Part shown: piece after piece, positions 1 to 38,163 of the stretch
Position numbering within the stretch: position 1 is the stretch's first letter
How the letters are laid out: each line of letters starts with the position of its first letter
Origin: an uncultured Chromatiaceae bacterium
GTDB lineage: Bacteria > Pseudomonadota > Gammaproteobacteria > Enterobacterales > Alteromonadaceae
NCBI GenBank assembly: GCA_946482615.1
Contig: CAMLSF010000018.1
Location: 1 to 38,163, forward strand
Reading direction: 5' to 3'
Length of the DNA stretch: 38,163 nt
Position numbers and translations under genes: made by a program
The notes under the pieces: model-generated
The model's database searches: none
Told to the model about the DNA's origin: nothing
The model's input: only the letters and a program-made list of their open reading frames with translations

Positions 1-4
1 GGGG

Positions 5-52
5 AAAAGAAAAAAGCAGACAAACCTGACAGGGGGGAGGTGGCTTGTCTGC
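5..52 (-). terminator. Rho-independent terminator, minus strand
   Basis: Read on the minus strand, GCAGACAAGCC (52 to 42) pairs with GGTTTGTCTGC (26 to 16) with one G-T wobble. It is followed directly by TTTTTTCTTTT. The 11-bp stem and U-tract in this orientation would end transcripts coming from the TPR gene at 330-860 and the small ORF at 123-254. No plus-strand gene is seen that would use it. Confidence 0.75.
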
Positions 53-122
53 TCACAGTGAGGTCAGACCTTAGTTGCATGCTTTGGCCGGGGAAGCCAG
101 GCATCACTACAACAAGATCTTA

Positions 123-254
123 TTACTGCTGAAAATCTTCGTTTTCGATATCCCACTGGCTTACCGAAATCTGTCGGTAAAAAGACCAGTGCTGTAACAA
201 CCAATTTAACCAATGGTGGTGTACGTCGTGATCCTGCGGAATATGGAATGACAT
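123..254 (-). CDS. possible 43-residue small protein, unknown function
   Basis: A short frame with ATG at 254-252 and TAA at 125-123. An AGGAG Shine-Dalgarno sits about 7 nt upstream of the ATG, which is the main reason to believe it. The protein starts MSFHIPQDHDVHHHW and is rich in His, Trp and Gln, with no Cys, signal peptide or obvious membrane helix. It lies downstream of the secreted TPR gene in the same direction, after a hairpin at 273-301, and before a good terminator at 5-52, so it would be the last gene of that transcript. I recognise no family. The opposite strand is also open across this stretch but lacks a start with a ribosome site, so the minus frame is preferred. Confidence 0.45.
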   Translation of the reverse strand: MSFHIPQDHDVHHHWLNWLLQHWSFYRQISVSQWDIENEDFQQ

Positions 255-272
255 ATCAATCTCCTGCTAAAC

Positions 273-301
273 CTGAGCGCCTTGGTTTGTGTGGCGCTCA
301 G
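273..301. other. 9-bp perfect inverted repeat between TPR gene and small ORF
   Basis: CTGAGCGCC (273-281) and GGCGCTCAG (293-301) form a perfect 9-bp stem with an 11-nt loop. No U-tract follows on the minus strand; the next bases lead into the AGGAG site of the small ORF. It may be an mRNA 3'-end stabiliser, a leaky terminator or a structure in the leader of the small ORF. Confidence 0.5.
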
Positions 302-329
302 TCTAGTGCCTTTAGATGACAATACCTTT

Positions 330-860
330 TCAGTTCGTCACATTTAACGTCGATGCTGTATACACAGGACTGATAGCTTTCATTTTCTCATTTAAAAGCG
401 CCAGGTTGTGCTGGTTGATCTCGCTTTGCTCAAGTACGGTGGCCTGTTGAAAATCAGCTAAAGCTGCAACAGGATCTTGCCCCATCAGACGGGCGACACC
501 ACGATTTGTATGAGCAAAAGAGCGCATTTCGCGTTTGTAACTGCTGTCTGTGCCTTCGGCGCGACGGGCAGCATAAATGGCTGAACTGCATGCCTGCTCT
601 GCCTGTTTAAACTCAGCCATGTGGGTATATGCCACACATAAGCTCATGTGTTTGCTGAATGAGTCCGCTTGCTTGTCTGTAGCTGCTGTCGCTTCAGCAA
701 CACCGTCCTGATACAGACCTGCTTTAATTTTGCTCACACCTGGGGTGTCTTCAATCAACACCATTTTAAATCCGCTGGTGGCTGCGCTGGCGACAAAAGA
801 ACTTGAGGCCAACAGCATCACTGCTACTTTTTTGCCAAAGCTAAGGGATGTCGCTTTCAT
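330..860 (-). CDS. secreted tetratricopeptide-repeat protein, unknown role
   Basis: The 176-residue product begins with a signal peptide: basic MKATSLSFGKK, a hydrophobic stretch, then cleavage probably after FVASAA near residue 27. The mature part contains TPR-like helical pairs at about residues 68-100 (CVAYTHMAEFKQAEQACSSAI) and 112-145 (AHTNRGVARLMGQDPVAALADFQQA). These spacings are typical of TPRs, which bind partner proteins. The start is supported by a GGAGAG site about 7 nt upstream. Because it carries only about two repeats and no catalytic motif, a periplasmic adaptor or scaffold is the natural inference, with no partner visible nearby. It appears to be transcribed alone or with the small ORF at 123-254, ending at the terminator at 5-52. 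Confidence 0.8.
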   Translation of the reverse strand: MKATSLSFGKKVAVMLLASSSFVASAATSGFKMVLIEDTPGVSKIKAGLYQDGVAEATAATDKQADSFSKHMSLCVAYTHMAEFKQAEQACSSAIYAARRAEGTDSSYKREMRSFAHTNRGVARLMGQDPVAALADFQQATVLEQSEINQHNLALLNEKMKAISPVYTASTLNVTN

Positions 861-1112
861 AATTTACTCTCCAGTACTCTTCAGTAATTTCATTTCAAAG
901 TGCAGCTTTGTCACTGCACTGTGCTTACTTTAGAAAGTTAGCGGCGAACTGACAAAGGATATAAATCCAACCGATAGGTGAGGAAAATTCATCTGTGGTG
1001 CGGTAAAAATGTCATATTCAACTGATAGCTGCGGTTTGATCTGAGGGGGGAGCTGAGCGACTGACTTTTCGGCGGGGGAGGTAACCTACATCCTTGTAGG
1101 TAAAAATGGCTA
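861..1112. other. intergenic region with short hairpin
   Basis: No gene is visible in these 252 bp. They hold the promoter side of the TPR gene and the 3' side of the LysR gene. ACCTACA (1084-1090) and TGTAGGT (1095-1101) form a 7-bp stem with a TCCT loop just past the LysR stop. No U-tract follows on the minus strand, so terminator function is doubtful. Confidence 0.4.
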
Positions 1113-1997
1113 TTAAAATGCGCGTTGAAAGCTTTGTAAGATCCAGTTCACCAACAACTGAATTTGTGGTTTGTTTGGATCTGTTTCATGTTGCACCAGA
1201 TAATATTTGTCACGACTCTCCAGTTCTTCACTGAACAGGCGTTTTAAGCTGCCACTGGCAAACCAGGAGTGGCTGATGGGCCATGGCACCAGTGCTATAC
1301 CTAAACCTTGCTGAGCGGCACGCGCCACACTAAACATACTGTCGAGCTGGATCACTTGTTTAGGAGTGAAGACTTCCAGCTCAAGTTGCTCCGCCCATTG
1401 GTGCCAGGACCAGGGCCTGGCCTGATGCACCAGACAAGGGACTTTGGTTAAGGCATCAAAACCCAAACCATCCAGTTGCTGATACAAGGCCGGGTTACAG
1501 GCTGGTACATAACTGATGGGAAAAAGCTCATAAGCAACTTTGTCGGTAGGTTTGCTACTGGCCAGTAAGATCTGCAGGTCGGTGTGTTTGGCCGGGTCCT
1601 GACGGGACTTAATAGTTTCAACTTTTAAGTTGATATCCGGATGTTGCTCCGACCAGCCCACCAGTTTGGGCACAAATAACTCACTGGCAAAAAACTCCGG
1701 CATCGAAATACTGATTTCTGTCGGGTTCTTTTGCAGGCTGAAGGTCCGTAAAGTTTGCTCAAGCTCACGCATCAGCGGTAACAAGGCCTGATAAAAAGCT
1801 TTGCCTTGTGCTGTGAGTTCCACTGAGCGGGTTTGACGCAGAAACAAATCCAGTCCAAGCTCAGATTCCAGCTGTTTAATTTGGTGACTGACAGCCGAAG
1901 GAGTCAGATATAACTGACGTGCGGTTTCTTTAAAACTTAAACAGTCGGCGGCGACACAAAAACAGCGTAGGCCGCGCATCGAACTATGTATGGCCAT
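1113..1997 (-). CDS. LysR-family transcriptional regulator
   Basis: The 294-residue protein has the LysR N-terminal winged helix-turn-helix at about residues 7-66 (SFKETARQLYLTPSAVSHQIKQLE, abridged here as the recognition region). A linker helix and a periplasmic-binding-protein-like effector domain follow (about 90-290). It resembles the GcvA/AmpR-like branch in its HTH wording, but the effector cannot be deduced. The start is uncertain: ATG at 1997 and an internal ATG at 1979 both lack a clear Shine-Dalgarno, and both leave a complete HTH. LysR proteins often control a divergent neighbour, but here the upstream gene (MtnB-like) runs in the same direction, 188 bp away. A target in the methionine cluster is possible but unproven. 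Confidence 0.88.
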   Translation of the reverse strand: MAIHSSMRGLRCFCVAADCLSFKETARQLYLTPSAVSHQIKQLESELGLDLFLRQTRSVELTAQGKAFYQALLPLMRELEQTLRTFSLQKNPTEISISMPEFFASELFVPKLVGWSEQHPDINLKVETIKSRQDPAKHTDLQILLASSKPTDKVAYELFPISYVPACNPALYQQLDGLGFDALTKVPCLVHQARPWSWHQWAEQLELEVFTPKQVIQLDSMFSVARAAQQGLGIALVPWPISHSWFASGSLKRLFSEELESRDKYYLVQHETDPNKPQIQLLVNWILQSFQRAF

Positions 1998-2185
1998 ATG
2001 AATTCACAATTGTTACCAAAGTCCCATAACTTAAGCAAAAATAGAACCAAATGTTCATGTCATTGAATATATTATGTTTTTTTATTACCCAATAGAGGCA
2101 TTGAACCGAGCCCGGTCAGCGTTGCCCTATTATGGGGCAATGATGCCAAATTAAAGCAAGCGGGCTGAGTATAGCCCCTGAATTA

Positions 2186-2809
2186 TTAATTAAAATGACA
2201 ACTTGCTTTAATTCGTTCCAGTTCGCAGGCAATCAAAAAATGCCAGGTTTCCAGATGCCGTTTGGAGCTGTCCAGACTGTCTCCCCAGACGTAAAGGCCA
2301 TGGCCGCGAACTAAAAGTGCATGGGGTAAGGTGTCCCGCTCAAAGCGTTGGTGTAATTCCTGCAAAGTGAGTTCTGTACTTTGAGGATCCAAAATAGCCA
2401 AAGGGCAGCAACTGCGTTGTGACTCAGATATAGCAACCAGATTTTGTAATTCATACCCGACAAACAGATGTTGGTCAGCTTTGATTAAACGTGAGAATAC
2501 AGTGGTTTGCAGGCCATGAGTTTGTAACACTACTTTGTGGTGTGGATTGCACTGATACAAAAACTGATGAATAGCTGTCGCTGTGTCAGCTTGATTTTGT
2601 GTCGCCCAGTTGTATGACACCAAATCCGCAGGGCTTAACTCGTTTTTATCTTTGCCTGCGCTGGTGAAAAGCGCACTATGCTCAGAAGTGCGGATAGAAA
2701 ACAGTCCGCTGCCAAAGGGAAACCATTGGCGCTGAACTATCCAGCGACCTAAAGCACAAAGCTGGATGGCATAAGGGTTGAGTTGATTCGTTTGGATAGA
2801 TTGATTCAT
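2186..2809 (-). CDS. MtnB-like class II aldolase (methylthioribulose-1-phosphate dehydratase family), altered metal site
   Basis: The 207-residue product has the length and pattern of bacterial MtnB, which dehydrates 5-methylthioribulose-1-phosphate in methionine salvage. Recognisable blocks are GRWIVQRQWFPFGSG (21-35), the metal motif region VVLQTHGLQTTVFSRL (93-108), YELQ (119-122) and VRGHGLYVWG (168-176). In MtnB the metal motif reads HTH; here it is Q96-T97-H98, so one of three expected zinc histidines is replaced. H98 and H170 remain, as does E120, which aligns with the Glu proposed as acid/base in human APIP. The SSNYS-like segment is also changed to SGLFS. It is either a divergent MtnB or a relative with another substrate. 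I chose ATG 2809 over the in-frame ATG 2833 because the latter would put the MetJ box at 2820-2827 inside the coding region. Confidence 0.75.
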   Translation of the reverse strand: MNQSIQTNQLNPYAIQLCALGRWIVQRQWFPFGSGLFSIRTSEHSALFTSAGKDKNELSPADLVSYNWATQNQADTATAIHQFLYQCNPHHKVVLQTHGLQTTVFSRLIKADQHLFVGYELQNLVAISESQRSCCPLAILDPQSTELTLQELHQRFERDTLPHALLVRGHGLYVWGDSLDSSKRHLETWHFLIACELERIKASCHFN

Positions 2810-2811
2810 CT

Positions 2812-2843
2812 TGATGTTTAGACGTCTACACATAAAACTGTCT
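2812..2843. promoter_or_regulatory. MetJ operator (met box array)
   Basis: AGACGTCT at 2820-2827 is a perfect match to the 8-bp met box consensus bound by the MetJ repressor with S-adenosylmethionine. Adjoining 8-mers in register are weaker: TGATGTTT (2812-2819, 5 of 8), ACACATAA (2828-2835, 4 of 8) and AACTGTCT (2836-2843, 5 of 8). That is the tandem layout MetJ uses, since dimers bind side by side. It sits 10 bp upstream of the MtnB-like start and 87 bp before the aminotransferase start, so it could repress one or both genes when methionine is plentiful. No metJ gene lies in the window. Confidence 0.7.
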
Positions 2844-2914
2844 GGATGATAGCATTCGTTCCTTTGTCAGGCCAGTCAGTTTCTACTGTTTTTGCACTGC
2901 TGTGAGATCCCATT

Positions 2915-4072
2915 ATGAAGTTACAAAGTAAATTGCCCACCTTAGGCACCACGATTTTCAGTCAGATGTCACAACTGGCCGCAGAACATCAGGCTATTAA
3001 TTTATCTCAGGGTTTTCCTGATTTTCCATCCAATCCGCGGTTGATTGAATTACTGCATCAAGCCGCCCGCAACGGGTTGAATCAGTATGCACCTATGCCT
3101 GGTGTGCTGCCGCTGCGACAACAAATATCGGTTTTGGTGCAAGGTTGTTATCAGCGGGATATTTGTCCGGATCAGCAAGTTACAGTCACCAGTGGTGCCA
3201 CTGAAGCTTTGTTTGTCGCTATCCAGGCTTTAGTTCGTGCTGGGGATGAAGTGATCGTCTTTGACCCGGCTTACGACAGCTATCAACCCGCTGTCGAGCT
3301 GGCGGGTGGTTTTACTGTGCATGTGCCTTTATTGCCACCTTTGTATCAGGTGGATTGGGCTCAGCTGGAAAAACAAATCAGCAAAAAAACACGGTTGATT
3401 ATTGTCAACAGCCCACACAATCCGACAGGAGCTGTATTCAGCCATCAGGACTGGTTGTCGCTGCAGGCGCTGGTGTTAAAACACCGTTTGTATTGCATCA
3501 GTGACGAAGTTTATGAACATCTGGTGTTTGATCATGTGCCCCAATTGAGTGCTAATCAGTACCCTGAATTGGCGGAGCGTGCCGTTATTGTCTCGTCTTT
3601 TGGCAAAACCTTTCATGTCACAGGCTGGAAGCTGGGTTATGCAGTAGCTTCGGCTGAACTGACCACCGAATTTCGCAAAATTCATCAGTATGTCACCTTC
3701 TCCAGCTTTACTCCGGCCCAACATGCAATAGCTGTGTTGCTGCACGAACAGCCCGAAGAAGTGCAGGGGCTGGCGGCTTTTTATCAGCAAAAACGGGATC
3801 AATTCCGACTGGGCCTGGCGGATTCGGCCTGGTCTTTATTACCTTGTCGGGGCAGTTATTTTCAACTGGCGGACTACAGTGCATTCAGTGATTTGGATGA
3901 TGTAGCTTTTTGCCAGTGGTTAACCCGTGAACATAAAGTCGCTGCTATTCCGTTGTCTGTGTTTTACCGTCAGGCTCCCAGTCAGCGTATAATTCGTTTT
4001 TGTTTTGCCAAAGAGCCACAAACATTGGCCAGAGCGACGGAGATTTTATGTCAGTTATCCGTGTTGCGTTAA
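2915..4072 (+). CDS. ybdL: methionine aminotransferase (YbdL/MtnE type, PLP-dependent)
   Basis: A 385-residue fold-type I aminotransferase that follows E. coli YbdL closely through most of its length, including the N-terminal QSKLPTLGTTIFSQMS and the C-terminal FCQWLTREHKVAAIPLSVF. YbdL prefers methionine; in the salvage direction such enzymes amidate 4-methylthio-2-oxobutyrate to methionine. PLP-binding features are visible: N169 in NSPHNP, D197 in ISDEVYEH and the Schiff-base lysine K231 in SSFGKTFHVTGWK. The ribosome site is weak. The start lies 105 bp from the divergent MtnB-like gene, with the MetJ operator between them. Its 3' end overlaps the omega-amidase gene by 25 bp, so the two are probably co-translated. 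Kynurenine/glutamine transaminase activity is a possible side or main activity, since the families overlap. Confidence 0.9.
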   Translation: MKLQSKLPTLGTTIFSQMSQLAAEHQAINLSQGFPDFPSNPRLIELLHQAARNGLNQYAPMPGVLPLRQQISVLVQGCYQRDICPDQQVTVTSGATEALFVAIQALVRAGDEVIVFDPAYDSYQPAVELAGGFTVHVPLLPPLYQVDWAQLEKQISKKTRLIIVNSPHNPTGAVFSHQDWLSLQALVLKHRLYCISDEVYEHLVFDHVPQLSANQYPELAERAVIVSSFGKTFHVTGWKLGYAVASAELTTEFRKIHQYVTFSSFTPAQHAIAVLLHEQPEEVQGLAAFYQQKRDQFRLGLADSAWSLLPCRGSYFQLADYSAFSDLDDVAFCQWLTREHKVAAIPLSVFYRQAPSQRIIRFCFAKEPQTLARATEILCQLSVLR

Positions 4073-4830
4073 TTCAGTCCGAATTGGTCTGGCAGGACAG
4101 TCTGGCCAATCAGCATTATTTCGAGCAGCAGTTCCGGCAACATTCGGGTGTCCAACTTTTTGTGTTGCCTGAAATGTTTAACTCGGGTTTTAGTATGGAT
4201 TCGACCCGTATTGCTGAAACTATGGAAGGCCTTACAGTACAATGGATGCAGCAACAGGCTAAGCTTACAGGGGCGGCGATTTGTGGGTCAGTCGCTATTG
4301 CGGCGCAAGGACAGATTTTTAACAGATTGTTGTTTGTGACCCCGGATCAAGTGGTGCAGTTTTACGATAAACGTCACCTGTTCCGGATGGGCGGCGAACA
4401 GCAGCATTATCAGGCAGGGTCTGAGCGGGTTATTGTCTCTTATCTTGGGTTCAGATTTTGTCTGCAGGTGTGTTACGACTTACGTTTCCCGGTGTTTGCC
4501 CGCAATCAGCAGGACTATGACGCGCTGATTTATGTCGCAAACTGGCCACAAGCAAGGCGTATGGTCTGGCGTACTTTATTACAGGCCCGGGCTATTGAAA
4601 ATCAGGCTTATGTGTTGGGCTGTAATCGTATTGGTTCGGATGCAAATGACCTGAATTACAGCGGCGATAGCATGGTGGTGGATTATTTAGGTCAAATTCA
4701 GACGGAACTGGCGACAGGACAAGCTGGAGTGATCTTGGCAGAGCTAAACCTGGTGGCTTTACAACAATTTAAACAAAAGTTTCCGGCTTATCTGGACGCT
4801 GATCCTTTTGTGTTAACGCCTTCATTTTAA
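4048..4830 (+). CDS. yafV: omega-amidase, nitrilase superfamily (YafV/Nit2-like)
   Basis: The 260-residue product carries the nitrilase-superfamily triad E42 (LPEMF), K108 (YDKRHLF) and C142 (VCYDLRFP), with family-typical spacing. Omega-amidases hydrolyse 2-oxoglutaramate or 2-oxosuccinamate, the ketoacids left after glutamine or asparagine transamination. That removal pulls the transaminase forward, and this explains pairing with the aminotransferase just upstream in methionine salvage. ATG 4048 was chosen because GGAG at 4039-4042 lies 5 nt upstream; an in-frame ATG at 4000 is deeper inside the aminotransferase gene and lacks such a site. The gene overlaps the aminotransferase by 25 bp and is followed after 9 bp by the MFS gene, so all three look like one operon. 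Confidence 0.9.
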   Translation: MSVIRVALIQSELVWQDSLANQHYFEQQFRQHSGVQLFVLPEMFNSGFSMDSTRIAETMEGLTVQWMQQQAKLTGAAICGSVAIAAQGQIFNRLLFVTPDQVVQFYDKRHLFRMGGEQQHYQAGSERVIVSYLGFRFCLQVCYDLRFPVFARNQQDYDALIYVANWPQARRMVWRTLLQARAIENQAYVLGCNRIGSDANDLNYSGDSMVVDYLGQIQTELATGQAGVILAELNLVALQQFKQKFPAYLDADPFVLTPSF

Positions 4831-4839
4831 GGAGAATCC

Positions 4840-6021
4840 ATGTATCAGCGGCAAGTGACGGTACTGGTGTATTTAAGTTTTATGTTATTGGGTTTACTCA
4901 GTATTTTGTGGGGTATTTTACTGCCGGATATTATGGCGCAACTGCAGATGTCACCCGCCGCCAGCGGTTTGTTTTTTGCCTGTTTGTCACTGGGGTCTAT
5001 TACCGGAGCCTTTTTAGGTGGCAAATATGTGCAGAAATTTGAGTTTGTACCTTTATTTGCTGTGTTGCTGCTGATTTTGGTGGTACTGATTATCGGCGCA
5101 TCACTGGTGCAGTTTTGGCCTTTATTGTTGTTTTTTGTCTTTACTCTGGGTTTAACTTGCTCGGGTTTATTCACCATAGGGCATACCCTGATTGCACGGC
5201 TTTATGTCGAAAAACGTGCCCGTATGATGGGTTTTATGGATTTTATGTTTAGTTTAGGCACCTTAGCTGCGCCTTTGTATGTAGTGGTGTTGTATTGGGG
5301 TGTGGAAGACTGGCGTTGGCCACTGCGTATTCTGGCGGTATTTCTGGCCGGAACTGCAGCTTTTGCCTGGTATTTAGGCCGTACTCATCAAAGCCCGGCT
5401 CATATGACACATGCCAAAGGTAGTTTGTCTTACCGTCAGGTGATGAAAAAACCGGTGTTTTTTGCACTGGCTTTAATGATGTTTGGTTATGGCGCTGTGG
5501 AGTGGGGCCATGGCAACTGGTTTGTTACTTACGCCAGTCAGGGCCTGGCTTTAAGTACAGAACAATCCCGCCTTATTTTTGCCTTTTTTACCGCTGGTAT
5601 GGTGCTGAGCCGATTAAGTTTTTCGTTGTTTTTACGCTGGTTTACCAGCGCTCAGTTGCTGATGATCCTGGTCACTTGTGCTTTTTTTGGCGCAGTTCTG
5701 GTGAAAATCACAGCAGTGCCGGCTTTATTGCAGCTGGGGAATTTTGCCTTAGGTTTAGGTTTGGGCGCTATTTTCCCGCTGATGCTGACTGCAGCTATGG
5801 ATCTGGACAGTGATAATGGTCCGGTGTTGTCCGGCCTTGCCAATATTGGTGGCTCTATCGGCTATCAGGCGGCGGCTTTGGGTACAGGGTTAGCTGCACA
5901 ACAAGTGGGTATTGCCACAGCTTATTGGTTGATCCCGATACTGGCGGTCTGGTTGTTCGGCACCGTCAGTTATTTCAGTTATTTGTTGCATAAGAAACAC
6001 ACAAAATCAGTGCAGATTTAA
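4840..6021 (+). CDS. major facilitator superfamily transporter
   Basis: A 393-residue, very hydrophobic protein with about 12 predicted membrane helices in two halves. A short cytoplasmic loop with a positively charged stretch (GRTHQSPAHMTHAKGS, about 185-200) separates them. GGKYVQKF after helix 2 sits where the MFS motif A loop is expected. The overall look is of the drug/sugar efflux side of MFS (TsgA/AraJ-like), but no residue tells the substrate. AAGGAG lies 6-7 nt upstream of ATG and the gene starts 9 bp after the omega-amidase stop. The context suggests import or export of a methionine-related or amide compound, which is inference only. Genes are well separated downstream; no convincing terminator follows. 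Confidence 0.85.
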   Translation: MYQRQVTVLVYLSFMLLGLLSILWGILLPDIMAQLQMSPAASGLFFACLSLGSITGAFLGGKYVQKFEFVPLFAVLLLILVVLIIGASLVQFWPLLLFFVFTLGLTCSGLFTIGHTLIARLYVEKRARMMGFMDFMFSLGTLAAPLYVVVLYWGVEDWRWPLRILAVFLAGTAAFAWYLGRTHQSPAHMTHAKGSLSYRQVMKKPVFFALALMMFGYGAVEWGHGNWFVTYASQGLALSTEQSRLIFAFFTAGMVLSRLSFSLFLRWFTSAQLLMILVTCAFFGAVLVKITAVPALLQLGNFALGLGLGAIFPLMLTAAMDLDSDNGPVLSGLANIGGSIGYQAAALGTGLAAQQVGIATAYWLIPILAVWLFGTVSYFSYLLHKKHTKSVQI

Positions 6022-6071
6022 CTTTTTTGCTGCATTTGTGGGTTTTATAACCAGTTCACTCTTGATTCTGA

Positions 6072-6100
6072 ACGGCTTTAGGCGCATAACCTAAGGCCGT
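6072..6100 (+). other. 11-bp hairpin in leader of the cdd-deoA operon
   Basis: ACGGCTTTAGG (6072-6082) pairs with CCTAAGGCCGT (6090-6100) with one G-T wobble and a 7-nt loop. It lies 22 nt upstream of the cytidine deaminase ATG. No U-tract follows, so it is not an ordinary terminator for the MFS gene. It may be a protein-binding site or a leader RNA structure for the pyrimidine-salvage genes. Confidence 0.5.
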
Positions 6101-6122
6101 ATGACCTGCAAGAAATCAGAGT

Positions 6123-6545
6123 ATGACAACAAGTATCCAATGGGCAGAATTAGCCCGCGCTGCAAAAGCAGCATCCGAACAGGCTTATGCGCCTTACAGT
6201 AAATTCCCGGTTGGTGTCGCAGTTCAGGCCAAAAGTGGCAAAATTTATACTGGCTGTAATGTAGAAAATGCATCTTACGGCGGCACTATTTGCGCTGAAC
6301 GTAATGCCATAGCTGCTGCTGTGGTGGCCGGGGAACGCCAGTTTGTTGGTCTGATGGTCTACACCCCCCAGGATCAGCTAACCCCACCTTGTGGGATCTG
6401 CCGGCAGGTCATTGCAGAGTTTTTTACTCCGGACAGCCCGGTGCGCAGCTGCAATCATTTAGAGCAACAACAGGAATGGACGCTGGAACAGTTATTACCC
6501 AGCGCCTTCACCCCCTTGTTTCTGGCCAATAGCAAAAAATTCTGA
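6123..6545 (+). CDS. cdd: cytidine deaminase
   Basis: The 140-residue product is of the short homotetrameric class (about 130-140 residues), unlike the longer dimeric E. coli Cdd. It converts cytidine and deoxycytidine to uridine and deoxyuridine in the cytosol. The zinc site is complete: C57-A-E59 in TICAERNA, with E59 the proton shuttle, and C90/C93 in PPCGICRQ. Substrate-contact sequence FPVGVAV (28-34) and GCNVENASYGG (44-54) is also intact. The ribosome site is weak. The thymidine phosphorylase gene starts 14 bp after the stop, so the pair is an operon for nucleoside salvage. A hairpin at 6072-6100 lies in the leader. Confidence 0.95.
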   Translation: MTTSIQWAELARAAKAASEQAYAPYSKFPVGVAVQAKSGKIYTGCNVENASYGGTICAERNAIAAAVVAGERQFVGLMVYTPQDQLTPPCGICRQVIAEFFTPDSPVRSCNHLEQQQEWTLEQLLPSAFTPLFLANSKKF

Positions 6546-6559
6546 GTCTGGAGTACATG

Positions 6560-7876
6560 ATGTTATTACCTCAGGAAATTATTAAACAAAAACGTAATGG
6601 CGGCGCTTTAACAGAAGCTGCTATTCAGCAATTTGTCCGTGGTTTAACGGATCAAAGTTTCAGTGAAGGCCAGACGGCGGCTCTGGCTATGGCGATTTAT
6701 CTGAACGGTATGAGCACAGCAGAAACTGTGGCTTTAACCCGTGCTATGCAGCATTCAGGTGCAGTGATGAATTGGACTGATCTGCTCGATGGCCCTGTGG
6801 TGGATAAACACAGCACAGGTGGTGTAGGGGATAAAGTCAGTTTAATGCTGGCCCCTATGATTGCCGCTTGTGGTGCTTATGTGCCGATGATCGCTGGCCG
6901 TGGTTTAGGCCATACTGGCGGTACTATCGATAAGCTGGAAGCTATTCCGGGTTATCAGTGTCAGCAACCTTTGGATAAAATCCAGCAGCTGGTGAAACAA
7001 CAAGGTTGTGTCATAGTGTCGCAAAGTGGCGAACTGGCTCCGGCTGACCGCCGTTTGTATTTAATCCGTGATGTCACAGCCACTGTCGAATCTATCCCGC
7101 TGATCACCGCTTCTATTTTGTCGAAAAAGCTGGCCGCAGGCCTGCAGGCGTTGACTATGGATGTGAAAATTGGCTCTGGCGCCATTATGAAAAATGTCGC
7201 GGATGCTTCAGCTTTAGCTAAAAGTATTGTCAACACCGCCAAAGGTGCAGGTGTGCCGACCCAGGCTTTATTAACAGATATGAACCAGACTTTGGGCGCT
7301 ACAGCAGGTAACGCGCTGGAAATACTGGAAACCCTGGATTATTTGACCGGCAAATACCGCGAAGCCCGTTTGCATCAGGTGACTCTGGAACTGGGTGCCA
7401 GCATGTTGCAACTCGGTGGTTTGTTTAAAGATAAAGCCAGCGCTATCGCAGCTTTGGAGCAAAGTTTAACTTCAGGTAAAGCCGCGGAAATTTTCAGCAA
7501 AATGGTGGCTGCTCAGGGTGGACCTGCAGATTTGCTGGAAAAACCTGAGCTGTATCTGGCCAAAGCTAAAGTGGTGTTGGATATCAAAGCTCCGGTGGCT
7601 GGTTATCTGAATAAAGCTGACACTACTGCTATTGGTATGGCTGTAGTGCGATTAGGTGGTGGCCGTGCACACCCGGATCAGGTCATCAATATGGCTGTGG
7701 GTTTCAGTGATGTAAAAGCTTTGGGCACTAAAGTGGCTGCCGGCGATCTGCTGACACGGGTGCACGCTGATACAACGGAAGCGGCAGAACATGCAAAAGC
7801 TGAATACCTGGCTGCGTTAAGTATTGAGGCTACAGCTGGTGTTATTGATCCTATTATTCACTTAGTTATTGATTAA
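6560..7876 (+). CDS. deoA: thymidine phosphorylase
   Basis: A 438-residue protein aligned in mind with E. coli DeoA (440 residues) over its full length. It phosphorolyses thymidine or deoxyuridine to the base and deoxyribose-1-phosphate. The phosphate-binding signature VDKHSTGGVGDKVSL and the following AGRGLGHTGGTIDKLE are intact, as is the nucleobase region DRRLYLIRDVTATV(E)SIPLI. ATG 6560 is preferred over the adjacent ATG 6557, because GGAG at 6550-6553 is then 6 nt away and the protein begins MLLPQEIIKQKR, like the E. coli start. It sits directly after cdd, so deoxycytidine can be taken to uracil. The usual deoC, deoB and deoD partners are not in the window. A strong hairpin follows at 7885-7923. 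Confidence 0.96.
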   Translation: MLLPQEIIKQKRNGGALTEAAIQQFVRGLTDQSFSEGQTAALAMAIYLNGMSTAETVALTRAMQHSGAVMNWTDLLDGPVVDKHSTGGVGDKVSLMLAPMIAACGAYVPMIAGRGLGHTGGTIDKLEAIPGYQCQQPLDKIQQLVKQQGCVIVSQSGELAPADRRLYLIRDVTATVESIPLITASILSKKLAAGLQALTMDVKIGSGAIMKNVADASALAKSIVNTAKGAGVPTQALLTDMNQTLGATAGNALEILETLDYLTGKYREARLHQVTLELGASMLQLGGLFKDKASAIAALEQSLTSGKAAEIFSKMVAAQGGPADLLEKPELYLAKAKVVLDIKAPVAGYLNKADTTAIGMAVVRLGGGRAHPDQVINMAVGFSDVKALGTKVAAGDLLTRVHADTTEAAEHAKAEYLAALSIEATAGVIDPIIHLVID

Positions 7877-7884
7877 CATAAAAA

Positions 7885-7923
7885 TCGCAGGCAAAAGCCC
7901 AGGCAAAGAGCTTTTGCTTGCGA
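7885..7923. other. 14-bp hairpin after deoA
   Basis: TCGCAGGCAAAAGC (7885-7898) pairs with GCTTTTGCTTGCGA (7910-7923) with one G-T wobble and an 11-nt loop. It begins 9 nt after the deoA stop. On the plus strand no U-tract follows, whereas on the minus strand the stem is followed by TTTTTATG, the look of a terminator facing the opposite way. The ndh gene downstream on the minus strand ends at 8873, about 950 bp away. It may serve as a 3'-end stabiliser for the cdd-deoA mRNA. Confidence 0.6.
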
Positions 7924-7986
7924 CGAACGGCCTTGTCGCTGATCTTGTCATTTGTTACTGTACAGGCCTCTTTGCATGGAGGCTGG

Positions 7987-8865
7987 ATGAAGAAGTTAAG
8001 TGCTTGTATTTTATTGATGTTTTGGGTTTTTGCAGCGTCTGCTCAACCTATGATGCAGTGGTACACCAGCCATTGGCCACCTTACCGTATCAGCGAAGGC
8101 CCTTATGCTGGCCAAGGCTCTTTTGATTTGTTGCTGAACCAGCTTATTGAAGCTTTGCCACAGTACCAACATAAGGTCCGTCAAATCCATCTTGCCCGCA
8201 TTGTTAAAGTGTCGGCCTCCACCAACGAGAATCACTGCACCTTTGGTTTACGTTACACGCCAGAACGCGATAAACGGACCTATTTTTCTCAGCCAGCCGC
8301 TTTATTACCCAATCTGGCTATAAATACGCTGCAGCATAACAAACTCAAAATACTGAACCCGCAGCAGGCTGTGCAGATGAACAACCTGGTGAAAGATCCC
8401 GACCTGTTAGGCCTGATTGAAAATGACAGGGCCTATCCTGCTGTGATTGCAGCACAGATTAACAAAACTGGCAGTAATCTGGGCGGTAGTTCTATGACCA
8501 CCATGAATCCGGCACAGTTGTTGGCTGCAAAACGGGTGGATTATGTGGTGGATTATCCAAACCGCTTGCGTTACTACAGCCTGGAAGCGGGGCAAGATCT
8601 CCGGCTGGAGTTCAGGCCTATAGCCGAAATTCCGGGTTTTTCGTACACCTATGTCAGTTGTTCAAAAACAGAGACAGGCAAAAGCTGGATTGCCGATATA
8701 GATATGGCGTTGAATGATTTAAAACAAAAACCTGAGTACAAAAAGGCTATGTATAGCTGGTTCTCAGAGCAGGAGCAGCAATTGTTGGAGCCGCATTACA
8801 GCGGATTTCAGCAAAGCCGGTCTTTTGTACCTGAGCAAGCTGAAACCCGCTTTAGTGAGTTGTAG
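7987..8865 (+). CDS. periplasmic solute-binding-like protein (TIGR02285-like)
   Basis: The 292-residue product has a signal peptide, MKKLSACILLMFWVFAASA, with cleavage before QPMMQW. The mature protein has the shape of family 3 extracellular solute-binding proteins that lack an ABC transporter: an N-terminal WYTSHWPPYRI strand, CTFGLRYTPERDKRTYFSQP around the first lobe crossing, and VDYVVDYPNRLRYY in the second. Such stand-alone proteins are common in Alteromonadales and have unknown ligands. ATG 7987 is chosen because GGAGG (7978-7982) precedes it and a good signal peptide follows; a TTG start at 7918 would add an unlikely 23 residues overlapping the hairpin. It converges with ndh, 7 bp apart, leaving no space for a separate terminator. 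Confidence 0.75.
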   Translation: MKKLSACILLMFWVFAASAQPMMQWYTSHWPPYRISEGPYAGQGSFDLLLNQLIEALPQYQHKVRQIHLARIVKVSASTNENHCTFGLRYTPERDKRTYFSQPAALLPNLAINTLQHNKLKILNPQQAVQMNNLVKDPDLLGLIENDRAYPAVIAAQINKTGSNLGGSSMTTMNPAQLLAAKRVDYVVDYPNRLRYYSLEAGQDLRLEFRPIAEIPGFSYTYVSCSKTETGKSWIADIDMALNDLKQKPEYKKAMYSWFSEQEQQLLEPHYSGFQQSRSFVPEQAETRFSEL

Positions 8866-8872
8866 TGCGTTG

Positions 8873-10168
8873 TTAATGCAGCTTTAAACGTGGTCTGATG
8901 ATTTTATTGATTTTACCTATGACTGAAATCACCATAGTACGGAACCAACCGTGTAAGGCGACCTGATGCATACGGTATAACGAGATATAAGCCAGACGGG
9001 CGATCCGGCCTTCAATCATCATGGCGCCGCCGACCAGATTGCCCATCAGGTTTCCGACAGTGCCAAAGCGACTTAACGAAATCAGCGAACCATGGTCTTT
9101 GTACTGGTAAGCCGACTGCGGTTTACCTGCCAAAGCTGCGGTCAGGTTTTTTGCGACATGACTGGCCATCTGATGCGCCGACTGAGCCCGTGGTGGCACC
9201 CATTTGTTATCTGGTAACGGACAGCCTGCACAATCACCAATCACATAAATCTGACTGTCGATACTGCTTTGCAGGGTCGGTAATACCATCAGCTGGTTAA
9301 TGCGGTTGGTTTCCAAACCATCTAAGTCTTTTAAAAAATCCGGGGCCTTAATACCAGCAGCCCAGACCATCAGCTCTGCCTGCAAATGTTCGTCCCCTAA
9401 CTGCAGGCCGTGTTCGTCTGCTGCTGTGACTTTGGTACTGACCCGCACATCGACACCCAATTTGAGTAGTTCTTTATGCGCAGCCGCGGCAATACGCTCT
9501 GGCAAGGCTGGCAGAATACGGGGACCGGCTTCAATCACAGAGATTTTTAAGCGGTCACGTTTCATATCGTTAAAGCCATACGAATTCAGTTCAGCCGCCG
9601 CGTGGTGTAGTTCGGCGGCCAGTTCAACCCCGGTCGCTCCTGCACCTACTATGGCGATATTCAGATTCTCTTTCGGGTGTAAAGGCGAGTTCAGCTTTAA
9701 ATAGGCTTCCAGCAGACGACGATGGAACCTGTTGGCCTGTGACGGGCTGTCGAGGAAAATACAATGGTCCTGAACACCTGGTGTATTAAAGTGATTCGAC
9801 ACACTGCCAATGGCAAGTACCAGATAATCATAAGGAATACGACGTTCTTCCAGCACCACTTCACCACTTTCATCCAGTACAGGCGCTAAAGTGACCTGCC
9901 GCTCTGCTCTGTTCAGGCCGGTAAAAGTGCCCAGCTGAAAGTCAAAGCCATGAGCTCTGGCGTGAGCGCGATAGGTGACCTGATCTATATCCACATCCAG
10001 AGTGCCGGTTGCTACTTCATGCAATAAAGGTTTCCAGATATGAGTCGGGTTTCTGTCAATCAGGGTAATAGCCGCTTTGCCCTTGCGGCCAAATTTATTA
10101 CCAAGGCGGGTTGCCAGTTCCAGTCCACCAGCGCCACCACCAATGACTACGATTTGCGGGGTTGTCAT
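8873..10168 (-). CDS. ndh: type II NADH:quinone dehydrogenase
   Basis: The 431-residue flavoprotein matches E. coli Ndh over its full length (434). It oxidises NADH and reduces quinone at the inner face of the membrane without pumping protons. The FAD-binding [14 protein letters not shown] lies at residues 8-21, the NADH-binding [14 protein letters not shown] at about 175-188, and the second FAD motif [10 protein letters not shown] at about 305-314. The C-terminal membrane-anchoring part, [20 protein letters not shown] and RPRLKLH, is conserved. The start follows only a weak Shine-Dalgarno. The rho terminator U-tract ends about 15 nt before this ATG, so the gene probably depends on read-through from rho or on a promoter inside rho. 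Quinone and haem genes occur later in the window but are not linked to it. Confidence 0.97.
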
Positions 10169-10182
10169 CTGCTTTTTCTCAC

Positions 10183-10210
10183 ATAAAAAAAACCGGCAAC
10201 AAGGCCGGTT
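10183..10210 (-). terminator. Rho-independent terminator after rho
   Basis: On the minus strand AACCGGC (10210-10204) pairs with GCCGGTT (10197-10191), followed by a run of T at 10190-10183. It starts 9 nt past the rho stop. It is strong in form, yet it lies only about 15 nt upstream of the ndh ATG, so it also sits in the ndh leader. Confidence 0.8.
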
Positions 10211-10218
10211 TTGGGGGG

Positions 10219-11487
10219 TTAACTATTTTTTTGCCGTTTCATGGCTTCGAAAAACTCGTCGTTGGTTTTAGTCATCGACAGTTTATCGATCAGGAATTCC
10301 ATGCAGTCCGTTTCATCCATTGGATTAAGGATTTTGCGCAGGATCCACATTTTTTGTAATTCTTCCGAGGAGGCCAGCAGTTCTTCACGACGGGTGCCTG
10401 AGCGGTTGAAATCAATGGCCGGGAACACACGACGCTCTGCAATTTTACGCGACAGGTGCAATTCCATGTTACCTGTACCTTTAAATTCTTCGTAAATCAC
10501 TTCGTCCATTTTCGAACCCGTATCAACCAGAGCCGTGGCGATAATGGTTAAACTACCACCTTCTTCCACATTACGGGCTGCACCGAAGAAACGTTTTGGT
10601 TTGTGTAAAGCGTTGGCATCCACACCACCTGTTAATACCTTGCCTGAGCTTGGGATCACAGTGTTGTAAGCGCGGGCTAAACGGGTGATAGAGTCGAGTA
10701 AAATAATAACGTCTTTTTTGTGCTCGACTAAACGTTTGGCTTTTTCGATCACCATTTCAGCTACCTGGACGTGACGGCTGGCTGGTTCGTCGAAGGTAGA
10801 GGCAACCACTTCGCCTTTCACCAGACGTTGCATCTCGGTCACTTCTTCCGGACGCTCATCGATCAGCAACACCATCAGCACACATTCTGGGTAATTGGCG
10901 GCTATAGACTGGGCGATGTTTTGCAGCAGTATAGTTTTACCAGCTTTTGGTGGTGCCACAATCAAACCACGCTGACCACGGCCAATAGGGGAAGCCAGAT
11001 CCAGTACACGGGCTGTGATGTCTTCTTTACTGCCGTTGCCACGTTCCATCCGCAAACGGGAATTGGCGTGCAGCGGCGTTAAGTTTTCAAACAAAATTTT
11101 GTTACGGGCTTGCTCAGGGCGTCCGAAGTTCACTTCGTTCACTTTCAGCAAGGCAAAATAACGTTCACCTTCTTTTGGCGGGCGAATTAAGCCAGAAATT
11201 GTGTCACCAGTACGCAGGTTAAAGCGTCGGATTTGACTTGGAGAGACGTAAATATCGTCCGGGCCAGCCAAATAAGAGCTGTCAGAAGAACGCAGGAAAC
11301 CGAAGCCATCGGTCAGAATCTCGACAACACCATCACCAAAAATCTCTTCACCGTTTTTGGCGTGGGATTTTAAGATAGCAAAAATAATGTCTTGTTTACG
11401 TAAGCGGGCCATGTTTTCCAGGCCCATAGACTCGGCTAAATCAACCAGCTCGTTAATCGGCTTCAGTTTTAGTTCGGTTAAATGCAT
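10219..11487 (-). CDS. rho: transcription termination factor Rho
   Basis: The 422-residue protein is essentially a standard Rho (419 in E. coli), the hexameric RNA-dependent ATPase that releases RNA polymerase. Seen in order: N-terminal helical domain ([19 protein letters not shown]), the OSB RNA-binding domain with DGFGFLRS and [18 protein letters not shown], Walker [13 protein letters not shown], Walker [16 protein letters not shown] (as DVIILLDS), the Q-loop and R-loop region [29 protein letters not shown] (spread over about 280-310) and the C-terminal [18 protein letters not shown]. No insertion domain is present. The ATG has no clear Shine-Dalgarno and follows a leader of 194 bp after trxA. 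E. coli rho autoregulates in its leader; the same may hold here. Confidence 0.98.
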
Positions 11488-11637
11488 ATGATGGGTTCTT
11501 GTTGGTCAAACAGAATTAAATTGCTTATCGCTGATTAAAAGGAAGTAGGCTTAGGTTTAGTCAACGGAAAAGCGTGGTTACAGGGATTTGTTGCTGCGTT
11601 ACACATTAGCAGGATAATTTTCAGTCGTCCAGCCGTA

Positions 11638-11668
11638 AAAAACAAAAAGGCGTATAAAAAATACGCCT
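11638..11668 (-). terminator. Rho-independent terminator after trxA
   Basis: On the minus strand AGGCGTAT (11668-11661) pairs with ATACGCCT (11655-11648) with a 5-nt loop, then TTTTGTTTTTT. It starts 13 nt after the trxA stop and separates trxA from rho, although leakage into rho is possible. Confidence 0.85.
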
Positions 11669-11681
11669 ATTTGTGACTGAC

Positions 11682-12008
11682 TTAGATGTTGCTGTCTAAA
11701 AACTCTTTTAATTGAGTTTTAGATAAAGCGCCAACTTTAGTTGCTGCAACCTGACCATTTTTGAATAACAGTAAGGTTGGGATACCACGAATACCAAATT
11801 TTGGTGGTGTGCCAGGGTTGTGGTCGATGTTGACCTTAGCCACTGTCACTTTACCTGCGTATTCTTGCGCGACTTCGTTGAGGATAGGTGCAATCATTTT
11901 GCACGGACCACACCACTCAGCCCAAAAATCGACCAGCACAGGGGCAGCAGCTTTTAACACGTCGGCTTCGAAGCTGTCGTCTGACACCTGCAGAATATGT
12001 TCACTCAT
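11682..12008 (-). CDS. trxA: thioredoxin 1
   Basis: A 108-residue thioredoxin with the redox motif W-C-G-P-C in [15 protein letters not shown] and the cis-proline loop [11 protein letters not shown]. It reduces disulfides in the cytosol, including in ribonucleotide reductase, using electrons from thioredoxin reductase. ATG 12008 is chosen because GGAG (12015-12018) lies 6 nt upstream; a longer frame beginning at TTG 12020 would swallow that site. One local difference from E. coli is [12 protein letters not shown], where E. coli has NPGTAPKYGIRG. The gene order rhlB/trxA-rho matches E. coli. A probable sigma-70 promoter lies at 12055-12082, shared in space with the divergent rhlB promoter. Confidence 0.98.
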
Positions 12009-12048
12009 TTCATTCTCCAATTGCTTTGGGCGTATCTATAAAAAAGTA

Positions 12049-12082
12049 TTGTCAATTTTATCCGGACTGTTTCTTATTGCAA
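12049..12082. promoter_or_regulatory. overlapping divergent promoters of trxA and rhlB
   Basis: For trxA on the minus strand, TTGCAA (12082-12077), a 16-bp spacer and TAAAAT (12060-12055) fit sigma-70 well. For rhlB on the plus strand, TTGTCA (12049-12054), 17 bp and TCTTAT (12072-12077) is a weaker candidate. The two would overlap almost entirely, so polymerase could occupy only one at a time. The calls rest on consensus matching alone. Confidence 0.45.
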
Positions 12083-12106
12083 GCGTAACGGTTATGCTTA
12101 GCGCGT

Positions 12107-13378
12107 ATGAATAAAACACACTTAACTCAGCATAAATTTGCCGATTTCGCATTGGCTCCACAGGTTCTTGCCGCTTTGGCCGCGCAAGGTTTTGACCATT
12201 GTACCCCAATCCAGGCTCAATGTTTGCCTCTTGCGTTGGCTGGCAAAGACATTGCGGGCCAGGCTCAAACAGGTACAGGTAAAACTCTCGCCTTTCTGAC
12301 GGCAACTTTCCATCATTTGTTAACCCATGAGCCTAAGGCTAAAGGGCAACCTCGTGCCATCATTATGGCTCCTACGCGTGAACTGGCTGTTCAGATCCAT
12401 CATGACGCTCAGGCTTTGGCCAAAACATCCGGCTTAAAGCTTGCTTTGATTTATGGGGGCGAAGGGTACGATTCTCAACGCCAGATGCTGGAACAAGGCG
12501 CAGATATTTTAATTGGTACTACGGGCCGCCTGATTGATTACTTAAAGCAAGGCCTGTACGACCTGTCACAAATTCAGGTGGTGGTGCTGGATGAAGCCGA
12601 TCGTATGTTCGATTTAGGTTTTATCAAAGACATCCGTTTTATGTTCCGTCGTATGCCACCTGTGACTGAACGTTTGAGCTTATTGTTTTCTGCTACTTTG
12701 TCCTACAAGGTGCAGGAACTGGCCTTTGAGCAGATGAACCAGCCCGTGCATATTCATGTGGCGCCTGAACAAATGACCGGCTCTCGTATTTCCGAAGAAT
12801 TATTTTATCCGTCAGACGAACACAAAATGAAGTTGTTACTGACGCTGATGGAAGAAGAATGGCCGGATAAAGCCATTGTTTTTGCTAACACCAAACACTG
12901 CTGTGAAGATATTCACGCCTGGCTCGAGGCCGATGGTCACCGTGTTGGTTTACTGACAGGTGATGTGATCCAGAAAAAACGTTTACGTATTCTGGAGGAT
13001 TTTACCAGCGGTAAACTGGACATTCTGGTGGCGACAGATGTTGCCGCCCGTGGTTTGCATATTCCTATGGTTAGTCATGTATTTAACTACGACTTACCGG
13101 ACGATTGTGAAGACTATGTGCACCGTATTGGTCGTACCGGCCGGGCCGGTGAAAGTGGCAAAGCCATCAGTTTTGCCTGTGAGCGTTATGCATTAAACCT
13201 GACAGCCATTGAAGACTATATCCGTCATGCTATCCCTGTCACTCAATACGACACTTCGGCGTTACTGGAGGATTTGACCGTGCCAAAACCGCGGGTCAGA
13301 CGCCGTCCGGGACAAGCACGCAGTGGTGGAAGACCCAATCAGAATGGGCCAAGAAACCCCCGTAGCCGCCCGCGCTAA
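12107..13378 (+). CDS. rhlB: ATP-dependent RNA helicase RhlB
   Basis: The 423-residue DEAD-box helicase matches E. coli RhlB (421), the helicase of the RNA degradosome, over its length. Motifs run in order: Q-motif [10 protein letters not shown], motif [19 protein letters not shown] ([14 protein letters not shown]), SAT (LLFSATLS), [11 protein letters not shown] and [11 protein letters not shown]. The basic C-terminal tail ([19 protein letters not shown]) is short and RNA-binding in look, as in RhlB. The Shine-Dalgarno is weak. It diverges from trxA with 98 bp between and is followed by gppA after 4 bp, so rhlB-gppA form an operon as in E. coli. Confidence 0.97.
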
Positions 13379-13382
13379 GTCT

Positions 13383-14888
13383 ATGGACAGCGCAGGAAAA
13401 CCGACACAGCATAATGATATTTATGCTGTGATCGATCTCGGCTCCAATAGCTTTCATATGTTGATGGTGAAAGTGGTGGGGGGCAGTGTTCAGGTGATAG
13501 GCCGGGTCAAACGCAAAGTGCGTTTGGCCGCAGGTTTAAACGACAGTTTAGTCTTAAGCAAACAAGCCATGACCCGGGGTTGGGAATGCCTGGCTTTGTT
13601 TGCTGAACGTCTGCAAGATATTCCTTCTGCCAATATCCGCATAGTCGGTACCGCCACACTGCGGTTAGCCCGTAACGTCAAAACCTTTCTGGCTGAAGCT
13701 GAAGCTATTTTAGGTCAGCCTATTCAGGTGATTTCCGGCGAAGAAGAAGCCCGTATTATTTATCTGGGTGTGGCTCATACCTCCAATTGTGACTCCAATC
13801 GTCTGGTGATCGACATAGGCGGCGCTTCGACTGAAATCATAGTGGGGCAGGGCTTTCAGCCGATTTTATTGTCCAGTCTGAATATGGGCTGCGTGACCTT
13901 TCTGGAACGTTATTTTGAAAATAACGAATTAAGCGAAGCCAACTTTAATGCCGCTATAGCCGCAGCTGAACATGAAATCCGCACTATCAGTGATCAGTAC
14001 CTGCAGCAGGGTTGGCAAAATGCCGTAGGAGCGTCCGGCACAGTGCAGGCGATGCAGGAAATTTTAGTAGGTCAGGGCAAAGATGAAGTGATTACCTTGC
14101 CACGACTGGAAGCTATTATGCAGCAGGCTTTGGCTTGTGGTCATATGGACCAGCTTAATTTACCCGGCTTAGCTCAGGAACGTAAACAGGTCTTTCCTTC
14201 CGGCTTAGCTATATTAATAGCGCTGTTTCGGGTGCTGAATATCAGTGGCATGACGCTGTCCGGTGGCGCTTTGCGGGAAGGTGTCTTGTACAGCATGCTG
14301 CCACAGTTACAGCATCAGGATGTCAGAGCCCGTACTATGCAAAGCATGATGGTGCGGTATTACATCGACCAGCAACATGCAGAGCGGGTGGCGGATATGG
14401 CCGCGACTTTGGCCGACCAGCTGCATCAGCAATGGAATTTAGCCAGTTTCGAAGGTTTAGCCATGTTGCGCTCAGGCGCTTTATTGCATGAGCTTGGCCT
14501 GCTGATCGAATACAAAAACCATCACCACCACGGTGCTTATATTATCAGCCATGCCGAGTTGCCTGGCTTTACCCGGGCGCAGCAGCAGTTGCTGATGGCA
14601 CTGGTATACAATCACAGAGCCGATATTCATAAAGAGATTCTGTCGAAACAAACCATGACCTCAGTGCTGTTGGCTGTGCGGTTAACCCGTTTATTGCGGC
14701 TGTCGGTGATTTTGTCGATGCGACGCCGGCATGAAGTCTTGCCGGAGGTACAAATCACAGCGCAAGCTGAAGCTTTGACTTTAACTTTGCCCGAAGGCTG
14801 GCTCGATCATCACCCGCTGATGCGTGCCGAGCTGGAGCAGGAAATGCTGTATCAGCAACAGGCTGGCTGGCAACTGGCTATAGAATAA
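13383..14888 (+). CDS. gppA: guanosine pentaphosphate phosphatase/exopolyphosphatase
   Basis: About 501 residues, resembling E. coli GppA more than Ppx. The first ASKHA-fold half has YAVIDLGSNSFHMLMV (phosphate 1 loop), SGEEEARIIYLG with the catalytic Glu region, VIDIGGASTEIIVG (phosphate 2 loop) and GASGTVQAMQEI. The C-terminal half is HD-like helical (LLHELGLLIEYKNHHHHGAYII). It hydrolyses pppGpp to ppGpp and can trim polyphosphate, linking it to the stringent response. The ATG at 13383 is preferred: a longer frame from 13323 would lie inside rhlB and adds nothing conserved. The stop codon overlaps the A-run that serves as U-tract of the facing terminator at 14887-14916. Confidence 0.95.
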   Translation: MDSAGKPTQHNDIYAVIDLGSNSFHMLMVKVVGGSVQVIGRVKRKVRLAAGLNDSLVLSKQAMTRGWECLALFAERLQDIPSANIRIVGTATLRLARNVKTFLAEAEAILGQPIQVISGEEEARIIYLGVAHTSNCDSNRLVIDIGGASTEIIVGQGFQPILLSSLNMGCVTFLERYFENNELSEANFNAAIAAAEHEIRTISDQYLQQGWQNAVGASGTVQAMQEILVGQGKDEVITLPRLEAIMQQALACGHMDQLNLPGLAQERKQVFPSGLAILIALFRVLNISGMTLSGGALREGVLYSMLPQLQHQDVRARTMQSMMVRYYIDQQHAERVADMAATLADQLHQQWNLASFEGLAMLRSGALLHELGLLIEYKNHHHHGAYIISHAELPGFTRAQQQLLMALVYNHRADIHKEILSKQTMTSVLLAVRLTRLLRLSVILSMRRRHEVLPEVQITAQAEALTLTLPEGWLDHHPLMRAELEQEMLYQQQAGWQLAIE

Positions 14889-14916
14889 AAAAAGGCCAGA
14901 GTGGTTTGCTCTGGCC
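14887..14916 (-). terminator. terminator of the subtilase genes, minus strand
   Basis: On the minus strand GGCCAGAG (14916-14909) pairs with CTCTGGCC (14901-14894) with a 7-nt loop, followed by T at 14893-14887. It is 20 nt past the subtilase stop. The U-tract overlaps the last bases of gppA on the other strand; in the plus direction the hairpin is not followed by T, so gppA has no matching terminator here. Confidence 0.85.
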
Positions 14917-14936
14917 CCTGAATCACTACACTTAGT

Positions 14937-17900
14937 TTAGCGTTTTAATCTTCTGCTTACCGGTACTAACAACAACATCAGGCTGAACCAGCTTAAACTG
15001 CCGCTGCTGTTCTTTTGTGGTGCTTTCAGCGCTATGCTGACAGTTGCTGTGGCTGTGCTGTCATCTTCTGCACTGCTGGCTTTTAATTGCAACACTATAG
15101 TGCTGTCTTGCTGCACTTCCGGTGCCTTCAGGCTTACAGTGCCTGTTTTATCTCCAGTTAATGCTACTGTCGGACCTGAAGTTTGAGTCCACTGATAGCT
15201 GACGGCTTCAGTTCTGCTGCTGACCGCTGCAACAGAGACTGTATCCCCTGCTTTTGCAGTCAGGCTGGCATTGGTCTGGCCGTTAATGCTGAGCTTTAGT
15301 TCAGAGAGTACCTTCACTGCAGGGGCCTGAATCACAGCGGATGTATCATTTTGCTGATACTGTAATGACCAGTTAATTTCGCCCAGTAGCCCGGTATTCG
15401 CAGGGGTTAAAGTCAGATCGATAGTCTGAGCTGCAGCGCCAGCGGCTTGTGTCAGTTCGATGATATTGCCATCCACCGCAGAACCTGAAAGGGTCCAGCC
15501 TGTGGGGACCTGAGCTTCTAACTCCAGCGTTCTGGCTTGCTCTGAGCTGTTAGCGGCAAGCTGCAATTGATAACTTAAAGCTTTGCCTGCCAGTTCAGTC
15601 GTTTTGCTGCTGTTCAATTTGACTAAGCTGGCATGTTGTTGCAGGTTTATTTGCAATACGGAAGCTAAGTCTCCTTGTGGATTGGTCAGCACTGTATCCG
15701 CTATCCAGAACTCATCTGTGTCACTTTCAGGTAATTGCCAGTCCAGTTTGAGGCTGTATTCAGTCGCAGACGATGGCACAACACTGACTTGCAGATTATC
15801 TGCCTGTTCTGCGCTGTCTGATTGCGCGACACTGATTTCAATCTGATCCGTTGCACCTGGTGCACTGCCCTGGAAATTATGCACAGCCAGCCAGTAACGA
15901 CCTGGTTCAGGTAAGGTGAGATTACAAAGTTCATTATTATCAGGACCTGTGCTCTCACAAATCATACCAAAGAACTCCTGGGAAGTACCTGATGCGTCAG
16001 GGCGACCATTAAGGTTTAAATCCCGGCCTATATAGAAGTCCAAATCCTGAGTTGTGGTTTTAAGCACAGAGACATAAATTCGTTGCGTATCAGTGGTGAA
16101 TTGCAATGGAATTGAGTATGTAGACTCGGTTGTGCTGGCCCAGTCGTTGCCTGAAGGTTCGGTTAGCGGAGCTTTTAGTTCAAAACTATGTTTTTGAGCT
16201 TTTGTCAGACCGATACTTTGCACTGTCAATTCTGCCGGTGACGTGGCTGAAATAAAACCTGACACCAGAGCTGAGCCAGACCCCTGTTGTGCTGTCAGTT
16301 TGCTTTGCTCCGGGCCAACCCCTGCTTTAAATTTAACAGATACAGGCATTTTCAGCTTTTGTTGACCTTCAGTCAGTACCAGTGACGCGAATTGCCAGCC
16401 TGTTCTGCTTTGGGCGTTAAAGCGTGCAGTAATCACCAGTTCCTGCGATTCACCTTCAGCTAAGCTGAAACTTGCCGGGCTGACACTGATATCCATAGCA
16501 CCCTGAATCATTTGTGCGCTGCTTTGCCAGCTTCCCGCTTTGGTGGCTGTCACTGTGCGGGTCCAACTGCAACTTAATAAACAATCCGCCTGTACTAAAC
16601 TTGGAATATTTAATGCTGTTGGGTCGCCGCCCTGATTTGGATCTGCAGCCAGATATTCCTCTTTGCTGATATCCAGCAATAAACCTGCTTTCGCAGCTTC
16701 ATGCACCTGTACCATGCCAGCACCCATTTCAAAAGGTGTGGCTTGTTCAGTGGTGCCATCCAGATTGTCGTCCTGGCGAACTGAAGTATTGGCCGTCAGC
16801 ATTAAGGCTGACTGTGCCTGAGCAGGCGTCCAGTCCGGATGCAGGGCTTTTAATAAAGCTAAAGCGCCGGCTACATGAGGGCTGGCCATGGAGGTACCAT
16901 CCAGCATGCCAAAGTCGGCTTCTGCTTTGCTATTGTTATAAGGCTGGTATCTGGCGTAGGCCGCATAAATGCCAACCCCCGGAGCTGATAAAGCCGGAGT
17001 CAGGTAGCTGTCATAAGGCAATGCCGGGCCACGTGAAGAGAAACCACCTAAGATGCTGCCTTTGTCAGCATCCTGGGTCATTTCAGACGCACCTATACTG
17101 ACCTGGATACCGGCAGTGGTCAGTTCTGTCAATAAGGTCGCACCGTCTTCTGTATTGAGGTGGATAGCCGGTAAGGAATGCAGATCCGGATCTACCGTAT
17201 CAGCGCCCCCTTCAAGGTTAATCAACACCATACCCAAAGCACCACCAGCCTTAACATTACGGCCTTTTTCTACCCGTGCAATTTCACCGCGGCGACATAA
17301 CACAATTTTGCCGTCAAAAGTGCCGGCAGCAAAAGGCCGCATACAGTTGCCGTCACCACCTGTGCTGGCGTCGACTAACAAACCGCTGATAGCCGATGTT
17401 GCACCTTTACCCGTCAGTACTTTGCCACTTGGCAGGCTGATGGTTTTATCGGTAAAAGCACGGTCATGAGTGGCTGCTGCAACGGACGTCAGCCAGGGGG
17501 CATTGCCCGGGCTGCGCACAGTGCTGGCGTCAGGGCCTGAGTTACCTGCTGATGTTGCGACATGCAAGCCAAAAGCTCTGGCATTTAAAAACGCCAGACT
17601 TTGAGTGGATGTCCATGGGTCCTGCACCGGTCCGCCAACAGAATAGTTGATGACTTGCACACCATTAGCTATGGCGTGCTCTAAAGCTTCGATAGCTAAG
17701 TCGGTGTAACAACCAGCCAAATCATCGTCACCCTGACCTGGTAAACATACCTGATAGGAGACAATGTTGGCATGAGGGGCCACACCACTGACCATAGGGA
17801 AACGGAACTCCGCTTCATCTCCTACCGGGTTAATAGCAGGCACCTGATACAACACGTTACCTGCGACAGTAGCTGCGACATGGCTACCATGGCCATTAAA

Positions 17901-18671
17901 GTCATAACCAATCTGAGTACGCTCAGCTAAGTCAGCGTATTTAGGGTCCGATAAAAGTGGGTACTGACTAATGATGCCAGGGAAACTCACTACTCCTATC
18001 AGTTTATCGTTACAGTACTGAGCATAGATCTGGCAGTCGCCCAGATAGTTGCCTTCGCCTAAAGGGTTTTGGTGATCATAGCCATCAGCTCCTACATCAG
18101 CAAAGCTGGCGTGATCGGTGTTAATACCTGTATCCAGAATACCCACTATGACGTTTTCACCTTTGGTGGCTGTGATACCCTGCTCACCAGCCCATACTTT
18201 GGCTGCGCCAATGTAGTTGGGGCCTGAGTCTGTCATCAGATAATGCATCTGACGCTTTTCTACCGCTTCTATACCGGGCTGTTTAGCGAGTTCTTTTGCG
18301 GTATCGGCATCCATTTTGACCACTGCAGCGTTGACGCTGTATTGATAGGTGGTCAGTGTCTGCAGTGGACGTTTTAAGGTTTTGCTGGCTTGCTGCAACT
18401 GAGTTTGTTGCTGACGCTTTAATTGCTGTACATAACTTCTGCTGCCGGCGGATTTGGCGTTCAGCGTACCTTGAGTGGCTAAGGCTGAATTGGCCAGAGC
18501 CGGCGCAGTAAAACGGACAAAATAGACATCGTCAGATGCAGCAGATAAGGCTTTTTCCGTGGCTGCCGTCACTTTATTGAGTGTATTGGGCAGTGCATCA
18601 TCACTGGTTGTCTGTGCTGCTAATAGCGGGCTTATGGCCGCTATTGCTAAATAAAAACTCTTGTATTTCAT
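14937..18671 (-). CDS. secreted S8 subtilisin-like serine protease with PA insert and GlyGly-CTERM tail
   Basis: A 1244-residue exported protease. Order of parts: signal peptide (about 1-19, cut near LLAAQ), I9-like inhibitor propeptide (about 45-145), S8 domain (about 165-680), beta-sandwich domains, and a pre-peptidase/PPC-like or cadherin-like module around 870-1000 with NELCNLTLPEPGRYWLAVHN. A PKD/Ig-like domain near 1130-1215 and a C-terminal tail NSSGSLSWFSLMLLLVPVSRRLKR complete it. The triad is intact: D180 (GILDTGINTDH), H261 (FNGHGSHVAATVAG) and S594 (DGTSMASPHVAG), with oxyanion N377 (TSAGNSGP). A PA domain is inserted at about 440-530. The tail (small Gly/Ser motif, helix, basic end) is the GlyGly-CTERM type used by rhombosortase and type II secretion. 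It lies 52 bp after the pseudosubtilase gene and is likely co-transcribed with it. Vpr/lactocepin-like proteases are the nearest relatives. Confidence 0.93.
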   Translation of the reverse strand: MKYKSFYLAIAAISPLLAAQTTSDDALPNTLNKVTAATEKALSAASDDVYFVRFTAPALANSALATQGTLNAKSAGSRSYVQQLKRQQQTQLQQASKTLKRPLQTLTTYQYSVNAAVVKMDADTAKELAKQPGIEAVEKRQMHYLMTDSGPNYIGAAKVWAGEQGITATKGENVIVGILDTGINTDHASFADVGADGYDHQNPLGEGNYLGDCQIYAQYCNDKLIGVVSFPGIISQYPLLSDPKYADLAERTQIGYDFNGHGSHVAATVAGNVLYQVPAINPVGDEAEFRFPMVSGVAPHANIVSYQVCLPGQGDDDLAGCYTDLAIEALEHAIANGVQVINYSVGGPVQDPWTSTQSLAFLNARAFGLHVATSAGNSGPDASTVRSPGNAPWLTSVAAATHDRAFTDKTISLPSGKVLTGKGATSAISGLLVDASTGGDGNCMRPFAAGTFDGKIVLCRRGEIARVEKGRNVKAGGALGMVLINLEGGADTVDPDLHSLPAIHLNTEDGATLLTELTTAGIQVSIGASEMTQDADKGSILGGFSSRGPALPYDSYLTPALSAPGVGIYAAYARYQPYNNSKAEADFGMLDGTSMASPHVAGALALLKALHPDWTPAQAQSALMLTANTSVRQDDNLDGTTEQATPFEMGAGMVQVHEAAKAGLLLDISKEEYLAADPNQGGDPTALNIPSLVQADCLLSCSWTRTVTATKAGSWQSSAQMIQGAMDISVSPASFSLAEGESQELVITARFNAQSRTGWQFASLVLTEGQQKLKMPVSVKFKAGVGPEQSKLTAQQGSGSALVSGFISATSPAELTVQSIGLTKAQKHSFELKAPLTEPSGNDWASTTESTYSIPLQFTTDTQRIYVSVLKTTTQDLDFYIGRDLNLNGRPDASGTSQEFFGMICESTGPDNNELCNLTLPEPGRYWLAVHNFQGSAPGATDQIEISVAQSDSAEQADNLQVSVVPSSATEYSLKLDWQLPESDTDEFWIADTVLTNPQGDLASVLQINLQQHASLVKLNSSKTTELAGKALSYQLQLAANSSEQARTLELEAQVPTGWTLSGSAVDGNIIELTQAAGAAAQTIDLTLTPANTGLLGEINWSLQYQQNDTSAVIQAPAVKVLSELKLSINGQTNASLTAKAGDTVSVAAVSSRTEAVSYQWTQTSGPTVALTGDKTGTVSLKAPEVQQDSTIVLQLKASSAEDDSTATATVSIALKAPQKNSSGSLSWFSLMLLLVPVSRRLKR

Positions 18672-18692
18672 AAACTAACCTTTATTGTTTGT

Positions 18693-18709
18693 GGCTCCCC
18701 AAAGGAGCC
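18693..18709 (-). other. hairpin between the two subtilase-fold genes
   Basis: GGCTCC (18693-18698) and GGAGCC (18704-18709) form a 6-bp GC-rich stem with a CCAAA loop in the 52-bp gap between the genes. On the minus strand the stem is followed by ACAAACAATAAA, not a U-tract, so it is more likely an mRNA processing or stability element that sets unequal amounts of the two proteins than a full terminator. Confidence 0.5.
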
Positions 18710-18723
18710 TTTGTCGGATTCAG

Positions 18724-21700
18724 TTAAATGGTGCGACGCTGAACTAAACGCACAAACCCAGCCATTACCAGCAGAACTAACCATACATAATTGATACTGC
18801 CGCCTGAGCTTTTAGCCGGAGCTTCAGGCACCGTCAGTTTAAGTTCGGCTGTGGTTTTATGGTCGCCATCCGTGGCTGTGATAGTAATGGTGCTGCTTTG
18901 GGATACAGTGCCATGTAATAACTTCTGTTCTGCGTTGTACTTTAAACCTGCAGGTAAAGCACTCAGGCTCAATGTCAGGCTGTCGTTGTCTGCATCACTG
19001 AACCAGTCTTGCAAAGACACTGATAGTTCCTGTTCGGCCGTCAACGAGTAACTGGTTTGTGCTGTACTGGATAGTTGCGGGGCGTTGTCATTGATATTTT
19101 GTAGCTTAATAGTGACAGGCACCGCAGATGAGTTGAGATCATCTCCTAAGCGCGCCTGCACTTTAAAGGTCAGTTCCGCTTGGGTTTCGAAGTCCAAAGT
19201 GTCGGCATTGGCCACCAACAATTCGCCCTCAGGAGTTAAACGAATCGGACTACCCGGAATGGCGTCCACTATAGCTAACAGATGTTTGCGATCTGATTCC
19301 AGTTCACCACCTTCGGCAAAATAACCAAAGCTATCCAGTTGCACAAAACCCAGGCTGGTGCCTGTTGCTGTGTGCTCAGTGGTCAGGAACTGCTGACCTG
19401 CTCTTGGTGTGGCGATAGAGGTTTTCGCGTCCCCCATTTTTATATCTGCAGTTAAATTGAAGTTGGAGTCCAAAGCCATCAACATAAAACCTTTGCCGCA
19501 GGTATAACCAAAACCGCAATTGCCTTCATTGATACCAGTAAGGGTGGCGGACTGCCCCGGAGCTAAAGTTAAGCGCTCAGAGTAAACACGATCGGGTTCG
19601 GCTACAGGTGCCGGGCTTAATAAAACGCGGTTGGACTGGTTGTCGATTTTTTCAATCAAATTACCAAACCAGTCATATTCATAAGTAATATGAATAGCGC
19701 CCATATTAACCGGGTTAAACTGCATGATAGGTTCGTGGGCATCGGGGAAAGCATCGCGGTCTGTGCTGACGATATAACCTAAGTTATGATTTAAATCTTC
19801 TGGCGCAATACCCCAGGGTTCCAGCTCTTCCAGGCAATATTCCACTAAAACATTACTACTATCACTGGTAAAGCGGACAGGCAATTTAGTGGGTTTATAG
19901 CGGGCGTTTGGGTTATTAAAATCATATTCCATACTCAGATCAGTGTAATAACCCACAGGCTTACCTGTTGTGAAATCAATACTGACATAACCACGGAGCA
20001 ACACGTCAGCTTCCGTTCTGTTGACTAATACCTGATTGGCTGGCAGCGTGGCATTATTGGCAGTAAAGTCGTGTTTCAGAATTTCCCATGCGACCAGTGC
20101 GTCTCCGCGTTCAATATAACTGGAGGTCGCCAGCTCTTTAGCCTGGAAAAAACTGGTGGCGATAGAAAACTTCTGGCCGCTGCTGCAACTTGCTTCCGGA
20201 AATACGCCATTACCTACAGCTTTGAGTACAGCACCTTCAGAGTCTTCCAGATGCAAAGGCATAGCCGTGCGTTGTCTTAAGGTCGGGTAAACCGCATATT
20301 CGACAGTTTTATCTGAGGTATTTTTGAAATCCTGCGCCAATACTTTGTAGTTATCAAAATACTTAGCTCCTATGGTGGAGCGATAACCGTCTAACGACAG
20401 ATATTCTGCAAAGCTCGAATAGTTTTTCTGAATATCAGCTTTGGTTCTGGCCCGTACCTGCCAGGCCAGCTGACTGCTTGGTTGGCCGTCGCTGCTCAGT
20501 TGAATATAACCATCCAGTTCAGTTTCGCGCCATTTTTCTGCACTGTAGTCGTTACCTGTCAGCATGGGCCAGTTAGCCAATAACGCAGAGTCTATAGTCA
20601 AACTAACCGGTACTAAAGTTGAGCGGCCTGCACCAATAGTGACCGAAGTGGCATGTTGCCAGCTTAAGGCTTTATGACGTTCTGGTTGATTGGCATTGAC
20701 TGCAATTTTGTAGGTTAATGCCTTGTCGGTTAAATTCCTCAGATAAATATGGCGTGTTAAGGTGGTGCTCTGATTGGCTGGTACTTCCTGTAAACCAAAG
20801 TTAATCCCGGTTTGGCTGGTGTCTGCATCCCAGGCTAGTAAAGGACTTTTTTGTGCTGAGGTTACATTCACTAATCCATGGCCTATCCAGCTGACTTCAG
20901 CCTGATCTGCGCCATCAGGAGTTTTCACTGCTGAATCTGCTGTGGTGTTGATCAGTGCTTTTAGCTCGACACCAGATAACTGTGGATGCCTGGCTTTTAA
21001 CACTGCTGCAGTGGCTGCGGCATGAGCTGCAGCATAAATAGAACCTTGGGCTGTGGCTGTGGCTTCACCCGAACCCACCGCTGCACCGGTAATATCTTTG
21101 GCCTGGGCTATGACGTCTGGTTTTAATAACTCCAGTTCACCACGAACAGGACCGTGAGGTGAGTTGGCGTCAATTTTTATGATGTCACCATCATGATAAG
21201 CAGAGCCTACCGCTAAAGCCGAAGGAGCTGTTGCCTGATAAGGGGTTGCGAAGCGATTTGATGATTCAAATTCCCCTTGCGCTACTACTACCAAAGCGCC
21301 AGTACTGGCAGCACGCTGAATAGCAGCAGGGTAAAGAGAAAGCTGGTCGCCACTACTATCTTTCTGGCTATAAATACCATGGCCATAAAACTGGAAATCC
21401 AACAAAATCACATCAGCTTTATCTGACAAATCACCGTCACCATTTGGATCCAGTGCCCACTCCATCGCTCTGGATAAAATGGCGTGATCCGGTCCTGCCA
21501 GGTAAGCAATTTCGCCGTTTTCCGCCATAATGCTGTACATTTTACCGGCACGAATTTCTGCTGCCGGTACTAACTGATGAATATACGACGCCAGCAAGGT
21601 GCCGCGACCTGTAGGGTAAGCCCCACCAGGTATTTCATAGACTAAATCAGATTCGATAGGGTTATCGTCATAACCAAAGCTGGCATCCGGGTGGTCGGAA

Positions 21701-22356
21701 ATAAAATCACGGCCTGAGGTCACTACAGCGGTTGGAAAGCCTTTGTAGGGGCCTCCCGCATTTCTGATGGCTTGCTGATAGGCTTCGGCTGTACCTGTGC
21801 CTCCTAATAACTTGTGAGTGTAATCCACACCTGTAGATAAAACGGCCACAGTCACCCCTTTGCCACCATCCACGCCTGCCAACGCGGCCGGCAGTTCTGC
21901 GGACGCAGCAAATTTATGCAGCTGTTGCGGAACAGGTTGTGTGCTGAGTAACTGGGCTTTTAAAGCGGGGTCAAGTTTGGTGACTTTTTTCACCTCAGCT
22001 AAAGATGTTAATTGCGCAGCTTGTTGTTCGGACAGTTCGACAGAGACCTGATTATCAAACAGTACACTTTGTCCCAGCACTTTGATCTGACCAAACTGGT
22101 TTTTCAGACGGCTGATAAATTCTGCCTGTTGTTTTTTGATGGCCTGATGCTGAGCTTTATCGACCTGGCCTTGTTGCAAGGCGCTGTCGAGTTTCAGCTC
22201 TATGTTGTACACAGCTATAGCATCTGTGGCTGTCGTGGTGGTCGCAAAAGGCTTTTGTTCTGACTGAGACGGCAGATGAGCCGTCTCTGCCAAAGCAGGA
22301 GTTGACGACAGCGCCGCCAGTATAGCCCCCGCCAGACTGTGAATAGTTCTTGGCAT
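18724..22356 (-). CDS. secreted subtilisin-fold pseudoprotease with cadherin-like domains and GlyGly-CTERM tail
   Basis: A 1210-residue exported protein of S8 fold with all catalytic positions changed. Parts: signal peptide (1-23, cut after ALA), I9-like propeptide region (about 45-135), S8-like domain (about 160-480), beta-rich middle, a cadherin-like repeat ending in QNINDNAPQL, a second cadherin-like domain (WFSDADNDSLTLSLSALPAGL), and the tail SSGGSINYVWLVLLVMAGFV...RRTI. Where subtilases have D in VLDTGVDYTH, this has S174 (VLSTGVDYTH). The His of GHGTHVA is R251 (GRGTLLA), and the Ser of GTSMAAPH is I440 (GSIYAAAH). The oxyanion AGN reads QGE (360-362). Fold-marking sequence survives (ALDPNGDGDLSDKADVI, ELKALINTTA). 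I chose ATG 22356 since AGAGGA lies about 6 nt upstream; an in-frame ATG at 22380 lacks one. The frame is unbroken, arguing against a decaying pseudogene. Confidence 0.88.
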   Translation of the reverse strand: MPRTIHSLAGAILAALSSTPALAETAHLPSQSEQKPFATTTTATDAIAVYNIELKLDSALQQGQVDKAQHQAIKKQQAEFISRLKNQFGQIKVLGQSVLFDNQVSVELSEQQAAQLTSLAEVKKVTKLDPALKAQLLSTQPVPQQLHKFAASAELPAALAGVDGGKGVTVAVLSTGVDYTHKLLGGTGTAEAYQQAIRNAGGPYKGFPTAVVTSGRDFISDHPDASFGYDDNPIESDLVYEIPGGAYPTGRGTLLASYIHQLVPAAEIRAGKMYSIMAENGEIAYLAGPDHAILSRAMEWALDPNGDGDLSDKADVILLDFQFYGHGIYSQKDSSGDQLSLYPAAIQRAASTGALVVVAQGEFESSNRFATPYQATAPSALAVGSAYHDGDIIKIDANSPHGPVRGELELLKPDVIAQAKDITGAAVGSGEATATAQGSIYAAAHAAATAAVLKARHPQLSGVELKALINTTADSAVKTPDGADQAEVSWIGHGLVNVTSAQKSPLLAWDADTSQTGINFGLQEVPANQSTTLTRHIYLRNLTDKALTYKIAVNANQPERHKALSWQHATSVTIGAGRSTLVPVSLTIDSALLANWPMLTGNDYSAEKWRETELDGYIQLSSDGQPSSQLAWQVRARTKADIQKNYSSFAEYLSLDGYRSTIGAKYFDNYKVLAQDFKNTSDKTVEYAVYPTLRQRTAMPLHLEDSEGAVLKAVGNGVFPEASCSSGQKFSIATSFFQAKELATSSYIERGDALVAWEILKHDFTANNATLPANQVLVNRTEADVLLRGYVSIDFTTGKPVGYYTDLSMEYDFNNPNARYKPTKLPVRFTSDSSNVLVEYCLEELEPWGIAPEDLNHNLGYIVSTDRDAFPDAHEPIMQFNPVNMGAIHITYEYDWFGNLIEKIDNQSNRVLLSPAPVAEPDRVYSERLTLAPGQSATLTGINEGNCGFGYTCGKGFMLMALDSNFNLTADIKMGDAKTSIATPRAGQQFLTTEHTATGTSLGFVQLDSFGYFAEGGELESDRKHLLAIVDAIPGSPIRLTPEGELLVANADTLDFETQAELTFKVQARLGDDLNSSAVPVTIKLQNINDNAPQLSSTAQTSYSLTAEQELSVSLQDWFSDADNDSLTLSLSALPAGLKYNAEQKLLHGTVSQSSTITITATDGDHKTTAELKLTVPEAPAKSSGGSINYVWLVLLVMAGFVRLVQRRTI

Positions 22357-22734
22357 GGAATCCTCTCTAATATGTTGCACCTGGAATTAGGTTTTTTTAG
22401 TTATTGTGTTGTCTTTTTCGGGCAAAACTATATGACCGGGAGATGACAGGCTGACGCTAACAAAACAGCGGATTATGGCTCAATAGAGGTGTTCTCAGTT
22501 TTCTGTCGAATATATATCTTTTAATTATCTATTCTTTATTTATCATATAGTTACATTGTCCCTTTTGTGGTTATGCCAACATTTTTTAACGGCATAAAAC
22601 ATTGGATTACAGTCATTAACAATATGCTGGCCCGGGTTGTCTTTATTAGCATTGACACTGCGTGAGGCGCTGTTATACAAGTGCAGAAACCCATTAGAAA
22701 AAGTATAAAGTTTGCGCCTTTATGACAGGATTTT
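22357..22734. promoter_or_regulatory. divergent control region of pseudosubtilase and CadC-like regulator
   Basis: No gene is visible in these 378 AT-rich bp. On the plus strand TTGACA (22652-22657), a 16-bp spacer and TATACA (22674-22679) make a good sigma-70 promoter for the regulator, leaving a leader of about 50 nt. A perfect 7-bp inverted repeat, TTATGCC (22571-22577) and GGCATAA (22591-22597), lies about 55 bp before that -35 and is a candidate operator for the regulator. I found no equally clear promoter for the minus-strand pseudosubtilase, which fits a need for an activator. Confidence 0.5.
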
Positions 22735-24819
22735 ATGTTGCCCGATTTCGCTGATGTAGTGCTTGGACCTTGTCGGATCCAGAGTGATAATCACAAAATT
22801 TCCGGACCACTTTCCGAAGTGCAACTGCCCGCACGTGTGTTTGAAGTTCTGCAGTATTTAATTCAGCATCAGGACAGAGCAGTGAGTCGGCAAGAGCTTA
22901 TTCAGTGCATTTGGTCAGGCAATGATGCGGTAGGACAAAAGGGTCTGACCAATGCGATATGGCAACTACGTAAAGCTTTTGAGCAGACGGGGGCAGAGCA
23001 GGAGCTGATACTTACCATTGCCAAAACCGGTTATGAGTTGGCGGTACAACCTCAGCCTGTTCATCCTGACTATCGAATCAATCAGATTAAAACTGTAGCC
23101 TCTTCCATGCGCTGGATTTGGTGGTTGCTCGGTTTAAGTATGGTCGTGGTTATATTGCTGTTATGGTTCAACCGACAGCAAACAGCTCCAATTGACACCG
23201 TACTAAAACCCGATATCCGGCCACGTCAGCTCACGTCTTTGCTGGGTGTGGAGGAGATGCCCATTTTTAGTCGTGATGGCCGTTATATGGCCTTTATGGC
23301 GGACGCTCCGGGTCAGGCGCCAGGGATTTTCCGATTGGATTTGCAACAGATGAACAAAGCCGCTGAACGTCTGACGCCAGAGCATCAGTATGCGACAGCT
23401 CCAGCCTGGTCACCTGATCAACAACAACTGGCCTATCTTGAAGTTCAGCAGAATGACTGTCAGGTAAGAGTGTTGGATTTGGCCTCGAAGCAAAGCAAAA
23501 CCTTAGCCAATTGCTTCCATCAGCATTTACAAAACACCTTATCCTGGTCTGCCAGCAACAATATGCTGGCCTTTGCTGCGGTGAATGAGCTGGGTGGGGT
23601 CAATATCCAGGGCCGTGATATGAACACAGGACGCATGGAGCGGTTGTCATCTCCCCGTGCTGATACACAGGATTATCCACTGGCTTTTGCCAATCACAGC
23701 GCTCAGCTCGCTTATGTCCGCCAGACCAAACATCTGGGCATGATTTATCTGCGAGAAAGTGATGGCAGTAGCAGAGCCTTAACTAAAGAGCCTTTGTATA
23801 TCTATTCTCTGGCCTGGAGTCCGGACGATAAATTCCTGTATTTCAACAGCGTTTGGCAAGGTGAATTGTCGATTTTACAAATCTCAGTTCAAACAGGACA
23901 AATTACCCCGCTGTCTTATGTCAAAGCGCCTGGCCGTATCGCGGTCAGACTTGGTCCTCAGCCTGAGCTGGTGTACACCCAATACAATAGTGAAGAGCAG
24001 TTGTATCGTATTAAGAAGGGACAGGAACCCGTGTTGATGCCCAAAACTTTGGGTCGTGAACTGTATCCAGAGTACACAACCACTTCGGATCAACTATTGT
24101 TTATGTCCAGTCGTAGTGGTCGTTTTGATTTATGGCATTCTGATTTAGCCCAAACCAAGGTGCAGCGGGTACATACTACTTATGAAGGGCTGGTGGATAT
24201 CGCCAGTCTGGCACCGGACGGCGAGCGTTTTGTGGTACCTGCACGCAGCAACGAAAATGAACCAGTCCAGCTTTATCTTGGCACCTTGTCTGGGCCGGAT
24301 TTTAAGCCCGTCAGCGAAAAACCTTTTGAAAGCCAGCATGCCAGTTGGAGCCGAGACAGTCGAAGTTTATATTTCAGCTCAAATATCAGTGGTGATTGGC
24401 AGATTTGGCGCCTGGATTTGCAATCCGGTATTTCGCAGCAACATACGGTGAAAGGCGGTATCTTTGCCCGTGAAGCACCGGATGGCCGGCTGTTGTATGT
24501 GAAAGCTTTAACAGGCGGTATTTGGCTGCAGGATCAAAAAGGTGGTGAACAGCTACTGGTGCCAGAGTTGGCTGAAGTAGACTGGGGCAATTGGTTGGTG
24601 GATGAAAAGGGGATTTATTATCTGCAGCGTTTGCCTGACGCCGATTTATGGATGTTTAAAGCCTGGGGCCAAAGCTTGAGTGAGGAGTTATTCAGAGTTC
24701 CGGGGCGCAGCATTAAAACCAGCCGTTCTGTCACTGCAATCAGTGAGGACGAGTTTGTCCTGTCTATGTATGGGCGCAGAGAAGCCAACTTAATGGCAGT
24801 ACCACTGATAGCTCAGTAG
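22735..24819 (+). CDS. membrane-bound CadC/ToxR-like transcriptional regulator with periplasmic TolB-type propeller
   Basis: A 694-residue one-component regulator. Residues about 10-104 are an OmpR/ToxR-type winged helix (LPARVFEVLQYLIQHQDRAVSRQELIQCIW, split over helices 1-2; then LTNAIWQLRKAF and a TIAKTGYEL wing). One membrane helix follows at about 126-145 (RWIWWLLGLSMVVVILLLWF), placing the rest in the periplasm. The periplasmic part is a beta-propeller of PD40/TolB repeats: FSRDGRYMAFMA, WSPDQQQLAYLE, WSPDDKFLYFNS, SRSGRFDLWHSDL, WSRDSRSLYFSS and APDGRLLYVK. Such proteins sense envelope signals and bind DNA directly from the membrane. AGGA sits 4 nt before ATG. It diverges from the subtilase-fold gene pair, the most likely target. 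It converges on hemB after 24 bp. Confidence 0.9.
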   Translation: MLPDFADVVLGPCRIQSDNHKISGPLSEVQLPARVFEVLQYLIQHQDRAVSRQELIQCIWSGNDAVGQKGLTNAIWQLRKAFEQTGAEQELILTIAKTGYELAVQPQPVHPDYRINQIKTVASSMRWIWWLLGLSMVVVILLLWFNRQQTAPIDTVLKPDIRPRQLTSLLGVEEMPIFSRDGRYMAFMADAPGQAPGIFRLDLQQMNKAAERLTPEHQYATAPAWSPDQQQLAYLEVQQNDCQVRVLDLASKQSKTLANCFHQHLQNTLSWSASNNMLAFAAVNELGGVNIQGRDMNTGRMERLSSPRADTQDYPLAFANHSAQLAYVRQTKHLGMIYLRESDGSSRALTKEPLYIYSLAWSPDDKFLYFNSVWQGELSILQISVQTGQITPLSYVKAPGRIAVRLGPQPELVYTQYNSEEQLYRIKKGQEPVLMPKTLGRELYPEYTTTSDQLLFMSSRSGRFDLWHSDLAQTKVQRVHTTYEGLVDIASLAPDGERFVVPARSNENEPVQLYLGTLSGPDFKPVSEKPFESQHASWSRDSRSLYFSSNISGDWQIWRLDLQSGISQQHTVKGGIFAREAPDGRLLYVKALTGGIWLQDQKGGEQLLVPELAEVDWGNWLVDEKGIYYLQRLPDADLWMFKAWGQSLSEELFRVPGRSIKTSRSVTAISEDEFVLSMYGRREANLMAVPLIAQ

Positions 24820-24843
24820 CACTGCCGGAATTGATAAGAAGTT

Positions 24844-26597
<1,754 letters not shown>

Positions 26598-26608
<11 letters not shown>

Positions 26609-27401
26609 GGAGTAAGTCCTGTGGCAAGTTAAATAGCCTGCAGCTGTTTTGCCAGCTGATCTGTGCGATTTGTTCTGGCTGATACCCGGTAACCAGCGCT
26701 ATATACCTTACTATTTCAGACAGGTACATAGGTTCGTTGCGTCTGTTTTTGGGTTTTTGTGCCAGGGTCCGGGGTAGCAGATAAGGGGCATCGGTTTCTA
26801 TCAACAGCCGGTCTAAAGGTAAATATTGCATGGCTTGCAGCAACTGGAGATGACGTCGCTCGTCACACAACCAGCCTGTGATACCTATATGCAATCCCAG
26901 ATCGAGATAAGAGCGCATTTGTTGTTGATCGCCGGTAAAACAGTGCGCTACACCATGCTGAATTTTATGTTGCTTTAACAGGGCCAGTTGAGTATCGAAG
27001 GCGTCTCTTTCGTGCAAGTACACCGCTTTGTTCAGCTGTTTTGCCAGAGCTAATTGCTGCTCGAATACAGCAATTTGCTGATGTCGCGGCGAAAAGTCCC
27101 TGTTGAAATCCAGCCCGCATTCGCCTATGGCTACGACTTTGTCATGAAGTGTTAACTGGCTTAACTGCTGCAACCAGTTGTCACCGACGCTGGCTGCTGC
27201 ATGAGGATGTACACCTGCAGTGCAATATAATCCGGTTTGGCTGTCACTGTAGTTTGTATTTAGTTCAGTTTCTGCCAGATCGCTGCTGATCAGCAGTAAG
27301 CGCTTCACACCTTGTGCTTCGGCTCTTTGAATGACCTCAGAGCGATCAGCATCAAATTGTGCACTGAATAAATTAACACCAATGTCAAAAAGTGCAGGCA
27401 C
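26598..27401 (-). CDS. tatD: TatD-family metal-dependent deoxyribonuclease
   Basis: A 267-residue TIM-barrel hydrolase that follows E. coli TatD closely: MPALFDIGVNLFSAQF, STAGVHPH-like CTAGVHPHA, IGECGLDFNRDFS, AHCFTGD, IGITGWLCDERR, LIETDAPYLLPR and RRNEP. TatD has 3'-5' exonuclease activity and is not needed for twin-arginine export despite its name. DIGVNL replaces the DxHxH of other family members, as in E. coli TatD itself. The start is GTG at 27401, sharing one base with the TAG stop of the preceding gene (TAGTG), which favours coupled translation. Confidence 0.95.
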
Positions 27402-27883
27402 TATTTATCCCGACGGACTCTGGTTTTTCTTCCGCTGCCTTCTTCACTCAGAAAAAATGAGTTTAAAGCTCCCCGTTCCAGAATATAGGTCTTTCCAGTT
27501 TTAGCATTAAAGGTTTCTTTGGAGACCTGGCGCCAGACCTGAGCATTTTCAAAGCTGAATATCTGTATACCAAAAGGCGTTGTGCTGATTTTTTTTAGTA
27601 CCATGGGTATGCTGGATTGCAGTTTATCTTTTACTGCAGCTTTGTGCTCCAGCCCAAAATCATCTTCAGTCAGCACGGCCTGACCTGGCCTTGCGACTGC
27701 TGCTTTCGCTGCCCCTGCTTCTGGTGCTGCTACATGGGGTTGTAGCTGAATTTGATCAAAACAAGCCAAACGTTTCGTATCATCAGACAACTTCTTACAG
27801 GCTGTAAAGGCTGAATCTAAAGAACTGGCCATGCCTGAGTATGGCAGTACAACTAAACACAGAGGTAAAAGGTATTTCATCAT
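27401..27883 (-). CDS. secreted protein of unknown function in the tat operon
   Basis: A 160-residue protein with a signal peptide (MMKYLLPLCLVVLPYSGMA, cut before SSLDS). The mature start has CKKLSDDTKRLACFDQI, a two-cysteine DDxxRLACFD pattern that recurs in many exported proteins, including VasI-type ones. A low-complexity Ala-rich linker (about 50-70) follows, then a compact beta-rich end (VLKKISTTPFGIQIFSFENAQVWRQ) and a basic tail (GRKTRVRRDK). No catalytic motif is seen. It lies between tatC (7 bp after) and tatD (1-bp overlap). The signal peptide has no twin-arginine, so it would use Sec, not the Tat system it is encoded with. Confidence 0.8.
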   Translation of the reverse strand: MMKYLLPLCLVVLPYSGMASSLDSAFTACKKLSDDTKRLACFDQIQLQPHVAAPEAGAAKAAVARPGQAVLTEDDFGLEHKAAVKDKLQSSIPMVLKKISTTPFGIQIFSFENAQVWRQVSKETFNAKTGKTYILERGALNSFFLSEEGSGRKTRVRRDK

Positions 27884-27889
27884 CGGGCA

Positions 27890-28645
27890 CTAAACTCCGT
27901 TGTCTGGTTCTTTATCGTCATCAGATTCTGAGACATAAAATCTGCTCAGCCATACACCCAGTTCGTACAACAAGCACATAGGGACAGCCAATAAGGTTTG
28001 GGATAACACGTCAGGTGGAGTCAACAACATACCAATAATAAAGGCGAACACAATGAAGTAAGGCCTTTTCTCCACCAGTTGCTGGCGCGTTACTGCTCCT
28101 GTCCATACTAATAACAATACAGCGACCGGAATTTCAAAAGATAAACCAAAAGCGAAAAAAAGTTTTAAAACAAAATCGAGATAGCTGCTGATATCTGTCG
28201 CTATGGTCACCCCTTCAGGTGCGACACTGGTGAAAAAACCAAAGACCAGAGGAAAGACAATGTAGTACGCAAAGGCGATACCGCAGTAGAACAACAAGGT
28301 ACTGGAAATGACCAGCGGGGCGACCAGATGCTTTTCTTTTTGATACAAAGCCGGTGCAACAAATAACCAGATTTGCCACAGCATATAAGGCACTGTCAGA
28401 CATAAAGCGACAATAAAGGTCAGTTTAAAAGGTGCAAAAAAAGGCGCTGCCACATCAGTGGCAATCATAGATGCTCCCGCAGGCAACACTGCCATCAGCG
28501 GGGATGCCATCAGGTGGTAGATATCAGCGGCAAAATAGGCCAAAGAAATAAACACCAGCAGCACAGCTACTACTGTATTTAACAGCCGGCGGCGCAATTC
28601 AATCAGGTGCCCTAACAGGCTGTTAGGATTTGTGGTTTTTGTCAT
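27890..28645 (-). CDS. tatC: Sec-independent translocase subunit TatC
   Basis: The 251-residue inner-membrane protein has six hydrophobic segments and the cytosolic N-terminal motif LLGHLIELRRRLL, which with the first loop forms the twin-arginine signal receptor. The loop sequence LFVAPALYQKEK carries the conserved FxxPGL-type region and Glu. It forms the receptor complex with TatB and recruits TatA for export of folded proteins. Its start overlaps the end of tatB by 23 bp, a typical arrangement in tatABC operons. The C-terminus (SESDDDKEPDNGV) is acidic and cytosolic. Confidence 0.97.
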   Translation of the reverse strand: MTKTTNPNSLLGHLIELRRRLLNTVVAVLLVFISLAYFAADIYHLMASPLMAVLPAGASMIATDVAAPFFAPFKLTFIVALCLTVPYMLWQIWLFVAPALYQKEKHLVAPLVISSTLLFYCGIAFAYYIVFPLVFGFFTSVAPEGVTIATDISSYLDFVLKLFFAFGLSFEIPVAVLLLVWTGAVTRQQLVEKRPYFIVFAFIIGMLLTPPDVLSQTLLAVPMCLLYELGVWLSRFYVSESDDDKEPDNGV

Positions 28646-29009
28646 CTGTCAGTATCGGGTCCGGTGCAATCGAAGGTGTAGAGGGGGCGGCTTCGGCTGG
28701 CTGTGCCTGAGGTGCAGTAGTTGTGCCCGGATAAGGATTAGTGACATCCGCTGCCGCCTGTCGTAGCTCAGTGATGGCCTGCATTTCTTCAGTCGTCAGA
28801 TTCAGCAAGCCTTTTTCTTCGGCCTGCTTTAACTTGTCGTGCAGTTCCTGCACCCGTAATTCGTCGTTTAACTCCGCCTGCATTTGTTGGCCAAATTGTT
28901 TTACGCTGCGGACAAAACTACTGACACTGCGGATAGCACCAGGTAATCGCTCCGGGCCTAACACCAGCAGAGCAACTACGGCTATGACCACTAATTCCCA
29001 AAAGCTCAT
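28623..29009 (-). CDS. tatB: Sec-independent translocase subunit TatB
   Basis: A 128-residue single-anchor protein beginning MSFWELVVIAVVALLVLGPERLPGAIR, the TatB hallmark: Glu at position 5, a short membrane helix, then GPERLP hinge. An amphipathic helix (about 20-70) and a Pro/Ala-rich unstructured tail follow. It starts immediately after the tatA stop and overlaps tatC by 23 bp. Confidence 0.96.
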   Translation of the reverse strand: MSFWELVVIAVVALLVLGPERLPGAIRSVSSFVRSVKQFGQQMQAELNDELRVQELHDKLKQAEEKGLLNLTTEEMQAITELRQAAADVTNPYPGTTTAPQAQPAEAAPSTPSIAPDPILTDDKNHKS

Positions 29010-29282
29010 TTAGCGTTGTTCAGGAGTTTTAGGTTGTTCAGCGCTGGCGGGTGCCGTTTCTTTAACTTCAGCTTTTAATTGTGGCTGCTGAGCCTGAACA
29101 GCAGGTGTTACAGGGGCTGCAGGTTCTGCAGTATCTTCAGGGTCCTTAACGGAATTACGGAAACCTTTAATAGCTGAACCTAAATCTGCACCTATACCAC
29201 GCAGACGCTTAGTGCCAAACAGCAGGACAATAATCACCAGGATGATCAATAACTGCCAAATACTAATGCCACCAAAACCCAT
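29010..29282 (-). CDS. tatA: Sec-independent translocase subunit TatA
   Basis: A 90-residue protein with [38 protein letters not shown] (helix then FGTKRLR hinge), diagnostic of TatA, the pore-forming subunit. An amphipathic helix to about residue 45 and an Ala/Pro/Glu-rich tail complete it. AAGGAG precedes the ATG by about 6 nt. The two-gene block tatA-tatB abuts exactly, and ubiB lies 48 bp upstream with a short hairpin in the gap. Confidence 0.96.
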
Positions 29283-29314
29283 ATTATTCTCCTTCGGTTT
29301 TCAAACTGTGTAGG

Positions 29315-29330
29315 CGAACCTGTTGGTTCG
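29315..29330 (-). other. short hairpin between ubiB and tatA
   Basis: CGAACC (29315-29320) and GGTTCG (29325-29330) form a 6-bp stem with a TGTT loop directly after the ubiB stop. No U-tract follows on the minus strand, so it is more likely a processing point or 3'-end stabiliser between the ubi and tat parts of the operon than a terminator. Confidence 0.45.
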
Positions 29331-30953
29331 TCAGTTAATTTTTAATACAAAACCCAGCGCAACCAGTGCCAGTCCCGCCGCTGTTATAGACCAGCCAGAT
29401 GTCAGTAATAAGACAGCTGCTAATAAACTGCAACCTGCCAGCACTGCATTGACCAGCTTTTTGGTCTGTTGCTGTTGTTGTGCCTGTACTTGCTGCAACA
29501 CAACTAACAATTGAGCTTGTTGTTTGGGCCCCTGCTGCAAATACTGATGCAATAAACCCGGCATTTCCGGCATTTTTTCCGCCCAAAATGGCAAATTCGC
29601 TTTTATTTCGCGCCATAAGGCCGCCGGCCCCATCTGCTGTTTGACCCAGTTTTCCAGAAATGGTTTGGCGGTTTGCCATAAATCCAATTGTGGATATAAC
29701 TGACGTCCTAAGCCCTCAATATACAGCAGGGTTTTTTGTAACAATACCAGTTGTGGCTGAACCTGCATATTAAAACGACGGGCTGTATTAAACAGATTAA
29801 ACAACACCTGACCAAAAGAGATGTCCTGCAGCGGTTTCTGGAATATAGGTTCACAGACGGTGCGAATGGCACTTTCAAATTCTTCGACACTGGTATCTGC
29901 TGGCACCCAGCCCGAATCAACATGCAATTGCGCCACTTTTAAGTAGTCGCGGTTAAAGAAAGCCACAAAGTTTTCTGCCAGATAGCGTTTATCTTCTTTG
30001 TTTAAGGTGCCCACTATACCGCAGTCAATGCCAATGTATTTTGGGTTCTGTGGCGTCTCAAAGGAGACAAAAATATTACCCGGATGCATATCGGCATGAA
30101 AAAAGCTGTCGCGAAATACCTGAGTAAAAAATACTTCTACGCCACGTTTGGCCAGTAGTTCCAGATTGGTGCCTTGGGCACGCAGTGCCGGTAAATCAGA
30201 TACCGGAATACCATAAATCCGTTCCATCACCATGACGCCAGGCCTGCTGTGGTCGGCGTAAACATAAGGGATATAAAGGGAGTCTGAACCTTCAAAGTTA
30301 CGTCTTAATTGAATGGCATTGGCCGCTTCGCGTTGTAAGTCCAGTTCATCCAGAATAGTTTTGCGATACTCAGCTACTACTTCTTTTGGACGTAATCTCT
30401 TGCCATCGGGCAGATAACGGGCCACTAAAGCAGCCAAAGCATCCATCAGTTCTAAATCCGCCAGAATTTGCGGTTTGATATCGGGCCGGATCACTTTAAT
30501 GACGACGTCGGCCAGACTGCCGTCCGCTTGTTTGAGCTGAGCTGTATGCACCTGGGCAATAGAAGCAGATGCCAGCGGTGTCTCATCAAACTGTTCAAAT
30601 AAGTCACTAATGTGCTGTAAGCCCAGTTGTCGAATAATCAGCTGCCTGGCCTGGTCGCCGGGAAAGGCTTCTACCTTGTCCTGTAACTTGGCCAATTCAT
30701 CTACCCATTGTTCTGGGAACAAATCACGGCGGGTGGATAACATCTGACCAAACTTCACCCAAACCGGTCCCAGTTGCTGTAAGGCCAAACGTAACCGCTC
30801 GCCTTCGGTTTTATTCTGGTGCCTGTTTCTTAACCAAAACGCAGCGCTGCGGGCAGTACGGAAATACCAGGGTTGCCACTGGGATGGGATCAGTTGCTCC
30901 AGTCCGTACTGCAGCAAAGTTTTTAAAATGTGGTAAAAGCGGCGCAGACCCAA
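29331..30953 (-). CDS. ubiB: ubiquinone biosynthesis atypical kinase UbiB
   Basis: The 540-residue member of the UbiB/ABC1 atypical kinase family (E. coli UbiB has 546) helps ubiquinone synthesis by ATP hydrolysis, probably by handling lipid precursors. The invariant KxGQ motif is K67-F-G-Q70, the Ala-rich loop is ASASIAQVH (about 128-136), the ATP-binding Lys is K153 (VVIKVIRP), and the catalytic block is HADMHPGN (D288, N293) with DCG (D310). Two hydrophobic segments end the protein (about 497-540) and anchor it in the membrane. The start codon is TTG at 30953, well supported by CAGGAG six nt upstream and by its position 2 bp after ubiJ. Confidence 0.97.
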
Positions 30954-30955
30954 AA

Positions 30956-31561
30956 TTACTCCTGCCTGAAGGCGTTGTGACGACTTAACAAATCCACGCG
31001 GGCTTGCAACTGACTGACATCGCGGCTGAACTGGTTCATTTCAGCCTGAGTTGGGCTTAATGCCAGTTCGTCCTGAGCCAGTTCTATAGTCGCTTGTTCC
31101 AGTTGCTGTAACTGAGTTTGGATATAAAGTTGTAGTTGTTTAATGGCTACGGCTACTTTATGCGCCAGAGCGTCCCCTAACCACAGGGATAATTGCTGTT
31201 CCCAGTCCGGATTCAGTTGTTGTAACAGAGCACTAAACTGCTGAGCTACCTGAAGATCACCTTCAATCTGCAGCTTGTCTTGCTTGATCAGGCGGGTCAA
31301 CTGGCTGGGATCATTCAGCTTTTGCAAAGTGGCGAGGTCGGTCGCTATCACACAATCGACTTTTTCGTTGTGCTGATTCAGTAACAAGGTCTCTGCTGTA
31401 GCCGACAAAACAAAACGCCAGGGCAATTCCTGTAACTGCAAAGCCAGCTGTTTGCCTTGTACTTTTTGTAATAAAGCCGGAGATGCCGGGTCCATGGCCA
31501 CTACTTTGTGCAGCACTTTTTCCAAAGTAGCGCAGATCAGTTGTGGCACTAAACTTAACAT
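30956..31561 (-). CDS. ubiJ: ubiquinone biosynthesis accessory factor UbiJ
   Basis: A 201-residue protein with an SCP2-like lipid-binding fold (about 15-115; [23 protein letters not shown], [30 protein letters not shown]) and a coiled C-terminal part. UbiJ organises the late steps of the soluble Ubi complex with UbiK. Sequence similarity in this family is low, and the call leans on gene order ubiE-ubiJ-ubiB plus the SCP2 pattern. Its ATG shares one base with the ubiE stop (TGATG). Confidence 0.9.
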
Positions 31562-32316
31562 CAGAATTTATAACCTTTGTGCAGAGCGACTATGCCACCT
31601 GTCAGGTTGTGGTAGCTGACATGCTCAAAACCTGCGGTTTCCATCATCTGTTTCAGCGTATCCTGGTCCGGATGCATCCGGATGGACTCCGCCAGATACT
31701 GATAACTTTCTTTGTCGTTGGCCACCAGACCGCCTATAGCAGGGAGTAACTTAAAGGAATACAGGTCGTAGACTTTGCTCAGCCACTCGTATTCGGGTTT
31801 GGAAAACTCCAGCACCAGTAAGCGGCCACCAGGTTTTAGTACTCTGTACATAGAACGTAAAGCAGCGTCTTTGTCGGTCACATTACGCAGACCAAAACCT
31901 ATGCTGATGATATCAAAGCTGTTGTCGGCAAAAGGCAAAGCTTCAGCATTGGCCTGCACATAGTCGATGTTATTGACTAAACCTAAGTCGCGTAACTTAT
32001 CGCGGCCTACATTCAGCATAGACTCGTTAATATCGGCCAGAATCACTTTGCCGGTCGGGCCTACTCTTTTAGAAAACAGAGCCGTGATATCACCAGTGCC
32101 ACCGGCTAAATCCAAGACCTGATGACCAGGCCGCACGCCGCTGCAGTCGATGGTGAATCTTTTCCACAGCCGGTGAATGCCCATAGACATCACATCATTC
32201 ATCAGATCATATTTGGCCGCAACAGAATGGAATACATTGGCCACAAGCGAGACTTTTTCCGTTTGCTTTACGGTTTTGAAGCCAAAATGAGTGCTATCAG
32301 GTTGCTGGTCAGTCAT
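31561..32316 (-). CDS. ubiE: ubiquinone/menaquinone C-methyltransferase UbiE
   Basis: A 251-residue class I methyltransferase with the SAM-binding motif [10 protein letters not shown] (67-76), an acidic strand end LADINESML, and the UbiE signatures [17 protein letters not shown] and [10 protein letters not shown]. It methylates the ring of the quinone precursors in ubiquinone and menaquinone synthesis. AAAGG stands about 8 nt before the ATG. It is the first gene of a run of ten closely spaced genes to hemB, so its promoter in the 108-bp gap upstream (32317-32424) probably drives much of that run. Confidence 0.97.
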
Positions 32317-32371
32317 AAAAAAGCCTTTGGCTGTTCGTGGTGAACTAAAGTGGCGCTAGTGTAAAAGATTC

Positions 32372-32384
32372 GGCGGCTTCCGCC
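32372..32384 (-). terminator. possible weak terminator after the AlkC-like gene
   Basis: GGCGG (32372-32376) and CCGCC (32380-32384) form a short GC stem with a 3-nt loop. On the minus strand GAATCTTTT follows. It lies about 40 nt past the AlkC-like stop and before ubiE. The stem is short and the U-tract interrupted, so the call is tentative. Confidence 0.3.
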
Positions 32385-32424
32385 AACTTATCCTGCAGTT
32401 TTATGCTGCTTTGTCTGTTTCAGA

Positions 32425-33504
32425 TCAACTGACAACAAAGTCAAAAAAACTCTCGGCGTAACAATGGCCGTTCAGCATAATTTGCAGGTGGTGCTGGCCC
32501 GGGTAATGTTTGCGGGTGGTTAAGTCGATAAAAGTGTGACGGCGCTCGAACTGAAGATTCTGCCCTGTCCAGGCTTTGTTACTTAACTGAAATACTTTGT
32601 AATTTAACTGGCCGGATTTTTTCCGGTAACCAATTTTGTATTCCAGCCTTAGATTGGCTTCCAGTTGCTGTGGGCCTGCCAGTTCGATTGCAAAATGCAA
32701 AGGTTGTTGCGCTGAAACTCTGGTGTTCAGCATCTTCAACTGCAGCTGTAAAGGCAATTGTTGTAAGCCAAACAGACTCAGGGCCCGGGGATGCCCTTGT
32801 TTGAGTAGTCCTCTTAACGCATGTTTGATGATCCAGTCGGTGATTTTATGCTGCCCAAACCAGTGGTGTGCTAGTTCCAGCACCAGTTCAGGATGATCTT
32901 TGCTGATATCGTTTAAATGGTTTGCCACACTGCGCTGCACATAAGGTTGTGGATCTGTTTTCAGTTGTTCCAGAATAGGCACTAAAGGGCTTGGGTCTTT
33001 TTTGAAGTTTTTCAGTGCCATGCCCCAGGGCAAACGGGGCCGGGCACCTTCACTGGCTAATCGGCGCAAATGCAGATTGTCAGAGCCAGCCCAGGCCTTC
33101 ATTTGATTCAATGTAAGTTCGGGGTGGCGCTGGAAAAAAGGCCGGATGGCAAACTCGCCAGTAGAAAAACAGGTGAAGTGAGCCAAAGCCTTAAAAGAAG
33201 TGTGCGGGTCGTCCAGTCCATAGACTTCAACATAGTCGGCAAACACAAAACCCTGCAGACCGGAAAAATGACTACTGACAGGAATTAACACGGCGATAGC
33301 ATCTTCGTACGCTAAATTCAGACTGCAGTTTAAAGCCTGACTGATGCGACGAACTCTGGCTTTGAGTTCCAATTGGTCCCAGTCAGAGCCCTGAGTGCGC
33401 TGCAGAAATTGTTGAGAATCAAAAGCAGGAGAGTGGTGCTGGCATAACGTGGCCAGCTGCTGCAAAAATGCCGTGTTAAATACGTCTTTCAGCAAGCTGG
33501 CCAT
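32425..33504 (-). CDS. AlkC-like DNA alkylation repair protein
   Basis: A 359-residue protein of the HEAT-like-repeat DNA glycosylase superfamily (AlkC/AlkD). Helical repeats fill about residues 1-245: LHLRRLASEGARPRLPWGMAL, then FKKDPSPLVPILEQLKTDPQPYVQRSVANHLNDISKDHPELV and WIIKHALRGLLKQGHP. These are the repeat segments typical of the family. A beta-rich, Ig-like C-terminus (about 255-359) matches what is described for AlkC proteins and not AlkD. AlkC removes 3-methyladenine and related lesions without flipping the base. The gene starts 2 bp after the GGDEF gene stop, within a hairpin at 33496-33519, and has no Shine-Dalgarno of its own, so it is probably translated by coupling. Confidence 0.82.
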   Translation of the reverse strand: MASLLKDVFNTAFLQQLATLCQHHSPAFDSQQFLQRTQGSDWDQLELKARVRRISQALNCSLNLAYEDAIAVLIPVSSHFSGLQGFVFADYVEVYGLDDPHTSFKALAHFTCFSTGEFAIRPFFQRHPELTLNQMKAWAGSDNLHLRRLASEGARPRLPWGMALKNFKKDPSPLVPILEQLKTDPQPYVQRSVANHLNDISKDHPELVLELAHHWFGQHKITDWIIKHALRGLLKQGHPRALSLFGLQQLPLQLQLKMLNTRVSAQQPLHFAIELAGPQQLEANLRLEYKIGYRKKSGQLNYKVFQLSNKAWTGQNLQFERRHTFIDLTTRKHYPGQHHLQIMLNGHCYAESFFDFVVS

Positions 33505-33519
33505 AATTAATTGGCCAGC
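33496..33519 (-). other. hairpin across the GGDEF/AlkC-like gene junction
   Basis: GCTGGCCA (33496-33503) and TGGCCAGC (33512-33519) are perfect 8-bp arms around an 8-nt TAATTAAT loop. The arms hold the last codons of the GGDEF gene and the first codons of the AlkC-like gene, and the loop holds the stop. The first base of the alkC-like ATG is at the stem edge (33504), so folding would mask that start until ribosomes finishing the upstream gene open it. Confidence 0.55.
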
Positions 33520-34529
33520 ATCAGCTCGGTTGCGACCTGATTACGGCCACGCACTTTGGCCTCAAGCAAGACTTTACTGCTGCGGGATAAAAACTGGTGC
33601 CAGTTTTCTGCGGTATTGTAGATGCTGACGCCTAAAGAAATAGTGATTTTGGGTAAAGTTTTTTTGCTTTTTGCTGAGACAAAGCGCAATTTTTCTACCC
33701 CTTTACGCACTTGTTCCGCTATTTCCCCGGCAGTACGTAAATCCACATCAGGTAATAAAATCAGGAACTCTTCACCACCGGAGCGCACAGGTAATCCGCT
33801 TTCCTGCACATAACTGGCAATTTTCCGGGCGACTTTGCTTAAGATTACATCACCGACACCAAAACCATAGTCCTGATTAAATTGGGAAAAATGATCTAAA
33901 TTCACAGCTATGGCTGCAATACGGCGTCCCGGATTTTCAGTTAACCATAAATCCAGATGTTCCTGCATCGCCAGTCTGTTGTACAAGCCGGTCAGAGGAT
34001 CCAATTGACGCTCTTTTTTCAGATGATCCAGCTCAGAGCGCAGTGCATGGCATTGTTCGTTAGAAAAATCGAGTTGGTCTTTGAGTTTCTGCTGACTGGC
34101 TTTGATCGCATAAGTTGCGCTGATGACTTTATTGACACTGTCGCGGCTGCGGTTGGCATTATTTGGATCTAAACCCAACAGCGCCTGATCCAACACGTCG
34201 ATGTAGTGTTGCACTGCTTCGCTGGCAATATCTGTGGTGCCAGATAATTTGCCCAGCATAGTAGTGACCTGACGGGTCAGCTCTTCCTGGCGCTGGTGCT
34301 GTGGGCTCAACCATTGGCTATACAGCTCTGCCAGCACAAAATCGTCGAAGTTACTTTGAACCGCAAGCTTTTGCTCTATGGCCTGACATAATCCGTCATT
34401 TTGACCATTGATATATTCATAAATCACTGTGTAATTGACCGGATGGGCTGCCAAACGATGCCGCTGCAAAAAAGCGGCGGTCAGCGCTGCCTTTTCACTT
34501 GCCTGCTCGATTGAGTCCTGATATTTCAT
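33507..34529 (-). CDS. GGDEF-domain protein with partly degenerate active site
   Basis: About 340 residues, soluble by look: a helical N-terminal part (1-150, no membrane helix), a coiled coil (about 140-175) and a GGDEF domain (175-335). The signature loop S-GGEEF (251-255) is present, but the metal/phosphate strand reads VNLDHFSQFNQ (209-219). By alignment with PleD the metal-binding Asp is N210 and the phosphate-contacting Lys is S215, and GHDIGD becomes GFGVGD. The usual ADKALYEAK helix is SSKVLLEAK. No RxxD inhibitory site precedes GGEEF. Cyclase activity is therefore doubtful, and a c-di-GMP or GTP sensing or partner role is possible. I prefer ATG 34529; a TTG at 34574 would add 15 hydrophobic residues. 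It leads the AlkC-like gene by 2 bp. Confidence 0.75.
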   Translation of the reverse strand: MKYQDSIEQASEKAALTAAFLQRHRLAAHPVNYTVIYEYINGQNDGLCQAIEQKLAVQSNFDDFVLAELYSQWLSPQHQRQEELTRQVTTMLGKLSGTTDIASEAVQHYIDVLDQALLGLDPNNANRSRDSVNKVISATYAIKASQQKLKDQLDFSNEQCHALRSELDHLKKERQLDPLTGLYNRLAMQEHLDLWLTENPGRRIAAIAVNLDHFSQFNQDYGFGVGDVILSKVARKIASYVQESGLPVRSGGEEFLILLPDVDLRTAGEIAEQVRKGVEKLRFVSAKSKKTLPKITISLGVSIYNTAENWHQFLSRSSKVLLEAKVRGRNQVATELMLAN

Positions 34530-34852
34530 GCCAAACACAACTCCACTAAATACAACTGCTAATTTAGCCTTCAAAACCTAATGTTACGCGAAACTTACAC
34601 AGAGGCAAGCAGGCTGATGTTGTTAAGCTGACATATCTATTAGAAAAAGTCTGCATCTTCAGCTTTATTAATGACTTATTTTTTATGTTTTTTTTCTGAT
34701 CGGCTAAAAAAGCTCAGATTGGCGGTTAAAAAACGACTTTTTCAGCTGTTCTGCATGAATTATTGCGGCCAGTATCCAAAAAGCGAAGCCCGGTGTGCTG
34801 GTTGTCAACACTGAACAGAGTAGAATCAGGAAAAACACCAGGGAGAAAAAGA
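34530..34852. other. intergenic region between the GGDEF gene and the DUF885 gene
   Basis: Divergent control region of 323 bp, AT-rich in its middle (34670-34700). TAGAAT at 34821-34826 would make a fair -10 for the plus-strand gene, although no good -35 stands at the right distance. I see no gene or RNA in it. Confidence 0.35.
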
Positions 34853-36577
34853 ATGCGTCAGAACATCATATTTTTCTGTGTTGCCTTGTTTGTCACAGGC
34901 TGCAGCAGTCAATCAAGCAAATCAGCAGATTTTGATCAGTTTGCCAATCAGCTGTGGCAGTCTGAAAAAGACTTACATAACCGCAGTAAAACCAGTTTAC
35001 CTGATATGTCAGCAGCAACGCTGGCGGCTCAGGCTAAACAAAGACAACAGTGGCTGGACAAATTGCAGCAAGTGGATCTTTCTGCATTGACTGAACAACA
35101 GCAAATTAACCATGCCATTTTAAGCTACAGCCTGAAAGACGCGATCTCAGAATATAAATATGGGGCGCATATGATGCCCTTGACCGCTGAATCGGGTTTC
35201 CACAGTGATTTGGCTTTTATGGTGTCCGGTACTGAATTTAAAAAGGTTCAGGATTATCAGGATTATCTGAAAAAGTTAACTACTATCCCAGTCTATATGC
35301 AGCAGCAAACGGACTGGATGAAGCAAGGTTTAGCCAGCGGTATGACTCAGCCCAAAGCTGTGTTAACAGGTTTTGATAAAGGCATTCTGGCCTTCATTAC
35401 CCCAAGTCCGGAGCAGAATGTGTTTTATCAGCCCTTCAGCAAACAACCTGATTTTGTGGATGACCATGAATGGGCCAGTTTACAGCAACAGGCAAAGCAG
35501 ATTGTGGAGCAGCAGATTAATCCTGCATATCAGGCATTTTATCAATTTATGCAGCAGCAGTATTTGCCAGGGGCAAGAGACAGTGTTGGCGCCAGTGAAT
35601 GGCCTGCTGGCCGTGAGTACTATCAGAACAGACTTGAGCATTACACTACCTTAAAACTCACGCCTGAACAGGTGCACCAGACAGGGTTGGAAGAAGTTGC
35701 CCGTATTCGTGCTGAAATGCAGGACATCATCAAAGCTGTTGGATTTCAAGGTAGTTTTGCGGAGTTTATTCAGTTCTTGCGTTCAGACCCGCAGTTTTAT
35801 GCCAAAAGCGCCACCGAGTTATTAAAAGAAGCATCTTTTATTGCGAAAAAAGTAGATGCAGAGTTACCCAAGTATTTCAAAACTTTACCGCGAACTCCTT
35901 ATGGAGTGGCTCCTGTTCCGGCAGAAATAGCCCCCAAATATACTTCAGGTCGTTATGCCGGCACCAACAGGGATGACAGAGCGGGGTTTTATTGGGTCAA
36001 TACCTATGCTTTGGACCGTCGCCCTTTGTATGAGCTGGAAGCTTTAACTTTACACGAGGCTGTACCAGGCCATCACTTACAAATCTCATTGGCTCGTGAG
36101 CAGGCTTCGTTACCTGAATACCGGCGTAATTTTTATACTTCAGCCTTTGGTGAAGGTTGGGGGCTGTATTCAGAGTATCTGGGTATCGAAATGGGATTTT
36201 ATCAGGACCCCTACAGTGATTTTGGCCGTCTGACTTATGAGATGTGGCGTGCGGCACGTTTAGTGGTGGATACAGGTATTCATACCATGGGCTGGAGCCG
36301 TCAGCAGGCTATTGATTTTCTGGCCAGTAATACCGCCTTGTCGATGCACAATGTGACGACCGAAATTGATCGTTACATCAGTTGGCCTGCTCAGGCTTTA
36401 TCTTATAAGTTGGGTGAACTGACGATTAAAAAACTGCGTAAAGAAGCGCAGACCCGGTTGGGATCAAAGTTTGATCTGCGGGAGTTCCATGAGGTAGTTC
36501 TTGGCAATGGCAGTGTGCCTTTATCTATTTTGGAGCAGCAAGTCAGCAACTACATTCAGCAGAAAAAAAGCTCTTAA
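34853..36577 (+). CDS. DUF885-family lipoprotein, putative metallopeptidase
   Basis: The 574-residue product has a lipoprotein signal (MRQNIIFFCVALFVTGC, lipid Cys C17) followed by SSQ, so sorting to the outer membrane is possible. The rest is helical and carries the DUF885 signature LTLHEAVPGHHLQ (398-410), where HExxxGHH (H401, E402, H407/H408) resembles a zinc-peptidase site. FGEGWGLYSEYLG and SMHNVTTEIDRYISWPAQALSYKLGE follow as in other members, some of which are likely peptidases. ATG 34853 is chosen since AGGGAG lies close upstream and the lipoprotein signal starts there; a frame from 34763 would add 30 residues with no signal character. A terminator follows at 36587-36608. Confidence 0.85.
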   Translation: MRQNIIFFCVALFVTGCSSQSSKSADFDQFANQLWQSEKDLHNRSKTSLPDMSAATLAAQAKQRQQWLDKLQQVDLSALTEQQQINHAILSYSLKDAISEYKYGAHMMPLTAESGFHSDLAFMVSGTEFKKVQDYQDYLKKLTTIPVYMQQQTDWMKQGLASGMTQPKAVLTGFDKGILAFITPSPEQNVFYQPFSKQPDFVDDHEWASLQQQAKQIVEQQINPAYQAFYQFMQQQYLPGARDSVGASEWPAGREYYQNRLEHYTTLKLTPEQVHQTGLEEVARIRAEMQDIIKAVGFQGSFAEFIQFLRSDPQFYAKSATELLKEASFIAKKVDAELPKYFKTLPRTPYGVAPVPAEIAPKYTSGRYAGTNRDDRAGFYWVNTYALDRRPLYELEALTLHEAVPGHHLQISLAREQASLPEYRRNFYTSAFGEGWGLYSEYLGIEMGFYQDPYSDFGRLTYEMWRAARLVVDTGIHTMGWSRQQAIDFLASNTALSMHNVTTEIDRYISWPAQALSYKLGELTIKKLRKEAQTRLGSKFDLREFHEVVLGNGSVPLSILEQQVSNYIQQKKSS

Positions 36578-36586
36578 CATGTGTTG

Positions 36587-36608
36587 AAACGGGGGACCGT
36601 TTTTCTTG
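36587..36608 (+). terminator. Rho-independent terminator after the DUF885 gene
   Basis: AAACGG (36587-36592) pairs with CCGTTT (36597-36602) with a GGGA loop, followed by TTTCTTGT. It starts 9 nt after the stop codon. The stem is short but well placed and followed by T-rich sequence. Confidence 0.6.
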
Positions 36609-36691
36609 TGATTCTGTCATAGGATTCTGCCCCCGGCTCTGTTAAAGTGCCGCAGTTTTTTGAGTGATACCGGGCAGGAAAAAGGAGTGAT

Positions 36692-37198
36692 GTGTCGATG
36701 TGGATCTTGTTAGTACTGCTGGCCGTGGCACCTATTATCTTTTTGGCTTTGAAGTTGGATCAGCTGGGCAAAATGCAAAACAGATTAAAAGTGCAGTTGC
36801 ATTTTGCCGAGCAGCAGTCTGTGCAATTAGAGCATCTGGCTTTTTGGTTAGCTGAGGAACAAAGTCAGCAGCTGCTGGCTAAAGTCCATCAGGCTGGACG
36901 CACACAAACGAAAGCACCGGTCTGGTATCTGCACACTGAACTTTTATGTAAAGCTATTCCGGTTTTATGTAAAGAACAGGCCAATCAGAACATGTTGCCG
37001 CGTCAGGCTGTAGCTAAGTTTTTGAAGCAACAAAATCAGTTAAGTTTTAATGAGATGGAGAACTTTATCCGCCATCATTCTGCTTTGACTGAACTCTGGC
37101 AAAGTAACACCCTGACGTCCTATCTGAAATTATGCCAGCGTGCGGTTGAAATGTTACAGGACTACCAGCCTGTCAATGCGGATCGTTTAGCAGGCTGA
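36692..37198 (+). CDS. membrane-anchored hypothetical protein
   Basis: A 168-residue protein with an N-terminal membrane helix (about 4-21, ILLVLLAVAPIIFLAL) and then a long helical, Gln- and Leu-rich cytosolic or periplasmic part with three Cys. AGGAG (36683-36687) stands 4 nt before a GTG at 36692 and 10 nt before an in-frame ATG at 36698; both starts fit. I recognise no domain. A heptad-like run around 25-65 (KMQNRLKVQLHFAEQQSVQLEHLAFWLAEEQ) could be coiled coil. It stands alone between a terminator and a convergent small gene (20 bp after). Confidence 0.6.
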   Translation: MSMWILLVLLAVAPIIFLALKLDQLGKMQNRLKVQLHFAEQQSVQLEHLAFWLAEEQSQQLLAKVHQAGRTQTKAPVWYLHTELLCKAIPVLCKEQANQNMLPRQAVAKFLKQQNQLSFNEMENFIRHHSALTELWQSNTLTSYLKLCQRAVEMLQDYQPVNADRLAG

Positions 37199-37218
37199 AT
37201 GGTGGTGGGGTATGCGAC

Positions 37219-37449
37219 TTAATCGCGCAGGAATACTTTGGGTGCTGTATTTATTTGGCCATCTTCGTCAATGCTGGCCATCTTTTGACCTGCCTTGAGT
37301 ACGGCAACCCGCTGGTGCTCCTGTTGTCTGACAAAAGACAGCTCGTAGCCAAAACGTTGTAATTCAGACACGGAAAACTTCTGAGCCATACTAAGCATTT
37401 CCCAGAAATAATTTAAGTCCCGAGCTTCACGTCGTCTCTCCTGCTTCAT
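37219..37449 (-). CDS. small conserved-looking hypothetical protein (76 residues)
   Basis: A 76-residue soluble protein, basic at its start (MKQERRREARDLNYF), with a helical first half (FWEMLSMAQKFSVSELQRFGYELSFVR) and a strand-forming second half (VAVLKAGQKMASIDEDGQI). AGGGG lies about 6 nt before the ATG. Its start overlaps the EVE-domain gene by 23 bp, so it is co-translated with it. I recognise no family. Confidence 0.65.
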   Translation of the reverse strand: MKQERRREARDLNYFWEMLSMAQKFSVSELQRFGYELSFVRQQEHQRVAVLKAGQKMASIDEDGQINTAPKVFLRD

Positions 37450-37924
37450 CTATGTACCCCTTGTCTTGACTCATTTTTATTATGTGTTGCCATTCGGCCG
37501 GGCTGACCGGCATTACAGATAATCTGTTGCCTTTTTTCACCAGTGGTAATTGCTCTAGCTTAGTTGACTGTTTGAGTTTGTCGAGCGACAAAAGTGCAGG
37601 GAATTTCTCTACAAACTGCAGATCCACTGCAACCCATGGCGCTTTGACGCCAGTTGATTTTGTATCAAAATAAGGACTTAAGGAGTTAAACTGACTGGGA
37701 TCCGGATAGCTGCTTTGTACCACTTTGGCCACACCTGCAATACCAATGTCTTTGCAGCTGGAGTGGTAAATAAACACCAGATCACCGATTTTTACCTGAT
37801 CCCGTAAAAAGTTACGCGCCTGATAATTCCGCACTCCTTCCCAGACTATGGCTTTGTCCGGAGCTTTAGCAAAATCATCAATACTGCATTCGTCAGGTTC
37901 GGTTTTAAAAAGCCAGTAATTCAT
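37427..37924 (-). CDS. EVE-domain protein (PUA-like, modified-base or RNA binding)
   Basis: The 165-residue EVE-domain protein begins MNYWLFKTEPDECSIDDF and has WEGVRNYQARNFLRDQVKIGDLVFIYHSS and GIAGVAKVV, all diagnostic. Related proteins include human THYN1 and bacterial single-domain members. The aromatic pocket of EVE domains binds modified bases such as 5-methylcytosine, and RNA-binding is proposed for some. Its physiological role is unknown. It overlaps the 76-residue gene by 23 bp, so they form a two-gene unit. Confidence 0.92.
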   Translation of the reverse strand: MNYWLFKTEPDECSIDDFAKAPDKAIVWEGVRNYQARNFLRDQVKIGDLVFIYHSSCKDIGIAGVAKVVQSSYPDPSQFNSLSPYFDTKSTGVKAPWVAVDLQFVEKFPALLSLDKLKQSTKLEQLPLVKKGNRLSVMPVSPAEWQHIIKMSQDKGYIDEAGETT

Positions 37925-38086
37925 TGCAAATCCTCTATCCAGGCATGGAAACCGACTGTAGCACAGAGAAAAATCCAGATCGTACAGAATGGAATAAAAA
38001 AATTATTGTATAAGTTTTGACCTTTACTTTTGGGGAACTGTTGCTTAGGCTGAATTTGTTACTAATTTTATTACAGGAGTTCAATG

Positions 38087-38163
38087 ATGAAAATAATGCA
38101 TGGATTAGTTGTTGTATCTGTTCTGTTTATTACTGCGGGTTGTGCAAAATCTTATACTCAGGA
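38087..38163 (+). CDS. lipoprotein, N-terminus only (cut by window edge)
   Basis: The first 25 codons show a lipoprotein signal: MKIMHGLVVVSVLFITAGC, with lipobox ITAGC and lipid Cys at position 19. AGGAG (38075-38079) stands 7 nt before this ATG; a preceding ATG at 38084 is only 4 nt away and equally possible. The gene continues past the window, so no function can be given. Confidence 0.65.
   Translation, partial: MKIMHGLVVVSVLFITAGCAKSYTQ

Follow-up and report, generated by a model that had tools for sequence, protein, structure and literature searches.

What becomes of a secreted subtilase when its catalytic residues have been replaced: does the gene decay, or is the protein kept for a purpose other than proteolysis? 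The question is raised by a minus-strand gene (18724..22356) in the window, the whole stretch of 38,163 nucleotides analyzed here. A first-pass annotation had read this gene as a secreted subtilisin-fold protein that selection keeps with its proteolysis lost. Translation confirmed the unbroken frame of 1210 residues, which has an ATG start codon that is the same in two relatives. The signal peptide claimed at the outset is present: a Sec-type peptide occupies residues 1–23 (22288..22356; ALA|E cleavage, read by eye from the sequence), and A23 is invariant in all 22 rows of an alignment of relatives. Beyond it lie (i) a propeptide-like region (residues 47–127, 21976..22218), modelled as beta-alpha-beta-beta-alpha-beta, (ii) a linker that is disordered in the structure model (residues 130–152), (iii) a subtilisin-fold domain without a PA insert (residues 152–506, 20839..21903; profile and structure model), (iv) a He_PIG Ig-like domain (residues 1097–1176, 18829..19068; profile match), and (v) a GlyGly-CTERM-like sorting tail (residues 1184–1203, 18748..18807; 14.6 bits, cut-off 15.5). 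All of these features are on the minus strand, and residues of the structure model are numbered as the protein residue minus 23.

A Pfam scan of the protein gave no match to the I9 propeptide. Structure prediction had been proposed as a check of the first reading, and the predicted model keeps the subtilisin fold over residues 152–506. By subtilisin fold and S8 profile the protein belongs to peptidase family S8; its Asp-His-Ser triad is incomplete, so it is a non-peptidase homologue. Residues 505–1050, modelled separately, reached a pLDDT of 87.9. In the VIA-align rows for this part, at least one fifth cover just the first 135 residues, an Ig-like domain, and Foldseek returned no close match beyond those 135 residues. 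These comparisons give little ground for calling the middle of the protein new.

The replacements themselves were confirmed by alignment. Ser stands at the catalytic Asp position (codon 174, 21835..21837), Arg at the catalytic His position (codon 251, 21604..21606), Glu at the oxyanion Asn position (codon 362, 21271..21273), and Ile at the catalytic Ser position (codon 440, 21037..21039), all on the minus strand and as first described. An alignment of 48 pseudo-subtilase sequences in all (near-copies counted) extends the loss to relatives of the window protein. The catalytic Asp is present in none of them (36 Ser, 11 Gly, 1 Ala). No triad residue is retained in 42 of the 48 and a single one in six; His is found at the His site in three sequences and Ser at the Ser site in three, never both in one. 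It had been anticipated that homologues with intact triads, or an alternative alignment restoring the triad, might overturn the first reading. No member of the clade has an intact triad (0/48), and an alignment-free motif scan recovered a triad in 0/48 sequences, which rules out an alignment artefact that hides one.

How widely the protein occurs was addressed by searches of proteins and genomes. Among the best 7995 candidates scored, a protein search found at least 21 relatives over most of the length, at 31–99% identity; they include proteins of Rheinheimera pacifica and Ferrimonas gelatinilytica (Ferrimonas as a protein match, not among the loci described below). A second search, with a profile, yielded no further members among the best ~8000 candidates scored. 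The homologue of Rheinheimera faecalis (L001) is 89% identical to the window protein. In genome searches around R. faecalis, full-length members turned up in 11 of the 295 genomes sampled from its family, in 2 of 22 from its genus and in 12 of 394 from its order; these samples overlap, and copy counts from the family and order searches are lower bounds, since scoring took in no more than two candidates from each genome. In a class-wide sample of 369 genomes (E<=1e-40), matches were confined to the already-known genome and a second one, which carries a standalone active relative. Plasmid carriage was rejected, with no match at E<=1e-10.

The dead subtilase is under purifying selection. Between the window, L001 and L048, dN/dS is 0.066–0.080 for the whole gene and, in two comparisons with the window, 0.063 and 0.089 for its S8-like part; several dS values lie near or above 1, so that the ratios are rough. 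For comparison, the same measure gives 0.071–0.076 for the neighboring live subtilase and 0.064–0.078 for the neighboring regulator (both described below), 0.009–0.017 for hemB and 0.024–0.027 for ppx. Evolution is faster in the last 30 codons, which encode the sorting tail (0.32 and 0.75). Could the gene nevertheless be decaying, or the whole observation be an alignment artefact? The dead subtilase is more divergent than its live partner, and in the S8 domain the dead protein evolves faster by a factor of 1.89. Against this, frames are open in all 27 loci studied (at least 1193 aa in the 26 outside the window), dN/dS is far from 1, and the triad-less sequences form a single clade without an intact member; an internal TAA flagged in one genome match (L054) is the stop that closes its 1281-aa frame. 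We give this explanation practically no credence, decay being rejected on the dN/dS values together with the shared origin of the triad-less clade. As judged from sequence comparison, the same evidence supports the initial claim of a protein kept by selection although its proteolytic function has gone.

A live subtilase gene lies immediately downstream of the dead gene (14937..18671, minus strand; 1244 aa). Profiles and alignment identify its catalytic residues D180/H261/N377/S594, an I9 propeptide, a PA domain, and a GlyGly-like tail that scores below the cut-off (12.8 bits). The 52-bp gap between the two genes holds a hairpin, GGCTCC-loop-GGAGCC (18693..18709, minus strand), with no T-run behind it on that strand; its stem is the same in 3/3 sequences compared and its loop is variable. 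A terminator scan listed no minus-strand terminator in this gap, and did list a terminator-like hairpin with an 11-bp stem and a T-rich tail right behind the live gene (14891..14919, minus strand); shuffled sequence contains such sites at about the same frequency, so only the position of this hairpin is telling. The conserved gap hairpin and the terminator-like site behind the live gene would fit transcription of both genes as one unit.

This arrangement was compared across 27 loci: 25 from 19 genomes (the surroundings of every full-length genome match), L001 and the window. An S8 gene adjoins the dead subtilase at all 27. The two genes are co-directional, dead then live, at 24 loci, with spacings of -68 to 91 bp at 23 of them; at the remaining one, L055, the gap reads 712 bp since the live frame is split in two, and the N-terminal piece is 64 bp off. 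The genes are divergent and 507–674 bp apart at three loci (L066–L068), so a single transcript is not universal. L055 was excluded from the partner alignment, the catalytic-residue count and the mirror test, leaving 26 of 27 loci and five of six two-copy genomes. In the aligned partners D/H/N/S is intact in 26/26, the PA domain is present in 26/26, and the I9 propeptide in 22/26, the window's included. As a control, 14 of the 36 family genomes with standalone matches alone were fetched; in 13-kb stretches, at E<=1e-5 and with these queries, neither a second S8 gene nor a regulator was found near the standalone active relative in any of them (0/14). A role in anti-phage defence was rejected: PADLOC gave no match to the dead protein at E<=0.001, and the partner matched just a general subtilase model.

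We then considered where the dead protein came from. A tree of subtilase domains (quick method, midpoint root, 82 of 94 rows after 12 near-duplicates were dropped) places the dead proteins in one group with support 99, apart from the live partners, and the standalone active subtilases in a group of their own with support 98. A tree had been suggested at the start as a way of seeing whether the triad losses are shared, and it shows the loss to be common to one clade across relatives. Long branches meeting at the split between pseudo and partner sequences drew a warning from the tree program, so profile scores and a shared DYTH-type motif were used as well. Firstly, the 14 standalone subtilases, the nearest active kin of the dead protein among the sequences recovered, score 310–392 bits with the pseudo profile versus 121–156 bits with the partner profile. 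The pseudo profile aligns to all 14 over ~1–620 and again from ~940–1000 on, reaching the C-terminus in nine; the middle part of the dead protein is not alignable with these enzymes. Secondly, the motif D[TS]G[IVL]D[YF]TH of the standalone enzymes corresponds to STGVDYTH in the dead protein. The PA domain is found in 0/31 pseudo members; the standalone enzymes have 128–153 extra residues at its place (14/14), which are a PA domain in L091, the one scanned with Pfam. From these comparisons, the dead protein most likely descends from the standalone active subtilase lineage, and probably did not arise by degeneration of a copy of its live partner. Tandem duplication of the partner was judged unlikely, given the separate tree groups and the preference of the pseudo profile for standalone enzymes.

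The linked dead and live genes also share their inheritance. Patristic distances of their domains correlate with r = 0.89 over 26 loci, and 0/5000 permutations reach as high a value (best 0.37). When partners were swapped in the five two-pair genomes, all 31 sets lowered r; among single swaps, three of five drop r clearly (0.62–0.83) and two by ~0.001. Simple neighborhood and shared regulation may also explain this co-inheritance. In the genus sample of 22 genomes, two carry the dead gene together with its partner; the other 20 gave no match to the dead gene at E<=1e-60, and 13 of them have more distant live relatives. Live relatives of ~1750 aa, at four sampled loci including one in R. faecalis itself, have no pseudo neighbor and sit inside the partner group, beside 17 partners (support 85). 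The live lineage can thus exist alone, and its dependence on the dead protein is not absolute. L105 carries, at 2–964 and beside ~1750-aa live relatives, a partial subtilase frame that scores 61 bits against the pseudo profile.

We propose, with a probability of roughly 0.55, that the secreted pseudoprotease is a conserved non-catalytic partner of the live subtilase, binding it as a heterodimeric regulatory subunit. A role as partner is favored because an active subtilase adjoins at 27/27 loci. The first-pass annotation had listed several functions; this linkage brings forward those that involve the active protease (chaperone, inhibitor, regulatory subunit), and the decoy and substrate-binding or adhesion readings now rank lower. 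A regulatory subunit is preferred to a pure foldase, since 22 of the 26 live enzymes carry an I9 propeptide of their own and so have no obvious need of a folding helper.

The conservation of individual sites bears on what the dead cleft could do. Ranked within the fold, the Ser site lies at the 2nd percentile of conservation, the Asn site at the 4th, the His site at the 41st and the Asp site at the 72nd. The Asp-site loop (STG.DYTH) stays well conserved in pseudo sequences (loop z 3.17), and other fold residues are kept too. Poor conservation of the Ser and Asn sites and middling conservation of the His site, with a kept Asp loop, argue against catalysis as a conserved function of the cleft; the pattern is compatible with a structural, partner-binding role, which it fits without proving. 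Re-use of the cleft for other chemistry might be read from the replacements in the 12 closest sequences, which stay S, R, E and I save for one Glu-to-Asp. However, 3, 7, 11 and 13 different residues occupy the Asp, His, Asn and Ser sites across the 48 sequences, unlike an active site, and many of the most conserved residues of the dead domain are common to active relatives, making a new enzyme very improbable.

Alternatively, the dead subtilase could be a surface receptor or adhesin that binds peptide or matrix and brings substrate near a co-regulated live protease without touching it. Its make-up (a subtilisin fold, Ig/cadherin-type domains and a sorting-type tail) suits such a role, as does the conserved Asp-site loop, and co-regulation with a secreted protease would suffice to explain the linkage. 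The variable Ser, Asn and His sites, though, make it unlikely that peptides are bound at the catalytic center in one conserved way, and an adhesin has no obvious need of a live subtilase of another lineage alongside at every locus; we regard this reading as unlikely, if worth keeping in mind. A further idea is that of an inhibitor decoy or immunity factor, soaking up protease inhibitors or propeptides, foreign or own, or blocking the live enzyme in the periplasm. The fold that subtilisin inhibitors and propeptides recognize is kept, subtilisin-inhibitor complexes are among the matches, and the protein is encoded together with the live enzyme; but the cleft is what inhibitors recognize, and its Ser, Asn and His sites differ from clade to clade; no direct evidence was found, which leaves this idea improbable.

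Divergently from the dead gene lies a regulator gene (22735..24819, plus strand; 694 aa), in which profiles identify a wHTH domain (Trans_reg_C) and a PD40/TolB-like propeller; a hydrophobic stretch between the two reads as a membrane span. A gene of this wHTH and PD40-propeller type is present in 24 of the 27 loci (fetched stretches of 14–38 kb), at most 700 bp from the dead gene in 19, and was not found in the stretches fetched for L055, L060 and L064. Of the 20 host genomes, eight were tested, and in seven of these the window's regulator finds its best match at the pair. The regulator tree follows that of the dead protein with r = 0.71 (19 loci) and 0.55 (24 loci), versus 0.43 and 0.31 for the live protein. 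The divergent regulator probably controls the pair. As for the tails, the GlyGly-CTERM model matches 13/31 pseudo and 13/26 partner members at E<=0.5, and the rhombosortase TIGR03902 is above cut-off in 20/20 host genomes with the pair (relatives of the window) versus 0/14 controls.

A mechanism for the regulatory-subunit reading can be sketched. Dead and live proteins would be made from one transcript, the dead subunit first, and both would be exported by Sec and then the type II system; rhombosortase would process both tails, giving a cell-surface location. The dead subunit, presumably unable to remove its own propeptide, would bind the live enzyme through a subtilisin fold without PA domain, as its heterodimeric regulatory subunit, and may escort it, setting its folding, latency or substrate access. 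More tentatively, and at somewhat less than even odds, we suggest a surface-displayed protease of Gram-negatives with two subunits, the standing regulatory one being a dead subtilase from another lineage, under a dedicated membrane regulator with a propeller sensor. If true, this would be a sense-and-digest module, and none like it was found in the literature searched. Single genomes with two pairs are natural sets for asking how a dead protease controls a live one, and the question arises of why the helper came from another lineage rather than by duplication of the partner. Control of the live enzymes, which are large secreted proteases, has practical interest too.

No publication on this dead/live pair was found in the openly licensed papers searched, where bacterial subtilase pseudoproteases were found only for Clostridioides difficile and a related germination pathway. 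Within the same family of bacteria, the standalone active subtilases (L088–L101) differ in having an intact triad (14/14) and no subtilase neighbor found. We know of no paired pseudoprotease for Vpr (structure 8jmw, which we take to be from B. subtilis) or for the streptococcal C5a peptidases, where titles name active forms. Secreted subtilases of Arsukibacterium, close to Rheinheimera, are reported with conserved triads in a study whose text contains neither 'inactive' nor 'non-peptidase' (PMC4767292).

Two known systems come closer. In C. difficile, CspC and CspA are triad-less subtilases encoded with active CspB in the cspBA-cspC locus; CspC retains its prodomain and pairs with CspA in a heterodimer (PMC6636752, PMC12880746). 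The likeness lies in a triad-less subtilase sharing a locus with an active one, here at 27/27 loci with the triad intact in 26. A heading in the 2026 paper on this nearest precedent states that the CspC:CspA complex does not contain active CspB (PMC12880746), which speaks against assuming contact between dead and live proteins by analogy. Csp proteins belong to the Gram-positive spore cortex and germinant sensing and carry a jelly-roll insert, whereas the window pair is Gram-negative, with signal peptides and sorting-type tails. The NCBI CspC and CspBA models do not match the window's dead protein at E<=1, and the CspC model matches one of 31 pseudo members (E=0.13). Live partners match the CspC model in 6/26 cases (best 1.5e-5) and CspBA in 10/26, the window's partner scoring 14.4 bits with CspBA, whose cut-off is 1250; these matches are general subtilase similarity.

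In Aeromonas sobria, a neighbor-encoded helper, ORF2, binds the secreted subtilase ASP as temporary inhibitor and chaperone (PMC5638518). ASP is called propeptide-deficient in a title cited there (PMC5638518), whereas 22/26 live enzymes here have I9. In both systems a secreted subtilase and a helper candidate come from adjoining genes; the A. sobria helper gene lies downstream of the protease, and the dead gene of the window pair upstream of the live one. ORF2 is presumably not a subtilase. The dead/live family has a layout like those of Csp and ASP/ORF2, yet one tested defining feature of each fails. It would be a second, separate case of bacterial subtilase pseudoproteases, this one Gram-negative, with one clade of dozens of sequences.

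The GlyGly-CTERM-like sorting tail of the catalytically dead subtilase (codons 1181-1210; window 18727-18816) gave dN/dS values of 0.32 and 0.75, far higher than those of the remainder of the gene. The gap between the dead gene and its active partner contains a hairpin (window 18693-18709) with a conserved stem and without a T-run; this hairpin could tune the ratio between the two products.

Three of the relatives' loci (L066, L067 and L068) form a clade whose paired genes are arranged divergently instead of in tandem. Their dead proteins keep the catalytic His, while Asp and Ser are missing; the oxyanion Asn is kept in two of the three. At another relative's locus, L055 (11940-15467), the dead partner is intact and the live partner is present as two open frames, a split that may reflect either a sequencing error or a recent loss.

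Active relatives of the live partner also occur with no dead neighbor, at L103 (7153-12399), L105 (7742-12973) and L106 (7507-12765). Each is ~1750 aa long, exceeding the window's live partner by some 500 aa, and the subtilase-domain tree places all three inside the live partners' group; they look as if they have been released from pairing. Separately, a single contig of one genome (G261 contig C130; L104, 6621-11620) carries several live-partner relatives: one is broken into two frames, and another match contains an internal TAG.
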